In this document: piece after piece, positions 1 to 64,000 of the stretch
Layout: every line of letters begins with the position of its first letter
Position numbering within the stretch: position 1 is the first letter of the stretch
Assembly (NCBI GenBank): GCA_947625405.1
Contig: CANQOF010000003.1
Span: 1 to 64,000 of the forward strand
DNA length: 64,000 nt
Direction of reading: 5' to 3'
Source: an uncultured Atopobiaceae bacterium
GTDB taxonomy: Bacteria > Actinomycetota > Coriobacteriia > Coriobacteriales > Atopobiaceae
Program-made: the position numbers and the translations under genes
Notes under the pieces: model-generated
What the model saw: only the letters and a program-made list of their open reading frames with translations
Databases searched by the model: none
Told to the model about the DNA's origin: nothing

Positions 1-131
1 GGGTGGCCCCGTTCCCGTGGTGACGGTGGCTCAGTTTTCCGTGGTGACGGTGGCTCAGAAATTCATGACTTGACACAGCTGTGTTTGATCGCCAAAATGT
101 GAGCCATTAAGATCACGGCTTTCTGAGCCAG
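1..131. mobile_element. IS21-like terminal repeats (element end, cut by window edge)
   Basis: Two exact 20-bp direct repeats of CCGTGGTGACGGTGGCTCAG lie at 15-34 and 39-58, with a degenerate third copy before them. Two inverted TGGCTCA copies lie at 101-107 and 125-131. The centre holds the palindrome ACACAGCTGTGT at 74-85. Multiple terminal copies of a TGGCTCA-type sequence are typical of IS21-family ends. No istA or istB is visible, so this is either the end of an element lying outside the window or a solo remnant. The family is an inference from the repeat pattern. Confidence 0.35.
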
Positions 132-147
132 CATGTTCACGCATGAC

Positions 148-392
148 CTTGCGGTGTACGCCCTTGTGGCACGGTGGGCCTTGCGGTGTATCCCGTGGCA
201 CGGCTGGGCTTGGGGTGTGCGTGAAAGTGCCATCTCTGCGCTTGCGGTGTACGAAATGGGGCGAAATCGAGCGATTCCGCCACGTTTCGCCACACCGCAA
301 GACCACCCGTGGCACAAAGTACACCGCAAGCTAAGCCGCGCCAACGTTCGTACACCGCAAGCGGAGCCGCGCCGTCGCGCGTACGCCGCAAG
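148..392. repeat. Palindrome-array repeat, copy A (182-bp core at 180-361)
   Basis: Forward 12-mers CTTGCGGTGTAC occur at 148-159, 180-191 (one mismatch) and 241-252. Inverted copies GTACACCGCAAG occur at 290-301 (partial), 319-330, 350-361 and 381-392 (one mismatch). The centre is also self-complementary (AATCGAGCGATT), so the tract could fold into a long nested hairpin. The 180-361 core recurs at 2698-2879 in the same orientation. Open frames across it on both strands are low-complexity and look like by-products of the repeats. Confidence 0.8.
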
Positions 393-431
393 GTCGGCTA
401 TGGCTACCTGCCAGCGGTTATGCAGTGTTTA

Positions 432-1202
432 CTAAACGTACTCCAGATGCGGAGGCTCTCCCTTTTTGCCCCTCTTCACGATTTGACCGTCGAAGGGCAC
501 TCCGTCCCACGTGGCTTCGCCTATGCCGACAAGGAGGATCGGGCAAGTTCCGGCGTCACCGCGCTTGATGCGATCGAGAGCCTTCTCGAAGTTGGCCGTC
601 GTAGTCGTCGTGTATCTGACCGGCTGTTCCTTTTTTGCGGCAGTTGGGTTCTTCGCCACGTATTCGCTCCATAGCCGATCGGTGAGTTCCCGTGTTTGGG
701 AATGCATTCTGGTTATGAGCGCCGCACCGACGATGAGCCCGGCCTCATGCCACGCTCGGTACGCGGATAGATCTCGATCGAGGTTTCCATCCTTTGGGTT
801 CCATTCGATATCGACCGCGAGCCCGTCCTTCACGTTGTCGATGTTGTAACCGTACTGGTAGTCGATCTGGACGATCTCCTCCTCGATGCCCATTCGATTC
901 GTGTTCCCAGCACGCTTGATGAGGTAGGTGGTGCGCTCGGTGTCCACACGGGCCTCGATCCACCCGTAGTTGTCGAACGCCTCATCTAACGAGGAAGCCA
1001 CGAGGCCGAGATTCCCGCCGGGAGTGAGCAGCATCCGAGCAGTGAGTGAGAAGCTGTCGAGTATGTTAAGGATGTCCCCAAAGGTCTCGTGGTGGACCGC
1101 ATCCATCACCGCCGCCGCGTAGCCGACCTCGTAGAAGTCATACTTATCGCGCGTCTTTTTGGGGATCACTGTCTCGTATGTGCACGTCTCGATCATGCAC
1201 AC
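432..1202 (-). CDS. BglII/BstYI-family type II restriction endonuclease
   Basis: Predicted type II restriction enzyme of the BglII/BstYI fold family, 256 aa. The recognisable block is at about residues 128-165: VDIEWNPKDGNLDRD followed by AYRAWHEAG and GAALITR. This matches the family pattern of an acidic-x-(E/Q)-aromatic catalytic strand, then a DRDL helix, then an ITR strand. The first acidic residue of that strand is Asp rather than the usual Glu. The start is GTG at 1202, with an ATG two codons later at 1196; neither has a strong ribosome binding site. It is divergent from an adenine methyltransferase 83 bp away, a classic restriction-modification arrangement. Family members cut AGATCT or RGATCY, so a GATC-centred target is likely but unproven. 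Confidence 0.75.
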   Translation of the reverse strand: MCMIETCTYETVIPKKTRDKYDFYEVGYAAAVMDAVHHETFGDILNILDSFSLTARMLLTPGGNLGLVASSLDEAFDNYGWIEARVDTERTTYLIKRAGNTNRMGIEEEIVQIDYQYGYNIDNVKDGLAVDIEWNPKDGNLDRDLSAYRAWHEAGLIVGAALITRMHSQTRELTDRLWSEYVAKNPTAAKKEQPVRYTTTTTANFEKALDRIKRGDAGTCPILLVGIGEATWDGVPFDGQIVKRGKKGEPPHLEYV

Positions 1203-1240
1203 AGCATAAGCTGGTCAGGATTCAGAGCAATGGCTAGAAT

Positions 1241-1267
1241 AGATCTGAAAATAGATCTTATTTTCAG
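1241..1267. promoter_or_regulatory. Operator-like palindrome with two AGATCT sites between R and M genes
   Basis: A perfect inverted repeat, CTGAAAATA (1245-1253), spacer GATCT, TATTTTCAG (1259-1267), sits 17 bp before the methyltransferase start. AGATCT occurs at 1241-1246 and again at 1253-1258, across the palindrome centre. The tract is AT-rich in a GC-rich setting. Inference: it is the shared control region of the restriction-modification pair, possibly bound by the HTH tail of the methyltransferase or controlled by methylation of its own sites. Confidence 0.5.
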
Positions 1268-1284
1268 CACGAGGTGATGCAGCG

Positions 1285-2124
1285 ATGGACTTCGTCCCGA
1301 TCCCGACCGTCGCGGGCGGATACTCGACGGTTCTCGCCGATCCGCCTTGGCGTTTCAAAAACCGCACCGGCAAGGTTGCGCCTGAGCATAAGCGTCTCGG
1401 CAGGTACGAGACGATGGATTTGGAGAGCATCAAGGCGCTCCCGGTGGCAGACGTGTGCGCCAAGAACGCTCATCTCTACCTCTGGGTGCCCAACGCCATG
1501 CTGCCAGTCGGCCTTGAGGTCATGGAGGCGTGGGGCTTCCGCTACACCTCGAACATCGTCTGGGCCAAGCGTCGCAAGGATGGCGGGCCCGACGGTCGCG
1601 GTGTCGGTTTCTACTTTCGCAACGTGACCGAACTCCTGCTCTTCGGCGTGCGTGGTCACATGCGCACGCTTGCCCCGGGGCGCAGTCAGGTGAACATGAT
1701 CGAAACGAGGAAGCGCGAGCACAGTCGGAAGCCCGACGAGCAATACGCGCTCATCGAATCATGCTCGCCCGGCCCCTATTTGGAGCTCTTCGCGCGCTAC
1801 CCCCAGCCGGGTTGGAGCGTTTGGGGATCGGAGGCCGCCGAGGACGTCATCCCACAAGGCCGTGTCTTCAAGGGCTATGAAGGCGGCGAGATCGCAGTTC
1901 CGGAGATAAGACCAGGAGAAAGACTACCCGAGGCAACCGAGCTCGCAATCGGTAAGGTACTCCGCGACGAGTACGAGAGCGGAGACACGATCAACGACAT
2001 TGCCTCGATCCACGACTACTCGATCGCGAGGACGAGAAAGCTGCTGAAGGTGGCTGGCACGGAGTTCCGCAGCCGGGGCCCCGCGAAACCCCCCAATCAC
2101 GCAGAGCTGGATGCGGCTTCCTGA
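1285..2124 (+). CDS. MT-A70-family DNA adenine methyltransferase with C-terminal HTH
   Basis: Modification partner of the divergent restriction enzyme, 279 aa. The MT-A70 catalytic motif DPPW is at residues 19-22 (LADPPWRFKNRTG), followed by the family's LYLWVPN and GFRYTSNIVWAK segments and LELFARYPQPGW near residue 172. This predicts N6-adenine methylation using S-adenosylmethionine. Beyond about residue 205 there is an extra domain: GDTINDIASIHDYSIARTRK followed by LLKVAGTEFRSRG, which reads as a helix-turn-helix of the resolvase or sigma-like type. The start ATG has GAGGTG eight bases upstream. The HTH tail beside a palindromic operator suggests self-regulation; that is inference. The target is probably the adenine within a GATC-type site. 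Confidence 0.85.
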   Translation: MDFVPIPTVAGGYSTVLADPPWRFKNRTGKVAPEHKRLGRYETMDLESIKALPVADVCAKNAHLYLWVPNAMLPVGLEVMEAWGFRYTSNIVWAKRRKDGGPDGRGVGFYFRNVTELLLFGVRGHMRTLAPGRSQVNMIETRKREHSRKPDEQYALIESCSPGPYLELFARYPQPGWSVWGSEAAEDVIPQGRVFKGYEGGEIAVPEIRPGERLPEATELAIGKVLRDEYESGDTINDIASIHDYSIARTRKLLKVAGTEFRSRGPAKPPNHAELDAAS

Positions 2125-2246
2125 AGAGTCCTTCGGGTTCGAGGATGTCATCCAGTACCGTGACAATGGGTGTCTTCACGTGGTTGGCGTGCGTGGCGGC
2201 TCGCTGATGCCAGATACTTCAGGTGAAACCCGACCTTGGAGACACC

Positions 2247-2936
2247 ATGCACCTTTCGCAAGCCGACCTTGAACGTTTCTTTAAACTGCTGGACATCGTC
2301 GTGTCCTACGCGGTGGACATCGAAGGCTTCACGCAGAACGAGGACAAGAAGACGCTCGATCTTTCGGGATCACCCGCCGAACTCGAGGAGAGGCTCGACT
2401 ACGAAGTGCTCGCCTACGAATCCGCGAACATGTCCATGCCGCCCACCGAGCAGGTGCATATCGTGCTGGACCCCTACAGCGAGGTGGACTTCTCGGGTGA
2501 AGACGAGGTGATGGACTTCTTCGATGAGCTCCTTGCCTTGTACACGCGCTTCGTGAACGACGTGCCGTTGTGGCGAAACCACGGTTATTCAGCGAGCGAG
2601 CTCCGCGAGCGAGAGACCGGCCGTAAGGAGTTCTTCAACGAGGACGGCACCGAGGTTACACGATCTCCGAGGCGCTGCCCTCGAAGCCGCGGGCGCGCTT
2701 GCGGTGTATCCCGTGGCACGGCTGGGCTTGGGATGTGCGTGAAAGTGCCATCTCTGTGCTTGCGGTGTACGAAACGGGGCGAAATCGAGCGATTCCGCCA
2801 CGTTTCGCCACACCGCAAGACCACCCGTGGCACAAAGTACACCGCAAGCCAAGCCGCGCCATCGCACGTACACCGCAAGGGTATCCGGGGCTTTGCCACG
2901 CAGGCCGAGGTGACTGTTTTGCCGAGCGCGACCTAG
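2247..2936 (+). pseudogene. Hypothetical protein whose 3' end is replaced by repeat copy B
   Basis: An acidic protein of unknown function. The first 136 or so residues (from MHLSQADLERFF) look like a normal soluble protein, with GGAG six bases before the ATG at 2247. From about 2655 the frame runs into repeat copy B, and the rest is Arg/Cys-rich sequence dictated by that repeat. The simplest reading is a gene truncated by the repeat, with a junk C-terminus. It lies 122 bp downstream of the methyltransferase on the same strand and inside the repeat-bracketed segment, so it may once have been a third gene of the restriction-modification cassette. No family was recognised. Confidence 0.5.
2698..2879. 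repeat. Palindrome-array repeat, copy B
   Basis: Same length as 180-361 (182 bp), with seven mismatches by eye and no gaps. Forward CTTGCGGTGTA(T/C) at 2698 and 2759 faces inverted GTACACCGCAAG at 2837-2848 and 2868-2879, with a partial copy at 2809. It ends the open frame of the upstream gene. Together with copy A it brackets the restriction-modification genes as a direct repeat. The 70 bp that follow are low-complexity GCGCGC/AGCTCG. Confidence 0.85.
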
Positions 2937-3011
2937 TCGGAGACGGCGCGCCCAGCGCGCAGCTCGTAGCGCGCAGCTCGCAGCGCACAGCGCGCCGCGT
3001 GCGCCGGTTTG

Positions 3012-4940
3012 CTAGCTGAGGGCGCGCCAGGCGGGGCCTTCCTGCACCCAATCCTTTTCCGCGAGCGACGCGTACTCGTGCTCGTCGGCAGTCCAGAGGT
3101 GGGCGTAGGCGCCACCGTTCTCCGTTTGCCACGGGTTGTAGAGGCGATAAATCGTGAGGCCCGCGTCATCGCCGACGCCCCACATCTTCACGTCCTCGCC
3201 TTGCCATCCCGTCTCGCAGAGGGCGTCGTACTCAGCTTCGTCGGTCGTGTAGAGGTGGTCGCCGTTGAACGGGTTGTAGAGCCTATACACCGCGACGAGG
3301 GCGTTTTCCGTCGCGTCCATGGCGTCCGCTCCCGATCCCGGCCCCTCGGGCGAGTGCCAGGCGACGCCTTCGCGGCTCCAGCCCAAAGACCCGAGCGTGT
3401 CGTACTCGTTGCGGTCGTTCGTGAAGAGATGCTCGCCGGTATATGAGTTGTAGAGACGATACGTCGCCACGCCCTCGGCCGAGACGTCGCCGCCCGCGCG
3501 CTCGATCACCTCTCGAAGCGCCGCGCCGGCGTCGAGCGCCCCCGCGCAGCCGGTCTTATCGCCCCAGTTGTTGACCGACGTGTCGGGGATAGGCGCCGCC
3601 GTGGCCTTGATGATCTCGATGGCCTCCGCGGGCGTGAGCGTCGGATCCACGGCGAACATGAGCGCCGCCACGCCGCTCGTGATGGGCGCGGAGAAGGAGG
3701 TGCCGGCCTCGTAGCAGTAGGCGCCACTGCCCTCGAATGAGGTGGTGGCGATGTTCACGCCGGGCGCCGCGATGTCCTTGTCGAGGTTGTAGTCGGAGAA
3801 CTCGGCGTTGGCGCCGGTTTCGGTGAGCGCGGTCACCGAGAGGCAGAGCTCGTCGTCGCTCGGGTATATCGGGATCGTGAGCGCGTTCTGGTTCTCGTCG
3901 CCGTTTCCTCCGGAGGCCACCACGAGCACGCCGTGCTCTTGCACGAGGTGGTCGATGACGTTGAGGAGGGCGCTGTCGGAAGGACGCCCATCCTTGTAGT
4001 AGATGCCGACGCTCATGTTCACGACCTTGAGGTCGCTCAAGGTGCCATCCTCCACGAGCCCGTCGAGATGGTCGAGGGCCTCCGCGATGACGCTCGTATC
4101 CGTTTCGCCCGAATCCTCGAAGATCTTCAGGGGGACGACCGTGACGAGGTCGTCGATGGCCGAGGCCACGCCCGTCACGCCCAGCTCGTTATTCGCGGTG
4201 GCGGCGATGACGCCGGTCACTGCCGTGCCGTGGCCGATCTCGTCCGGCGCGTCGTTCTCGCCGGTGAAGGTGTTGTAGGCGAGATCGAGGTCCACGTGCT
4301 CCTGGAGGTCCTCGTGGTCGGCCCTGATCCCCGAATCGATGACCGCGACCGTCACCTTCCCGTGGCTCGGCTGGCTCCTCACGAGATCCCAGGCCTCGAG
4401 GATGTTCGAACCGGAATTCGACGAGCCGTTTCCGATGTCGAGGAGGTAGTACTGCAAGGAGGCGAAATAGTCGTTCGGGAAGTTCGTCGGAAGCGCGAAG
4501 GGTTCGAGCGCAAGGGCGTCCGCGGGATCGTTCGCGTCCAGCGCCTCGCTCTCGCCATCGACGAGCTTATAGACGTAGTTGGGCTGGGCCGAAACGCCGG
4601 GGAGCGCCTCGGCGGCGCCGATGAGAGCCTCGGCCTTGGCCGGCGTGTCGCACGTGATTGAGATGATGGTCTGGCCCGCGAGGTCGTCGGCGACGACCTT
4701 CGCCGTGAGGGCGTCCGAGCGCTCGGCCGCGGCGAGCACCTGCTGCGCGAGGGCGTCGTCTTCGAAGGTGAGGAGGGTCTCGTTGGGAACGGCCTCGGGC
4801 TCCGCTTCCGAGGCCACGGGGGCGCAGGAGCCGGTGGCCGGAGCGGCGAGGGCATTCGTGGTGGTGAGGGAAAGTGCTGCTACGAGCGCCACTGCCGAGG
4901 CGGCAAACGCGGCGGTGCGCAGCTTTTTAAGAAGGGTCAT
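3012..4940 (-). CDS. Secreted subtilisin-like (S8) serine protease with three DUF5648 repeats
   Basis: Predicted extracellular protease, 642 aa. A signal peptide covers residues 1-32 (basic MTLLKKLRTAAF, a hydrophobic core, then NALAAPA). A propeptide-like region follows. The S8 catalytic triad is visible: Asp202 in VAVIDSG, His237 in GHGTAVTGVIAA and Ser415 in GTSFSAP, with oxyanion Asn about residue 346. The last 150 residues hold three repeats, YRLYNSYTGEHLFT, YRLYNPFNGDHLYT and YRLYNPW..AHLWT, the DUF5648 type thought to act at the cell surface. ATG at 4940 is preferred because AAGGAT lies just upstream and the signal peptide starts there; an upstream in-frame extension lacks these. It shares its C-terminal module with genes at 5209 and 26428. 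Confidence 0.9.
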   Translation of the reverse strand: MTLLKKLRTAAFAASAVALVAALSLTTTNALAAPATGSCAPVASEAEPEAVPNETLLTFEDDALAQQVLAAAERSDALTAKVVADDLAGQTIISITCDTPAKAEALIGAAEALPGVSAQPNYVYKLVDGESEALDANDPADALALEPFALPTNFPNDYFASLQYYLLDIGNGSSNSGSNILEAWDLVRSQPSHGKVTVAVIDSGIRADHEDLQEHVDLDLAYNTFTGENDAPDEIGHGTAVTGVIAATANNELGVTGVASAIDDLVTVVPLKIFEDSGETDTSVIAEALDHLDGLVEDGTLSDLKVVNMSVGIYYKDGRPSDSALLNVIDHLVQEHGVLVVASGGNGDENQNALTIPIYPSDDELCLSVTALTETGANAEFSDYNLDKDIAAPGVNIATTSFEGSGAYCYEAGTSFSAPITSGVAALMFAVDPTLTPAEAIEIIKATAAPIPDTSVNNWGDKTGCAGALDAGAALREVIERAGGDVSAEGVATYRLYNSYTGEHLFTNDRNEYDTLGSLGWSREGVAWHSPEGPGSGADAMDATENALVAVYRLYNPFNGDHLYTTDEAEYDALCETGWQGEDVKMWGVGDDAGLTIYRLYNPWQTENGGAYAHLWTADEHEYASLAEKDWVQEGPAWRALS

Positions 4941-5208
4941 GGCGATCCTTTTGGTCAAGCGTTTTCGTACGCGCGCAATGCTAGCGGATCGCATTCCGCT
5001 GCGTGTGAACCCTTTATGGCGACGATTCGAAGCGCGTCACGAAGCCACAAACCAGAGGCACGAACGCGAGGGCGCGCCATCGTGCCACTCGGAAACGCCG
5101 GAATACCCGCGGGCCGGAGGCTCGTCGCCCCCGGCCCGCGCTCGTGCGAATTCATTCGCGCCCTCAGGGCCCGCAGGTCCCGAGCACCCGCGGCGCCCGT
5201 CCGCCTCT
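4941..5208. other. Intergenic leader of the subtilase gene
   Basis: About 270 bp between two minus-strand genes. It should hold the protease promoter. I see a GC-rich imperfectly self-complementary tract at about 5080-5140 but no clear terminator with a U-run and no RNA gene. Confidence 0.4.
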
Positions 5209-7041
5209 TTACGCCTCGGAAGCCGTCAGCGTGATGGGCAGCGAGTAGATGATCGTCGTGTTCTTCTGCCAGCCGAGTCCTTCGAGGAAGCTCTCCTCGT
5301 CGGCGCTCTGCGTGTAGAGGTGCGTGCCCGTCTTCACGTAGGGGTTGAAGAGCGTGTAGATCGGAAAGCCGTCGGCCTCGGGCACGCTGATGAGGTTCGC
5401 CGCCTCGCTCTCGCGCTTCCACCCGTAGCCCTCGAGCTCGTCGATCTGCGCGGTGTCCGTCTCCGGCACGTAGTAGTGGTCGCCCGTGTAGGGGTTATAG
5501 AGGCGCACGATCGTCGCGTCGCCCGCCGTCGCCACGCCCGGCTGCATCCACGCGCCGTGCTCGAAGGTCCAGCCCGCCGCCTCCGCGCCCTGCACCTCGT
5601 CCACGTCGGTCGTGTAGAGGTGGTTTCCGTTGTAGCGGTTGTAGAGCCGATAGATCATTGTGAGATCCTCCACGGTGCAGGTCGTGTCCACGCTCGTCGG
5701 GATGTTCGGATAGAGCGCGGTGAACGCTTCGGGAAGCGTCGCGGTGCCCGAGAAGGCGATGCTGTCACCCGTGTAGTCGCGCGCCACCGTGAACGAGTCG
5801 CCCATACCGAGCCAGCTCACCGCGTCCGCGGGCGTGGCCACGGGCTCCGAGACCACCGCGCCGTCGATCCAGCCGTAGATCTCCATATCCGAGAGGTCGG
5901 CGAAGACGGGGTTCACGCCGAGCGTGTAGTCGAGCTGGTCCTCGTCGCCGGGCATCGGGTTCGTGAGGGAGCCAAGGGTGGTTCCCGGCTCGTCCGCGTT
6001 GCTGATCGCCACGATCTCGAGGCCGGTGACCTCGTGCGGCGAGATGTTGAACCAACGCCAGCCGACGCGCTGGATGGGGTCGGTGTTGCCGGAGCCGGCG
6101 AAGTCCATGAGGAAGGGATCCGAGCCGTCGAGCGACTGCGAAGCCTGCAGCACCCAGGGGTAGAACGTGCCGTCGCTCGAAGAGCCCGCGTCAAGGCCGG
6201 CAATGGGAAGCGGCGTGGAGGTCCCTGAGGGCCAGCCGACGGCCGTGATCTCGGGGCCTTCGCCCGCGATGCCCGTGCCGTTGGAGAGCTTGAGCTCTCC
6301 CACCGTGAGGCCCACGGGGAGCACGCGCGGCGTGGCGTCAGCCGTAGCGGTGTAGGTGTTTCCCGCCTTCACGGTGAGCGAGCCGGATTCCATCGAGAGC
6401 TCGGATGCGGGCGCGTAGATGCCCGGGCCACCCGCGGTGGGCTGGCCCTGCGTGGCGTCGAGGTTTCCGCCCGCACCGCCGTTCACGGTCATCGTGCCGG
6501 AGACGCTCATGGCCGCCTCGCTCGTGGCGCGCAGGGCCGCCGTACCATCAGTGGAATTCGCGCCGCTTGCGCCCGCGCCACCGGTGAGCGCGTTCGTTCC
6601 GGTGAAGAAGATCGCCGAGGGACCAGCCACGACGATCGTGGGCGCGTCCGAGCCACCCGTGAGCGTGCAGCTCGCGAAGCCCACGTTGGCGCTGTTGATG
6701 TCGATCTCGACGGGATCGAGCGTCACGCCTTGGAAGCTGATGCTTCCGGAGTACGCGTCGTCGCCCTCGCCGCCGATGACGATGTGGGTGATGTCCACGC
6801 CGTCGGGCGTGGCGGCGGGCGTGACTTGGATGTCCGCCGTGCCGGAGACCACGACCTCGCCCTCTGCGTCGCTCATCACGCCGCTCAGCGCGCTATCGGA
6901 GCGGAACGTGAGGTTTCCGTAGGTGGTCGTGCTCTCGGCCAAGGCCGGGGTCGAAACGGCGAGCGACGCGCAGATGGCGAGCGCGCCGGCGCCGAGCACG
7001 GCGCCCAGCTTCTTCAGGATGTGCAATGGATTTCGGCTCAT
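5209..7041 (-). CDS. Secreted beta-helix-like surface protein with three DUF5648 repeats
   Basis: Predicted secreted protein, 610 aa. The signal peptide is MSRNPLHILKKLGAVLGAGA plus a hydrophobic stretch ending STPALAES. The middle region is rich in Gly, Ser, Thr and Asn, with recurring valine/isoleucine strands (DITHIVIGGEGDDAYSGSI, ASCTLTGGSDAPTIVV, GTNALTGGAGASG), typical of a right-handed beta-helix or carbohydrate-binding surface domain. The C-terminal third carries three DUF5648-type repeats (YRLYNRYNGNHLYT, VRLYNPYTGDHYYV, YTLFNPYVKTGTHLYT). ATG at 7041 follows GAGGGGG closely; a longer upstream frame is Arg-rich and not credible. Substrate and partner are unknown. It is likely attached to or retained at the wall by the repeats (inference). 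Confidence 0.85.
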   Translation of the reverse strand: MSRNPLHILKKLGAVLGAGALAICASLAVSTPALAESTTTYGNLTFRSDSALSGVMSDAEGEVVVSGTADIQVTPAATPDGVDITHIVIGGEGDDAYSGSISFQGVTLDPVEIDINSANVGFASCTLTGGSDAPTIVVAGPSAIFFTGTNALTGGAGASGANSTDGTAALRATSEAAMSVSGTMTVNGGAGGNLDATQGQPTAGGPGIYAPASELSMESGSLTVKAGNTYTATADATPRVLPVGLTVGELKLSNGTGIAGEGPEITAVGWPSGTSTPLPIAGLDAGSSSDGTFYPWVLQASQSLDGSDPFLMDFAGSGNTDPIQRVGWRWFNISPHEVTGLEIVAISNADEPGTTLGSLTNPMPGDEDQLDYTLGVNPVFADLSDMEIYGWIDGAVVSEPVATPADAVSWLGMGDSFTVARDYTGDSIAFSGTATLPEAFTALYPNIPTSVDTTCTVEDLTMIYRLYNRYNGNHLYTTDVDEVQGAEAAGWTFEHGAWMQPGVATAGDATIVRLYNPYTGDHYYVPETDTAQIDELEGYGWKRESEAANLISVPEADGFPIYTLFNPYVKTGTHLYTQSADEESFLEGLGWQKNTTIIYSLPITLTASEA

Positions 7042-7317
7042 AGAGCCCCCTCTCAAAAACGACGCCCCGCGCGCCGCATCGTGCCTCGCGCGGGGCAAGA
7101 CCTCGGCATCCAAGTGTCGCGGAGTAGCCCGGGCCCTGGGCGCGGTTCTCGCCGAACGAGCACGCGCGCGAACGAAACGCCCAAATTTCGGCACGAAACG
7201 CAAAGCCGGCCACGCGGCAGCCGATCACTTCGCCGCAGGGGGCGGGTGTCCACCGAATTCTCCACGCTATTCTCCGCGAATCGCCCATCATCGAAGGGAT
7301 CAAACCGATCCACCGGG

Positions 7318-8595
7318 ATGACGCCCATGACCGAGAACCCCCACCGCACGAAGCGCACGCGCTCGACGCTCGCCGTGATCCTCCCGCTCCTCGCCATCGG
7401 AGTCGTGGCGTGGGTCATGCTCGCCCTCATGGCGTGCGGGGCGTCGAGCGAGCCAACGGGCGGCGAGGCCGAACGTTCCGAGGCCGCGGACGCCGAGACC
7501 CCGCAAACCTCCGAGATCCCCGAGGCAGCCGAGGCGTGGCTCCCCGTGGCCGGCGCGCTCTTGAGCGAGGACGAGCAGACGGGTGAGATGGTGAAGGTCG
7601 CCGACGTCGCGATCGAGCGCGACGAGCGCGGCCTCGTCGCGTGCGTGACGGAGACCTCCTACGAAGGCGGCGCCGAAAGCACGAGCACGCAAACGCGCTA
7701 CGCCTACGACGAGGCCGGGCGGGTGGTCTCGCGCGAGGCCGCCTTCGAAAACGCGCTCTCGCCGGATTCGGCGAGCACGTTCACCACGGACTACGTGTAC
7801 GACCAAGATCGCCTCGCGATGATCACCACGCCGGAAACCGAGAGCACCGGCCGCGAGCTCTTCGACTACGACGAGCGCGACCACCTCATCACGATCATGC
7901 AGACCTACGACGTGGACGAGGCGTCCTACACGTACTTCTCGAGGATCGACTACAGCGCGGACGACCGGCCCGTCCTCGTGATGAGCGGTGAGGACGGATC
8001 CACCAGGAGCGCCGCGTGGTCCTACGAAGCCGACGGTCGCCTCGTCTCGTTCAGCGTCCTTCCCATGGGCGAAGACGCGACGAACCTCATGGACTACACG
8101 CTCGCCTACGACGAGGACGGCCACGTGGCCTCCGTCGCGTGCGCGCCGGGCGACTACGCGAGCGAGCAGCACGCCGCCGACGCGCAAAAGACGGGCTACG
8201 ACGCGGAGATCACCTACTCCTACGACGAGCGGGGGCGCGTGGTGGAGGCGCGTGCGGAGGGCGCCTACACCTACGGCGACACGTTTGTGACGAGCGCCAC
8301 GGCGAGCTACGACGAGCGGGGAAACCTCGCGAGCGTCGACATCGAGGACGCGAACATCTTCGATGGCCAGGAGAGCCGGCGACACTCCCTGCTCGAGCTC
8401 CAGTACGAGCGCGTCTCCTTGCCGGAGGGCGCCGCCGAGCCCGCGAGCACCGCGCTCTTCCTCGTGCCGAGCTACGATAAGCAGCTCTTCGCGCTCTTCG
8501 TGGCCGAGCCGTCGCTTCCCACGACGCCGGAATTCGCGCCCGATTTCGCCCGCGCCACCTACCTCGGCTACCAGCAAGTCCTCGCCACGTACTAA
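7318..8595 (+). CDS. Lipoprotein with YD-type repeats
   Basis: Predicted membrane-anchored lipoprotein, 425 aa. A basic N-terminus (NPHRTKRTRS) is followed by a hydrophobic segment and the lipobox LMAC, with the lipidated Cys at about residue 41. An acidic linker follows. Residues 100-370 contain at least seven degenerate YD repeats, e.g. YDEAGRVVSREA, YDERDHLITIMQ, YDEDGHVASV, YDERGRVVEARA and YDERGNLASVDI, the extended strand-turn unit seen in Rhs-like and wall-associated proteins. There is no toxin domain or conserved Rhs core end, so it is not a classical Rhs toxin. ATG at 7318 or 7327 could be the start. The gene is divergent from the beta-helix protein at 7041. Confidence 0.8.
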   Translation: MTPMTENPHRTKRTRSTLAVILPLLAIGVVAWVMLALMACGASSEPTGGEAERSEAADAETPQTSEIPEAAEAWLPVAGALLSEDEQTGEMVKVADVAIERDERGLVACVTETSYEGGAESTSTQTRYAYDEAGRVVSREAAFENALSPDSASTFTTDYVYDQDRLAMITTPETESTGRELFDYDERDHLITIMQTYDVDEASYTYFSRIDYSADDRPVLVMSGEDGSTRSAAWSYEADGRLVSFSVLPMGEDATNLMDYTLAYDEDGHVASVACAPGDYASEQHAADAQKTGYDAEITYSYDERGRVVEARAEGAYTYGDTFVTSATASYDERGNLASVDIEDANIFDGQESRRHSLLELQYERVSLPEGAAEPASTALFLVPSYDKQLFALFVAEPSLPTTPEFAPDFARATYLGYQQVLATY

Positions 8596-8699
8596 CTCCC
8601 CCTCGAGACGTGCCGCGCCGCGCGCCACCAAGCCCCCCCGCCCCGCTATCCGTAGAATGGAAGGCCGAACGCCGTCTACGCACGCGGGAGGGAGGGAGC

Positions 8700-10220
8700 A
8701 TGGAGGGCACCGCCGAAGCCGAGGCGCCAAGATCTCTTGAAGGCCTTGACGTCCTGCGTGCCCCTTCGGGGGCGATGGGCCGCTTCCTCTACCGCTACGG
8801 CGCCTTCCTCTGCTTTGCCCTCGTGATGGTGGCGTGGCACTGCCTCATGGACACGAACTGGGGTGATTCCACGTGGTTCGCCGATCGCGTGACGGAGGCC
8901 GGGGGCGACCCCTTCGCGATGCTGCCGGCCTATCTCGCCAATCGCTTCGCCACCGTGAACTCGCGGTTCGTGAATTCCGCGCTCGAGATCCTCTTCTCGC
9001 ATTGGCCGTCAGCCGTCTGGCGCGTGGTGGATACGCTCTTCTGGCTCCTCATCTGGGCACAGCTCCGCCGCCTGCTCGACCTTCCGCGCGAGCCGGCCGG
9101 CACATGGCTCCTCACCGCGGGACTCCTCTCGCTTCCCTGGATCTACCTCTACTCCGCGGGCTGGATTGCGACGGGCATCAACTACACCTGGACCACCGGC
9201 GCGCTCCTCTACGTGCTCGCCGGCCTGATGGACGGCCTGCGAGGGCGTGCGATTTCGGGGCTTCGCCTCGGACTCTCGCTACCCGCCGCGGTGCTCGCGG
9301 TGGGGCAGGAGCAGACGGCGCTCGTGCTCTTCGTGGCCTCGGTGGCCGCGGCCATCTGCATGGCGACGGGCGCGCGCGAGAGGTGGGGCGGTGGCAAGGG
9401 TGCGGGGGCATCTGGCTCCCCCGCGGCCCAACGGCCCCAAACGCTGCTCGTGGCCCTCGACGTCCTCGCCATCATCATCGCGTTCGTGGGGCTTTGCGTC
9501 GCGCTCTTCGGCCCCGGAAACGCGATGCGCGTGGCCACTGAGGCCGAGACGTGGATGCCCGCCTTTCCCGAGAAGACGTTCCTCGGAAAGCTCGACACCG
9601 GGTTCGTGGTGGTGATGAACAGCCTCTTCGGGCAGTTCAATCCCATCGCCTGCGCGCTCCTCGCCTTCCTCGCGGGGCTCTGCGCGCGCCGCACGGAGGC
9701 GAACGGGCCCGGCGTGGTGCTTGTGTGCCTCGCGCCGCTCTTCGCGTACCTCGCCTACACGGTGATCGCGCCGAACTTCCCCGCGCTTCCGCCGGTCTTC
9801 GAGCCGCTCGTGGACTTCGAGGGACGCGGCCTCGAGGTCATCAGCTACGCGTTTCCCGGGGAGATCGACGCCTCCGCCCAGGCCTTCGGCTTCGGCGACG
9901 CCGCGCGCACGGTGCTTGCCCTGCTCGTGGTGGCGCTTGTGCTCCTCGCCTGCTGGCGGGCCTTCGATCGCCCGTGGCATCGCGCGGTCTCGCTCTTCAC
10001 GCTCGTGCTCGGCTTCGGGGCGTCGATGGCCGTGGGCCTCTCGCCCACCGCGTTCGTGAGCTTCCCGAGGACGATGCTCATGGGCTGGTTCGCGCTCGTC
10101 GTGGTGGCCCTCGTGGCGTATCGCGCGCTTCCGAAGAGCCTCGCGGGCGCGCGCTTCACCGTCTGCGGTGCCATCATCACGAGCGCGCTCATGGTGCTGG
10201 CGTACAGCCCCATCCTCTGA
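8700..10220 (+). CDS. Polytopic membrane protein (DUF6056-like)
   Basis: A 506-aa integral membrane protein with roughly ten to twelve hydrophobic segments, starting at YGAFLCFALVMVAWHCL (about residue 32) and ending ITSALMVLAYSPIL. A periplasmic loop with DTNWGDSTWFADR and the later GINYTWTTGALLYVLAGL resemble the DUF6056 family, which resembles GT-C glycosyltransferases, but no catalytic residue can be assigned with confidence. ATG at 8700 has GGAGGGAGG just upstream, and a TAGAAT box lies at 8653-8658. It is co-directional with the YD-repeat lipoprotein and converges on purL. Confidence 0.75.
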   Translation: MEGTAEAEAPRSLEGLDVLRAPSGAMGRFLYRYGAFLCFALVMVAWHCLMDTNWGDSTWFADRVTEAGGDPFAMLPAYLANRFATVNSRFVNSALEILFSHWPSAVWRVVDTLFWLLIWAQLRRLLDLPREPAGTWLLTAGLLSLPWIYLYSAGWIATGINYTWTTGALLYVLAGLMDGLRGRAISGLRLGLSLPAAVLAVGQEQTALVLFVASVAAAICMATGARERWGGGKGAGASGSPAAQRPQTLLVALDVLAIIIAFVGLCVALFGPGNAMRVATEAETWMPAFPEKTFLGKLDTGFVVVMNSLFGQFNPIACALLAFLAGLCARRTEANGPGVVLVCLAPLFAYLAYTVIAPNFPALPPVFEPLVDFEGRGLEVISYAFPGEIDASAQAFGFGDAARTVLALLVVALVLLACWRAFDRPWHRAVSLFTLVLGFGASMAVGLSPTAFVSFPRTMLMGWFALVVVALVAYRALPKSLAGARFTVCGAIITSALMVLAYSPIL

Positions 10221-10298
10221 TCGATCGGCGCGCCGCGCGCCCCGTGGCCTCGCGTGATGGGGCCGCGCGGCTCGTCGCCTTTGCGAAGAATCGCCCGA

Positions 10299-10327
10299 GG
10301 CCCCATTCGGCGAAGCCAAATGGGGCC
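10299..10327. terminator. Stem-loop between convergent genes
   Basis: GGCCCCATT (10299-10307) pairs with AATGGGGCC (10319-10327) across an 11-nt loop, between the 3' ends of the membrane protein gene and purL. There is no U-run, so it may act as a bidirectional attenuating hairpin, not as a canonical terminator. Confidence 0.5.
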
Positions 10328-10354
10328 CTCAAGCAGGCTGAATCGTTGAACTCC

Positions 10355-12769
10355 CTACAGCGCCGCCCCGTCGTCGGCGGGGTCGTTCTCGGCCACGCCA
10401 TCGGCGAGCGACGTGCCCGCCTCGCCCGCGAGCAGGCGCTCGATCGAGTGGTCGAAGAGGTCCGCCGCGCGCTCCACCGGCACGTCGAGGTAGATGGTGC
10501 CGCTCTCGTCGAGCACGGTCACGCTGTGGCCCCGCACGCGGCCGATGCCGTCGTAGGGGATGCCCGCCTCGTCGAGGATGTCGGCCACGACATCCGCGTC
10601 GTCCGGGCTCACGGTGAGGATCACGCGGCTCTGTGTCTCGGAGAAGAGCGACGCCACGGGGCTCAGCTCGTCGTCGAGCGTGACCATGCAGCCATGCCCG
10701 CCGGCGATGCAGCACTCCGCGAGCGCCACCGCAAGGCCGCCCTCGGAGCAATCGTGCGCGCTCTTCGCGTAGCCCTCGCGGATGAGGCGGATGGTCGCCG
10801 CCTCCACGCCGCGCTCGAGCTCGAAGTCCACCTTCGGCGGGCGACCAGCGCTCACGCCATGGCAGGTGGCGAGGTACTGCGACGCGCCGAGCTCGTCGGC
10901 CGTCTCGCCGAGGAGCACGATGATGTCGCCCTCGTGCTCAAAGCCCATGGTGGCGTGCACGCGGTAGTCCGGCATCGTGCCCACCATGCCCACCATCGGG
11001 GTCGGCCAGATGGCCTGCCCGAAGCTCTCGTTGTAGAGGCTCACGTTGCCGCCGGTCACGGGGGTGCCCATCTCGCGGCACGCCTCGGCGAGCCCCTCCA
11101 CCGCCTCGCGGAACACGTAGAACACCTCGGGCTTGTCGGGGTTGCCGAAGTTCAGGCAGTTCGTGATGGCGGCCGGCGTGGCACCCGTGCAGGCCACGTT
11201 GCGCGCGCCCTCGATGAGCGCGATCTTCGCGCCCTCGCGCGGGTCCACATGGCAATAGCGCGAGTTGCAGTCGGTGGACACGGCCACGCCGATCGAGCTC
11301 ACGGGCCCGCGCCCCGGCATGCCCACGCGGAGCACCGCCGCGTCGGCCTCTCCCGGAAGCACGGCCGTGTCGTCTTGCACCTGATAGTCGTACTGCTCGT
11401 AGATCCAGCGCTTGGAGGCGATGTTCGGCTCGGCCATGAGCTCGAGGAACGCCCTCTCGAGGCCCTCGCGCGCGGCGGGGTGCTCGAGGCTCGCCGGGTC
11501 GAAGCCCTGGAGCTCGTCGAGGTAGTCCGGGCGCTCGTAGGCGGGCGAGTAGCGCGGCGCGTCGTCGGCGAGCTTGGCCGCGGGGATGTCCGCCACGATC
11601 TCGCCGTGCTGGCGGATCACGAAGCGCTTCGTGTCCGTCACCTCGCCGATCACCGTACAGAGCACGCCCCAGCGCGCGCAGGTGGCCTGCACCTCGGCGA
11701 GGTTCTCCGGCGTCACGACGGCGAGCATGCGCTCCTGGCTTTCGCTCGCCATAATCTCCGCCGGGGTCATCTCCGGCTCGCGTTGCGGCACGCGGTCCAC
11801 CTCGATGTCGAGGCCGACCCCGCCCGAGCTCGCCATCTCCGACGCCGCGGAGGAGATGCCCGCCGCGCCGAGGTCGCCGAGCGCCACGAAGAGCCCGCGA
11901 TGCAGGAGCTCGAGGCACACCTCCACGAGGAGCTTCTCCTCGAAGGGGTCGCCCACCTGCACGGCCGGGCGCTTGTTCTCGGCCGCCTCGTCGAATTCCT
12001 GCGAGGCGAGCGTGGAGGCGCCGCCGATGCCGTCGCGGCCCGTCGTGGAGCCGAAGAGCACGAGGTGGTTGCCCACTCCCGCGCCCGCGCCGGTCTGGAG
12101 GTCCTCCACGCGCATGAGCCCGAGGCACATCACGTCGATGAGGCAGTTGCCCTCGTAGCAGTCGTCGAAGTAGATTTCACCGCCCACCGTCGGCACGCCG
12201 AGGCAGTTGCCATAGCCGCCGATGCCCGCCACCGCGCCGTCGAGGAGGTAGCGCTGGCGCGGCTTTTCGAGCGAGCCGAAGCGAAGCGAGTTCAGGCTCG
12301 CCACCGGGCGCGCGCCCATGGCGAAGATGTCGCGCACGATGCCGCCCACGCCCGTCGCCGCGCCTTGGTAGGGCTCGATCGCTGAGGGGTGGTTGTGGCT
12401 CTCGGCCTTGAACGAGAGCGCCCAGCCCTCGCCGAGGCCGATGACGCCGGCGTTCTCGCCGGGGCCCTGCATCACGCAGTCGCCCTCCGTGGGAAATTTC
12501 TTGAGCTCGTTCTTCGAGTGCTTGTAGCCGCAGTGCTCCGACCACATGAGCGAGTAGATGGTGAGCTCGGTGAGCGAGGGCACGCGGCCCTGGCAGGTGC
12601 ACACCATCTCGTATTCCTCGAGCGTGAGGCCGAGGTCCTGGGCGATCTTCGGCGCCTCCTCGGCGTCGAGGAGCTTCGGCATCCCCACGGGCGCCGGGTC
12701 GTGCTCGCTCGCGAGATCGGCGGCGTTCGTCACCTTCATGGCGGGGGTATGGGCCTTCTCTTCTGGCAT
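10355..12769 (-). CDS. purL: Phosphoribosylformylglycinamidine synthase II (PurL)
   Basis: Catalytic subunit of FGAM synthase, fourth step of purine synthesis: ATP-dependent amidation of FGAR. It is a small-type PurL, 804 aa, working with PurS and PurQ. Visible signatures are LMWSEHCGYKHSKNELKKFP near residue 75, SHNHPSAIEPYQGAATGVGG near 125 and AHDCSEGGLAVALAE near 670, in two tandem AIR-synthase-like halves. The start ATG is preceded by GAGG. It is the last gene of the minus-strand run purC-orf-orf-purS-purQ-purL, 60 bp after purQ. Confidence 0.98.
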   Translation of the reverse strand: MPEEKAHTPAMKVTNAADLASEHDPAPVGMPKLLDAEEAPKIAQDLGLTLEEYEMVCTCQGRVPSLTELTIYSLMWSEHCGYKHSKNELKKFPTEGDCVMQGPGENAGVIGLGEGWALSFKAESHNHPSAIEPYQGAATGVGGIVRDIFAMGARPVASLNSLRFGSLEKPRQRYLLDGAVAGIGGYGNCLGVPTVGGEIYFDDCYEGNCLIDVMCLGLMRVEDLQTGAGAGVGNHLVLFGSTTGRDGIGGASTLASQEFDEAAENKRPAVQVGDPFEEKLLVEVCLELLHRGLFVALGDLGAAGISSAASEMASSGGVGLDIEVDRVPQREPEMTPAEIMASESQERMLAVVTPENLAEVQATCARWGVLCTVIGEVTDTKRFVIRQHGEIVADIPAAKLADDAPRYSPAYERPDYLDELQGFDPASLEHPAAREGLERAFLELMAEPNIASKRWIYEQYDYQVQDDTAVLPGEADAAVLRVGMPGRGPVSSIGVAVSTDCNSRYCHVDPREGAKIALIEGARNVACTGATPAAITNCLNFGNPDKPEVFYVFREAVEGLAEACREMGTPVTGGNVSLYNESFGQAIWPTPMVGMVGTMPDYRVHATMGFEHEGDIIVLLGETADELGASQYLATCHGVSAGRPPKVDFELERGVEAATIRLIREGYAKSAHDCSEGGLAVALAECCIAGGHGCMVTLDDELSPVASLFSETQSRVILTVSPDDADVVADILDEAGIPYDGIGRVRGHSVTVLDESGTIYLDVPVERAADLFDHSIERLLAGEAGTSLADGVAENDPADDGAAL

Positions 12770-12829
12770 GTCTACCTCGAGTTTCTCGTCAAAAGCCTCA
12801 ACGGGCGGCGCAGGGGCCGGGCGATGGCG

Positions 12830-13525
12830 CTAGGCGCTCGCGCCCACCCGCTTGGCGATGGCCGTGAAGAACGCGCTTCCCACGCGCGAGCCGTTCACGC
12901 CGTCGGTCACGCGCTCCGGGTGCGGCATCAGCCCGAAGACGTTTCCCGCCTCGTTGCAGATACCCGCGATGTCGTGGAGCGAGCCGTTGGGCGCGGTCTC
13001 GCCCGGCACCACCGTGCCGTCCGGCTTGCAGTAGCGCACGACCACGCGCCCCGTGGCCTCGAGCTCGGCGAGGGTTGTCTCGTCCGCGTAGTAGCTGCCC
13101 TCGTTGTGCGCCACGGGCACGTCCACCACGGTGCCCGGCGCGAGGTCGAGCCACTGGCAGACGCTCTTCTCCACGCGAAGCGGCACGCTCTTGCAGATGA
13201 ACTTCAGGCCTTTGTTGCGCACGAGCGCGCCCGGGAGCAGGCCCGCCTCGCAGAGCACCTGGAAGCCGTTGCAGATGCCGATCACCGGCAAGCCGCGCCC
13301 GGCCTCCTCCACCACCGATTCCATGATGGGGCTGAAGCGCGAGATGGCGCCGCAGCGAAGATAGTCGCCATAGGAGAAGCCGCCGGGAAGGACGATCGCG
13401 TCGAAGCCCTCGACGCTCGTCTCCTGGTGCCATAGGAAGTCGGCGCGATACCCCAGGTAGCGAAGCGCGCGCACCACGTCCTGGTCGCAGTTGGAACCGG
13501 GGAACTGCACGACGCCAAAGCGCAT
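12830..13525 (-). CDS. purQ: Phosphoribosylformylglycinamidine synthase I (PurQ)
   Basis: Glutamine amidotransferase subunit of FGAM synthase, 231 aa, the usual length. It supplies ammonia from glutamine to PurL. The class-I amidotransferase triad is intact: nucleophile Cys85 in GICNGFQ, and His202 and Glu204 in MPHPERV. The N-terminus FGVVQFPGSNCDQD and GGFSYGDYLRCGAI are PurQ hallmarks. It lies between purS and purL on the same strand, so it is probably co-transcribed with them. Confidence 0.98.
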   Translation of the reverse strand: MRFGVVQFPGSNCDQDVVRALRYLGYRADFLWHQETSVEGFDAIVLPGGFSYGDYLRCGAISRFSPIMESVVEEAGRGLPVIGICNGFQVLCEAGLLPGALVRNKGLKFICKSVPLRVEKSVCQWLDLAPGTVVDVPVAHNEGSYYADETTLAELEATGRVVVRYCKPDGTVVPGETAPNGSLHDIAGICNEAGNVFGLMPHPERVTDGVNGSRVGSAFFTAIAKRVGASA

Positions 13526-13610
13526 GCTCTTCCTCCCTCTCTCAGCCGCCCGACGCCGCGGGGGGGCGCCGAAGGGTGCTCGTCTCTCAAAGAAACCGCG
13601 GGCACGCGCC

Positions 13611-13850
13611 CTACGCCTCGTGCACCGTCACCGCGAAGTCCTCGATCACGGGGTTCGCGAGGAGGCGCTGGCACATCTCCTCCACCTGCTCGCCCGTCAC
13701 GCTGTCCTCGGCGGTGAGTTGGATGAACTTGCCGATGCGCACGCCCGTCACGCCCGTGTAGCCAAGGTTCGCGAGCGCGTGGAGCGAGTTCTCGCCGGCG
13801 GGGTCGTGGATGCCCTCCTTGCCGGTCACGTGGATCTCGAAGTGCTTCAT
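13611..13850 (-). CDS. purS: Phosphoribosylformylglycinamidine synthase subunit PurS
   Basis: Small structural subunit that bridges PurQ and PurL in the three-part FGAM synthase, 79 aa. The family pattern is clear: a first strand (HFEIHVTGKEGIHDPAG), the LGYTGVTGVRIGKFI core, and a C-terminal EMCQRLLANPVIEDF segment. The ATG is preceded by GGAGG (GGGAGGAACCC). It sits 85 bp upstream of purQ, the standard order. Confidence 0.95.
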   Translation of the reverse strand: MKHFEIHVTGKEGIHDPAGENSLHALANLGYTGVTGVRIGKFIQLTAEDSVTGEQVEEMCQRLLANPVIEDFAVTVHEA

Positions 13851-13929
13851 GGGTTCCTCCCGAAGTCCTCAGCGGATGGACAGGGTGCGAGTTCGCGCGC
13901 GTGCCGCGCAGGAGCGCGCAAACGCCGAG

Positions 13930-14646
13930 CTAGATGTTCTGCATCTTCTTCTTACCGTGGCCGCCGCGCTTCTTCGTGTCGCGAAGCGCCGATGCGGGGT
14001 TCAGCTTCTCGACGCTCGGCGCGGGCGTGCTCGCCGAGCTCACGGTGCTCACGGACGAGCTCGGCACGGGCCGGCCGCGCTTGCGCGCCTTCTCGGCCTT
14101 CTTGGCCTGCTCCTCCTCGTAGTCCTCGTCGATGATGTCCTGCACGCGCTTGGTGTTCATGGCGGCGACCATGGCGTCGGTGTCGCGACGGATCGGGCGG
14201 ATCTTCACCCAGTCCCAGATGAAGCCGCCGATGATGAACACGTAGGCGAAGATGAGGGCGACGAGGCCGGGCGTGCCCGTTTCGCCCTGGAACACCACGA
14301 AGAAGATCCACGCGAGCGCCGTCGAGGCGAGGCCCGCGCCGAGGAGGAGCCACCAGATCTTGCGGCGCCGCCTGTAGACGGGGTCGTGCGACATGAGGAT
14401 GTTCGAGGCGGCAGCGAGGCGGTCGTTCTCGGCGCGATCCTTGCGGCGCTGCTCCTTCTTCTCTTCTTTCGTCATGTCCTTGTAGTCTTTTTTGGCCTGG
14501 CCGCCGCGCACGTTCACCACGTGCACCGTGGACGCGCTCTCACGCGCGGGCTTCGCGCGGCTCGCGCCCTTTCGCGTGTAGCCGCCCGTCTCCTGGCCGG
14601 TGGCGCGCCTCATGTTGCGGTCGTTCGAAGGATTTCTCTGACTCAT
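13930..14646 (-). CDS. Predicted two-TM membrane protein
   Basis: A 238-aa protein of unknown function. A basic soluble N-terminus, rich in Lys, Arg and Glu (about residues 1-95, including KDMTKEEKKEQRRKD), precedes two hydrophobic segments, IWWLLLGAGLASTALAWIFF and GLVALIFAYVFIIGGFIW. A second charged helix (DIIDEDYEEEQAKKAEKARK) and a Ser/Pro-rich tail rich in basic residues follow. It lies in the purine gene run between purS and a small gene, and may be co-transcribed; the context gives no function. Both termini are predicted to be cytoplasmic. Confidence 0.75.
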   Translation of the reverse strand: MSQRNPSNDRNMRRATGQETGGYTRKGASRAKPARESASTVHVVNVRGGQAKKDYKDMTKEEKKEQRRKDRAENDRLAAASNILMSHDPVYRRRRKIWWLLLGAGLASTALAWIFFVVFQGETGTPGLVALIFAYVFIIGGFIWDWVKIRPIRRDTDAMVAAMNTKRVQDIIDEDYEEEQAKKAEKARKRGRPVPSSSVSTVSSASTPAPSVEKLNPASALRDTKKRGGHGKKKMQNI

Positions 14647-14667
14647 GGATTCTCCGAGGTAGCGCGG

Positions 14668-15036
14668 CTATTTTGAGCTAGCCGAATGGGGGATGGGGTT
14701 CGTGGCGGGCCCGTGGTGGCCCAAGACGGAGAGGCCGAGCACGCGGCTCACCATCTCCGAGAGCGCGGGGTCGGGGCCGTGCCCCGCGCTGCCGAGGAGG
14801 TGCGTGGACACCTCGGGCAGGAGCGCGTGGATGGCCTCGACGCTCGCCGGGTCGAGCCCGCCCGGGAAACGCTCCGCGGGGCTCGCGCCCGCGGCTTTTG
14901 GCTGGTAGGGACGCTGATGATGCCCATGGCGAAGCAGAGGCCGCACACGGGGGCGGCACGGCTCGCGGCGCGCGAGCTCCCAGGCCCGCGCCTCGTCCGC
15001 GATGCGAAGCCAGGGGATGCCGGAGCGTCGCGTCAT
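14668..15036 (-). CDS. Small hypothetical protein coupled to purC
   Basis: A 122-aa protein of unknown function. Its ATG overlaps the purC stop (ATGA at 15036-15033), which strongly suggests translational coupling. Codon use has the G/C third-position bias of its neighbours. The second half (LDPASVEAIHALLPEVSTHL, then LSEMVSRVLGLSVLGHHGP) reads as helical. The Arg-rich region around residues 22-40 is unusual, so a frameshift there cannot be excluded. No family was recognised. Confidence 0.55.
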   Translation of the reverse strand: MTRRSGIPWLRIADEARAWELARREPCRPRVRPLLRHGHHQRPYQPKAAGASPAERFPGGLDPASVEAIHALLPEVSTHLLGSAGHGPDPALSEMVSRVLGLSVLGHHGPATNPIPHSASSK

Positions 15037-16013
15037 GCGCGCGCCTCCCTCGCGCTCTCGAGCACCGAGCGCGGCTGGCCGGTGATCTTCTCGAAGGCCT
15101 CGGCATAGCGCGCGGAGGTGCCGGAGATCACGTCCTCGGGCAGGTGCGGCGGCTCGCCCTCGAAATCCCAGTGGGCCTTCAGCCAGTCGCGCACGTACTG
15201 CTTGTCGAAGGACGGCTGCACGCGCCCGGGCTCATAGCCCTCCGCCGGCCAGAAGCGCGAGGAATCCGGCGTGAGCGCCTCGTCGATGAGGGTCACGCGG
15301 CCGTCGATGACTCCGAACTCGAATTTCGTGTCCGCGATGATCACGCCGCGGCTCGCCGCATAGTCGGCCGCCTCCGCGTAGAGCGAGAGCGAGAGCGCGC
15401 GGATCTCCTCGGCGAGCTCGAGGCCCACGATCTCGGCGCAGCGCTCGAAGGAGATGTTCTCGTCGTGTTCTCCCTGCTCGGCCTTGGTGGAGGGGGTGAA
15501 GAGCGGCTCGGGGAGCCTCGAGGCCTCCAAAAGGCCCGGCGGGAGCTCGATGCCGCAGACGGTGCGATCGCGATCGTAGGACGCCTTGCCGCTGCCCGTG
15601 AGGTAGCCGCGCACGATGCACTCGATGGGGATGGGCTGGGCCTTCTTCACGAGCATCGCGCGCCCGCGCAGCCACTCGGCGCTCTCGGCGAACTCCTCGG
15701 GGAAGTTCGCGGGGTCCATCGAGAGCAGATGGTTCGGCACGAGGCCGTCGAACTTCTCGAACCAGAAGGCGGAGATGCGGGTGAGCACCTCGCCCTTGCC
15801 GGGGATGAGATCGGGGAGGATGAAGTCGAAGGCGCTGATGCGGTCCGTGGCCACCATGAGCAGCACGTCGCCGCAGTCGTAGATGTCGCGCACCTTCCCC
15901 GAGGCGTCCGGGCGGCGTGCGCCGGCTCCATTTCGCGTGATCTCGCTCGATCCCACGGCTTGCTCCCCCTTGGCTCGTCGCGGCGTCGCGGAGCGGGTAA
16001 CGTCGAGCGTCAT
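15033..16013 (-). CDS. purC: SAICAR synthetase (PurC)
   Basis: Phosphoribosylaminoimidazole-succinocarboxamide synthase, which joins aspartate to CAIR in purine synthesis. It is 326 aa from ATG 16013. The ATP-grasp-like family landmarks are clear: GKVRDIYDCGDVLLMVATDR, ISAFDFILPDLIPGKG, then PIECIVRGYLTGSG and DTKFEFGV. The start is uncertain: the first 35 residues (MTLDVTRSATPRRAK...) are atypical and no strong ribosome site is visible, so initiation could be elsewhere upstream of the GKVRD block. It begins the purC-purL run; the two-component system lies upstream on the same strand. Confidence 0.95.
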   Translation of the reverse strand: MTLDVTRSATPRRAKGEQAVGSSEITRNGAGARRPDASGKVRDIYDCGDVLLMVATDRISAFDFILPDLIPGKGEVLTRISAFWFEKFDGLVPNHLLSMDPANFPEEFAESAEWLRGRAMLVKKAQPIPIECIVRGYLTGSGKASYDRDRTVCGIELPPGLLEASRLPEPLFTPSTKAEQGEHDENISFERCAEIVGLELAEEIRALSLSLYAEAADYAASRGVIIADTKFEFGVIDGRVTLIDEALTPDSSRFWPAEGYEPGRVQPSFDKQYVRDWLKAHWDFEGEPPHLPEDVISGTSARYAEAFEKITGQPRSVLESAREARA

Positions 16014-16197
16014 TGGCGCGTTGAGCTGCGCGTTTGGAGAGCGTTTGTGGCGAGCGACCCTCGATGCCCCGCCGCGTGGGGCGTGCGCCCCGCCGCGTGC
16101 TGCATCTCTCGCCAGCATTGTAGACGATGCCCCCGCGCGAGCCCCGCGCCCGCCCGCGCCTGCAACAAAACTGCGCTTCGTCAGGCCAGGCCCGCCA

Positions 16198-17784
16198 CTA
16201 CTCCGGTTGGGCGGGGAGCCAGCCGTGGTGGCGGGGGAGGTGGATGGTGAAGGTGGATCCGCGGCCCACCTCGCTTTCCACCGAGACGAAGCCGCCGTGG
16301 CGCTGGACGATCTCGCGCACGAGCGAAAGGCCCACCCCGAGCCCGCCGGAATCGCGCTCACGGCTCGCGTCGGAGCGCCAGAAGCGCGCGAAGATGCGCT
16401 CGAGATCCTCCTGCTCGATGCCCATGCCCGTGTCCGTGACGCTGATGAGCGCGTCGTCCTTGTCCTGCCCCACGGCCACCACGACGTTTCCGCCCTCGGA
16501 GGTGTAGCGCATGGCGTTGGAGAGCAGGTTCACCACCACCTGGCGCATGAGGTCGCGGTCGACGTCCGCGAGCACCTGCGGGCGCGGCGCGTCGAGGCGG
16601 AAGCGCAGCGTGAGGCCTTGGTCCTCGAAGAGCTGCTCTTGGTTCGCCACGATGGTGCGCACGAGCCCCACCATGTCCGTGACCTCGGCGTTCACGGGCG
16701 TCGTGCCGTTTTCGATGCGCGAGAGGCGAAGCATCGCGTCCACGAGGCGCGAGAGGCGCCGCACCTCGCCCGCCACGAGCTCGAGGTGCTCGTTGTCGGC
16801 CGGCAGCACGCCGTCTTGCATGGCCTCCACGTTCACGATGATGCTCATGAGCGGCGTGCGGAGCTCGTGCGCCACGTCGGAGGTGAGGCGATGCTCCGTG
16901 CGTAGATCGGCCTCCAGCTTGGCGGCCATCTCGTCGAAGGTGGCGCCGAGTTCGCCGAGTTCGTCGTCGCCTGAGAGGCCCGTGCGCGCGGCGAGGTTGC
17001 CGTTTCGGATGTCGCGCGCCACGGTGGTGATGCGATCGATCGGCCGCGCGATGCTTCGGCTCATCCACATCCCGAGGATCCACGCGAAGACGATGGCCGC
17101 GCCCACGGCGAAGGCGAGCGCGATGTAGGTGTTGGCGAGGAACTGCTCGTCGGTGTTCGTGAGGAGCGGCTCATCGGCGTAGGTCCAGATGCGCACCTGC
17201 CCCACCACGCGATCGGCGATTGTGATGGGCGCCTCGATCGCCGATTCCTCGTTTCCCGTGTTCTCGGCGCCGGGAAGCTGCGTTTGCGCGAGCGGGTCGG
17301 TGTGCTGGACGTCCTCGAAGATGAGCTCGCCGTCGGCGGCGAGCACCTGGATGTTCACGTCCGTGGCCTCGGCGTTGCGCATGACGATCGTGCGAATGGC
17401 CTCGCGGTCCCACGTGCCGTCGCCATAGTGGTCGGCGAGCGCGTGGGCGGTGATGGTCGCGAGCTGGCGCAGGTTCGAGCGCGAATAATCGGTGAACTCG
17501 CCCAGGAACTGGAATCGCAGCACCAGTACGAGGATGATCACCGTCACGAGCGCGGTGAGGATGAAGGACATCATGAGCCGCAGGCTGAAGTTCATGCGCC
17601 GCGCCTTGGGCGGCCGCGGGCTCACGTAGCGCGCGCGAGGGCCAAAGGCACTCGAGCCGGCCTCCGTTGCCGGGGACGAGGCGCTCGGGTCGGCCGCGCC
17701 ACCGCCCGCCACCTGCGAAGACGCCGAAGCGTCCGCGCGCGGCGTGGCCTTGCGCCGTCTCGTCTTCTTTGATCGAATCGCCAC
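16198..17784 (-). CDS. Sensor histidine kinase
   Basis: Membrane sensor kinase, 528 aa if started at GTG 17784, or 465 aa from ATG 17595 just before the first membrane helix. Order: a basic, Ala/Ser-rich cytoplasmic tail (in the longer form); TM1 (LRLMMSFILTALVTVIILVL); an extracytoplasmic sensor of about 130 residues; TM2 (YIALAFAVGAAIVFAWILGM); a HAMP linker; the HisKA H-box SDVAHELRTPL; and the HATPase N, G1 and G2 boxes (NLLSNAMRY, DTGMGI, GGLGVGLSLV). It is 27 bp downstream of its response regulator. The signal it senses is unknown. It sits among purine genes without a sequence link to purine control. Confidence 0.92.
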   Translation of the reverse strand: MAIRSKKTRRRKATPRADASASSQVAGGGAADPSASSPATEAGSSAFGPRARYVSPRPPKARRMNFSLRLMMSFILTALVTVIILVLVLRFQFLGEFTDYSRSNLRQLATITAHALADHYGDGTWDREAIRTIVMRNAEATDVNIQVLAADGELIFEDVQHTDPLAQTQLPGAENTGNEESAIEAPITIADRVVGQVRIWTYADEPLLTNTDEQFLANTYIALAFAVGAAIVFAWILGMWMSRSIARPIDRITTVARDIRNGNLAARTGLSGDDELGELGATFDEMAAKLEADLRTEHRLTSDVAHELRTPLMSIIVNVEAMQDGVLPADNEHLELVAGEVRRLSRLVDAMLRLSRIENGTTPVNAEVTDMVGLVRTIVANQEQLFEDQGLTLRFRLDAPRPQVLADVDRDLMRQVVVNLLSNAMRYTSEGGNVVVAVGQDKDDALISVTDTGMGIEQEDLERIFARFWRSDASRERDSGGLGVGLSLVREIVQRHGGFVSVESEVGRGSTFTIHLPRHHGWLPAQPE

Positions 17785-17810
17785 CGTCGCGCCCGCCCGC
17801 GGCGTCGAGG

Positions 17811-18527
17811 CTAGCTCGCCGCGGGGTCTTTGCGCGGCACCTCGAAGCGATACCCCACCCCGTGCACGGTGTAGAGCCACTTCGGGTTGCGCGGGTCGTC
17901 CCCGAGCTTCGCGCGCAGGTTCTTCACATGGGAATCGATCGTACGCTCGTAGCCCTCGAAGTCGTAGCCGAGCACCTTCTCCACGAGCTCCATGCGCGTG
18001 TAGACGCGGCCGGGGTAGCGAGCGAGGGTCGTGAGCAGCTTGAACTCGCTTGCCGTGAGGTCCACCACCTTGCCGTCCACCGTCACCTTGTGGCCGGTGA
18101 TGTCCACCACGAGGTCGCCGAAGTCGAGGACCTCCATCGGCGGCTCCTGCTCGTAGTGCACGCGGCGCAGGAGCGCCCGCACGCGCGCGATGAGCTCGCG
18201 GGGGCTGAAGGGCTTCACGAGGTAGTCGTCCGCGCCGAGCTCGAGGCCGACGATGCGGTCCTCCACCTCGCCCTTCGCCGTGAGCATGATGATGGGCACG
18301 TCGCTCGTGTCGCGAATGGCGCGGCACACGCGCTCGCCCGAGAGCTTGGGCAGCATGAGGTCGAGGATCACCATGTCGAAGCTGTGGCGCTCGAACTCCT
18401 CGAGCGCCGACTGGCCATCGCCCACGCTACGCACCCAGAATCCGTCACGCTCGAGGTACGCGGCCACGGCATCGCGAATGGCCTTCTCGTCTTCCACCAT
18501 CAATATGCGCTTGGCCTCGGCAGCCAT
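17811..18527 (-). CDS. OmpR/PhoB-family response regulator
   Basis: DNA-binding response regulator, 238 aa, partner of the adjacent histidine kinase. The receiver domain has the acidic pair in MVEDEKA, phospho-acceptor Asp56 in VILDLMLP and the conserved Lys in YLVKPFSPREL. The C-terminal winged helix has LTASEFKLLTTLARYPGRVY and ERTIDSHVKNLRAKLGDDPR. ATG at 18527 is preceded by GAGGAGGAG, a very strong ribosome site, and removes a seven-residue upstream extension. It is phosphorylated by the kinase at 16198-17784 (inference from pairing). Confidence 0.95.
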   Translation of the reverse strand: MAAEAKRILMVEDEKAIRDAVAAYLERDGFWVRSVGDGQSALEEFERHSFDMVILDLMLPKLSGERVCRAIRDTSDVPIIMLTAKGEVEDRIVGLELGADDYLVKPFSPRELIARVRALLRRVHYEQEPPMEVLDFGDLVVDITGHKVTVDGKVVDLTASEFKLLTTLARYPGRVYTRMELVEKVLGYDFEGYERTIDSHVKNLRAKLGDDPRNPKWLYTVHGVGYRFEVPRKDPAAS

Positions 18528-18674
18528 AACTCCTCCTCGCCTCGGCAAATCCCATACCTACACATACCCGCTCCCAGCGCCCGCAAGCCCCGCGCGCAGG
18601 CCGAGCGGTGCAACCCAGCGCGCCACGGGCACGAATGCTTGTTTTCACCAAAGGAGGCCGCTTGGCAAAAAGAG

Positions 18675-20273
18675 CTACGCGATCGTGAAGGCTCGCACCT
18701 GGACGTTCGCGGGGAAGCCGGTGTCCTCGTCTTTCACGGTGGCGAAGCTCACGAACGTGTCGCAAGTGCCCACCCTCGCCGGATACTCGCCGTAGTCCAC
18801 GGAGTGGTCGAGCGCGGGCACGACGCCGTAGTGCTGCGTGTCCACGTCGGCGTCCACATAGGACGAGCGGCTCTTCACGATCACGATGGGAAACCTCCCC
18901 GCCGCCGGCGTGGACGGCTCGCGCGAGATCGCGATGAAGGGACCGCCGCTTTTGCCGAGGTAGGTGCCCATGTTTCCGAGCAGGCCGCCGGAGTTGTAGT
19001 TCGCCTCCACCTGGAAGACGAAGTCCTCGCCCATGCGCACCGCGCTCATCGGCCGCACGGACTGCGGAAGCACCATGCTGTCCACCACGTGCGAGAGGTC
19101 GTCCGAGAGCTCGTAGGCGTAGATGCCGTAGTAGACGCCCTCGTCCTCGCGCACGCGCGGCGTGAGGGTGACCGTGCCCTCGGAGACGGCGGGTTCGGTG
19201 GCGAAGCGCCCGTGCGAGACGATGGCGGCCGTGGCCTTGCCCTGGCCCTTGTGCCAGACGTAGCAGGTGCTGTCCTCGGTGGACTTCGCGCCCGTGGCCA
19301 CGGGCATCACCTGGTAGACGACGCGATCGCCCGAGACGGCGAAGAGCGGGAGGTCCCAGTCGGCGTCGGCCGTCCAGAGCTCCGCGGGATCGGCGGCGAG
19401 CTGGCCATCCTCGAAGGGCGCGGCGAAGAGCGTCCAGGAGCGCGCGGCCACGTCGCTCTCGCACCACGCGAACACCTGGTCGGAGCAGCGCGCGTCCACG
19501 ATCATCACGTTCGAGCCCTTGGTCACGGGCTTCGACACCACGTCGATGAGCTGGCCGGAGGCAAGCGAGAACGCGGCGGCCTTCACCGGCGGGAGGTTCG
19601 CCTCGCCCGTGGCGGTGGCGGCGATCCACGTGCCCTCGCTCGGATGGAGCACCGTGCCGAGCGGCACGCTCCAGCTTCCGGCTTCGCTGAGGCCGGGCGG
19701 CTCCTCCACGTAGGTGTAGGTGTCGAGGACCGAGGTCTGGTCGCCGTCCTCCACGTAGGTGGGTTCGGCCACCTCGTCGCCGCCCACCTGGCCGCATCCG
19801 CCGAGCGCTGCCACCGCGCCCCCCGCGACGCCAGCCATCGCGGCCACGCCGCCGAGCGCCGCTGCGCCCTTGAAGAGCGCGCGACGGCTGAGCGCGGGGC
19901 CCTGCGCGCGAGGTGCGCGCCCGCGAGCGCGCGCGGCGCCCGCCCGTGGCATGCGCGAGCGTACGGCACGCGAAGTCGGCCGCGCCTGCGCGCGCGGTTT
20001 CGTCTCAGGTGTGGCGAAGCGGGGCATGCTAGCTCCGCGAAGCCCGAGGGAGAGTTGGTCGGCGCAGGAGGTCCCGCGGCCGTTGCAGTCGTTGCCCTCG
20101 AGGATGCTCGCGATCTCCTCGGCCTGGTGGCCCTTCACGAGCCGGCCGACGGCCTTGAGGTTGCCGTTGCAGCCGCCCTCGAAGGCGACGTTCTCGATCG
20201 TGCCGTCGTCCGCGAGATCGATCGTGATGAGGCGCGAGCACACGCCTTTTGGCTGGTAGAGATAGGTGGCCAT
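18675..20273 (-). CDS. TSCPD-domain protein fused in frame to a Tat-signal secreted protein
   Basis: One 532-aa frame with two unlike parts. Residues 1-82 (MATYLYQPKGVCSRLITIDL, then GGCNGNLKAVGRL and GTSCADQLSLGL) match the small stand-alone TSCPD protein family, which is normally about 80 aa. Residue 83 is Met (ATG at 20027, with GGAG five bases upstream). It starts a second module with a twin-arginine motif SRRALFKGAAALGGVAAMAG, a possible lipobox Cys (LGGCGQ), and a beta-rich extracytoplasmic domain of some 370 residues with no recognised family. A Tat signal 135 residues into a protein is unlikely to work, so internal initiation at 20027 is plausible. No stop codon separates the two. Confidence 0.7.
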   Translation of the reverse strand: MATYLYQPKGVCSRLITIDLADDGTIENVAFEGGCNGNLKAVGRLVKGHQAEEIASILEGNDCNGRGTSCADQLSLGLRGASMPRFATPETKPRAQARPTSRAVRSRMPRAGAARARGRAPRAQGPALSRRALFKGAAALGGVAAMAGVAGGAVAALGGCGQVGGDEVAEPTYVEDGDQTSVLDTYTYVEEPPGLSEAGSWSVPLGTVLHPSEGTWIAATATGEANLPPVKAAAFSLASGQLIDVVSKPVTKGSNVMIVDARCSDQVFAWCESDVAARSWTLFAAPFEDGQLAADPAELWTADADWDLPLFAVSGDRVVYQVMPVATGAKSTEDSTCYVWHKGQGKATAAIVSHGRFATEPAVSEGTVTLTPRVREDEGVYYGIYAYELSDDLSHVVDSMVLPQSVRPMSAVRMGEDFVFQVEANYNSGGLLGNMGTYLGKSGGPFIAISREPSTPAAGRFPIVIVKSRSSYVDADVDTQHYGVVPALDHSVDYGEYPARVGTCDTFVSFATVKDEDTGFPANVQVRAFTIA

Positions 20274-20423
20274 GCCTGTCCTCCAAGCGTTTTCAAGAGC
20301 AAGGGAAGTATAGGCGCCCCGCGCTTGGCGCGCGCCGCTCCATACCTCCTCCAAAACAGCCATCCGAGCCCGCGAAGCGCGAGGAAGCGCCCGCGCAAGA
20401 CAGAAGGTCCGTCCCCACTGTCT

Positions 20424-20492
20424 TGGGAATCACGGTACCGTCCCAAAGCTTCGGCCGTGCAGCCCTAATTGCGGTACCGGCGGTACCGCAAT
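20424..20492. repeat. Two GGTACC-centred stem-loops
   Basis: ATTGCGGTACC (20468-20478) and GGTACCGCAAT (20482-20492) form a perfect 11-bp hairpin with a 3-nt loop. Just before it, TTGGGA...TCCCAA encloses the palindrome ACGGTACCGT. They lie between purB and the TSCPD gene, both on the minus strand. They may end purB transcription or be a small repetitive element; no U-run is present. Confidence 0.55.
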
Positions 20493-20513
20493 AACCCCTC
20501 CTCGACGAAAGCG

Positions 20514-21881
<1,368 letters not shown>

Positions 21882-22110
21882 GTCGCTCTCCTTCGGGTCT
21901 CCGCGCACGACTGATGGCCCTATCGTATCTATTCCTCTGCGAGAACGACCCCGCTTGCGGTGCCGTTTGCCTTGCCCGCACGAGTCCCCCGCCCTCACTT
22001 CTTGCCCGAACGTGCCCGCCTGCAGTGCGGCTTCGCGTCGCACCGCAGCACGACTCCCTTCGGTGAAAGGACAATAGAATCGGGGGTGCATCGCAGGTGA
22101 GGGGGCGCGC

Positions 22111-22773
22111 ATGGAGGTCTTCTATCCGAGCTGCAACTTCGCGAGGATCTCCCCGCAGGCGGCAAAGCGCATGCGCCAGCAGATGAAGGCGCAGATGGAG
22201 GTGGCCGGCTGCTGCCTGCGCGACCCGCGCGTGCTCGAAGAGGGCGACGTGGGCCTCTACCTGTGCCAGTCGTGCCGAGAGCACGTGCACGGCGGCTCCA
22301 CCGAGAGCCTCTGGCCGTGGCTCCTTCGCCAGGGCGACTTCGAATGGCCGAGCTACGAGGGCCTTTCCGTCGTCATCCAAGACTGCTGGCGAGATCGCGA
22401 CCACCCCGAGGTGCACGAAGCCGTGCGCGAGGCGCTCGATCGCTTGGGCGTGGCCTGGGCGGAGCCCGAGGACGCCCGCGAGCGCGCGACCTTCTGCGGC
22501 ACGCGCCACGTGGAGCCCCGCACGGAGCGCCAGAGGGAGCTCATGGCCGACCATCCGGACCCCTACGTGCGGAAGATGCCGGAGGAGGTGCAGGCAGAGC
22601 TCATGGCCGAGCGCGTCCGCGAGCTCGAGGCCGCGGCGCCGGACGGCGCGCCGTTCCTCGCGCTCACCTACTGCAACGCCTGCACGCTCGGCCTCAAGCT
22701 CGGCGGCGCGCCCGTCGTCCACCTCGGCGAGCTCGTCATGGGCACGCGCGAGCGTTCCCGCCGCGAGGCGTAA
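22111..22773 (+). CDS. Cysteine-rich protein, possibly metal or Fe-S binding
   Basis: A 220-aa soluble protein. Cysteines are spaced in the order PSCNFA (residue 8), GCCLRD (about 34), LCQSCREH (about 52), QDCWRD (about 91), TFCG and YCNACTLG (about 190). The pattern, including PSCN, CC and CxxC, is reminiscent of the cysteine-rich CCG modules of heterodisulfide-reductase-like proteins, but I cannot assign it firmly. ATG at 22111 has GAGGGGG upstream, and a TAGAAT box lies at 22075-22080. It is 9 bp upstream of a TauE-type exporter, so the two probably form an operon. Confidence 0.7.
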   Translation: MEVFYPSCNFARISPQAAKRMRQQMKAQMEVAGCCLRDPRVLEEGDVGLYLCQSCREHVHGGSTESLWPWLLRQGDFEWPSYEGLSVVIQDCWRDRDHPEVHEAVREALDRLGVAWAEPEDARERATFCGTRHVEPRTERQRELMADHPDPYVRKMPEEVQAELMAERVRELEAAAPDGAPFLALTYCNACTLGLKLGGAPVVHLGELVMGTRERSRREA

Positions 22774-22782
22774 GGTAGGCGC

Positions 22783-23571
22783 ATGGACGCGATCGTCTTT
22801 GCCATAAGCTTCCTCGCCTCGTGCGTCGGCGCCATCTGCGGCCTCGGCGGCGGGATCATCATCAAGCCCGTGATGGACGCCGTGGGCGGCTTTTCCGTCT
22901 CCACGGTGAACCTGCTCGCCGGCTGCGTCGTGCTCGCCATGAGCGCCTACTCCGTCATCCTCATGTTCGCCAAGGGCACGGAGAGGCCGGACGCCTCCAC
23001 CACGCTCCCCATCGCCATCGGCGCCGCCGTGGGCGGGCTCTGCGGAAAGCAGCTCTTCAGCTGGACGGCCGAGGCCCTCCCCGACCCCGAGGAGGCCGGC
23101 GCCATCCAAGCGGCGATCCTCCTCGTGGTCACGCTCGCGACGCTCCTCTACACGCTCTTTCGAAGCCGCCTCCCGTCGCATAGGCTCCAGAACCCCGCGC
23201 TGAACGCGTGCGTGGGCTTTGTCCTCGGCGCGATCTCTTCCTTCCTCGGGATCGGCGGCGGCCCCATCAACCTCGCGGTGTTCTTCTTCCTCTATTCGAT
23301 GGACATCAAGGAGGCCGCGCGAAACTCGCTCTTCGTGATCCTCTTCTCGCAGGCCACGGCCGTGGCCGCCATCATCGCGGGTCAAGGGCTCGCGGGCGCG
23401 AGCGTGGCGATGATCCTCGGGATGATCGCGTGCGGCCTCGCGGGCGGCATCGCGGGACGCGCTATCAACCGCAAGATCGACGACGTGACGGTGAACCGCC
23501 TCTTTATCGGCCTCATGGTCGTGATCTGCGGGATCTGCGTCTTCAACATCTCCTCGCACATGCCCGCGTAA
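22783..23571 (+). CDS. TauE/SafE-family membrane transporter
   Basis: A 262-aa inner-membrane protein of the sulfite exporter TauE/SafE family. It has two half-repeats, each opening with a glycine-rich motif: SFLASCVGAICGLGGGIIIKP at the start (residues 6-26) and SSFLGIGGGPINLAVFFFLY at about residue 150. Seven to eight hydrophobic helices are visible. Family members export sulfur-containing anions or small organosulfur compounds; the substrate here is not determined. It is tightly coupled to the cysteine-rich gene upstream. Confidence 0.88.
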   Translation: MDAIVFAISFLASCVGAICGLGGGIIIKPVMDAVGGFSVSTVNLLAGCVVLAMSAYSVILMFAKGTERPDASTTLPIAIGAAVGGLCGKQLFSWTAEALPDPEEAGAIQAAILLVVTLATLLYTLFRSRLPSHRLQNPALNACVGFVLGAISSFLGIGGGPINLAVFFFLYSMDIKEAARNSLFVILFSQATAVAAIIAGQGLAGASVAMILGMIACGLAGGIAGRAINRKIDDVTVNRLFIGLMVVICGICVFNISSHMPA

Positions 23572-23636
23572 GGGGAGGCATCCAGACTCGCGCCGATCTT
23601 TTGAGCCGACCCTTAAGCCCTTTCGGATGGTCGAAA

Positions 23637-23666
23637 GCGACTCCAGGCGCATGTGCCTGGAGTCGC
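23637..23666. terminator. Perfect 12-bp stem-loop after the TauE-type gene
   Basis: GCGACTCCAGGC (23637-23648) pairs perfectly with GCCTGGAGTCGC (23655-23666) over a 6-nt loop, 65 bp after the stop. There is no U-run, so it is a termination or mRNA-stabilising hairpin at best. Confidence 0.5.
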
Positions 23667-23725
23667 AAGCAAACTCCCCATTCCCTTAACCCGCTCGCAA
23701 GCTTCGCTGGCGTAAAGTACGCACC

Positions 23726-24700
23726 ATGAGCAGGCCACGCAGCCAAAACGGGGCACGCGAAGGCGACGCGCGGGAGGAAGGCGCGGCGCTTTCCGCGGGC
23801 ATTTCGAGGCGCCCCATCCTCGACGCCGGCATCGCGCTCGGCGCCGCGGTGGTGGTGGCACTCATCGTCCTCACGTCCACCCGCTCGCTCGGCGTCTTCA
23901 CGCCGCCCCCGAACGGCGACCCCACCCAAGAAGGCCTCCTCGCGTTCGGCGTGGAGCCGTGGGTGTCCCTCGCGCGCATCCTCATCACGTTCTGCCTGCC
24001 CGCGATCGTGTGCGTGGTGGTGATCGTGATGCGCGACGTGGAGCTCCCGCGTGGCGTGCGCTACGCCACGTTCTCGCTCGCGACGATCTTCGCGACGGTG
24101 GTGGTGACGCTTGCCGTGCTCGCCGCCGTGGGGCCCGTGGACGCGCCCTCGACGATCGCGAACGACCTTCGGCTCGAGGCGCTCGCGGACGGCGGCGGCC
24201 TCGCGCTCACGGCCGCGTTCGGCTGCTGCCTCGGGTTCTCGCTTCCCGCGGTGCACAAGCGAGACCGCGTCGCGCGACGCCGCGAGCCGGGCCGCCCCTC
24301 GAGGCGGCGCGTGACGTTCTACGTGCTCCTTGGCCTCGTGATCGCCCTCGTGCTTTGGCTCGTGACGGCGTTCGGGCCGCTCTCTGACGTGCGCGGCGAG
24401 ATCGGCCACTGGGACGGGTGGTTCCGCGACTTCGTGGCGCTTCCCGCGGTGTGCTACCAGACGATGACGCTCGCGGTGGCCGTCCTCGGACACTTCATCA
24501 ACATGCGCAGGCTCCCCACGACGCCGCGAAGGGTGATGGTGGCGCTCCCGCTCGTGGCGTGGGCGGGCATCGCCATCGTGGGCGCCGTGGCGGGCTTCAG
24601 CGGCCTCCCCACGGGCTTCGGCTGGGTGGTCCTCATCGTCGGCGTCTTCGGCGGCCTCGGCATCCTCCCCGGCATCGTCATCGCCGCCATGCGGGACTAA
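23726..24700 (+). CDS. Polytopic membrane protein of unknown function
   Basis: A 324-aa protein with about seven predicted membrane helices, e.g. AGIALGAAVVVALIVLTSTR, ILITFCLPAIVCVVVIVM, FYVLLGLVIALVLWLVTAFG and the C-terminal GWVVLIVGVFGGLGILPGIV. A basic loop (HKRDRVARRREPGRPSRRR) lies mid-protein and is probably cytoplasmic. No conserved motif was recognised. It follows the TauE-type gene on the same strand, but a hairpin separates them. Confidence 0.75.
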   Translation: MSRPRSQNGAREGDAREEGAALSAGISRRPILDAGIALGAAVVVALIVLTSTRSLGVFTPPPNGDPTQEGLLAFGVEPWVSLARILITFCLPAIVCVVVIVMRDVELPRGVRYATFSLATIFATVVVTLAVLAAVGPVDAPSTIANDLRLEALADGGGLALTAAFGCCLGFSLPAVHKRDRVARRREPGRPSRRRVTFYVLLGLVIALVLWLVTAFGPLSDVRGEIGHWDGWFRDFVALPAVCYQTMTLAVAVLGHFINMRRLPTTPRRVMVALPLVAWAGIAIVGAVAGFSGLPTGFGWVVLIVGVFGGLGILPGIVIAAMRD

Positions 24701-24809
24701 AGCGCCGCCACGTTGTCGCCGAGGCGGATCGATCGGCGGCATACGCCAGCCCGGGCATCGCAGCCGGCGAACGCCGGACGGCCACAAACTCTTAAATCAA
24801 AGGCCGAAG

Positions 24810-25005
24810 ACTTTAATCTCACCCCGCCGAAGCGGCGGCACTCTTAAAGTTTTTTACTCTTGAGGCCCTCGCACCATCCAAGATTAAAGTTTGGGGCCCC
24901 AAATTTTAATCTCGGAGTTCGGTAAGTACCCGACTTTAAAGTTTCTTTACTCTTGGAGCCCTCGCGCCGTCAGAGATTAAAGTTTCAGGCCTAAAACTTT
25001 AATCT
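24810..25005. promoter_or_regulatory. AT-rich palindrome array upstream of the Fic gene
   Basis: Two 32-bp near-perfect palindromes, each with AGATTAAAGTTT on the left arm and a TTTAATCT right arm, lie at 24881-24912 and 24974-25005. They sit inside two direct 93-bp units (starting at TTTACTCTTG, 24853 and 24946). A third, diverged ACTTTAATCT...CTTAAAGT pair spans 24810-24850 around a GC hairpin. It ends 44 bp before the Fic start. The tract is far more AT-rich than the flanks. Likely an operator array, perhaps for the Fic protein's own winged-helix tail (inference). Confidence 0.6.
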
Positions 25006-25048
25006 TTGCGAGCGAGCACCTACCATATCCCCAGCCGAAAGGAATGTC

Positions 25049-26206
25049 ATGAGCAACACGCGCAGCACTCGAGCTGGCAGATATGTCTCCCAAGGCACGT
25101 ACCTTGCCTACTATCCAGAGCCGCTCCCCCCTCGAAACCCCGAGCTACGCATTGAGAGCACGCTCACGAATCTCCTTGCCGATGCGAGCTATGCGATCGG
25201 GAGCCTGCAGAACATGAGCCAGCTCCTCCCGAACCGCGACCTTTTCCTCGACAACTACGTGCGCAAGGAAGCACTCCTCAGCTCTCAGATCGAGGGAACG
25301 CAAGCCTCCCTCATCGAGGTCATCGATGTGGGGCGCAGGCAATCCGAAGATGTCGAGCAGGTCACGAACTACGTGCGCGCGATGAACTACGGGCTGGATC
25401 GCATGCGCAAGGACGGCTTCCCCATGAGCCTTCGCCTCATCCGCGAGATCCACGGAAAGCTTCTCGTCTCTGGGCGCGGGAGCGATTCAAACCACACGCC
25501 CGGCGAATTTCGCAGGTCGCAAAACTGGGTCGGAGCCACGGGGAGTACGCTTCAGAATGCTGCCTATGTGCCGCCGCCAGTGGAAGAGATGCGCGAGGCA
25601 ATGGGGTCGCTTGAAAGCTTCATGCACGCGGAGAGCAATTTGCATCCGCTCGTGAGGATCGCGCTCATCCACGCACAGTTCGAAACGATCCATCCCTTCC
25701 TCGACGGCAACGGCAGGATGGGACGCCTCCTCATCACGCTCTGGCTTTGCGACCAGGGAATTCTGAACGATCCCGTACTTTATCTGAGCTACTTCTTCAA
25801 GCGTAATCGCGCCGAGTACTATGACCGGCTCATGGCGGTGCGCTTCGAGGGAGCGTGGGAGGAATGGGTGCAGTTCTTCCTCACGGGCGTTATTGAGATT
25901 TCGAGGGAGACCGACACGTCGATACAAGCCGTGCACGAGCTGCACGACGACCTCGCAGAGCGCATTGATTATGAGTTTTCTCGAAGCTCGGGGTATGCGC
26001 GACGCTTGCTCGATCAGCTCTTCATGCGCCCGAGGATGACCAAGGCGGCAGTGCAATCGGCCCTCGGTTGCTCAGCGCCAACTGCGAGCTCTCTCGTGGA
26101 TCGGTTCGCGGATCTTGGCATTTTAGCTGACGTGGATCCTGATCACCGCATCAACAAGCGATTCGAGTTCCGGCCGTACCTCGACATCATCGAAGTGGGC
26201 ACCTGA
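25049..26206 (+). CDS. Fic-family AMP-transferase with N-terminal inhibitory motif
   Basis: A 385-aa Fic protein, predicted to transfer AMP from ATP to a hydroxyl side chain of a target protein. The active-site motif HPFLDGNGRMGR spans residues 215-226, with catalytic His215. An inhibitory-helix motif S-x-x-x-E-G lies in LLSSQIEGTQASL (Ser78, Glu82, Gly83), N-terminal to the Fic core, which places it in class II (self-inhibited). The C-terminal 70 residues (MTKAAVQSALGCSAPTASSL, then VDRFADLGILADV) form a winged helix. The ATG has AAAGG upstream. It stands alone, with the palindrome array as its leader. The target is unknown. Confidence 0.93.
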   Translation: MSNTRSTRAGRYVSQGTYLAYYPEPLPPRNPELRIESTLTNLLADASYAIGSLQNMSQLLPNRDLFLDNYVRKEALLSSQIEGTQASLIEVIDVGRRQSEDVEQVTNYVRAMNYGLDRMRKDGFPMSLRLIREIHGKLLVSGRGSDSNHTPGEFRRSQNWVGATGSTLQNAAYVPPPVEEMREAMGSLESFMHAESNLHPLVRIALIHAQFETIHPFLDGNGRMGRLLITLWLCDQGILNDPVLYLSYFFKRNRAEYYDRLMAVRFEGAWEEWVQFFLTGVIEISRETDTSIQAVHELHDDLAERIDYEFSRSSGYARRLLDQLFMRPRMTKAAVQSALGCSAPTASSLVDRFADLGILADVDPDHRINKRFEFRPYLDIIEVGT

Positions 26207-26235
26207 GGGTTGCGCGGTTGATGGGTTTGAACCTG

Positions 26236-26270
26236 AAGGACCCCGCCCTCTGGACGAGGACGGGGTCCTT
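26236..26270 (+). terminator. Stem-loop after the Fic gene
   Basis: AAGGACCCCG (26236-26245) pairs perfectly with CGGGGTCCTT (26261-26270). It is 30 bp beyond the Fic stop. No U-run follows on the plus strand. Confidence 0.6.
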
Positions 26271-26354
26271 CCCGCTAGGTTGAGCCCCGGGGGTGTTGGG
26301 ACCGGAACTCGCGTATATGGAACCGGGTTGGCCGTTGCGTGCAGGCTACCCGGG

Positions 26355-26406
26355 ATGGCGGGGGCCCATTGGGAGGCAATCCCAGGGACGAACCGAGCCC
26401 CCGCCG
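26355..26406. terminator. GC-rich hairpin at the 3' end of the giant surface-protein gene
   Basis: GGCGGGGGC (from 26358) pairs with GCCCCCGCC (to 26406), with a smaller internal TGGGA/TCCCA stem. It lies 22 bp past the stop of the minus-strand gene at 26428 and could terminate it. The long structured loop leaves room for another RNA role. Confidence 0.4.
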
Positions 26407-26427
26407 GGGGTTAGTGCATGATTAGAG

Positions 26428-29400
26428 CTAGGCGAGGCTCACGCCGGGCATGAGGGCGTACCACTTCACGCCTTCCCAGACCCAACCGAGCGGCTCAAGC
26501 GTGTCAACCTCGTTCATGTCCATGGTCCAGAGGTGCGTACCCTCAGTCACGTACGGGTTGAAGAGCTGGGCGATCGGATAGAGCGAGTTCTCGGTGTCGC
26601 CGTAGAAGACGGGCGTCTGAGAACCGTCGGCGTTCACGAAGTCCTTGGTCCATCCAAGCTTTACGAGGCCCGCAATCTCCTCGGTGTTGCTTGTGTAGTA
26701 GTGGTCGTGGCTGTACGGGTTGTAGAGACGATAGACCGGGTCACCCGCGGCAGGCGAGTACCAGGCGATGCCATCGGGACGCCAACCGGCGTTCATGTTC
26801 GCAGTGATCTCGGACTGCGCGGTGGTGAGCAGGTGTTCGCCATCGTACGGGTTGTAGAGACGCATCACGGCAACCGGAGCGTTCTCAGCCACGCCGTCGA
26901 TGTTGATGACACCGAGGAGGTCCGTGGCGTCTTGCTTCGCACCATTGAGCGCAAGACCCGCGGTCACCTTATAAGCACCCTGGGAGGCGTTGCTGCCGGA
27001 CACCACAGGGATGTTGAGCGTGTAGGTGCCGTCCTCGTTGGCGGTGAGGGTGGGATCCCCTACCTTCACGCCGTTGATGGCGCCGTTGTTAGCTTCGGAA
27101 TCGCCATAGCTAATCCAAGTGGCCTTGAGGATGCCATCGAGATCGGCCACAGAAGGATCGAAGACGACCTCGGGATCCTGAGCGGTAACGCCAGCCGGGT
27201 TGTTGCTAAGCTCGAACTCAAGGTCGGCGGTGAAGTTACCGGTTTCACCAGCCATGATGGTTACCGGGGAGCCACCGAGGCCCGCAGGGTTGCCCACGAG
27301 GTTGAAAGTGCCATAGAGGCCCATGTAGGTGGCGTTTTGCGTAAGGGTCGGGACCTCGGTGATCGGGGCGGGACCATAGTACGCGTTCGTGGTCTCAGTC
27401 GCGGGATTCTCCACGTACCAACCGATGAGGTATTGGTTGCTATTCACGGTCGGGAGCTCGGTGACCGCTGCGGGCTCATAGGTCTCGCTATTCGGATCGG
27501 GAACGTTGTAAACCACGTCGCCCGTACCAGGGGTGGTGAAGTAGACGCCGGTCTGGCTTCCTGTAGTCGTTCCCTTCGCACCAAAGTCAAGAGTGACCGT
27601 TTCGGCAGGAGTGGGCGCGGGCTGGGAAATCGGAGCGTTGTACTGCCCGTTGAAGGTGAGCTGAAAGGAAACGGGAACCTCGGTGGGAGCCACCGTAGCG
27701 CTGGTGTAGAGAGCACCAGCAACGGTGTTGCCGCTGGCGAGTTTCGACAACAAATCATTTCCGGTGCCAGAAGCAGCCGCGATCGTCACGGTAGCGTTGT
27801 CCGCAACGGTCGCGTTGTCGGTAACCCAGATGCCGCTTGTCCCAGCGCGGAGGATCTGATTAGCAGCCTCTTTACTGTTGTCGTTCGTGAGGGCAGAATT
27901 CGGGTTAGCGACCTTTGCTGCATAGACGTTTTTCGCGAGCATTGTCGAATCCTCGCCACCACTAAAGGCAGTTGGGGCGACGTTCACGTAGTACACGTAC
28001 CCGTTAGTCCCCGTCCCCGTAAAGTCGCATGCGACCATGTAGCCGTTAGGCATATCGGCACTGAGGAAATCCCCACCAAACGGGGAGACCGTGAAGCCCC
28101 ATGTGGTGACCGCATCGGGCTTGATGGTGAGCATGCTGCCCTTGGGGGCAGAAGCGTTCTTAAGCTCAGTGGCGGTGGAACCCTCATCGCCGTTCATGCC
28201 AGCGAAGCCGTAGATGAGGGTGGGCCAGGTTTCATCCACCGTATCAGCCTTTGGATTAGCAACCGTCTTGAGGCCCTCGCCCGCAATGCAGACCCACTTG
28301 TAGTTTTGGTTTTGGGACTGAGCCTTCACGGCGTCGCTTACAGCATTGACGGCCACCTGATCCTCAACCGTGCCGGCCTCGATAGTGACGGTCGGGCCCG
28401 CAGCAGTGGAGCTGCCATTCGAGACGGTGAGGTTGCCCTGGATGCCGTAGTGGGCCGCAGCGGCGGTCTTCCCGTCGGTAGAGGCAGGGGTGACGCCACC
28501 GTTTACGTTCACGGTGCCGCCGTTCACATTCACGTCCGTGGCAACAATGCCGACGTTTTGGTCAGAAGTGGCGTCGAAGGTGCCGCCATTCACCGTGACC
28601 GCACTGCTGGCAACGATCGCGCTCCCGGTCACGGAAGTGATGTTTACCGTGCCCGCATTAAGGGTGACATCGCCGGTGACGCCAGCGCCGCCCGCGTCCA
28701 CCGTGAGGGTGCCGGACACGGGGGCATTACCAGTGGTGTCCCCAATGGTTACGGTTTGAGCGGTGATGCCCTTAGTCGCGGGGTTTGTCGCGGAGACGCT
28801 GAGGGTGCCTTTCACGGTCACGTCCTTGTTGGTGCCAAGGTTGATGACGTTGTCGTTCGCGCCCGTGGTGCTTGCGTTGAGCGTAGCGCCGCTCGAGATC
28901 ACGAGGTTGGTGGTCGAGGAGCTAATTGGGGTTCCCGCAGCGGTGTTGGAAACATTCACCGTGGGGGCGCCAACAAGAGCGTTTGCCGAGAAGTTCGTAT
29001 CCCCAGTAGCCACGCCGATTTGGAGACTAGCGTTGGGGGCTGTCGAAGTCACCGTGGTCGAGCCCTCAGAGGTAGCGGTGAGCGTGCCGCTTCCCGTTAT
29101 TGCAAGGTGCTCAAGGTCAGACGCGCTCACGGTAATCGCGCTCCCGCCCCTTGCGGTGATGGTGTTCGAGCCGCTAAGGACGATGGCGGCCGTTGTTTGA
29201 GTTCCCCCGGTCACGGTGAGGCTGTTTGTGTTTACGCCGTTCAGCGTGAGGACGGGGGGATTGGCGCCCGTGCCAGACACATCGAACTCAAGCGGCACAG
29301 TCCCTGTACCGCTTACGGTGATGCCCGGAACAACGACACCATCCTGCGTACCTGGCTTCACCACGACCGCGGTTTCATTGGTGTTCCACGTTACAAGTTC

Positions 29401-29586
29401 TGTGATATCCGTTGTCGTCGGATTCGTAGTTGCTTGGACCGTATAGCCGCCGATGGAGAATGAGCCATTGGCCATCTCCCCTGCCGGGTCGGCTACGGCC
29501 GGAGTGGCCACTACGACGGCTGCGAAGAGCGCCAGCAGCGCGGCGAGGACACCTCCGACGATCTTCTTAGTTGGCTTGGAACTCAT
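26428..29586 (-). CDS. Giant secreted surface protein with beta-helix-like region and three DUF5648 repeats
   Basis: A 1052-aa secreted protein. The signal peptide is MSSKPTKKIVGGVLAALLAL plus a short hydrophobic tail ending VADPAG. Residues 40-430 are repetitive Thr/Val/Gly-rich strands (VNVNGGTVNVNGG, ITGSGTLTATSEGSTTV), typical of a beta-helix adhesin. Around residues 740-830 is a segment resembling InlB-type repeats (YLIGWYVENPATETTNAYYG). An immunoglobulin-like stretch follows. The last 155 residues hold three DUF5648-type repeats (MRLYNPYDGEHLLT, YRLYNPYSHDHYYT, AQLFNPYVTEGTHLWT). AAGGAAC precedes the ATG at 29586. Probably a surface or matrix-binding protein; the ligand is unknown. It shares its tail with the genes at 3012 and 5209. 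Confidence 0.85.
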   Translation of the reverse strand: MSSKPTKKIVGGVLAALLALFAAVVVATPAVADPAGEMANGSFSIGGYTVQATTNPTTTDITELVTWNTNETAVVVKPGTQDGVVVPGITVSGTGTVPLEFDVSGTGANPPVLTLNGVNTNSLTVTGGTQTTAAIVLSGSNTITARGGSAITVSASDLEHLAITGSGTLTATSEGSTTVTSTAPNASLQIGVATGDTNFSANALVGAPTVNVSNTAAGTPISSSTTNLVISSGATLNASTTGANDNVINLGTNKDVTVKGTLSVSATNPATKGITAQTVTIGDTTGNAPVSGTLTVDAGGAGVTGDVTLNAGTVNITSVTGSAIVASSAVTVNGGTFDATSDQNVGIVATDVNVNGGTVNVNGGVTPASTDGKTAAAAHYGIQGNLTVSNGSSTAAGPTVTIEAGTVEDQVAVNAVSDAVKAQSQNQNYKWVCIAGEGLKTVANPKADTVDETWPTLIYGFAGMNGDEGSTATELKNASAPKGSMLTIKPDAVTTWGFTVSPFGGDFLSADMPNGYMVACDFTGTGTNGYVYYVNVAPTAFSGGEDSTMLAKNVYAAKVANPNSALTNDNSKEAANQILRAGTSGIWVTDNATVADNATVTIAAASGTGNDLLSKLASGNTVAGALYTSATVAPTEVPVSFQLTFNGQYNAPISQPAPTPAETVTLDFGAKGTTTGSQTGVYFTTPGTGDVVYNVPDPNSETYEPAAVTELPTVNSNQYLIGWYVENPATETTNAYYGPAPITEVPTLTQNATYMGLYGTFNLVGNPAGLGGSPVTIMAGETGNFTADLEFELSNNPAGVTAQDPEVVFDPSVADLDGILKATWISYGDSEANNGAINGVKVGDPTLTANEDGTYTLNIPVVSGSNASQGAYKVTAGLALNGAKQDATDLLGVINIDGVAENAPVAVMRLYNPYDGEHLLTTAQSEITANMNAGWRPDGIAWYSPAAGDPVYRLYNPYSHDHYYTSNTEEIAGLVKLGWTKDFVNADGSQTPVFYGDTENSLYPIAQLFNPYVTEGTHLWTMDMNEVDTLEPLGWVWEGVKWYALMPGVSLA

Positions 29587-29613
29587 AGACAGGTTCCTTT
29601 CGATCTGGCGTTT

Positions 29614-29640
29614 TGGCCGCCCACCTAGCAGAGGCGGCCA
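29614..29640 (-). promoter_or_regulatory. Leader hairpin upstream of the giant surface protein
   Basis: TGGCCGCC (29614-29621) pairs with GGCGGCCA (29633-29640), 28-54 bp upstream of the ATG at 29586. On the minus strand the stem is followed by AAAA, so it is not a terminator for that gene. It may be a leader structure in the mRNA. Confidence 0.35.
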
Positions 29641-30218
29641 TGTCTATGGACGTGCATGGAAGAGCTGTTCGTTAGAGAACTCGCGACATTGGGTCTCCGC
29701 GTGTCCGCACACCCCCTTCCGCGGAGAGGCGAACACCCGGGCCACGAGGCTTATGGGGAATACGCGACGTGAATGCGGACGCAAGGGGCTTGGCCCCGCG
29801 CGTAGTCGCCATGGAACGGCACGCGCCGCGGCTTTCGCGAACGGTGTGCGTGAACTGGAGATTTGTGCCCTGAGTTGGAGAAACGTCGCGTGCGTGAGCT
29901 CGCGACAGCAAAAAGCCGGCCGGAACCACAGAGGTTTCGAGCCGCTGCCACTGGCCCTTCGCCTGAGCCACGTTAGCTGCAGACGTCGAGACCATGATGC
30001 CCCTAGCAAGCACCATGTACGTTCGCTTCCCCCCTAGCAAAGGTCGCGTTCGTGGCTGCGATCCTAGTGAATACCTCGCACGATTTCAAGTCTCAACAGC
30101 CAAACGGCTTCTTCGGGCGATTCGAACGCGCGAAGAGCACGTGCATCCGAAACTTGACTATGCGGGGCTACCCATGATGAGTAGCCGGAGAATGCAGAGT
30201 GGATCCCTATCTAAAACC
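29641..30218. other. Gene-free stretch upstream of the surface-protein gene
   Basis: No convincing gene. Short frames on both strands here lack ribosome sites, have mixed codon use and read as low-complexity. I looked for tRNA, IS ends and repeats and see only a minor direct repeat CCCCTAGCAA(A/G) at about 30000-30040. It lies between accessory genes and may be remnant DNA plus the promoter for 26428-29586. Confidence 0.4.
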
Positions 30219-31016
30219 TCAAGCGACGGCGTCTGGCTCCGCATCGTTTTGGTAGAGCGGTTCCGAGATGCTTCTCACCAGCAGGTATCTCGAGCGATGC
30301 GAATCCTCAGCGCCGCCCTCGACTTCCACCACCGCTGAACTACCCTCCTCGGGCTCGACGACCTCAGCGTGTGCATCGCCCTTCTTGTCCTCATCATCGG
30401 GAACCAAGCGATATCCGAGATCTATGAAGATCTGGAGCATGTCGTCGTAGACGTCTGCGAACGCGAATCTGCCGCCCACCGTGTCGCTCGCCTTGTTGAG
30501 GAGGCGCTCCGCCTCGCGCACGAGCACCTCGCGTTTCATCGAGATTCCGCACTCACGCTCGAGCCTTTCGTTCGTCGCCACCTGGAGGATCTCATAGGCT
30601 GGCATCTCTACGACGCGCTCATCCACCTCGAAATCGTCCAGCCAAGTCCTGATCTTTTCCGAATAGCTTTGTGGCATGTCGGCGAACTCATCAAGGTCAA
30701 CCACGGCCACGGTGGGCATGAGGGTCACAAAGCCGAGAATGTCGAGCTCTCCGCGCAAGTAAGCGGATTCGTCCACGAAGAGCTGTGTGGTACACACCCG
30801 CAACCACTCCAAGGGCCAGGCCTGGTGATGGATGAAGTCGTTGACATCCTCCACGCCACACTCGAAACCGAGAAGCTGCCCTTCGAAGTACGTCCTCGCG
30901 ATCTTGCGTTCCTCGAGCGAAGGGATGTTTCCCAGAGACTGCATGAGGTGGAAGAGGGGCACGATGGCATAGTCCACATAGCGCGGCTCTTCATGTGGTT
31001 CGCTCGATGCGCCCAT
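30219..31016 (-). CDS. Hypothetical protein of the tRNA-Lys accessory cassette
   Basis: A 265-aa acidic soluble protein of unknown function. It looks mainly helical (VDYAIVPLFHLMQSLGN, LEERKIARTYFEGQLLG, KREVLVREAERLLNKASD), with an acidic Glu/Val-rich tail (DDEDKKGDAHAEVVEPEEG). No catalytic motif was recognised. ATG at 31016 has GGAAAGGG upstream; a TTG or ATG up to 31 codons earlier is possible. It is the last of three minus-strand genes (FRG protein, 56-aa protein, this one). Lower GC and freer codon use than the chromosome suggest transfer. Confidence 0.65.
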   Translation of the reverse strand: MGASSEPHEEPRYVDYAIVPLFHLMQSLGNIPSLEERKIARTYFEGQLLGFECGVEDVNDFIHHQAWPLEWLRVCTTQLFVDESAYLRGELDILGFVTLMPTVAVVDLDEFADMPQSYSEKIRTWLDDFEVDERVVEMPAYEILQVATNERLERECGISMKREVLVREAERLLNKASDTVGGRFAFADVYDDMLQIFIDLGYRLVPDDEDKKGDAHAEVVEPEEGSSAVVEVEGGAEDSHRSRYLLVRSISEPLYQNDAEPDAVA

Positions 31017-31170
31017 GGACACCCTTTCCCGCCATCCTCGGTCCCTCAACTCGTCCGCTCTATCCATGATAGGCGCGACGAGGTGCGCCACCATATGCGT
31101 GAGGGGCAATCCCTCGATCGCCCCTCAACGTCCATTCACCCAATTTCGAGAATAGTCGAGCCGCGGCGCA

Positions 31171-31341
31171 CTACTCCCCCGCTGCCTGCGCCTCCACTAC
31201 TTGGCGCTCCGGCTTCGGTTCCATGACGCGTGGATCGTCTCCGACGAAATCGTCCACGGGCTTTCCCATCACGAGCTGGGCGATGAGCTTCGAGCCCTTC
31301 TTGCCCAAGACGATCCTCTTTCCTACCCTCTCGGGGACCAT
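31171..31341 (-). CDS. Small 56-aa basic protein
   Basis: A short gene read directly from the sequence: ATG at 31341, TAG at 31171-31173. It begins MVPERVGKRIVLGKKGSKLI and ends ERQVVEAQAAGE. GGAG lies six bases before the ATG. The N-terminal half is basic, the C-terminal half acidic. It lies 192 bp after the FRG-domain gene and 155 bp before the hypothetical gene at 31016, all on the same strand. It could be a small partner or antitoxin-like protein, or the surviving tail of a longer gene. No family was recognised. Confidence 0.45.
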   Translation of the reverse strand: MVPERVGKRIVLGKKGSKLIAQLVMGKPVDDFVGDDPRVMEPKPERQVVEAQAAGE

Positions 31342-31532
31342 ATTCCGCTCCGTTCTGAAGCCATGGAGACGAATTCCTCACCAAAGACGCCTCGCAGGCT
31401 TCATCCATGCCTCGCGAGGCGCCGTTCCTCTTTTCCTAGCTCATGGCTCGTAAGGCCGAATTCTGCCGGGTCGCTTGGGGTTTGTCTAGCTTGGATACGC
31501 GGAGGAACGGCAAAAAGCATACGGAATTCCAC

Positions 31533-32675
31533 TTACGGTTCATTCACTCCCCTGTCTGGCGTCGGATGTGAGAGTGGATGAAATCCGTGGCTATCCAAGA
31601 AGTGGAAGAACTCGTCCGTATCGTCGGGGAACAATTGCGACTCCTCGATCGGCGCACCTATGCCCTTCTCCCAGAAATCCCCCCGATACCCACTGTTTTC
31701 CCTGGCTTTCTTCTCGTCCCACTTGTTCTTCACCTTGAGTATCGCGGCGATGCGCCCGGAGAACTCGACGACGTCACCCTCGCCAAACGAGTACGGGCTC
31801 AGGCAGAAGGTGCGCCACCAATCAAAACCGCAGGCGAGGTACGCCTCCTGCATGAGCGGCCGCTTGGCATCCGGCGGCGTGAGGCCCAAGAGCTCGATGT
31901 TGAGGATGCCCTGGCGATGGTTGGTGGTGAGTGCCTCTCGTTGATGGGGAAGGCCAAGCACTACCACATAGCCCGTGACGTCGTGATGCTCCTCGCCTTC
32001 CCTAGGCATGAGGGCGAAGGACGAGGCCACGTGGAGCGAACGCGTGACGTCGAGAAGCGGCGTCGCACAGCACTCGTAGTGCTGCAGGAGAGCCCACTGC
32101 ACGAGCGGACTCTCGCGCATGAGATTCGCGATGTGATGGCTCGCTCCGGGCGCGGTTTCGTAAAGCGCGAGGAGGTCATTGGACTTGAATTCGAGAATGG
32201 CCTTGTTCAATTCAAAGTCACTCATGTGATCCGCGCGCTCTGCCGCGTACCTTGCCGTACTTCGTCCCACGCGCCCAGTGGAGCGGAACTCGCCCGACGT
32301 CACGAGATTCACGTACTCCTGGAGAAGCCATTTCCTGTTGTGGCTTCTCCAAATCGTTGGAGTCACCGTGTTGCCCATCCCGTTATCCCTGCGCGTGAGA
32401 CGATCGTGTCCACGGAAGAAGAACTGGTAGCGGGTGTTGAAGCTCGCAAGACGCGCAACTTGCTCGACGAGCTTTGCGTAGCTCTCGATTTCCCTAAGAG
32501 GTTGCAGCCATCGGGAGTCGTCGGGAGCAGTCTTCACGAAGGGTGGCGTCACTCCGGAAAACCTGGTGCGCGTGACTGGCTTCGTCGGATCTGCCTGGGG
32601 AAACGTCATGGGAGTGACGCCTCGAACGTATTGCCTAAGCTCCCACGGCCAAAGGATATGAGTCATGGGTTTCAT
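31533..32675 (-). CDS. FRG-domain protein
   Basis: A 380-aa protein with an FRG domain, named after the FRG motif seen here in YQFFFRGHDRL (about residue 83). The second hallmark, ALLQHYECCATPLLDVTRSL followed by HVASSFAL, lies at about residues 190-220, where relatives have QHxGxxTxLLDxTxxPxVAL. The domain has no firmly established biochemical role but is frequent in mobile and defence-associated gene sets. ATG at 32675 is preceded by GGAGGG. It is the first gene downstream of tRNA-Lys and its repeated 3' fragments, so it is probably cargo of an element inserted there (inference). Confidence 0.8.
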   Translation of the reverse strand: MKPMTHILWPWELRQYVRGVTPMTFPQADPTKPVTRTRFSGVTPPFVKTAPDDSRWLQPLREIESYAKLVEQVARLASFNTRYQFFFRGHDRLTRRDNGMGNTVTPTIWRSHNRKWLLQEYVNLVTSGEFRSTGRVGRSTARYAAERADHMSDFELNKAILEFKSNDLLALYETAPGASHHIANLMRESPLVQWALLQHYECCATPLLDVTRSLHVASSFALMPREGEEHHDVTGYVVVLGLPHQREALTTNHRQGILNIELLGLTPPDAKRPLMQEAYLACGFDWWRTFCLSPYSFGEGDVVEFSGRIAAILKVKNKWDEKKARENSGYRGDFWEKGIGAPIEESQLFPDDTDEFFHFLDSHGFHPLSHPTPDRGVNEP

Positions 32676-32737
32676 GGAGCCCTCCCCAAGCTTTGCCGCT
32701 GCTTCAGTCCCACCAGTGTAGAAAAGCCCGGCCCTTT

Positions 32738-32890
32738 CGGGTTCGACCCCCACGGATCAGCAGGGCCCTGTGGGGGTCGACGCGGAAATGCTGCGCATTC
32801 CGCTGAGCTCCGCGGCCTTCGGCGCGCTCCGCTCCAGAAGAAGCCACAAGGGCTTCTTCCGCCCTCTCGGGTTCGACCCCCACAGGGCCG
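32738..32890. repeat. Copies of the tRNA-Lys 3' end beside the tRNA gene
   Basis: The tRNA-Lys T-arm/acceptor sequence TTCGACCCCCACAGGGCC recurs three times next to the gene: inverted at 32739-32755 (partial) and 32869-32889, and in tRNA orientation at 32762-32781. The copies pair with each other and with the tRNA into long hairpins. Another hairpin, GAAGAAGCC/GGGCTTCTTC, lies between at about 32836-32860. Such 3'-end duplications are the classic scar of site-specific integration into a tRNA gene. Confidence 0.7.
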
Positions 32891-32892
32891 CA

Positions 32893-32936
32893 GAAAACAT
32901 AGAAAGAGCCTGACATTCGCCAGACTCTTTCTATGT
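32893..32936 (-). terminator. Rho-independent terminator of tRNA-Lys
   Basis: On the minus strand, ACATAGAAAGAG (32936-32925) pairs perfectly with CTCTTTCTATGT (32908-32897), followed by TTTTC. It lies just past the tRNA-Lys 3' end. Confidence 0.85.
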
Positions 32937-32940
32937 AGGC

Positions 32941-33016
32941 TGGTGGGCCCTGTGGGGGTCGAACCCACGACCTTCGGATTAAAAGTCCGCTGCTCTGCCA
33001 ACTGAGCTAAGGGCCC
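32941..33016 (-). tRNA. tRNA-Lys (TTT)
   Basis: A 76-nt cloverleaf on the minus strand. The acceptor GGGCCCT pairs with AGGGCCC; the D-arm contains TAGCTCAGTTGGCAGAGC; the anticodon loop is CTTTTAA (anticodon TTT); the T-arm GTGGGTTCGACCCCCAC is intact; discriminator A is followed by an encoded CCA. A terminator follows directly. Its 3' end is copied three times in the adjacent 200 bp. Confidence 0.97.
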
Positions 33017-33049
33017 TTGAGTGGGGTCATTCTACCCCAGCGCCGCGCG

Positions 33050-34324
33050 CTACTCCCAGGCCCATTGGCCGTTGGTGAACACCTCCACCTCCGTGCCGTC
33101 GGGCTGGATGCCGGTGATGTTGAGGTCGTCCGCGCCGATCATGAAGTCCACGTGCGTGGCGGAGCGGTTCACGCCGGCGACCTCGAGCTCGGCCTCGCTC
33201 ATCTCGTCGCCACCCTCGTAGCAGTCGGGGAAGCCCATGCCGAGCGCGAGGTGGCAGCTCGCGTTCTCGTCGTAGAGCGTGTTGTAGAAGATGAGGCCGC
33301 TCTGGCGGATCGGCGTGTTCTTCGAGATGAGGGCCACCTCGCCGAGCCGGCGCGCCCCGTCGTCCGTTTCCACGATCGACTCGAGCACGTCCGCGCCCTC
33401 TGCCGCGTCGAAGTCCGTGACCTCGCCGTTTTCGAAGACGAGCCAGAAATCGCGGATCATCGCGCCGCCGTGCGAGAGCGGGAGGGCGGAGTAGACGATG
33501 CCCTCGGCGCGCCTGCGGTCGGGCGTGGTGTAGACCTCCTCGGAGGGAATGTTCGGCGCGAACCGCACGCCGGCGGTGGTGGTCATCGAGCCGGAGCCCC
33601 AGAGGTGCCGCTTGGGCAGGCCGACGGTGAAGTCCGTGCCGTTTGAGCTCGCGTAGTGCAGGCGATCGAAGTGCCAGTCGTTCAGGCGGCGCTGGTTCTT
33701 CGCGAGCATGGCCATGTGCGTCTCCCAGTCGCTCACGGGGTCTTGCGACACGCGCGAGCAATCGAGGATCGTCTCCCAGAGGCGGATGATCGCGTCGAAC
33801 GTGCGGCGGCCGGGGAAGACCTTGCGGGCCCACTTCGGAGTCGGGACGCCGCCGATGCACCAGGCGTTCTCGCCGAAGTCCATGCCGTGGCGCCAGACGT
33901 CGCATTGCGTGTTGCGCGCGCGACGGGCGATCTGGATCTTCCTGGGGTCGGCGCCGGTGAGGGCGTCGGGGTCGGTGCCGTCGAGCAGGAGGAACGCGGC
34001 GCCCTCGGCGGCGAGGCCGTTCATCTGCTCGCGCTTCCACGACGGCACGCGCTCGAACCAGTCCGCGGGCACGCGATCGTACTCGAGGCGCGAGAGCTCG
34101 TCGTCGAGCCAGATGACCGTCACGTGCCCCGCGCCGGCGTCGTAGCCCGCGCGCACGGCGAGGCGCGTGAAGGCGGCGGCCTCCACGGGCGCTTGGATCA
34201 CGAGCTCCTGGCCCTTCTGGAGCGCGACACCCTCGGATACCAGCAAGTTCGCATAGCGATAGAGCCTCGGCTCGAGGCTTCGAAGGGTCGCCTTGTACTC
34301 GTCGTAGGTCATGGGCTCGGCCAT
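33050..34324 (-). CDS. M29-family aminopeptidase
   Basis: A 424-aa metallo-aminopeptidase of the AmpS/PepS (M29, thermophilic aminopeptidase) family, removing N-terminal residues from peptides in the cytoplasm. Landmarks: KGQELVIQAPVEAAAFTRL near the N-terminus; RFAPNIPSEEVYTTPDRRRA, which carries a metal-binding Glu; GARRLGEVALI, with a second Glu; NTLYDENASCHLALGMGFP, with His; and THVDFMIG near the C-terminus, with the His and Asp ligands. All the expected ligands appear present. ATG at 34324 has GAGGAGGACC upstream. It is 34 bp from tRNA-Lys on the same strand. Confidence 0.93.
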   Translation of the reverse strand: MAEPMTYDEYKATLRSLEPRLYRYANLLVSEGVALQKGQELVIQAPVEAAAFTRLAVRAGYDAGAGHVTVIWLDDELSRLEYDRVPADWFERVPSWKREQMNGLAAEGAAFLLLDGTDPDALTGADPRKIQIARRARNTQCDVWRHGMDFGENAWCIGGVPTPKWARKVFPGRRTFDAIIRLWETILDCSRVSQDPVSDWETHMAMLAKNQRRLNDWHFDRLHYASSNGTDFTVGLPKRHLWGSGSMTTTAGVRFAPNIPSEEVYTTPDRRRAEGIVYSALPLSHGGAMIRDFWLVFENGEVTDFDAAEGADVLESIVETDDGARRLGEVALISKNTPIRQSGLIFYNTLYDENASCHLALGMGFPDCYEGGDEMSEAELEVAGVNRSATHVDFMIGADDLNITGIQPDGTEVEVFTNGQWAWE

Positions 34325-34613
34325 GCGATGGTCCTCCTCGTTGCGGGGTTGCGTGCGGGTGCCCTGTGGGGTGGCGTGCGGGTTTGCGCGCGGGGTTGCG
34401 CGCGGCGCGGATCGTGCGCGCAGGCGATTCTAGCAAGGGCGCCCACGCTCGAGCGCCCCCGAGCCGCACCTCCCCGCACCCTCCACTCACTCGCCGCTTC
34501 GCCGCGGGTCGCGTCCGCCGCGCGAGGCAGAGGGACCGCGGCTCGGTGGAACAGGGGAATCGTAATTGGATATACTCGGATATACATTCGAAGGCGATGC
34601 GGGAGGTGCCGAG
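34325..34613. promoter_or_regulatory. Divergent region between aminopeptidase and mazEF, with operator-like direct repeat
   Basis: GC-rich, with GTTGCGCGCGG-type simple repeats at about 34360-34420. Close to mazE an AT-rich spot has the direct repeat GGATATAC at 34568-34575 and 34578-34585, spaced one helical turn, with a TATACT box at 34571-34576. It is a likely promoter-operator for the toxin-antitoxin pair, which are usually self-repressed. Confidence 0.5.
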
Positions 34614-34898
34614 GTGCGAACGATCACCGGAAGCCTTGCGCGCTGGGGCAATAGCCAGGGCGTGCGCATTCCCAAGGACGTGTGCGAGCTTGTGGGTGCG
34701 CACGTGGGCGACGTCGTCACGATGGACGTGAACGAGGAGCTCGGAGAGCTCACGCTGAGATTCAGCGCCGCAAGGCAGACTCCGACGTTTCGGCGGAGGC
34801 GGCGCGTGACGCTCCAAGAGCTCTGCGAGGGCTATGAGGGCATGCGCGTAGGCGAGGAGTGGGACGGCCCAGACGTGGGCGCGGAGGTGGTGCGCTGA
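34614..34898 (+). CDS. mazE: MazE-like antitoxin (AbrB-type DNA-binding)
   Basis: Antitoxin of a type II toxin-antitoxin pair, 94 aa. The N-terminal AbrB/SpoVT-type fold is clear: GSLARWGNSQGVRIPKDVCE then LVGAHVGDVVTM. The C-terminal part (RVTLQELCEGYEGMRVGEEW) is acidic and should thread into MazF to block its active site. The start is GTG at 34614 with GGGAGG seven bases upstream; an upstream in-frame ATG lacks a site. Its stop overlaps the mazF start. Likely represses its own promoter through the GGATATAC repeats (inference). Confidence 0.88.
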   Translation: MRTITGSLARWGNSQGVRIPKDVCELVGAHVGDVVTMDVNEELGELTLRFSAARQTPTFRRRRRVTLQELCEGYEGMRVGEEWDGPDVGAEVVR

Positions 34899-35239
34899 TG
34901 CTCGCGGAGCAGGGCGATCTCATCCTCGTGAACTTCAATCCCACCCTTGGCCATGAGCCGAAGAACCGCCGGCCTGCCGTGGTGGCGAGCTCGGGCTACT
35001 TCAACAACGTGATTTCGAGCCTTGCGATGGTATGCCCCATCACCACGGCGGCGCACCCGCACCCGCTCCACATCGAGGTGCCCGAGGGCCTGCCGGTTCG
35101 CGGGCGCATTTGCATGGAACAGCTGCGCGGCGTGGATCTCGCAAATCCGCTTCGCGAGGCGGAGGCGCTCGACGTGCGGCTGGACGCCAGCACCATGAGC
35201 CAAGTCCTCGAGGCGATCGGCGCCATCTTCGAGCTCTAG
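34898..35239 (+). CDS. mazF: MazF-like mRNA interferase toxin
   Basis: Toxin of the pair, 113 aa, the usual MazF length. It is predicted to cleave single-stranded mRNA at short sequences and stop growth when MazE is lost. The family motifs are present: GDLILVNFNPTLGHEPKNRR at residues 6-25, PAVVASSGYFNN, CPITTAAHPHPLHIEV and GRICMEQLRGVD. ATG at 34898 overlaps the mazE stop (TGATG), so translation is coupled. A strong bidirectional hairpin terminator follows. Confidence 0.92.
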   Translation: MLAEQGDLILVNFNPTLGHEPKNRRPAVVASSGYFNNVISSLAMVCPITTAAHPHPLHIEVPEGLPVRGRICMEQLRGVDLANPLREAEALDVRLDASTMSQVLEAIGAIFEL

Positions 35240-35265
35240 CGGGCCTCCGAGGGCCTTCTGCATGA

Positions 35266-35290
35266 AAAAGGCCAGCTGAGCTGGCCTTTT
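35266..35290. terminator. Bidirectional terminator between mazF and tRNA-Gly
   Basis: AAAAGGCCAGC (35266-35276), loop TGA, GCTGGCCTTTT (35280-35290). The A-run on one side and T-run on the other let it work for mazF (plus) and the tRNA-Gly transcript (minus). Confidence 0.9.
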
Positions 35291-35297
35291 GCGTGCT

Positions 35298-35372
35298 TGG
35301 AGCGGGCAACGGGATTCGAACCCGCGGATGACGGCTTGGGAAGCCGTTGCCTTACCACTTGGCGATGCCCGC
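35298..35372 (-). tRNA. tRNA-Gly (CCC)
   Basis: A 75-nt cloverleaf on the minus strand. Acceptor GCGGGCA pairs with TGCCCGC; the anticodon stem ACGGC/GCCGT holds the loop TTCCCAA (anticodon CCC); the T-arm GCGGGTTCGAATCCCGT is present; CCA is encoded. The bidirectional terminator lies 8 bp past its 3' end. Confidence 0.96.
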
Positions 35373-35678
35373 GTATGGTGTGGAGAGTTTATCACAGCGC
35401 CTCCCGCACTCATTTTCATTTGCGGGGCGTCGGCGCCATGCGCCCGCCGCGCGCGACGTATTGACGCTGGGGTTGTTTGGATTTGGTCAGCCCCCGGCCA
35501 GCTCGGCGCGGGTCCCCGGCAAGCCCTACGAAGGAAATTTGCAAGATCCGCCTGCGATGCTCTGTCCTGCTCCTCACGCCGGGTTGCAGGGCGGGCCCGG
35601 AGATCGTTCTCCGGTCCCGCCCGGCGCGGCCCGCGCCGAGGCGCAGGGGATCTAGCCACACGGGAAGCAGGGGGCTCC
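35373..35678. promoter_or_regulatory. Leader region of the sortase substrate gene
   Basis: About 300 bp without a protein gene. A TTGACG box lies at 35461. A strong hairpin, GGGCGGG-x-CCGGAG (35589-35602) against CTCCGG-x-CCCGCCC (35609-35622), sits 57 bp before the ATG. The length and structure of this leader would fit a cis-regulatory RNA, but I could not match a known riboswitch core. Confidence 0.35.
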
Positions 35679-36335
35679 ATGAAACGAATCTCGCAACTGC
35701 ACGTCCGCTTCACGCACGATGAGTGGCTTGCCCTGCTCCTTGCGCTCGTGTGCTTCGTCGCCGCGCTCGGAATGATGACGATCGCGGAGGCGAAGCCGAG
35801 CGCGGGCATGCAGGCGACGATCGCCGTGCGCGCGCAGGCGGCGCAATCCACCCAAGCCACGAGGACGCTTGGCGCTCCCATGCAACTCGCCGACGTGGTG
35901 CCTCCCACGGGAGGCCAGGACGGCGATAGGGGCGGGAGCTCCGACGGCACGGGCGGCACCGGCGGTTCATCGACGGGAGGCCAAACGGCGCCCGAGGGCG
36001 AGGACCTCGACGACTATGGCGCGAGCGGCGACTCCACCAGCGGAGACGATCGCTACCCGCAGACGGGCACCTTCCCCATCCTCCTCGCGATCTTCGGCCT
36101 GGGGATCGCGCTCGCGGTCGTGTGGTTCGCTCTCTCGTTTCGAAAGCCTCGCAAGCTCGGCGGATCCAAGGGCGATGTGTGGTGGGGGCGCGGCGAAAGG
36201 CCACGTGGGTCACGCGTCTCTTCGGCGTGCTCACGCTCGCGTGCTTCGGTGGCGCGGCTTGCCTCTGGGGTTGCTCGGAGGCACGCCACGCGGACGAGGC
36301 CGCCCTCGCCCCCATCGAGGCGCTCTCCGAGGTAG
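35679..36335 (+). CDS. Sortase-anchored surface protein (YPQTG motif)
   Basis: Predicted wall-anchored protein. N-terminal helix at about residues 17-33 (WLALLLALVCFVAALGMMTI) serves as signal peptide. A short Gly/Ser/Asp-rich stalk (GGTGGSSTGGQTAPEGED) follows. Sorting signal: YPQTG at about residue 127, hydrophobic FPILLAIFGLGIALAVVWFA, then basic SFRKPRK. After this the frame continues 60 more Arg/Ser-rich residues into the sortase gene, which is atypical for a sorting signal; a frameshift near 36165-36180 is possible. GCAGGGGG precedes ATG 35679. The adjacent sortase is its likely anchoring enzyme. Confidence 0.75.
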   Translation: MKRISQLHVRFTHDEWLALLLALVCFVAALGMMTIAEAKPSAGMQATIAVRAQAAQSTQATRTLGAPMQLADVVPPTGGQDGDRGGSSDGTGGTGGSSTGGQTAPEGEDLDDYGASGDSTSGDDRYPQTGTFPILLAIFGLGIALAVVWFALSFRKPRKLGGSKGDVWWGRGERPRGSRVSSACSRSRASVARLASGVARRHATRTRPPSPPSRRSPR

Positions 36336-37009
36336 ACGAGGCGTTTTCGGGCTCGGGCGAGGGAACTCCCGGCGGCGCGACTGCGAGCGATGCCGGCGAC
36401 GCCAGCGCCGCGAGCGCCGGGGAGCCAAGCGAGCGCGCTCGGGAAAGCTGGAAGCGGGCGCAATCGCTCTATCCCGGCCTCGCCGCGTGGGTGGTCGTGG
36501 AGGGCACCCCCATCTCAAGCCCCGTCATGCAAGCGCCCACGAACGCGCCCGGCTATTTCCTCAACCACAACGCCTGGGGCTACACCGACTCCACCGGCCT
36601 CCCCTACCTCGACGCGCGCTCCTCGGCCACAAAGCCGGTGCGCATCCTCTATGGCCACAACCTTGGCTGGGGATCCTCCGAGCGCCTGAGCCCCTTGGCA
36701 GACGCGTGGCGCGAGGAGGTCTTCTCCGAGATCGGCCCCGCCACCTGGGCAGTGCCGGACAAGCGAAGCCAGCAGTTCGTGCCGCTCTGCGCGCTCAAGG
36801 TCGCGAGCAACGAAACCGGCCTCCTCTCCTTCGACCTCTCCAACCTTGAGGTGCCCGTGTGGCTCGGGATCGTCCTCGGCAAAGCCGAGGCGAAGGTGCC
36901 CAACGCGCGAAACCTCGCCACGAGGGCGAGAAACGCCTTGGTGCTCGTGACCTGCACCAACGGCATCCATCCCGCGCGCGACAGATCGGTGGTGGTGTTC
37001 GTGAGATAG
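36179..37009 (+). CDS. Class B sortase
   Basis: Membrane transpeptidase, 276 aa, that cleaves sorting signals and links proteins to the wall. TM anchor near the N-terminus (TRLFGVLTLACFGGAACLWG). An Ala/Ser/Glu linker follows. Class B landmarks: LAAWVVVEGTPISSPVMQ, NHNAWGYTDSTGLPYLDARS, catalytic His in ILYGHN, and catalytic Cys and Arg in LVTCTNGIHPARDRSVVVFV. GTG at 36179 has AAGG about seven bases upstream; another GTG is at 36122. Its start lies inside the substrate gene's frame, so the pair is a tight substrate-sortase unit. Confidence 0.88.
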   Translation: MVGARRKATWVTRLFGVLTLACFGGAACLWGCSEARHADEAALAPIEALSEVDEAFSGSGEGTPGGATASDAGDASAASAGEPSERARESWKRAQSLYPGLAAWVVVEGTPISSPVMQAPTNAPGYFLNHNAWGYTDSTGLPYLDARSSATKPVRILYGHNLGWGSSERLSPLADAWREEVFSEIGPATWAVPDKRSQQFVPLCALKVASNETGLLSFDLSNLEVPVWLGIVLGKAEAKVPNARNLATRARNALVLVTCTNGIHPARDRSVVVFVR

Positions 37010-37065
37010 CGCATGGCGAAAGCGGCCTCGTGGTGCGTGCGCGGCCATCGGTGGCCCTCATGGTT

Positions 37066-37159
37066 GGCGATCCGCGTGACGGGTGGCGATCCGCATGGTG
37101 GGTGGCGATCAGCGTGATGGGTGGCGGATTGCGTGGTGATTGCGATCCGCGTGATGGCG
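37066..37159. repeat. Five tandem 19-bp repeats
   Basis: Consecutive units of GGCGATCCGCGTGATGGGT start at 37066, 37085, 37104, 37123 and 37142 (the last is one base short). Each differs at a few positions. They lie in the gap between the sortase gene and the first glutaredoxin gene. Confidence 0.85.
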
Positions 37160-37305
37160 AAGCCGCGGCGTGGGAATAAGAACCTGCGGTAACGCGAAGG
37201 AACCGATGCCGCGAGTGCGGCCGACGATGCGCGCGGAGCCAGAGACGCGTCTCTGGCAAGGTACGCGCGAGGTCGATGGCACACACGGCGAGTGAAGGAG
37301 CCATC

Positions 37306-37554
37306 ATGGCCGTGAAGCATCCCCATCTCGAGCTTTTCTACATGCCCACCTGCCCCTACTGCCAGAAGGTCCTGAGGTGGATGAGGGACCACGATGTGGA
37401 GGACGTCGAGCTCTTCGACATCGTCTCCGAGCCGAAGCACAAGGACCGGCTCATCCAAGAGGGCGGCAAGCACCAGGTGCCCTGCCTCTTCATCAACAAC
37501 GAGCCGCTCTATGAATCGGACGACATCATCAAGTACCTGGCGAGCATTTACTAG
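37306..37554 (+). CDS. Glutaredoxin-like protein (CPYC)
   Basis: A small thiol-disulfide oxidoreductase, 82 aa, with the dithiol motif CPYC in FYMPTCPYCQKVLRWM (residues 7-22), the cis-Pro segment QVPCLFINNEPLY and a C-terminal DDIIKYL helix typical of glutaredoxins. An extra Cys sits next to the cis-Pro (VPC). ATG at 37306 has GAAGGAG six bases upstream, removing a ten-residue extension. It is followed 71 bp later by a second, related gene with CPHC; the two probably share an mRNA. Electron donor and targets are unknown. Confidence 0.9.
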   Translation: MAVKHPHLELFYMPTCPYCQKVLRWMRDHDVEDVELFDIVSEPKHKDRLIQEGGKHQVPCLFINNEPLYESDDIIKYLASIY

Positions 37555-37625
37555 CTTCCGAGGGCTGAGGAGCGTGGTGCACGTGCCTTTGCGCACGTGC
37601 CGCTTGTCGCGCGAAAGGGGCAACC

Positions 37626-37868
37626 ATGGAGCTTTACTACATGCCGACGTGCCCGCATTGCCACCGAGTGATCGGATGGATCGATGAGCACGGCGCGGGA
37701 GACCTCTTCACCTTCTATGACGTGACGGCCTCCGCCGACGCGGGACACAGGCTCGAGCGCGTCGAAGGCGGCGACGGCTACGTGCCCTGCCTGAACGACG
37801 ACGGCCGCGTCATCATCGGCGACAACCCGATCATCGCGTACCTCGAGGAAAAGGGCATCGGCGACTAA
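37626..37868 (+). CDS. Glutaredoxin-like protein (CPHC)
   Basis: An 80-aa paralogue of the upstream gene. The active site is CPHC in YYMPTCPHCHRVIGWI (residues 4-19), followed by a short GDGYVPCLNDDGRVIIGDN cis-Pro region with the same extra VPC cysteine, and a terminal NPIIAYLEEKGIGD helix. CPHC is the DsbA-type dipeptide and usually makes the disulfide more oxidising than CPYC. AAAGGGGC precedes the ATG. A hairpin terminator follows about 110 bp downstream. Confidence 0.87.
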   Translation: MELYYMPTCPHCHRVIGWIDEHGAGDLFTFYDVTASADAGHRLERVEGGDGYVPCLNDDGRVIIGDNPIIAYLEEKGIGD

Positions 37869-37974
37869 AGCCGGATTGATTTCACGTCTGGATTGTTTTC
37901 ACCGAATGAGGCTGTGCCGTGGTGCGCGCGTAGCGTGCGCGGCAACCGGCCTCCTTCGGTGCTGAGCGAGAATC

Positions 37975-38017
37975 GCCCCCCATCTCGCGCATCGCGCGAG
38001 GTAGGGGCTCTGTTTTG
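37975..38017 (+). terminator. Terminator of the glutaredoxin pair
   Basis: GCCCC (37975-37979) and CTCGCGC (37984-37990) pair with GCGCGAG (37994-38000) and GGGGC (38004-38008), followed by TCTGTTTT. It also lies 9 bp past the stop of the convergent gene at 38026. Confidence 0.75.
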
Positions 38018-38025
38018 GGCAAGCC

Positions 38026-40293
38026 CTAAGCTCGGCGGATGACCTCGCTCACGAGCTCGGATGCCTGCACCACCTGGTTGGCCTGGATGTTCTCAAGCAC
38101 GTCGTCCGGCGTGTTTGCGAGGGCGCGGATCTTCCCGTCCTCGGTGCCCATGAGCGTGATGCCGCGCATCGAGCGACGCAGCGCGGGGGTGACGTCGGTG
38201 TCCTCCCAGTCGTGCGCGTTCATGCTCACGGGAATCCTCAGCGCCTTGGCGGCGGTGTCGAGGAGCTTCGAGATCTTGCGGTCGCCGCGGCGCGTGTCGC
38301 CGTAGCCCTCGGACGTGAGGATCGTGAGCGCGCCCGCGCCCACGGAGTCGAGGTTGATCACGAAGCAGCCGCGAAGCTCGCGACGGTGCGCCTGCACGAA
38401 CGCCTGGGTGCCCATGTGCTGGAGCGAGGACGCGCCCACGCACACGAACCAGATGTCGTGCGCCACGAGGTTCACGTCGCCCATGTCGAGCACGGCCTGG
38501 CGGAGCTTCTCCTCGGCCGGCGCGCCGATGACGTCGAGGTCCCCGGGGACGGGCTCCTCTTCCTTCTCGCTGTCCTCGTCGAGCGAGGCGAGCGCCTCCT
38601 CCTCGCTCGTGACGTCGGCCTCCTGCTCTGCGGCAAGGTCCGTCGCGAGGTCGTCGTCGATCGCGTCGATGGAGGCCTCGGCCTCCGCGAGGCTCTGCGC
38701 GAAGGGATCGAGCACGCCGAACTGCGAGCCCGCGGCGTCCATGCTCACGGTCATGCCCGCCTGCTCGGCGCGCGCCTCGTCCTCGGCCACCTCGTCGCGC
38801 ATGCGATCGGAGGCAAGGCGCAGGCGATCGCGCATGTTCTGGGAGGGCGTCGCGCCGCCCATCCAGTCGCCATCGCCACCATCCTCGAACCCGTCGTCGG
38901 GCACCTCCTCGGCGCGATGCCGATCACGACGGCCGCGCTCACGGCGCGGGCGCTTGCCACCGCTAATCCGAGAGAAGAGCCCGCGGCCACCGTCGGCCTC
39001 TTCCATGGAGGCCGCCACCACGTCCTCCACCTCGATGCGCGGCATCTCCTCGATCCCCTCGTTGATCACGGAGGTGCTCTCCATGGAGGGATTGCTCGTG
39101 TCGAGCGGGTCGAACTCCTCCACCGAAGGATCGGGGAGGTCGAAGAGGAGCGCGCGACGCTTGGAGACGCCGGTGCTCATCTCCGGTTCGATCCACGCCT
39201 CCGCGTCGGCCGCTTCCTCGGCGAGCGCCTCGTTGGCCTCCTCGGCCTCAAGCTCGACCGCGCCCTCGACGAGCTTAGCCGCCTCGTCCACGAGCGCCTC
39301 GTCCTCCGCGAATTCCTCCTGGACGGGCCTCGCCACCGCGCGCCGCTTCTTCGTGACGACGGTCTTCGGCTTCACGTACTCGATCTCGCAGTGGGCCGGC
39401 AGCATGCCGATGCTCTGGAGCACCTGCTTGCCGTGGCGCACGCCGATGACGGGCTCGAGGCCCACCTCCTCGTACTCCTCGTAGACCACCTGCTCGTCGT
39501 CCTCTTCCGCCCTGGCGGCCGCGCGCGCCTGCGCCATCTGCGCGGCGCGCACCTTGATGCGCTCCTCGTCCGTCGGCACGACGTCCTCGAGCACGCCGAG
39601 CATGGCGGCGAGCGCGGCCTTGTTGTCGTTCGCGCCGTCGGTGAGGCTCATGAAGGGCGAGAGGATCTCGTTCACCGCGAGGAGCAGGAGCGGGAGCGCC
39701 GCCACCATGGTGATGATCCAGAGGACGATGAGCGCCGGCTCGCCGATGATCTGGAAGAGCTGGAGCAGCGTGCCTATCACCACGATGCAGACGCACCACG
39801 GCGCCACCTGCCACACGAGCGGCTTCATCGAGGCGAGGCCCGGCTTCGCGAGGAGCTCCTCGCGGCCGGTGTCGTAGCGCGCGAGGATGACGATCGGCCT
39901 CACGCCGCGCCCGGCGCGGGCGCCCTCGCCGCGGTGGATGCCAATGACGTTTTGCGATTCGGCCACCGGGCCGATCCCGCTGAAGAGCCCCATGCCGAGG
40001 TAGTCGCTCGCGAGATAGGCGCCAAAGACGAGCGCGAGGATGAAGCCGAGCGCCGCCCAGCCAAAGCCGCCCAGGCCGCAGAACACGGCCCCGAGCACGC
40101 AAAGCGCGAGCGCGACTCCCTTGAGGAGGCGCCCGTAGAGAGGCGCGGTGAGGTCCTGGAGCTCGGTCTCGAGTCCGTGGTCGTTGAAGGCGTCGAGCAT
40201 GAACTCGGCCGCCTGCACCTCCTCTTGGCTTCCCACGGGAGCGATATCGATGGCGTCCTCAACGATATCGAGGTACTCGCGCGTCATGGCCAT
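38026..40293 (-). CDS. Membrane protein with a degenerate M28 peptidase fold and long acidic insert
   Basis: A 755-aa protein. Residues 1-50 and 110-145 (VRPIVILARYDTGREE), 215-235 (DGANDNKAALAAMLGVLE) and the last 150 residues (IWFVCVGASSLQHMGTQAFV, GCFVINLDSVGAG, LANTPDDVLENI) follow the M28 aminopeptidase fold. Two membrane regions (about 57-95 and 158-205) and a 300-residue charged insert, mostly Glu/Asp/Ala, split it. Of the five M28 metal ligands, two Asp remain, but His is Arg139, the Glu-Glu pair is Ser-Ser, and the last His is Asn. It is therefore probably not a peptidase. ATG at 40293 has GGAGG upstream. Divergent from the WYL regulator pair. Confidence 0.75.
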   Translation of the reverse strand: MAMTREYLDIVEDAIDIAPVGSQEEVQAAEFMLDAFNDHGLETELQDLTAPLYGRLLKGVALALCVLGAVFCGLGGFGWAALGFILALVFGAYLASDYLGMGLFSGIGPVAESQNVIGIHRGEGARAGRGVRPIVILARYDTGREELLAKPGLASMKPLVWQVAPWCVCIVVIGTLLQLFQIIGEPALIVLWIITMVAALPLLLLAVNEILSPFMSLTDGANDNKAALAAMLGVLEDVVPTDEERIKVRAAQMAQARAAARAEEDDEQVVYEEYEEVGLEPVIGVRHGKQVLQSIGMLPAHCEIEYVKPKTVVTKKRRAVARPVQEEFAEDEALVDEAAKLVEGAVELEAEEANEALAEEAADAEAWIEPEMSTGVSKRRALLFDLPDPSVEEFDPLDTSNPSMESTSVINEGIEEMPRIEVEDVVAASMEEADGGRGLFSRISGGKRPRRERGRRDRHRAEEVPDDGFEDGGDGDWMGGATPSQNMRDRLRLASDRMRDEVAEDEARAEQAGMTVSMDAAGSQFGVLDPFAQSLAEAEASIDAIDDDLATDLAAEQEADVTSEEEALASLDEDSEKEEEPVPGDLDVIGAPAEEKLRQAVLDMGDVNLVAHDIWFVCVGASSLQHMGTQAFVQAHRRELRGCFVINLDSVGAGALTILTSEGYGDTRRGDRKISKLLDTAAKALRIPVSMNAHDWEDTDVTPALRRSMRGITLMGTEDGKIRALANTPDDVLENIQANQVVQASELVSEVIRRA

Positions 40294-40506
40294 GGGGCAA
40301 ATCCTCCGGTCTCGCCTGTGATGCGCCCTTCGGGCGCGGCGTTTCTGCTGCGTTTCGGCGATGGGCGGCGTGGCATGCGCGCCCACGAACTTTCCACGTT
40401 TGGATTGAGTATATATTGGCGCGCGCGCAATACGCGCCGCGAGCTGCGAAAAGGCCGCTCAGCCCCGCCCTCGGCGCGATTTTTGGCTCGCGCGGCGTCG
40501 AAAACC

Positions 40507-40557
40507 TCAAGTTCATCTTGAGAATGCGAGCTTGAGGCAGCTCAAGCTCGCCTTGAG
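40507..40557. promoter_or_regulatory. CTCAAG/CTTGAG palindrome cluster in a divergent promoter region
   Basis: CTCAAG-ttcat-CTTGAG at 40507-40523 is followed by the perfect 11-bp inverted repeat GCGAGCTTGAG (40527-40537) and CTCAAGCTCGC (40542-40552), then another CTTGAG. Five half-sites lie in about 50 bp between the M28-fold gene (minus) and the WYL gene (plus), 135 bp before the latter. Candidate operator. Confidence 0.55.
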
Positions 40558-40689
40558 GTCGTGCCACGTGTTTCCCCTCCGCCCGAACGGGCCCGCTTTC
40601 GGCGGAATCAACCCAGAGGTGCCGTAATCCGCCTCCCCCAGTGAAATAGAATCCAGAGGTGCACTCCGGTTTTGCGAGCATGGGGGCGC

Positions 40690-41688
40690 ATGGGAGACGA
40701 GCGGCAGCGGACGACGCACGCGGAGGCGGCACGGAGCGCCTGCGCGCTTGCGCTGGCCTTGCTGAGCGGCATGGCGGTGGATGCCGAGCGCTTCGCCCGC
40801 GAGCTCCGCACGCCCTCGCTCTCCCCCACCGCCCCGCTCACCGAGGCCGACGTGGCGGCCTTCACCCGCACGCTGGCGCAGCTCGAGGCGGTGGGGATCG
40901 CTACGATCCGCGGGCGCACGCGTCGCGACGCAGTGCGACTCGATCCCGCCTGCGTGGCCGATGCGCAAGCGCTCGCGGGGCGCGAGGACGTGCTCGAGAA
41001 CCTCGCGCAGATCCTCCTCGCGCACGCCGGCGCGAGCCGCCACGAAAACGCTCGCGAAGCGCACCTCGCCGCCGCCAAGCTCGCCCGCGACTTCGTGCTC
41101 TCGGGAGAGCCGCGCGACCTCCCGCCCACCAACCCGCGCACCGAGCGCACGCTCCGGGACGCGATGGCGCTCCGCAGGCAGGTGAAGGTGGCGTATCGCC
41201 GCGAGGATGGCTCGCTCGTGGAGCACGTGCTCGAGCCCCAACGCCACGTGCTCTTCCAAGGCGACGACTTCCTCGTTGCGGCCGAGGCGGGAGGCGACGG
41301 GCGCCTCAAGACCTTCCACTACGGCGCCTTCGAATCCGCCGAGCTCACGAACACCCCCTTCACGCCGAGCCCCGCTCCGGCGGACACCCTCTTCTCGCCG
41401 CCCTTCGCCTATGAGGTGGGGCGCGAACTCCCCCTCACGCTTGTGCGATTTCGGGTGCGCCCGGAGCGCCTCGACGACGCGAACGCGGCCCTTGAGCGGC
41501 TCTTTTGCGGTGGCTACTTCACGCGCGTCGCGGAGCCGGACGGAGGCGAGGCGTGGGAGGCCGAGGCGGCGAGCCCTGAGAAGGCCGCGACATTCGCGCT
41601 TCGCCTCGGGATCGAGGTGCTCGACCCCGAGCCCTACCGCGAGGCGTACCTCGCCACGATCGAGCGCGCGCGAAAGGCGTTCGCATGA
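40690..41688 (+). CDS. WYL-domain transcriptional regulator (PafB-like)
   Basis: A 332-aa regulator. The N-terminus (about residues 10-75) is a winged-helix-like region (LALLSGMAVDAERFARELRT, then ADVAAFTRTLAQLEAVGI). The WYL domain follows at about 150-230: MALRRQVKVAYRREDGSLVE then VLEPQRHVLFQGDDFLVAAE, where relatives have rhIxPYxLv...WYLvA; here the WYL triplet is FLV. A WCX-like C-terminal extension completes it. ATG at 40690 is preferred; a TAGAAT box lies at 40647-40652. Its stop overlaps the next gene's ATG (ATGA). Paired WYL genes of this kind are PafBC-like, which respond to DNA damage in mycobacteria. Confidence 0.8.
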   Translation: MGDERQRTTHAEAARSACALALALLSGMAVDAERFARELRTPSLSPTAPLTEADVAAFTRTLAQLEAVGIATIRGRTRRDAVRLDPACVADAQALAGREDVLENLAQILLAHAGASRHENAREAHLAAAKLARDFVLSGEPRDLPPTNPRTERTLRDAMALRRQVKVAYRREDGSLVEHVLEPQRHVLFQGDDFLVAAEAGGDGRLKTFHYGAFESAELTNTPFTPSPAPADTLFSPPFAYEVGRELPLTLVRFRVRPERLDDANAALERLFCGGYFTRVAEPDGGEAWEAEAASPEKAATFALRLGIEVLDPEPYREAYLATIERARKAFA

Positions 41689-42731
41689 GCGCGCGAAAGC
41701 CAGGCGCCGGCGCGCCACCCCTCGAGAGCACCCTCGCGCCGCTCGTGGCCATCGCCAACGCGCTCTCGAACCCCGAAGCCACCATCCAGCCCGCCGGCGT
41801 GGCCTACGCGCTCGGCATTTCCGAGGCGGAGGCGCGCGAGCTCATCAACGAGGTGGCGCTCAGCGCGGAGGGCGGCGAGGAGGCGGGAAGCGTCGTCCTT
41901 CCCGTGATAGAGACTTCGGCGGGCGAGCTCTTCCTCTCCCCCTCGGCAGAGCCACCCGCGGCGCTTCGCCTCACGACCGCGCAGGCCCAGGCATTGGACG
42001 AGGTGCTCGACGCGCTCGGCTTGGACGACGAGGACTTCGACGGCATCCGCCCGGCGCTCGAGTGCGCCCTCTACCCCGCGGGTGCCACCCACGGGGCACC
42101 TGAGGGCGTGGCGCCTGCCGGGGCGCGGGCCACTTCGCCGCGCCTTCCTCGCCAGCTCGCCGCCTGCCTTGACGCGATCGCCTGCCACCGCGGGCTCGCC
42201 TTCTCCTACGAGGGACAACGCACGAGCTCCACGCGCCGGGTGGAGCCGCTCTCGCTCGGCCTCCACGCCGGGGAGTACGTGCTCCAGGCGCTTGATCTCG
42301 ACGCTCTCGCAAAGCGCGAACATGGCCCAGGCGCCCAGGGCTCCCCCACCGAGGAGGACATCCTCGCCTGCCGTCGCTCCTTCCGCGTGCGCCGCGTTCG
42401 CGATCTCTCGAGCTTCGCCTTGAGCGCGCACCATGACGAGCTCAAGTCGCTGCCCTGGGACGCGGGCAAACGCTGGGCGAGGCTCTACTTCACCGACCGT
42501 CGGCTCTTCGAGGACCACGAGGACTGGACGTGGGCGCGCCCGGTGCCACGCGCGGAGCTCGATTCCCGCGAGCGCCAGCGCATCGGACGCGACGGCATCG
42601 CCGTGGACGCGTGCCTCTTCGAGGGCTCGCCCTACCTCGCGCGCCTTATCGTCTCCTGCGGCGGCGCCTGTACAAGCGACAACCCCGAGGTAAAAGCGCA
42701 GGTGCGACGCCTGCTCGCCACGCTCCCCTAG
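41685..42731 (+). CDS. WYL-domain transcriptional regulator (PafC-like)
   Basis: A 348-aa paralogue of the gene before it, overlapping it by 4 bp. N-terminal HTH-like region (LVAIANALSNPEATIQPAGV, then LGISEAEARELINEVALS). The WYL region is at about 165-215: AIACHRGLAFSYEGQRTSST, then VEPLSLGLHAGEYVLQALDL; the WYL triplet is YVL. The C-terminal WCX-like part includes ARLYFTDRRLFEDHEDWTW. It probably forms a heterodimer with its neighbour, as PafB and PafC do (inference). Its stop shares a CTAG with the convergent dinG stop. Confidence 0.8.
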   Translation: MSARKPGAGAPPLESTLAPLVAIANALSNPEATIQPAGVAYALGISEAEARELINEVALSAEGGEEAGSVVLPVIETSAGELFLSPSAEPPAALRLTTAQAQALDEVLDALGLDDEDFDGIRPALECALYPAGATHGAPEGVAPAGARATSPRLPRQLAACLDAIACHRGLAFSYEGQRTSSTRRVEPLSLGLHAGEYVLQALDLDALAKREHGPGAQGSPTEEDILACRRSFRVRRVRDLSSFALSAHHDELKSLPWDAGKRWARLYFTDRRLFEDHEDWTWARPVPRAELDSRERQRIGRDGIAVDACLFEGSPYLARLIVSCGGACTSDNPEVKAQVRRLLATLP

Positions 42732-45691
42732 CGCCCGCGGCCTCGGCGCCAGCTCTCGATGAAACGATCGATCGACTTCGACGAGATGAGCGAGACTGAT
42801 TCGCTCGGCATCGCGCGCACGACCGCGGGGCCGTAGCTCCGCGTGAGGAGCCGACTATCGGCGAGGATGAGAACGCCCACGTCGGTGGAGGAGCGGATGA
42901 GGCGCCCCGCGGCCTGCTTCACCAAAAGCACCGCGTCGGGCAGCGAATAGTGGCTCCACGCTCGCTCATCGCGGCAATCTCGCTCCTGGGTGAGCGGGTC
43001 GGTGGGCACGGGGAAGGGCATCTTCGGCACGACCACGCAACGCAGCGTGTCGCCGGCCGCGTCGACGCCCTCCCAAAACGAACGCAGCGCGAGCAGCGAG
43101 AGCTCCTCCTCCCTCACGAAGCGTTCGCGAAGGCGCCGGATGTTCGTGCCGCGTTCTTGCTGGAGAAGCGGGAGCCCCGCCTCGCGAAGCCGCGGCATGA
43201 GGGAGCGGTAGACCTTCTCCATGTCGCGCCGGTTCGTGAAGAGAGTGAGCACCGAGCCGCCCATCGCCACGTGCACGTCGTAGAGGAAGTCCGTGAGGAG
43301 CCGTTGGTAGTTGGGGTTGTTTGGCTCGGGGAGCCCCTGCGCCACCACCACCTGCATCGCGTGGTCGAAGTCGTAGGAGGAATCAATCGCGAGCGTGGAG
43401 TAGGCGTCGGGGTCCACGAGGTCGAGCCCCGCGCTATGGCAGAAGCGCTCGAAGTTGCCCTCGAGGGCAAGCGTCGCCGAGCAGTAGACGACCGACATCA
43501 TCTCCGGATACCAGCGCTCGGCGAGCTCGGCGCCGATGTCGTACTTCTCCACCACGAGCTTTTCGGCGCCGCGACGCGAGGCCTGGAGGGAGGCGGAGAG
43601 GTAGGAGAAGGTGGTTTCGTCGGGCCGCTCGAAGACGTTCCTGAGCGCGCGGAGCACCTGCACGAGCTCGCGCTTCGGGCGATCGAGGTCGCCCGCCGGC
43701 GCGTCGAGGGCGTCGTTCACGAGCGCCTGCGCCTCGCCGAGATGGAGCACCAGCGTGGAGAGCGCGGGAATGAGGTTCTCCGCGCATGCCGCGAGCTCGG
43801 CAAAGGCCGGCATCGCGCGAAGCTCCTCGCTCACGCGCACGTCCTGGAGGTCGTAGCCCCCGCGATGCGCCGCGATGCGCACGACCTCCACGAGATTGTC
43901 GAAGAAGTCCGCGGAGAGCGGCGCGATCCTCGCCGCCTCCCCCGCCGCGCGGGTGAGGAGCGCCGCGGGGGTGGTGCCGGGGTCGATGCCCGACACCTGC
44001 ACGAGCAGGCTGTGGATGGCGCCCGTCTGGAGGCCGCCCAGCATCTCGAGCGCGTGGCTCATGCCCGAAGCGGACGCCTCGAGCGCCCACTGGCTGCGCG
44101 CCTCGTCCTCGAAGCCCTGTGCCTCATCCACCACCCAATGGCGGATGGGCGGGAGGATCTTGCCCTCGGCCTCCACGTCGCGAAGCAGGAGCGAGTGGTT
44201 CGTGACGACGATGTCCACGGATTGCGCGCGTTGGCGCGCGCCATGGAGCAGGCACGCCTGCGGGTAGAACGGGCAGCGCGCGTGGAGGCACTCCTCGGGC
44301 GTGGTGGTGAGGAGGCCGCGAGGCACGAACTTCCAGCGTATGCCCAGTGAATCGAGGTCGCCCTGCGGCGACTGGCAGGCCGAGGCGAGGGTGACCGCGA
44401 TGGCGTTCAGGAGGTCCGTCGCGGCGGCTTCGGGCGAGTTTCCCGTGGTCTGCACGGTGCGCTCGATGGGGAGATCCCAGTCGAGCGCGCGCTCGACGCG
44501 CCGCAAGCAGGGGTAGTGGTCGTAGCCCTTCAAGCTCGCGAATGTGACGCCCTCGGGGAGCGCGCGGCTGAGCGCGGGGAGCTCCGAGGCCACGAGCTGG
44601 TCGGTGAGGGCGTTGGTCTTCGAGGCGACGCCGCAGGTGATGCCGTTCTTCTTCGCGAAGAGCGCAAGCGGCAGGAGGTAGGCGACGCTCTTGCCGGTGC
44701 CGGTGGCGGCTTCGATCGCGCGATGCGTGGAGCTTGCGAGCGCGTCGGCCACCTCCTTCGCCATGCGCGTCTGCTCGGGACGCGGCTCGAAAGCCTCGTA
44801 CATCGCGCCGATCGCGCCCGCCCGCGAGAAGGCCTCCTCGATCTCCTCGCCGCTCGGCGCCACGAGGTTCGCGAGCTCGCGCGCGTCTTGCTTCTGGGGA
44901 AGCCTCTCGGCGCGCACGAGGTTGCGCCGCACCTCGCGAAGCGAGAACGAGGCTTCGGGGTCGGACGCGGCGAGCTGCTGGAAGATGGGGCGATAGGGCC
45001 AGGTGACCTCGGGGTGCGTGCTTGCGAGGCGCGCGAGGAAGCCCTGCGGCATGCCCTCGAGCGCGGCGAGGAGGATCGGCCACATGCCCGTGAGGGCCTC
45101 CACGTCCGCCATCGCGCGGTGCGTGACGGGGCTGATGCCGAAGGCCCTCGCCATTCGCGCGAGCGCGTGGCTCGAGAGGCGCGGGAGGGCGATGCGGCTG
45201 AGCATGAGGGAATCGATCCAGGTGTTCGCCAGGAGACCGTTTCCCGGGACCTTCGTGATGAACGAGCGATCGAAGGTGGCGTTGTGCGCGAGGATCGGAA
45301 GGCCACCCGCGAACTCCGAGAGCTCCGAGACCGCCTGCCGGGCGTCCGGCGCCTTCGCCACATCGAGGTTCGTGATGCCCGTGAGTTGGGTGATCTCCTC
45401 TGGAATGGCGACGTTGGGCTTCACGAAGGTCTGGAAGCTCCCCACCACTCGCTTTCCCGAGAGCCGCACCGCAGCGATCTCGATGAGGTCGTCATGGCGA
45501 AAGGAGAGGCCCGTCGTCTCCGTGTCGAGGACGACGAGATCCTCCTCGAGGAGGCCGAACGAGGTCGTCCGCGCGCGCTCGGGGAGGCTCCGGTAGAGCT
45601 CCGCCACCGCGTCCCGGGTGCCGGGGATCAGGAGTTTCTCGAGCTCAGCGGGGTCAAATGCGGCCGCTTGCGTTTCCCGCGCGCCGCTCAC
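42728..45691 (-). CDS. dinG: DinG-type helicase with N-terminal DnaQ-like exonuclease
   Basis: A 987-aa two-part DNA repair enzyme. Residues 40-215: a DnaQ-type 3'-5' exonuclease, with motif I VVLDTETTGL, motif II ILAHNATFDRSF and motif III MADVEALTGMW. Residues 300-985: an XPD/DinG-type superfamily 2 helicase, with Walker A IEAATGTGKSVAYLLPLALF, a DEAQ box (VVDEAQGFEDEAR) in place of the usual DEAH, motif V SFWEGVDAAGD and motif VI LVKQAAGRLIRS. Cysteines in YPCLRRV and CLHARCPFYPQAC probably hold a 4Fe-4S cluster. GTG at 45691 overlaps the ddl stop and has GGAGGAGGG upstream. Confidence 0.92.
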   Translation of the reverse strand: MSGARETQAAAFDPAELEKLLIPGTRDAVAELYRSLPERARTTSFGLLEEDLVVLDTETTGLSFRHDDLIEIAAVRLSGKRVVGSFQTFVKPNVAIPEEITQLTGITNLDVAKAPDARQAVSELSEFAGGLPILAHNATFDRSFITKVPGNGLLANTWIDSLMLSRIALPRLSSHALARMARAFGISPVTHRAMADVEALTGMWPILLAALEGMPQGFLARLASTHPEVTWPYRPIFQQLAASDPEASFSLREVRRNLVRAERLPQKQDARELANLVAPSGEEIEEAFSRAGAIGAMYEAFEPRPEQTRMAKEVADALASSTHRAIEAATGTGKSVAYLLPLALFAKKNGITCGVASKTNALTDQLVASELPALSRALPEGVTFASLKGYDHYPCLRRVERALDWDLPIERTVQTTGNSPEAAATDLLNAIAVTLASACQSPQGDLDSLGIRWKFVPRGLLTTTPEECLHARCPFYPQACLLHGARQRAQSVDIVVTNHSLLLRDVEAEGKILPPIRHWVVDEAQGFEDEARSQWALEASASGMSHALEMLGGLQTGAIHSLLVQVSGIDPGTTPAALLTRAAGEAARIAPLSADFFDNLVEVVRIAAHRGGYDLQDVRVSEELRAMPAFAELAACAENLIPALSTLVLHLGEAQALVNDALDAPAGDLDRPKRELVQVLRALRNVFERPDETTFSYLSASLQASRRGAEKLVVEKYDIGAELAERWYPEMMSVVYCSATLALEGNFERFCHSAGLDLVDPDAYSTLAIDSSYDFDHAMQVVVAQGLPEPNNPNYQRLLTDFLYDVHVAMGGSVLTLFTNRRDMEKVYRSLMPRLREAGLPLLQQERGTNIRRLRERFVREEELSLLALRSFWEGVDAAGDTLRCVVVPKMPFPVPTDPLTQERDCRDERAWSHYSLPDAVLLVKQAAGRLIRSSTDVGVLILADSRLLTRSYGPAVVRAMPSESVSLISSKSIDRFIESWRRGRGR

Positions 45692-46677
45692 GCGCCCTCC
45701 TCCGCGGGCCTCGGAAGCGCTCCCGTGCCCACTCCCGGACGCTCGAGCGCCCACTCCACGAGGTGCGTCACGAGCTCGCTGAAGGGCATGCCCGAGCGCG
45801 CGGCGCTATCCGGCAAGAGCGAGGTGGCCGTCATCCCGGGGATGGTGTTCGTCTCGAGGATGACGGGGGTGCCGTCGGGGGTGACGATGAAGTCCGAGCG
45901 CGATGCGCCCCAGCAGCCAAGCGCGGTATGCGCGCGAATCGCGAGCTCCTGAGCTCGGGAGATGATGCGCTCCGGCAGGCGCGCGGGGATCACATGATGG
46001 AGCTCGGAGGGCTCGTACTTCACCTTGATGTCGTAGAACTCCGCCCCCGTGACCACTTCGATCACGGGAAGGGCCTTCGGCTCCTTGCCGCCGATGACGG
46101 GCACGGTGATCTCCATGCCACTCACGGCCTCCTCCACCACCGCATGGCTCGAGGATTGGAGCGCGAACTCGAGCGCCGCGGGGAGGTCCTCCGCCACGCT
46201 CACCTTCGAGACGCCGTGCGAGGAGCCGTTCACCGCGGGCTTCACGAAAAGCGGCAGCTCAAGGGCGCTGAGGATGCGCGCCACCGTGGCCTTTGAGGCG
46301 TCCGCGACGCTCAGGCCCTTCGCGATGGGGATGCTGGATTCCTCGTACACCCAGCGAGAAATCGCCTTGTCGGACGCCATGGAGGACGCGAGCACGCCGG
46401 AGAACGTGTAGGGGATGTGCAGCACCTCGAGGAGGCCTTGGATGCAGCCGTCCTCGCCGAAGGGGCCGTGCATGGCCACGAACGCGAGGTCGAAGTCGCC
46501 GTCCACGAGGCGGCGGATGGTCGCGCTCTCGGCCACGTCCAGCATCTCCACGCTCGAGAAACCGGCGTCCCGGAGCGCGCCCAGGCACGCGGTCGCGGAT
46601 TCCATGGAGATCGGGCGCTCGTCTGACCATCCGCCCCAGAGAAGGGCGATGCGCGTGTGGAGAAGGGAGTTTTCCAT
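45688..46677 (-). CDS. ddl: D-alanine--D-alanine ligase
   Basis: ATP-grasp ligase, 329 aa, making the D-Ala-D-Ala dipeptide of peptidoglycan. Motifs: LLWGGWSDERPISMESATA at residues 11-29, AMHGPFGEDGCIQGLLE at about 68-84, YTFSGVLASSMASDKAISRW, PLFVKPAVNGSSHGVSKV, then SDFIVTPDGTPVILETNTIP with the metal ligands, and GMTATSLLP. The usual HG(x)xGEDG is present. ATG at 46677 is chosen because the domain starts close behind; a second ATG lies six codons upstream. It is translationally coupled to dinG (4-bp GTGA overlap) and divergent from rlmN. Confidence 0.96.
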   Translation of the reverse strand: MENSLLHTRIALLWGGWSDERPISMESATACLGALRDAGFSSVEMLDVAESATIRRLVDGDFDLAFVAMHGPFGEDGCIQGLLEVLHIPYTFSGVLASSMASDKAISRWVYEESSIPIAKGLSVADASKATVARILSALELPLFVKPAVNGSSHGVSKVSVAEDLPAALEFALQSSSHAVVEEAVSGMEITVPVIGGKEPKALPVIEVVTGAEFYDIKVKYEPSELHHVIPARLPERIISRAQELAIRAHTALGCWGASRSDFIVTPDGTPVILETNTIPGMTATSLLPDSAARSGMPFSELVTHLVEWALERPGVGTGALPRPAEEGA

Positions 46678-46748
46678 GGCCTCACGCTCTCTCATCGGAT
46701 ACCGTGGCACGAGGATACCCCACGACCTCAACAAGAATTGGTGCTGTG

Positions 46749-47837
46749 ATGGCAAACGAGAACCCCTCCGGCGGCACAGGAAGCGCCCAAGGCGCGCATA
46801 TGGTCTCTAACCTGCGAGAACTTTCCCACGAAGAGCTCGCGGACGTGCTCGGGGAGCTCGGTGCGCAGGCGTTTCGCGTGAAACAGGTGGAGGAGTGGCT
46901 CGCGCGGCCCGAGGTCCAAAGCTTCGACGCGATGACGAACCTGCCGAAGGCGCTCCGAGAGGCGCTCGCGGAGCGCTATTCGCTCTCGAGCGTGGCGATC
47001 GCGGCAACGCGCGTCTCGAAGGACGGATCGCGCAAATACCTCGTGAAGTGCGCCTCTGACGGCACGTATGTGGAGTGCGTGGGGCTGCCGTCTTCCGGGC
47101 GCCTCTCGGTCTGCGTGTCCACTCAGGCGGGGTGCGCCATGGGCTGCGCCTTCTGCGCGACCGGCCGCTCGGGCCTCTCGCGGAGCCTCACCGCGCGCGA
47201 GATCGTGGACCAGGTGGGGGTCGTGCGCGCGGATTTCGGCCTTCGCGTGTCGAGCGTCGTCTTCATGGGGCAGGGCGAGCCATTCGCGAACTACGACGCC
47301 ACGCTCGCCGCGCTCCGCATCCTGAATGCGCCCGGCCCTAAGACGATCGGCGCGCGGCATTTGACGGTCTCCACCTGCGGAATCATCCCCCGCATCCGGC
47401 AGTTTTCCAAGGAGCCCGAGCAGTTCACCCTCGCGATCTCGCTCCACTCCGCGGTGCAGGCCACGCGAAACGCGCTCATGCCGGCGGTGCGCAAGTACCC
47501 GCTCACGCGCCTTCACGAGGCGCTCCAGGACTACGCCTGGCGCACGCACCGGCGCCCCACCTACGAGTTCGCCCCCATCGAGGGCGTGAATGACACGACG
47601 CCCGAGGTAGAGGCACTCGTGGACTTCTGCGTGGGGACGCTTTGCCACGTGAACTTGATCCACTTAAACGAGCTCGAGGGAAGCCCGCTCAAGCCCTCCC
47701 CCGCCGCGCGCGTCCGTGCGATCCAAGCGCGCCTCGAGCGCGCCGGCGTGGAGACGACGATCCGCGAGCCCCGAGGCCAGGACATCGAAGCCGCCTGTGG
47801 CCAACTCCGCCAGAGGCTCGAGGGCATGGGGTTTTGA
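46749..47837 (+). CDS. rlmN: Dual-specificity 23S rRNA/tRNA methyltransferase RlmN
   Basis: Radical SAM enzyme, 362 aa, methylating C2 of A2503 in 23S rRNA and A37 in some tRNAs. The 4Fe-4S motif CAMGCAFCATG (Cys-x3-Cys-x2-Cys) lies at about residues 132-142. The N-terminal HhH-like region ELGAQAFRVKQVEEWL and the VVFMGQGEPFANYD and LAISLHSA segments are typical. The substrate-linked cysteines are one in the LCHVNLIH region and one near the C-terminus (EAACGQL). The start could be ATG 46749 (poor ribosome site) or ATG 46800 (AAGG five bases upstream, and closer to family length). Confidence 0.95.
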   Translation: MANENPSGGTGSAQGAHMVSNLRELSHEELADVLGELGAQAFRVKQVEEWLARPEVQSFDAMTNLPKALREALAERYSLSSVAIAATRVSKDGSRKYLVKCASDGTYVECVGLPSSGRLSVCVSTQAGCAMGCAFCATGRSGLSRSLTAREIVDQVGVVRADFGLRVSSVVFMGQGEPFANYDATLAALRILNAPGPKTIGARHLTVSTCGIIPRIRQFSKEPEQFTLAISLHSAVQATRNALMPAVRKYPLTRLHEALQDYAWRTHRRPTYEFAPIEGVNDTTPEVEALVDFCVGTLCHVNLIHLNELEGSPLKPSPAARVRAIQARLERAGVETTIREPRGQDIEAACGQLRQRLEGMGF

Positions 47838-48286
47838 GGAGCCCCGCATGCTCGTTCGGCACGCCAACCCATAAAGCAAAACTGATCCAAAGCGCAAAGC
47901 TGGAACGAGCCAACTCATAAACCCAAGAACGGCCGAATCGTAAAGTTTCCCCGTAGAGGGCTGGATGATGCTGATTACCACCTGTCAAAGAGCAGATAGA
48001 AGACCTCGCTAGTGATACGCGATCCGCCCTTTCCGTGAGGTCGCGTGGATCAAAGAGCTATGGGCGCGCCAGCGTTCCTCATGGTCCCCACCGCCGGCGC
48101 TGCGGCATATCAGAGACGCGACGGGGTGCAGGTGGCCACCCTGGGGCTCCTTGGGCCTAAGGACTTTTCGACACGTTGCAAACATATGTTCGTAACTTTG
48201 CGTAACCGCAGGTAAGCGACGCAAGAGCGCCATTCCTCACACGTGATGCGCAGTGACCGACTGTTTTAACTTGTCGTACGGCAGTA
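47838..48286. other. Convergent intergenic region with LexA-box-like palindrome
   Basis: 450 bp between the 3' ends of rlmN (plus) and the small YtxH-like gene (minus), so no protein-gene promoter is expected. It contains CAAACATATGTTCG at 48179-48192, a near-perfect match to the Gram-positive SOS box CGAACnnnnGTTCG. Next to it, TTGCGT...ACGCAA forms an inverted repeat at 48198-48225. GC-rich self-complementary segments at 48030-48150 suggest a structured RNA. No clear protein gene; the short minus-strand frame here lacks a ribosome site. Confidence 0.4.
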
Positions 48287-48529
48287 TCAGAAGCCGGCTT
48301 GCTCCCATTGCTGGGCCACATAGCTGCGGTTCGCATCGATGCGCGTCTGCTCGTCCGCGACGTCCTTGCCCATGATCGTATCTCGCACGTCGTTGCCGAT
48401 CTCGATGCCCTTCTGGGCGATGTGCTGGAGGTTCTCCTTTGCCTCGTCGGGAAGCAGGAATTGATAGATGGCGAAGGCTCCCCCCACGACGACGCCCGCG
48501 AGCACGACCTTGCCGAGGAACTTAGACAT
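48287..48529 (-). CDS. Small YtxH-like membrane-anchored protein
   Basis: An 80-aa protein with a single N-terminal hydrophobic helix (FLGKVVLAGVVVGGAFAIYQF) and a charged helical tail (EAKENLQHIAQKGIEIGNDV). This is the layout of YtxH-type small proteins linked to envelope or stress functions; sequence similarity is too weak to be sure. ATG at 48529 has GGAGGTG upstream and overlaps the parB stop by 8 bp, so it belongs to the parA-parB operon. Confidence 0.65.
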   Translation of the reverse strand: MSKFLGKVVLAGVVVGGAFAIYQFLLPDEAKENLQHIAQKGIEIGNDVRDTIMGKDVADEQTRIDANRSYVAQQWEQAGF

Positions 48530-49385
48530 CACGCACCTCCCAGCGGACGATCGCCTGCACGAGACGGGCAAGTTCGTCCTCGTCTTCGAACTGGATTTCG
48601 ATCTTGTTCTTACCCCGCACGGACTTCACCCGCACCGCGGTGCCCAGCGCCTCTCGAAGCTGCCGCGCGGCACGCTTGAAACTCTCCGGCGATACGGTGC
48701 GTGTGCGCACCACCTCGGTGCTGCCAGAAAACAATGGCGCAAGGTTTTCTGTCTGGCGCACCGTCAAATTGTTGTCCACCACTTGATGGGCGAGACGCAC
48801 GCGACCATCGTCGTCGGCCACCGCGAGGATGGCACGGGCATGTCCCGCCGTGAGGAGGCCTTGCGAGAGCATGTCCTGCACCTCATCGGGAAGATCCAGT
48901 AGGCGCACCGCGTTCGCCACGTAGGCGCGCGACTTCGACACCTCTTCGGCGATCTTCGTCTGCGAGAGCTTCTCCTTGTCCATCAGGGTTTTATAGCCTT
49001 GGGCTTCCTCGATGGGATTGAGGTCACTTCGTTGCAGGTTTTCCACGAGCGCGAGGCGGAAGGACTCCGCATCGTCCGCCTCGCGAATGAGCACGGGCAC
49101 CTCTTTGAGGTCCGCCTTTTTCGCCGCTTGATAGCGCCGCTCGCCCGCGATGATCTCATAGCCTTTACCCACGGGACGCACGAGGAGCGGTTGGAGCACG
49201 CCGTGCTTCTTGATGGAATCGGCGAGTTCCGCGAGCTCATCCTCGTCAAAGTCCACGCGCGGCTGGTCGGGGTTGCGCTTGATATCCTTCAGGGGCACCT
49301 CGAGCGGCGTCTTTACGCTCTCCAGAGGCTCCACATCGCCCATGAGGGCGTTCAGACCCTTGCCGAGCCCTGCTTTCTTAGCCAC
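48522..49385 (-). CDS. parB: Chromosome partitioning protein ParB
   Basis: CTP-dependent DNA clamp that loads at parS and segregates the origin, 287 aa. N-terminal KKAGLGKGLNALMG, ParA-contacting; the CTP-binding box GERRYQAAKKADLKEVPVLI at about residue 80; the HTH that reads parS, LSQTKIAEEVSKSRAYVANA; and a C-terminal dimer domain ending LARLVQAIVRWE. The GxxRxxA (GERRYQA) and ENLQRSDLNPIEEA motifs are intact. GTG start at 49385, overlapping parA by 8 bp. Cognate parS sites lie at 50234 and 52106. Confidence 0.96.
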   Translation of the reverse strand: MAKKAGLGKGLNALMGDVEPLESVKTPLEVPLKDIKRNPDQPRVDFDEDELAELADSIKKHGVLQPLLVRPVGKGYEIIAGERRYQAAKKADLKEVPVLIREADDAESFRLALVENLQRSDLNPIEEAQGYKTLMDKEKLSQTKIAEEVSKSRAYVANAVRLLDLPDEVQDMLSQGLLTAGHARAILAVADDDGRVRLAHQVVDNNLTVRQTENLAPLFSGSTEVVRTRTVSPESFKRAARQLREALGTAVRVKSVRGKNKIEIQFEDEDELARLVQAIVRWEVRDV

Positions 49386-50184
49386 GGCGAATCACTTCCT
49401 TTGCAAGTTGGAGGTATGCGCGCGATCCATTGTTGTAGCGTGCGTACTGCGTGACGGGCATGCCATACGACGGCGCCTCCGCAATCTTCACGGTGCGCGG
49501 GATGACGGTCTTGAAGACGCGTACGCCAAAGTACTTGCGCACCTCTTCCGCAACCTGGTTCGAGAGCGTCGTGCGCTTGTCGTACATTGTGAGAAGGACG
49601 CCGAAAATCGATATATCGGGATTCAGGCGCGCCTGGACCATGGCGAGCGTGTCGAGCAGCTTCGTAACACCCTCCAATGCGTAGTATTCGCATTGGATCG
49701 GCACCAGCACAGAATTGCTCGCCGCGAGTGCGTTCAGGGTGATGAGGCCGAGCGACGGGGGACAGTCGATGATCACATAATCGAACTGCTCCTTATAGTC
49801 GCTCAGGGCGTTTTTGAGCATCATCTCGCGATTGTCGGCGTTCACAAGCTCGATTTCCGCGCCCGCGAGGTCGATCGATGCCGGCACGAGAAAGACTTTC
49901 TCGGCACTCGTCTTGCGCACCGCATCCTCGATCGTCGCTTCACCTGCGAGTATCTCGTAGACCGACGGATCGTCCTCGCCGACTTCCACGCCGAAGCCGC
50001 TCGTCGTGTTCGCCTGAGGATCGAAATCGATCACCAGCACCTTACGATCGTTCTCGCCGAGCGCTGCCGACAAATTCACCACCGTTGTCGACTTTCCGAC
50101 ACCGCCTTTTTGGTTGATTACCGCGATCACGCGTGCGGGAGAATCCGGTTTGTGACGTTTTACGGCCGATACATCCACGTTCAC
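49378..50184 (-). CDS. parA: Chromosome partitioning ATPase ParA (Soj)
   Basis: Walker-type ATPase that moves ParB-parS complexes over the nucleoid, 268 aa. Deviant Walker A NQKGGVGKSTTVVNLSAALG at about residues 24-43; Walker A' VLVIDFDPQANTTSGFGV; Walker B YVIIDCPPSLGLITLNALAA. The C-terminal region has KTVIPRTVKIAEAPSYGMPV, diagnostic of chromosomal ParA. Start GTG at 50184 or, better spaced from GAGGAG, GTG at 50178. The leader holds a perfect parS 50 bp upstream. Confidence 0.97.
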   Translation of the reverse strand: MNVDVSAVKRHKPDSPARVIAVINQKGGVGKSTTVVNLSAALGENDRKVLVIDFDPQANTTSGFGVEVGEDDPSVYEILAGEATIEDAVRKTSAEKVFLVPASIDLAGAEIELVNADNREMMLKNALSDYKEQFDYVIIDCPPSLGLITLNALAASNSVLVPIQCEYYALEGVTKLLDTLAMVQARLNPDISIFGVLLTMYDKRTTLSNQVAEEVRKYFGVRVFKTVIPRTVKIAEAPSYGMPVTQYARYNNGSRAYLQLAKEVIRRG

Positions 50185-50233
50185 TCCTCGTTTAAGCTGC
50201 GGTTTCTTCTAAGAATACACAACTTCTCGGACC

Positions 50234-50249
50234 TGTTTCACGTGAAACA
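50234..50249. promoter_or_regulatory. parS site (perfect)
   Basis: TGTTTCACGTGAAACA, identical to the bacterial parS consensus, 50 bp upstream of parA. ParB loading site. Confidence 0.97.
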
Positions 50250-50273
50250 ACTCTATATTCCTGACCTGCAAGA

Positions 50274-50472
50274 GGGTGTGTGGGTATGTGCCTCTCGGAT
50301 CCCGGTTCCCGCCCGTTCGGGCCACCGACTTTCACCGGCCCTTTTTCTCGGGTGACACACCTCCAATTGGCATACGGGCTTTGGTTCCGCCGGACCACTC
50401 CTCCGGTCCGAGAAAAAGGGCCTACTCCTTACGGCTTCCACAGGGCTCCGAGAGGCACATACCCACACACCC
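50274..50472. repeat. Nested 199-bp inverted repeat
   Basis: Perfect 26-bp outer arms at 50274-50299 and 50447-50472 (right arm reads TCCGAGAGGCACATACCC...). Inside, a perfect 15-bp pair GGCCCTTTTTCTCGG (50337-50351) and CCGAGAAAAAGGGCC (50408-50422), then CGGACC/GGTCCG at the core. It could extrude a large cruciform or be a MITE-like element. No target duplication was seen at its ends. Confidence 0.9.
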
Positions 50473-50545
50473 AATACACTCGACACTTTTTACCACGAGG
50501 TTAAGAAAGCGCGGAGTATTCATCCGAATTCTCCGCTTCAATCCC

Positions 50546-50571
50546 GTGCGGAATTCGGTTGAATTCCGCAC
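50546..50571. repeat. GAATTC-type hairpin 1
   Basis: GTGCGGAATTC, loop GGTT, GAATTCCGCAC: a perfect 11-bp stem. It is related in design to the hairpin at 51569-51594; both have GAATTC arms meeting over GGTT or AACC. Confidence 0.85.
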
Positions 50572-50860
50572 GATCCGCTCGCCGCTCAATCTCTACTACA
50601 TACTCACATACTTGCACCATTTCTATTGATTCGCCGCCTATCTATGCATCGATACCGCACAAACCATCCCTATGGGACCTAGAGAAACCGACCAAGCAAT
50701 TCCCCCTAGATTATTCAACTCATCGTGCTCGCGCGAACTCTTTACCCTCATCGCCCGGCATTGTTCTTGAGATTCGCGAAGCGATGTTACTGAGTCGCCT
50801 ACAAGAATGTCGTTGAATATCCACTCGAGTACGACGGCCTTTCAACCCACCACGGTGCCC

Positions 50861-51486
50861 AACACGGTATCCAGCGACTTCTTCACTCCATAATCAACGC
50901 AAGCATGTTGCCTGTAGCCATAGAGAGCACAGAGAACTCGACAGAATTCCATGCATCTCACGCCCTTGAGACCCTTAAATCCGCTTCGATTCACCGTGTT
51001 TGCGCGAACACGGTATCCAACGACTTCCTCACTCCATAACCAACGCAAGCACTTTGCCTATATCCAAAGAGAGCACAGAGAACTCGATAGACTTCATCGA
51101 CTAGATTCCAAGCACCTCACGCCCTTGAGACCTTTGTAAACCGCTTCGGTTCATCGTGATTGCGCGAACAAGGCATCCAGCGACTTCTTCACTCCATAAT
51201 CAACGCAAGCACTTTGCCTGTAGCTACAGAGAGCACAGAGAACTCGACAGACTTTATCGACTGGATTCCATGCATCTCACGCCCTTGAGACTTTTGTAAA
51301 CCGCTTCGATTCATCGTGTTAGAGCGAACACGGTATTCAGCGACTTCTTCACTCTATAGCCAACGCAAGCACTTTGCCTCAAACCAAAGAGGGCACAGGG
51401 AGCTCGACAGAATACATCGACTAGATTCCATGCATCTCACGCCCTTGAGACCTTTGTAATCCGCTTCGATTCATCGTGTTTGCGCG
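50861..51486. repeat. Four long tandem repeats (146-160 bp)
   Basis: Units begin with AACACGGTATCCAGCGACTT or close variants at 50861, 51007, 51167 and 51327, and the array stops at 51487. Unit 1 is 146 bp because it lacks a 14-bp ACTTTATCGACTGG-type block; the others are 160 bp. Each holds TCACTCCATAATCAACGC, GAGAGCACAGAGAACTCGA and CTCACGCCCTTGAGACC. They are non-coding and not clustered short repeats with unique spacers, so this is not a CRISPR. Confidence 0.92.
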
Positions 51487-51568
51487 AACCTTTCGTCACC
51501 TTCTCCTGATTTGTTATTAAGATCCCCATGCAAAGATATCGGAACGATTTCTTTGCGCTGTGTTAGCA

Positions 51569-51594
51569 GTCGAGAATTCAACCGAATTCTCGAC
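51569..51594. repeat. GAATTC-type hairpin 2
   Basis: GTCGAGAATTC, loop AACC, GAATTCTCGAC: a perfect 11-bp stem, sister of 50546-50571. The two mark either side of the tandem-repeat array. Confidence 0.85.
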
Positions 51595-51848
51595 TGGATC
51601 TGAACGACAAACTCGAAGAGTTTGCGCGCTTTTTTAGAACCGTAGTTTTAGTTCGGTTGCTATGAACAGAGCAAAGAAATCGGCGGACACCGTTTCGAGC
51701 ACCGTATTGAGTTGCAAAGCCGTCGTGCTCGTCCAGGTGGCCGTCGATTTCTTTGCGGATGGTCGGTAGACCGTTTTAAGCCCGAGCTCCGCATAAGGAA
51801 GCAGGGAATCAGGGGCGGCGATGCGAAGCGAGAAAGGAATCCTGAGTG

Positions 51849-51948
51849 GTTTGGCGTGTATGGCCTGAGCGACTTCCGCAGGCTTTAAGAGTGCATGTGG
51901 GCGTACGCTTGCGGCCGAGGACCCGAGCGAAGGCCATACACGCCAAAC
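51849..51948. repeat. 18-bp-arm inverted repeat upstream of rsmG's 3' end
   Basis: GTTTGGCGTGTATGGCCT at 51849-51866 is matched exactly in inverse by AGGCCATACACGCCAAAC at 51931-51948, with a 64-bp GC-rich spacer. It lies 43 bp beyond the rsmG stop and could form a long stem ending the rsmG-side transcript. Confidence 0.85.
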
Positions 51949-51991
51949 TCCCCGCAGTGATTTACAACCCAAAGGCGATGCGAAGCGAGCC

Positions 51992-52729
51992 CTACAACGG
52001 TCTCTTTATCGCCATTCCAGCCCTACGAGGAAGCCTCATAGACGTCTCCCCAATCTTTTGAAAGATAATCACATCACGCTGTCCGGCGTTACGGGGAAGT
52101 TCGAAAGTTTCACGTGAAACAGTCACGAAGCCAAGAAGTTCGGCAACTTTATTCCCATGGGAAAGCTCATCGCTACCGAGTATGCCCTTACCTGCGATAA
52201 GTCGTCCACCAGGTGCGAGGAGGGGTTGCGCGTATTCGAGGAGGACGCCAAGAGGCGCAAGCGCCCGCGCAGTGATTGTCGAATATTCATCGCGATGCTC
52301 CCGTGCGTAATCTTCAACCCGTTCCGCACGGCACGCGACATCAGAGAGCCCGAGTTCCCCACAGAATTTCTCACACGCGGCCATCTTCTTAACGCGAGAA
52401 TCAAGGAGGACGCCAGAACAGGGATCCATGATCTCAAGCACGATGCCGGGATACCCAGCGCCAGTCCCCATATCAAGATAAGGGCCTTCTTGGGCCCGAT
52501 AGGCGTCGAGGAAGAGGAGTGAATCCACGATGTGCTTGGTGATCGCCTTGAGGGGATCGTTGATCGAGGTGAGGTTCAGATGTTCGTTTTCCTGGAGCAC
52601 GAGCCAGAGGTGAGTGAGCAGGCGCACGCATTGAAGGGCATCAAGCGCAACCCCCATAGACCATGCCTCGGCGCGAAGCGCATCGCCATAACGAGCCACA
52701 AAGTCGTATTTCCCGAGAAGCCCGTTCAT
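51992..52729 (-). CDS. rsmG: 16S rRNA m7G527 methyltransferase RsmG
   Basis: SAM-dependent methyltransferase (GidB), 245 aa, modifying G527 of 16S rRNA. The SAM site YLDMGTGAGYPGIVLEIM is at about residues 85-102; before it, LNLTSINDPLKAITKHIVDS is typical of the family; later VEDYAREHRDEYSTITARAL and GGRLIAGKG. The peptide VSRETFELP near the C-terminus is encoded across a parS copy, as in many bacteria. It follows jag on the minus strand with a 61-bp gap. Confidence 0.96.
   Translation of the reverse strand: MNGLLGKYDFVARYGDALRAEAWSMGVALDALQCVRLLTHLWLVLQENEHLNLTSINDPLKAITKHIVDSLLFLDAYRAQEGPYLDMGTGAGYPGIVLEIMDPCSGVLLDSRVKKMAACEKFCGELGLSDVACRAERVEDYAREHRDEYSTITARALAPLGVLLEYAQPLLAPGGRLIAGKGILGSDELSHGNKVAELLGFVTVSRETFELPRNAGQRDVIIFQKIGETSMRLPRRAGMAIKRPL
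52106..52121. promoter_or_regulatory. Second parS site, inside rsmG
   Basis: AGTTTCACGTGAAACA: one mismatch (first base) from the consensus, with the 14-bp core perfect. It lies 1.86 kb from the site beside parA. Confidence 0.93.
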
Positions 52730-52790
52730 GCGTCACAAAGAAGTCGAGTGACAAGACTCCATGGCACGAGAGTATTTGGCAGAGAGGTCA

Positions 52791-53348
52791 CTACTCCTCG
52801 TCGAGGGGCGCGGCCTCGTAGACCTCAGCGACGACCACATAGCGATTGGGATCTTCGCCCTCGGAGTAGGTGGTGACGCCAGTGTCCTCGCGAAGCGCGA
52901 TGTGCGCGATGCGACGTTCATAAGGATTCATCACCGGAAGGCGCACGCTGCCGCCATTGCGATGGACCTTGGAAGCCGCGCGGTGGGCGAGCGAGATGAT
53001 CCGCGCCTTGCGACGCTCGCGATAAGACTCGATGTCGACGGAGACGGGATAGTAAAAGCCGAGCGTGCGAGTGGCGACGGACGTCACGAGGAGCTGGAGC
53101 GATTCGAGCACGCGACCGTGGCGACCAATGAGCACCGCGAGATCGCCGTCGGTGACGTTCAGGATGAGGTCGCCGTCTTCGCCCTCATACTCGTCAATCG
53201 AACATGTGTTCTCCCCGAAGCAGCGCAGAAGCGAGCGAAGGAAGTCCACCGACACGTCGGCGATGGCGTCGAGATCGCTCTCTGAGAGCTCATTGGCCTC
53301 GAGACGCTCGCGAATGGCTTCGTAATCTGGCTGTGAACCGTCTGCCAT
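52791..53348 (-). CDS. jag: RNA-binding protein Jag (KhpB)
   Basis: KH-R3H RNA-binding protein, 185 aa. The KH domain has the GxxG loop LIGRHGRVLESLQLLVTSVA at about residues 73-92. The R3H domain follows: YRERRKARIISLAHRAASKV and MNPYERRIAHIAL (about 108-150), with the Arg-x3-His core. The N-terminal Jag_N domain of some relatives is absent; an acidic linker (DEYEGEDGDLIL) replaces it. It is 2 bp from yidC and forms the yidC-jag-rsmG run. Homologues bind RNA and affect cell division and elongation. Confidence 0.94.
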   Translation of the reverse strand: MADGSQPDYEAIRERLEANELSESDLDAIADVSVDFLRSLLRCFGENTCSIDEYEGEDGDLILNVTDGDLAVLIGRHGRVLESLQLLVTSVATRTLGFYYPVSVDIESYRERRKARIISLAHRAASKVHRNGGSVRLPVMNPYERRIAHIALREDTGVTTYSEGEDPNRYVVVAEVYEAAPLDEE

Positions 53349-53350
53349 GG

Positions 53351-54112
53351 TTAGCCCTTCTTATGCTGACGCTTCTTGCGCACGCGGCGCTCCACGTTCA
53401 CCTTCACGGCCATTGGCTGCATCTTGGCCTCTTGCTCGGCTTTTGCCTCCTCGGTCACGCGGTTCGTGATGAAGATCTGCTGCGCCACCTGCCAGAGCGC
53501 GGAGGTGTCGTAGTAGAGGAGCACGCCGGCGGGCACGCCCCAACCGAACCAGAGCATCATGCCGCCCATCACCACGCCCATCACGAGCGACGTCGTCTTC
53601 TGCGGCCCCTCCATCTTCCTCTGCTGCATGATCATCGGCACGAAGGTGAGCACGCCGAAGAGCACGTCGAGGAGGATGAACACCCAGCTATCAAGCCATC
53701 CGACGGTGGAGATGGAGCCGGAGACGGATTGCGAGAGCGAATCGAGGATGCCGAAGAAGTGCGCCGTCTCGGGGATGCGGTCGCGAAGGACCGTGAAGAG
53801 GGCGAAGAAGATCGGCATTTGGAGGATGAGCGGGAGGCAGCCGCCAAGCGGGTTCGTCTTGGTCTCGAGATAGATGTTGCGCATCTCCTCCTGCTGGCGC
53901 TGCGGATCGTCCGCGTAGAGCTCCTGTATTTGCTGGATGCGCGGCTGCATCGCCTGCATTTGGGCGTTGGAGCGCAGCGACTTCACCGTGAGGGGCATGA
54001 GCAGCAAGCGCACGATCACGGTGAGCAGGATGACCGCGAGGCCCCAGTCACCGCAAAAATCGGCGAGGACCTGCAGCACCCAGGCAAGAAAGTCTATAAA
54101 CCAATCCCACAT
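53351..54112 (-). CDS. yidC: Membrane protein insertase YidC
   Basis: YidC/Oxa1-type insertase, 253 aa, the short Gram-positive form. It helps proteins enter the membrane, with or without SecYEG. Five membrane segments are visible, starting WGLAVILLTVIVRLLLMPLT, which carries the functional hydrophilic-groove Arg, and including LGGCLPLILQMPIFFALFTV and TSLVMGVVMGGMMLWFGWGV. The tail is basic (RRVRKKRQHKKG), as in ribosome-contacting forms. There is no signal-peptide lipobox at the N-terminus. Confidence 0.96.
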   Translation of the reverse strand: MWDWFIDFLAWVLQVLADFCGDWGLAVILLTVIVRLLLMPLTVKSLRSNAQMQAMQPRIQQIQELYADDPQRQQEEMRNIYLETKTNPLGGCLPLILQMPIFFALFTVLRDRIPETAHFFGILDSLSQSVSGSISTVGWLDSWVFILLDVLFGVLTFVPMIMQQRKMEGPQKTTSLVMGVVMGGMMLWFGWGVPAGVLLYYDTSALWQVAQQIFITNRVTEEAKAEQEAKMQPMAVKVNVERRVRKKRQHKKG

Positions 54113-54133
54113 AGCGCCTCCGCGGGCTCCCCT

Positions 54134-54388
54134 TTAGGGAACCGGGTCGTAGCCTCCCTCATGGAAGGGATGGCAGCGGCAAATTCTCTTCACGGCGAGC
54201 CAGGTGCCCTTGAACGCGCCGTATTTCCTGATGGCCTGCACGGCGTACTCCGAGCAGGTGGGGGTGTAGATGCAGCAAGCAGGGTGAAGCGGCGAGAGAT
54301 AGCGCTGGTAGAAGTGGATGAGCGCCGTGAAGCCACGGGAGACGAGCCCTTGGGGCCTTTCAGAAACCTCGCTCGCTGCGGCGCTCAT
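54134..54388 (-). CDS. yidD: Membrane protein insertion efficiency factor YidD
   Basis: Small membrane-associated protein, 84 aa, between rnpA and yidC. Family core: [20 protein letters not shown] then [19 protein letters not shown] and [13 protein letters not shown], with the conserved cysteines. ATG at 54388 overlaps the rnpA stop (ATGA); AAGG is nine bases upstream. Confidence 0.96.
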
Positions 54389-54726
54389 TTGCAATCGCCT
54401 TTTCGCGCCGCGTCTTCGGCGCGCCGCATGGAAAGGCGCAGCGACTTCACCACGTCGTCATGCTTCGCGCTCTTGGTGTGCGGCGTGGCCATGAGCACCA
54501 CATCCTTGCCGCGCTCGGGGAACCCCGCCTCGGCGGCACAGGCCCTGAGCACGCGTTTCGAGCGATTACGCGCCACGGCGTTGCCGATGCGCTTGGGTGC
54601 CACGAACGCGACGCGACCCTCCGCTTCGCGCGAGGGGGCCCACACGACGCGGCTCAAGTGCGAGCCACCGCGGAACCCCTCATGGAAGATGCGGTCGAAA
54701 TCCTGCTTGTTTTTGACGATCCGCAC
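54385..54726 (-). CDS. rnpA: Ribonuclease P protein component
   Basis: Protein subunit of RNase P, 113 aa, which helps the RNA subunit remove tRNA leaders. [20 protein letters not shown] opens the fold; the RNR signature is [18 protein letters not shown]; then [18 protein letters not shown] at 54726 gives the normal family start; any longer frame overlaps rpmH. The gene order rpmH-rnpA-yidD-yidC is the standard origin-side order. Confidence 0.94.
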
Positions 54727-54733
54727 GGCCGAG

Positions 54734-54868
54734 CTAGACAGTGAGACGCTTGCGTCCCTTAGCGCGACGGCGGGCGAGCACGAGGCGTCCGCCCTTCGTG
54801 GCCATGCGAGCCCTAAAGCCGTGCGTCTTGGCACGCTTGCGCTTGTTGGGCTGGTACGTGCGCTTCAT
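54734..54868 (-). CDS. rpmH: 50S ribosomal protein L34
   Basis: 44-aa basic ribosomal protein, full family length: [20 protein letters not shown], then [20 protein letters not shown] and LTV. ATG at 54868 with GGAGG upstream (CTCGGAGGCTCTC). It begins the leftward operon and lies 7 bp before rnpA. Its promoter must lie in 54869-55081, shared with the divergent ATPase gene. Confidence 0.98.
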
Positions 54869-55035
54869 GAGAGCCTCCGAGGATGCGTGTCTTCCAGGTT
54901 TATCAGTCGAGAGGATGATCGAGACTGAGTTACTTACTATAGCGACTCTCTCGCCATTTTCATCTTTTATCGCAGTACCTCCGCAAGTGCGCGCTAAGAT
55001 GGGCTTCCATTTCCCTGCGTGAAAGTTTCTGCACG

Positions 55036-55055
55036 TTTTCGACATTTGTCGAAAC
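55036..55055. promoter_or_regulatory. TTTTCGACA palindrome between rpmH and the ATPase gene
   Basis: TTTTCGACA (55036-55044), TT, TGTCGAAAC (55047-55055): two face-to-face copies of the 9-mer that also recurs in the dnaA-dnaN gap. Candidate DnaA-type sites or an operator controlling the divergent rpmH and ATPase genes. Confidence 0.5.
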
Positions 55056-55081
55056 ATTTCATGGAAGGAGGGGAGCGAGGG

Positions 55082-55948
55082 ATGGGTGAGGACTTCTATC
55101 CATGGGTGAACGAGCCTTCTGCCCCGCGCCTCTCCGGTCAAAACAATGCACATCACGTGCAAGAAATGTCTGAAACTTTCAACTTCCTCCGTGATGACGC
55201 CGCGCCGCAGGAGGCGAGGATCGCGGTGCTCGACGCCGTGGACGTCGCGCCGAGGATCGTCATCGTGGCGCCGCAACCCATCCGCTCCTATGTGGACGAG
55301 CTCACGCAGACCACCTACCACCTCGCGAAAGAGCAGGGCGGCGCCATTCCCTTCATGGTCATCCGCGAAGTTGTGGAAAACCTCATCCACGCCTATTTCA
55401 CCGACCCCGTGGTGACGATCTTCCCAGGCGGAGACACGATCCGCTTCGCCGATCGCGGCCCGGGCATCCCCGCAAAGGAGCAAGCGCTCGAGTTCGGCAC
55501 CACCACCGCGAGCGAGGCGATGAAGCGCTACATCCGCGGCGTGGGGTTCGGGCTTCCCTACGTGCGCAACTTCATGGACGAGCACGGCGGCACGCTCTCG
55601 GTGGAGGACAACCTGAGCGGCGGCACCATCGTCACGCTCAGCCTTGGGGTGGCGCGAACGGAAGGGGCGCGCGCCGAAGCGCGCGATGGATCCCCTCGAA
55701 CGGGCGAACCCACGCTCGCCGAATCGCTTCCCGATCTCTCCCAAAACGAGCGCGACATCGTGTGCTACCTCGCCAAACACCATGATGTGGGGCCGAAGGA
55801 GCTCATGGCGGCCTATGGAAGCTCCGCCCCCACGTGGTCTCGGCGTCTCTCCTCGCTCGAGCGTAAGGGAATTGTGGAGAAGGTCGGCCAAAAACGCAGG
55901 CTCACGCCGCTTGGTTCGAAGGTTTGCCGCCTCGTAGCCGCGCGATAG
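55082..55948 (+). CDS. GHKL ATPase fused to winged helix, upstream of dnaA
   Basis: A 288-aa protein of unknown role. Residues 75-185 form a histidine-kinase-like ATPase module: N-box [14 protein letters not shown]1 FADRGPGIP, and G2-like [19 protein letters not shown]. There is no receiver, H-box or membrane segment. Residues 215-285 form a MarR/LysR-like winged helix ([20 protein letters not shown], then [20 protein letters not shown]). ATG at 55082 lies behind AAGGAGG; a GTG at 55019 is possible. It sits directly before dnaA on the same strand, behind a TTTTCGACA palindrome. Likely a nucleotide-responsive DNA-binding regulator of the origin region (inference). Confidence 0.8.
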
Positions 55949-56094
55949 TGAGCTTCTCGCAAAGGCGTGCCAGCCCCCGGCTAGCTCGACTCGCCAAAAC
56001 CTCGAAATGGGGGCGCTCGAGCGACTTTTGAACCCATATACTTAGCTTCCCGCTCGGCGCCTCGCGCCCGCTCGACCACCTGCGCGCAAGAAGA

Positions 56095-57681
56095 ATGACC
56101 ATGGACCAAGACGCCTTCATCCTCTGGGACGACACCCGCCGCCTCATCGCCCGCGAGCCCTCCTCGGGCAGGCGCGTGGCCATGCTCGGTGCGTGTACGC
56201 CGGTCTCCCTCGAGGACGACGTGCTCACCGTGAAGACGACCTCGGCCTATGCGAAGCGCAGCCTCGACGCGGAAATCGACATCATCGAGGGAGCGCTCTC
56301 CGAGGCGGCGTTCGGCCCGATGAAACTCGTGATTGAAATCGATCGCGACGAGCTGCGCCCCATCTTCCCCACGCTCATCACCGAAGGCGTGGCGCAAGAC
56401 GCGGAGTGGTTCGACGGCACGGGCACCACGCCTCCATTCACCGTGGTGGGGGAGCGAGAGCCCGCGACGGTGATTCCCTTCGAAGCCTCAAAGACCTCCA
56501 TCTCGGAGGATGAGTTTCGCGCCCAGCTCGGCGAGGACGCGCGCGAGAGCGCGAAGCATCAGGAGCAGAGAGTCCAGGAACCCTCCGACAAGTCCCGCCA
56601 AAACCACCTCACGAGCGAGGTGAGCGACCAAGACCTCAAGCTCACCTTCGAGAACTTCGTCGAGGGCGCGGAGAACCGCATCGCCCTCATCGCGGCGAAG
56701 CAAGTGGCCAACGGCAACAACTCGCAGTACAACCCGCTTTTCATCTACGGCGAATCCGGGCTCGGCAAGACGCACCTGCTCATGTCCATCAAGAACTACA
56801 TCGCGAAGAACGACCCCTCGCGCACCTGCGCCTACATCACGGCCACGGACTTCATCAACGACTATACGAAGGCCATGATGGGCGATCGCAGCATCATCGA
56901 GGAGTTCACGAACGATTACCGCGACGTCGACGTGCTCATCATCGACGACATCCAACACCTGAAGAACGCCACGAACACGGTGCAATTCTTCTTCGAGACC
57001 TTCAACTACCTCGTCTCGAACGGAAAGCAGATCGTCCTCGCCGCGGACGAGCCGCCGGCGATGCTCGGCATGAGCGAACGTATCACGAGCCGCATGGGGT
57101 CGGGCTACGAAACCCCCATCAAGGCCCCCGAGCTCGAGCTCAAGCGAAACCTCATCGCCACGTTCTACCAGCGCTATAAGGAGGAGGCGCTGCCCGGCTA
57201 CGAGGGCACCATCCCCACTCCCGTGCTCGACGTGATGGCGGCCTCGGCGGGCGACAACATCCGCCTCATCAAATCCTACGTGCAGAATTGCCTCTTCCTC
57301 GCCACCGCCGTGGAGAAGGTGGGCGCCACCATCACCGACGAGGACGTGCGCGCGAAGGCGCGGGAGAAATGGCCCCACGGGCAGCGTCGCGTGACGGTGG
57401 AGGAGATCCAGCACAACGTGGAGCAGGTGATGAACGTGTCGCACGCCGACCTCATCGGCACGAAGCGCACGCGCGAGATCGCCCAGGCGCGCCACGTGGC
57501 GATCTGGCTTTGCCACCAACTCACCGACCTCACCTACGCGGAGATCGGCGCGCGCTTCGGCGGCCGCTCGCACACGACGGTGATGCATTCGTTCGACTAC
57601 GTGAACAAGCTGCTCTCCGACCGCACCGATCGCGCGCTCATCGACACCATCCAGAATCTCCATCGAAAGCTCGAGATGTGA
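56095..57681 (+). CDS. dnaA: Chromosomal replication initiator DnaA
   Basis: AAA+ initiator, 528 aa, which binds DnaA boxes and opens oriC. Domain III: Walker A FIYGESGLGKTHLL (about residue 220), Walker B VLIIDDIQHL, box VII/sensor region SERITSRMGSGYE with the arginine finger. Domain II is an acidic linker. Domain IV: TREIAQARHVAIWLCHQLTD, then IGARFGGRSHTTVMHSFDYV. The recognition helix has GGRSHTTV in place of the near-universal GGRDHTTV: the Asp that contacts box bases in E. coli is Ser. ATG at 56095 or 56101. It is followed by a 251-bp gap with CGAC-type repeats, then dnaN. Confidence 0.97.
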   Translation: MTMDQDAFILWDDTRRLIAREPSSGRRVAMLGACTPVSLEDDVLTVKTTSAYAKRSLDAEIDIIEGALSEAAFGPMKLVIEIDRDELRPIFPTLITEGVAQDAEWFDGTGTTPPFTVVGEREPATVIPFEASKTSISEDEFRAQLGEDARESAKHQEQRVQEPSDKSRQNHLTSEVSDQDLKLTFENFVEGAENRIALIAAKQVANGNNSQYNPLFIYGESGLGKTHLLMSIKNYIAKNDPSRTCAYITATDFINDYTKAMMGDRSIIEEFTNDYRDVDVLIIDDIQHLKNATNTVQFFFETFNYLVSNGKQIVLAADEPPAMLGMSERITSRMGSGYETPIKAPELELKRNLIATFYQRYKEEALPGYEGTIPTPVLDVMAASAGDNIRLIKSYVQNCLFLATAVEKVGATITDEDVRAKAREKWPHGQRRVTVEEIQHNVEQVMNVSHADLIGTKRTREIAQARHVAIWLCHQLTDLTYAEIGARFGGRSHTTVMHSFDYVNKLLSDRTDRALIDTIQNLHRKLEM

Positions 57682-57932
57682 GAGCGCGCGTCCATAAGCG
57701 GGTCGAAGACTGGTCGAAGTCTGTCGAAAAGTGGCCCTTGCGGGTCGAAAACCGGTCACGCATCGCACACACGGTCGATAAGCTGCGTAGTTATGAAGAC
57801 GAACGTACATTCGGATCGGCGTCTCGACGCTCACGCGACGCGCATTTTCGACTTTTCTACTTGCCTTACCACCACGACCACCCAATGAATCTCCTACAGT
57901 TGGGGTAAGTGAGCTCGATCGAAGGGGCGACC
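57682..57932. other. Probable oriC: dnaA-dnaN intergenic region with TTTTCGAC-type boxes
   Basis: 251 bp. 9-mers of the type TT(T/A)TCGAC(A/C/T) occur at 57722-57730, 57743-57751 and 57773-57781 (minus orientation; the last is TTATCGACC) and at 57845-57853 (plus). Two shorter GGTCGAAG copies lie at 57701 and 57712. Canonical TTATCCACA is absent. An AT-richer stretch at 57841-57900 could be the unwinding element. Position between dnaA and dnaN and strand switch of genes around dnaA support an origin here. Confidence 0.6.
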
Positions 57933-59033
57933 ATGAAATTCATCGTGAACCAGCAGAGCCTTTCCAGGGCCTTGGGCGTCGTCGGCAAGGGCCTCGCCTC
58001 CACGGCGGGCTCCGCCATCCTCTCTGGCATCCTCATTCGCGCCAAGGAGGGCACGATCGAGCTCCAGACCACGAACCAGACCATCCACATCCGCGACCGC
58101 ATCGCCGCGATGGTGGAGGAAGAAGGCGCGGTCGTGGTGGCCGGCAAGACCTTCACGAACGTGGTGAAGTCGCTTCCCGACGCGGCCGTGACGATCGAGA
58201 CCGACGGCACGCGGGTCTCCATCTCCTGCGAGCGTTCGCACTTCAAGCTGAACACCCTCGCCGCGGACGACTTCCCGGAGTTCCCGACATTTGCCCTCGA
58301 GCGCTCGGTGGAGCTTCCGGCCGAGGTGCTCTCCGTGATGGAGCAGCGCGTCTCGCGCGCCGTCTCGCGCGATTCGTCGCGCCCGATCCTCACGGGCATC
58401 CTGCTCACGCTCTCCGAGGGCGCCCTTCGCATGGTGGCGACCGACACCTTCCGCATGGCCGTATGCGACACAAAGGTGGAGGGCGCGGATCTCGAGCACT
58501 TCGAGATGATCGTGCCGTCCGGCGCCTTCCACGACGTGCTTTCCTTCGCGAGCGGCGAGGGGACGGTGCTCGTGGGGGTCACGCAGAACCAGGTGGTCTT
58601 CGAGACGGGCGACGTCACGTACGTGTCGCGGCGCATCGAGGGCACGTTCCCGAACTACAAGGCGATCCTCCCCGAGAGCTCGAGCACGCAGATCTCCTGC
58701 AAGGTCGACGCGCTCGACCAGGTGCTCCATCGCATGACGACCATCGCCTCGTCGCACCCCTCCGTGACGATCGACGTGGACGCGGACGGCCAGCTCATGA
58801 CCATCTCCGCGAAGAGCCCGGACGCCGGCGAGGCCACCGAGACGCTCTCCGCGAAGATCACCGGCGAGAACGTGACGATCATCCTCAACTATCGCTACGT
58901 GTTCGACTGCCTCGGCGCGCTGAAGGATGTGGAGGACGTGGCGATCGAGCTTCGGAGCTCGCGCGAGCCGGCGCTCTTCAAGGCGCTCGGCAAGGTGTCC
59001 TACCTCTACCTCCTCATGCCGCTTCGCGATTAA
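57933..59033 (+). CDS. dnaN: DNA polymerase III beta subunit (sliding clamp)
   Basis: Ring clamp that tethers DNA polymerase III, 366 aa. It has three similar domains; visible family segments are MKFIVNQQSLSRALGVVGKG, SRDSSRPILTGILLTLSEGA, LRMVATDTFRMAVCDTKVEG and the C-terminal FKALGKVSYLYLLMPLRD, with the LMPLR end that forms the protein-binding pocket. ATG at 57933 has AAGGGG six bases upstream. It starts the rightward dnaN-recF-dciA-gyrBA run. Confidence 0.98.
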   Translation: MKFIVNQQSLSRALGVVGKGLASTAGSAILSGILIRAKEGTIELQTTNQTIHIRDRIAAMVEEEGAVVVAGKTFTNVVKSLPDAAVTIETDGTRVSISCERSHFKLNTLAADDFPEFPTFALERSVELPAEVLSVMEQRVSRAVSRDSSRPILTGILLTLSEGALRMVATDTFRMAVCDTKVEGADLEHFEMIVPSGAFHDVLSFASGEGTVLVGVTQNQVVFETGDVTYVSRRIEGTFPNYKAILPESSSTQISCKVDALDQVLHRMTTIASSHPSVTIDVDADGQLMTISAKSPDAGEATETLSAKITGENVTIILNYRYVFDCLGALKDVEDVAIELRSSREPALFKALGKVSYLYLLMPLRD

Positions 59034-59063
59034 GCGCGAGGAAGAAGGGGAGGAAGGGCCGCC

Positions 59064-60188
59064 GTGGCGCTCAAAGTGGCGAGTCTCGCCGCGCGCAACT
59101 GGCGAAACCTCGAGGATCTCCATCTCTCGCTCGACCCCTCGCTCACGCTCCTCGTGGGGCCGAACGCCTCGGGAAAGACGAACACGATCGAGGCGCTCAC
59201 GCTGCTCACGCGCGCGAGCTCGCCTCGGCACGCGAAGGCGGCCGAGCTCGTGCGCGACGGGGCGGAGAGCGCGTGGGCCTCGGCGCGCCTCGAGGGAGAC
59301 GGGCGCGTGGTCGACCTCTCCATGGCGGTGAAAGACGGTCGGAGCACCTTCTCGAGGAACGGGAAGCCGACCACGCCGAGTGCCATCCAGGGAACGCTCC
59401 TCTCGGTGCTCTTCACGCCCGACGATCTCCTGCTCGTGAAGGGGCCGGCGGCAAACCGGCGAAACGAGCTCGATGACTTCGGCGCGCAAGCCTCAAGCGG
59501 CTTCTCGAAGGTGGCGCGCACCTACCAGCGTTCGGTGGCGCAGCGAAACCGCCTCCTCAAGGAGGAGGACGTGAACCTCTCCATCCTCGACGCCTGGGAT
59601 GAATCGCTCGCGCTCGGCGGCGCCACGCTCACCCGCCATCGGCTCTCGCTCTTCTTTGCGATGAAGCCCTACTGGGAGGAGGCGTATCGCACGATCGCCT
59701 CGGGCGAGGAACTCAGAGTTTCCTATGAATCGACGATCGCTCCCGGCGCCGGGGTGGCAGGCGGGCGTGGGGGGGCGCTCCCGGAGAGCATCTCGCGCGA
59801 GGAGCTCGTGGAGCTCATGGCGGCCGCGCTCGCCGCGCATCGCGATGAGGACCTTCGCCGCCGCCAGACCACCGTGGGGCCGCATCGCGACGACGTGAAG
59901 ATTGAGGTGGGAGGCCGCGACGCACGCGCCTTCGCGAGCCAGGGCCAGCAACGCTCGATCGTCCTCGCCTGGAAGATCGCGCAGGTGCGCTTTGCGGAGG
60001 CCTCGCTCGACGAGCGTCCGATCCTCCTTTTAGACGATGTGATGAGCGAGCTCGACGAGACGCGGCGAAAGAGCCTCTCGGAGCTCGCCGATGGGGGCGT
60101 CCAGACGGTGATCACCACGACCCACCTCGGCTATTTCGACGATGCCATCCTCTCGCGCGGGAAGGTGGTGAGGTATGGCCATGAGTGA
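59064..60188 (+). CDS. recF: DNA replication and repair protein RecF
   Basis: SMC-like ATPase of recombinational repair, 374 aa. Walker A VGPNASGKTNTIEALTLL at about residues 31-48; ABC signature FASQGQQRSIVLAWKIAQ (where relatives have SxGQQR) at about 291; Walker B PILLLDDVMSELD at about 317. GTG start with GGAAGGG six bases upstream. 30 bp after dnaN; its 3' end overlaps the dciA-like gene by 14 bp. Confidence 0.96.
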   Translation: MALKVASLAARNWRNLEDLHLSLDPSLTLLVGPNASGKTNTIEALTLLTRASSPRHAKAAELVRDGAESAWASARLEGDGRVVDLSMAVKDGRSTFSRNGKPTTPSAIQGTLLSVLFTPDDLLLVKGPAANRRNELDDFGAQASSGFSKVARTYQRSVAQRNRLLKEEDVNLSILDAWDESLALGGATLTRHRLSLFFAMKPYWEEAYRTIASGEELRVSYESTIAPGAGVAGGRGGALPESISREELVELMAAALAAHRDEDLRRRQTTVGPHRDDVKIEVGGRDARAFASQGQQRSIVLAWKIAQVRFAEASLDERPILLLDDVMSELDETRRKSLSELADGGVQTVITTTHLGYFDDAILSRGKVVRYGHE

Positions 60189-60780
60189 GGAGGCATGGGA
60201 CGAGGAGATCGACGAGGCACTCGCCGCCGAGATCGCCGCGCGCCTCGATCCCGCGCTCGCGAAGCGTCGAGGACAAGGGAAGGTTGAGCTCAAAGACCTC
60301 ATCGGCAATTGCGTGGATTCGGCGCTCGCGGGAACGAACGCCACCACGCGCGCCGCGGCGCTCTGGGCCGAGGCCGCGGGCGAGGCGGGAAGCCGCCACA
60401 CCTGCGGCATCTACGTGAGGGAGAACGGGGCGGGAGAGCTCCCCACCCTCCTCGTCTACCTCGATGGGCACAGCTTCGTCTACGAGTTCGCCACCGACCA
60501 CCTGCTCTATGAGCAGCGTATGGCCTATCTCGGATTCCCCGTGAGGGAGATCGAGTTTCGGCTGTCGAACCGCAAGGCGCCCTCTCGCCCGATGAGGGTT
60601 CCCTCGCGCGAAGGGAGCGCGCAGCACGCGGCGCGCGAGGCTCCGGCGGCGCGCGAGCCCGCCTCCCTCTCCCAGGCGGAGGAGGAGTGGGCGAGGGGGC
60701 TCGTGGACGATCTCCCCGATCCCTTGGCGGATGCGATTTTGGGGGCTATTCGAGCCTCGAAGCGCGCTGGAGGAAAATAA
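60175..60780 (+). CDS. DUF721/DciA-like protein
   Basis: A 201-aa protein at the position, between recF and gyrB, where actinobacteria carry a DUF721 (DciA) gene. DciA proteins help load the replicative helicase. Fold region at about residues 28-135: GKVELKDLIGNCVDSALAGT, an amphipathic helix, then GELPTLLVYLDGHSFVYEFA and LLYEQRMAYLGFPVREIEFR, the beta-alpha-beta core. An acidic N-terminus and a long Ala/Arg/Pro tail are extra. ATG at 60175 or 60181, inside the recF 3' end, so translation is coupled. Assignment is by context plus core pattern. Confidence 0.75.
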   Translation: MAMSEEAWDEEIDEALAAEIAARLDPALAKRRGQGKVELKDLIGNCVDSALAGTNATTRAAALWAEAAGEAGSRHTCGIYVRENGAGELPTLLVYLDGHSFVYEFATDHLLYEQRMAYLGFPVREIEFRLSNRKAPSRPMRVPSREGSAQHAAREAPAAREPASLSQAEEEWARGLVDDLPDPLADAILGAIRASKRAGGK

Positions 60781-60852
60781 GGGCCTTCAGGGAAAACAGG
60801 GCCTCCACGCGCCGCTCAGAGGCGTTTTCGCGAAAAGTCATCTTTTTGTTGA

Positions 60853-62979
<2,127 letters not shown>

Positions 62980-62997
62980 CCAAGAAAGGCCCAAGAG

Positions 62998-64000
62998 ATG
63001 CCTGATTCACGAGACAGGGACGACTTCGATCGCGACGACCTCGACGGCCGAGATGAGCGCGATGACGATCTGAGCGATCTCGACGACTACGACTACGACG
63101 GAAACGCCGACGACGACGCGGATGAGGACGTCGACGAGGGCCCTGACGAGGATTTCACCCTCGACGACGTCGAGGTGGATGACGAGGGCCTCGAGGAACT
63201 CGGCGATTCGCGCACCGGCATCCTCTCCGAGGAGGGCGGAAGCCGCCTCACCCTGGAGGACATCCATGGCGGCACGCTCAAGCCCGTGGGGCTTTCCTCC
63301 GAGATGCGCCTGAGCTTCATCGAATACTCGATGTCGGTCATCGTGGCGCGCGCCCTCCCGGACGTCCGCGACGGCTTGAAGCCGGTGCATCGCCGAATCC
63401 TCTACGCCATGAGCGACGCCGGCATCACGCCGAACCGCCCGCACAAGAAGAGCGCGTGGACGGTGGGCGAAGTGATCGGCAAGTACCACCCGCATGGCGA
63501 CGCCTCGGTCTACGACGCGATGGTGCGCCTCGCGCAGGACTTCTCGATGCGCGTGCCCCTCGTGGACGGTCACGGAAACTTCGGCTCGATCGACGGCGAC
63601 CCGCCGGCCGCCATGCGCTACACCGAGGCGCGCCTCGCGCGTCCCGCGATGGAGATGCTGCGCGATCTCAAAGACGATACGGTGGACTGGCAGCCGAACT
63701 ACGACGAATCGGTCACCGAGCCGAGCGTGCTTCCCGCGCGCTTCCCAAACCTGCTGGTAAACGGCTCGTCGGGCATCGCCGTCGGCATGGCCACGAACGT
63801 CCCGCCGCATAATCTCGGCGAGGTGATCGACGCCGTCTGCCTGCGCATCGATCGCCCGGAGTGCACCTTCGACGAGCTCATGGAAGTGCTGCCCGGGCCC
63901 GACTTCCCCACGGGCGGCACGATCATGGGCACGCAGGGCATCCGCGACGCCTACGAGACCGGTCGCGGCTCCATCACCGTGCGCGCGAAGGCCCACATCG
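62998..64000 (+). CDS. gyrA: DNA gyrase subunit A (partial, runs off window)
   Basis: Breakage-rejoining subunit of gyrase; the first 334 residues are present. Residues 1-78 are an unusual highly acidic extension ([20 protein letters not shown] and [20 protein letters not shown]). The normal GyrA start follows at about residue 92: [20 protein letters not shown] and [20 protein letters not shown]. The quinolone region reads [18 protein letters not shown], so the position of E. coli Ser83 is Ala. The catalytic Tyr is in [13 protein letters not shown] at 62998 is preceded by AAGGCCCAAGAG, 18 bp after gyrB. Confidence 0.97.

Follow-up and report, generated by a model that had tools for sequence, protein, structure and literature searches.

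Loss of Asp433 from Atopobiaceae DnaA and probable relaxation of position 6 of the DnaA box

The stretch of DNA analysed here (the window; 64,000 nucleotides) comes from an Atopobiaceae genome of 1.72 Mb and carries a dnaA gene in which a conserved aspartate of the DNA-binding domain is replaced by serine, next to a dnaA-dnaN gap with unusual repeated 9-mers. Did the initiator and its box change together, and if so, in what way? The original prediction, made from the window, held that they had, the sixth base of the box changing from C to G. The first half of this proposal agrees with what we found in related genomes, and the second half does not. The explanation that we consider probable is that, in the Atopobiaceae, DnaA lost Asp433 (E. 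coli numbering) at the base of the family and position 6 of the box was relaxed alongside.

The dnaA locus of the window

The protein encoded by this gene is the chromosomal initiator DnaA: both the AAA+ domain III and the Bac_DnaA_C domain IV are present. The gene order dnaA-dnaN-recF near rpmH is found in the window, with a recF-like gene after dnaN (Table 1), and dnaN adjoins dnaA in nearly all of the Coriobacteriia genomes compared. The AT skew of the contig flips sign around 42-60 kb, in line with an origin in the dnaA-dnaN gap. An AlphaFold model of the protein (mean pLDDT 90) keeps the DnaA fold and has 8btg as its best PDB match.

Domain IV reads GGRSHTTV at 57559-57582 in place of GGRDHTTV, as the original prediction had it, and the Ser codon lies a few bases before the start given there. 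This Ser occupies the column of D433 in E. coli DnaA (1j1v) and of the Asp in B. subtilis chain 8btg; Asp at 433, a conserved but not a defining feature of DnaA, is absent from the window protein. The recognition helix starts after GGRS, and in the model the Ser immediately precedes this helix (316-332), as its N-cap. Good N-caps for helices include Ser, Thr and Asn as well as Asp.

The dnaA-dnaN gap, presumed to be oriC, contains no canonical TTWTNCACA site; the sole match in the whole window (55372-55380) is inside the neighbouring gene and corresponds to the number expected by chance. Four TTWTCGAC sites are present in the gap, three on the minus strand and one on the plus strand. Both the missing canonical box and the repeated motif had been predicted. 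Two weak boxes (TCTTCGACC and ACTTCGACC) lengthen the 57722 box into an array with 10-11 bp phasing, and at the site of that box (57722-57730) three relatives from the same genus keep TGTCGAAAA or GGTCGAAAA.

TTTTCGACT and TTTTCTACT form a plus-strand tandem pair, after which come a 4-bp spacer and then a degenerate DnaA-trio region; the second of these boxes, which adjoins the trio region, was missed by the original prediction. In an alignment of four genus members the tandem pair stays in frame but differs at positions 5 and 6, the sixth base of the proximal box being T in the window and G in the three relatives. The trios are TTATTACTACTA in other Atopobiaceae genera but degenerate (TTACCACCACGACC) in this GC-rich one, and the box assignment there therefore leans on the relatives.

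A gene for a HATPase_c and winged-helix protein is located between rpmH and dnaA. It has approximately 40-50% identity across the Coriobacteriia and approximately 30% in family f31, and is conserved beyond the Atopobiaceae; judging by its place in the dnaA locus, it may be connected with replication or with the control of replication. Two boxes were predicted to face each other upstream of this gene. The plus-strand half is an exact match and the minus-strand half has a single mismatch; they are 2 bp apart (55036-55055) and approximately 30 bp upstream of the gene. Genus members keep the inverted pair, with G, A or T at position 6, a pattern that DnaA autoregulation would lead one to expect. 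Boxes with G or T at position 6 upstream of the operon were found in 46/177 cases in the Atopobiaceae and in 0/48 in the lineages with Asp433.

Table 1. Features of the dnaA locus and predicted DnaA boxes, in window coordinates
Feature	Position	Strand	Basis
DnaA box TTTTCGACA, left half of inverted pair	55036..55044	+	exact match
DnaA-box-like GTTTCGACA, right half of inverted pair	55047..55055	-	single mismatch
HATPase_c + winged-helix gene between rpmH and dnaA	55082..55948	+	Pfam; start picked after GGAGG site
dnaA, replication initiator, 528 aa	56095..57681	+	Pfam Bac_DnaA 1e-49, Bac_DnaA_C 6.9e-25
DnaA domain IV helix-turn-helix (Bac_DnaA_C), residues 435-501	57397..57597	+	PDB relatives 1j1v, 8btg, 3pvp
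Ser codon TCG, aligned with E. coli Asp433	57568..57570	+	alignment, model
dnaA-dnaN gap, presumed oriC: box cluster and DnaA-trio region	57682..57932	.	sequence, trio anchoring, genus alignment
Weak DnaA box TCTTCGACC, position 6 = G	57701..57709	-	sequence; 11 bp before next box
Weak DnaA box ACTTCGACC, position 6 = G	57712..57720	-	sequence; 10-11 bp phasing with neighbours
DnaA box TTTTCGACA	57722..57730	-	TTWTCGAC match
DnaA box TTTTCGACC	57743..57751	-	TTWTCGAC match; aligned in relatives
DnaA box TTATCGACC	57773..57781	-	TTWTCGAC match
Distal box of unwinding element (box 6, B. subtilis scheme), TTTTCGACT	57845..57853	+	TTWTCGAC match, alignment
Proximal box (box 7, B. subtilis scheme), TTTTCTACT	57853..57861	+	genus alignment, trio region adjoining
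4-bp spacer TGCC, proximal box to trio region	57862..57865	+	genus alignment
Degenerate DnaA-trio region TTACCACCACGACCACC	57866..57882	+	same position as TTATTACTACTA in relatives
dnaN	57933..59033	+	Pfam; 3' of dnaA

Residue 433 and box position 6 in related genomes

DnaA was located in 147 Coriobacteriia genomes, comprising 96 Atopobiaceae (32 genera) and 51 others. The original prediction had proposed aligning related proteins at this residue: Asp433 is absent from 96/96 Atopobiaceae (63 Ser, 27 Thr, 5 Lys, 1 Val) and present in 48/51 of the other Coriobacteriia, the remaining three all having Asn. Among the 80 columns of domain IV, D433 is the most differentiated and the only one without overlap between the two groups. 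Asp433 was probably lost once, at the base of the Atopobiaceae. At one locus (L111, genome G017) the dnaA frame seems interrupted near domain IV by one internal TAA, which is either a sequencing error or a real frameshift.

A ranking of 9-mers in the gaps, run without a prior motif (it replaced expectation-maximisation, which drifted to AT-rich low-complexity motifs), is led by TTTTCGACA-type words in the Atopobiaceae and yields TTTTCCACA-type words for genomes with Asp433; DnaA-trios come up in both. Genome-wide counts of TTTTCGACA and TTTTCCACA do not separate the Atopobiaceae from the Asp group.

The proximal box was then read by its adjacent DnaA-trios, with T4, A7 and C8 required and positions 5 and 6 free. 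An anchor using the trios only, at a fixed spacing, was dropped as it misaligned lineages having a 3-bp spacer. Position 6 of the proximal box is G in 34, T in 25, A in 22 and C in 1 of the 82 Atopobiaceae genomes anchored in this way, and C in 30/38 genomes with Asp433. At the genus level, C is in the majority in 1/28 Atopobiaceae genera versus 22/24 Asp genera (p 2e-11, ignoring shared ancestry), and the keto bases G and T together in 22/28 versus 0/24 (p 2e-9, again ignoring shared ancestry). Loosening the anchor to T4 and C8, or to T4 and A7 only, left the result unchanged. When changes are counted on a tree built from DnaA without domain IV, at least 29 are needed at position 6 within the Atopobiaceae, approximately one of them to C; the other positions of the proximal box have 0 to 14 changes each, fewer than position 6. 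Asp433 loss and the change at position 6 coincide exactly at the base of the Atopobiaceae, and the main co-change is one evolutionary event.

Base composition has to be considered as a source of this pattern, with the boxes being random 8-mers of GC-rich genomes. The genome of the window is indeed GC-rich, and TTWTCGACM is also found elsewhere in it (20 sites versus 7 for the reversed pattern). Nevertheless, the enrichment over dinucleotide shuffles is 8- to 70-fold, the upper value being that for TTWTNGACM in the gaps of the window genus (11 observed versus 0.15). C is frequent in the spacer adjoining the proximal box, meaning that it is not locally depleted, and the effect extends over 32 genera. 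We give chance hardly any credence.

The same counts bear on a strict switch, in which the box became TTWTCGAC with G for C at position 6. The 11 G boxes of the window genus speak for such a switch, as does TTTTCGACA being among the top 9-mers of the Atopobiaceae. Family-wide, however, G is no commoner than T or A: position 6 is A in 36%, G in 26%, T in 26% and C in 13%, and G predominates only in the GC-rich genus of the window, where the window's own proximal box has T. C boxes also persist away from the proximal site. Observed/expected ratios from dinucleotide shuffles are A 9, G 8, T 8 and C 6 in Atopobiaceae gaps outside the window genus, and C 17, A 5, G 2 and T 2 in Asp gaps; the bases disfavoured in the latter are thus exactly the keto bases. 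Since several Asp lineages use TTATCAACA, an A as sixth base has no diagnostic value. The original prediction had named Ser-bearing relatives with canonical boxes as evidence that would count against it. Three such relatives (G010, G029 and G079) have TTTTCCACA in the gap, which tells in part against a strict switch and not against a relaxed specificity. Taken with the approximately 6-fold enrichment of C boxes, they indicate that any of the four bases would be accepted in the family and that C is avoided in the proximal box. Position 6 appears to be relaxed, rather than switched from C to G, and we consider a strict switch improbable.

Another regulator might also read these sites. TGTCGAA is a Spo0A box as well, TGTCGAAA matches the 0A box, and an inverted pair of sites stands upstream of the operon; the TTTTCGACA and TGTCGAAAA sites could belong to Spo0A, with the real DnaA boxes elsewhere. 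However, the sites fit the layout of tandem boxes, spacer and trios, and their position 6 varies while the other bases are held. Spo0A_C was absent from 31/31 Atopobiaceae genomes searched, with a positive B. subtilis control, and Spo0A was rejected as the reader of the sites. A second regulator of this kind is very improbable, though we rate it slightly above chance composition.

Asp433 is also missing from lineages outside the Atopobiaceae. Families f31 and f47 of the same phylum have His at 433, and Asn occurs there in part of family f3. Weighted by genus, C at position 6 drops to 26% in the His lineage and 26% in the Asn lineage, compared with 64% in Asp genomes; in the His lineage position 6 moves mainly to A, with some C kept. 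Of five independent contrasts, 3.8 on average agree with the expectation and 0.1 oppose it (sign test median p 0.125). Recurrence in the Asn and His lineages is weaker and suggestive, the number of contrasts being too small for significance. The predicted joint change of protein and box is supported both by the coincidence at the Atopobiaceae base and by this recurrence.

Further variants were seen in these families. At loci L220-L235 (f31 and f47) DnaA reads GGRHHST and boxes are often TTWTCAACA. Family f53 has Gly or Asn at 433 (GGRGH, with Gly, at L243 and L246), and its dnaA-dnaN gaps are very short and box-poor (about 120-150 bp at these two loci).

A possible role for residue 433

In the major groove, C and A present an amino group and G and T a keto oxygen. 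This amino/keto difference is, on chemical grounds, what an Asp carboxylate would distinguish. In an ordinary DnaA, the exocyclic amino group of a C (or A) in box position 6 would donate a hydrogen bond to the carboxylate of Asp433, which sits where the recognition helix starts, whereas the keto oxygen of a G or T there would be repelled. With Ser or Thr at 433 the recognition helix would still be capped but the amino-base filter would be gone, making TTTTC(G/T/A)ACA boxes usable. The protein would otherwise behave as a normal DnaA: it would bind the gap boxes, assemble from the tandem pair onto the strand with the DnaA-trios and open the origin. We infer from these patterns that Asp433 reads box position 6; a published assignment gives D433 and L438 to box position 7, not 6 (PMC8235120).

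In its most general form, this proposal makes residue 433 a simple amino/keto filter for base 6: Asp would admit only C or A, its replacement would also admit G and T, and the lineages concerned (Atopobiaceae with Ser/Thr; others with Asn or His) would have relaxed independently, their origins drifting accordingly. To this general form we give even odds.

Three other listed base contacts changed on the branch that lost Asp433: P423, and also T435 and L438 except in the window genus. Substitutions such as P423 to A/E, T435 to A and L438 to K may have driven the box change, the loss of Asp433 being incidental. P423 and T435 are the next most differentiated columns of domain IV, nearly fully distinct between the Atopobiaceae and others, and the effects of P423 and D433 are inseparable by sequence comparison. 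On the other hand, the window genus keeps Thr435 and a hydrophobic residue at 438 and yet has G/T boxes, so that T435A is not needed for the box change there. P423 is already variable in Asp lineages that keep C, and loss of Asp433 is what the Asn and His lineages have in common. We regard these other substitutions as an unlikely cause, if the least unlikely of the alternatives, and prefer the loss of Asp433 itself.

The DnaA box is regarded as nearly universal, and searches for origins seek TTATCCACA-like sites whose sixth base is C. In the Atopobiaceae, such searches would overlook boxes or put them in the wrong place. Approximately 30 genera without Asp433, together with a matched change at a single origin position, offer a clean natural experiment on the matching of residues to bases, and suggest that even the core initiator-origin code can relax. 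The literature search found no paper describing the Atopobiaceae case of residue 433 and box position 6.

Comparison with known initiators and origins

The Atopobiaceae share with the DnaA proteins of E. coli, B. subtilis and M. tuberculosis the domain order, the helix-turn-helix and the equivalents of R399, R407, R432 and H434, and share with the canonical TTWTNCACA box the frame T1-T4, C5 and A7-C8 and the site next to dnaN. They differ in the replacement of Asp433 by Ser, Thr, Lys or Val and in a position 6 that is not restricted to C (or A); C at this position, a mark of the canonical box, is not found in the gap of the window.

The basal unwinding system of B. subtilis consists of tandem DnaA boxes, a short spacer and DnaA-trios (PMC8287927, PMC10721633). 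A like arrangement, usually with a second co-oriented box, is found in 82 Atopobiaceae gaps and is weaker in the window's own genus. Unlike in B. subtilis, the sixth base of the proximal box is G, T or A.

The nearest precedent is the epsilonproteobacterial DnaA, in which box recognition is likewise lineage-specific and recognition-helix residues are altered: the box has T at position 5, and residues 435, 438 and 439 are changed while 433 is conserved (PMC5043019). In the Atopobiaceae, it would be residue 433 that is paired with box position 6. Thermotoga maritima DnaA, with the box ACCTACCAC (PMC10316083), also resembles the Atopobiaceae in that contact residues and box both depart from the consensus; in T. 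maritima the whole box is rewritten, whereas the Atopobiaceae differ at a single position in an otherwise standard box.
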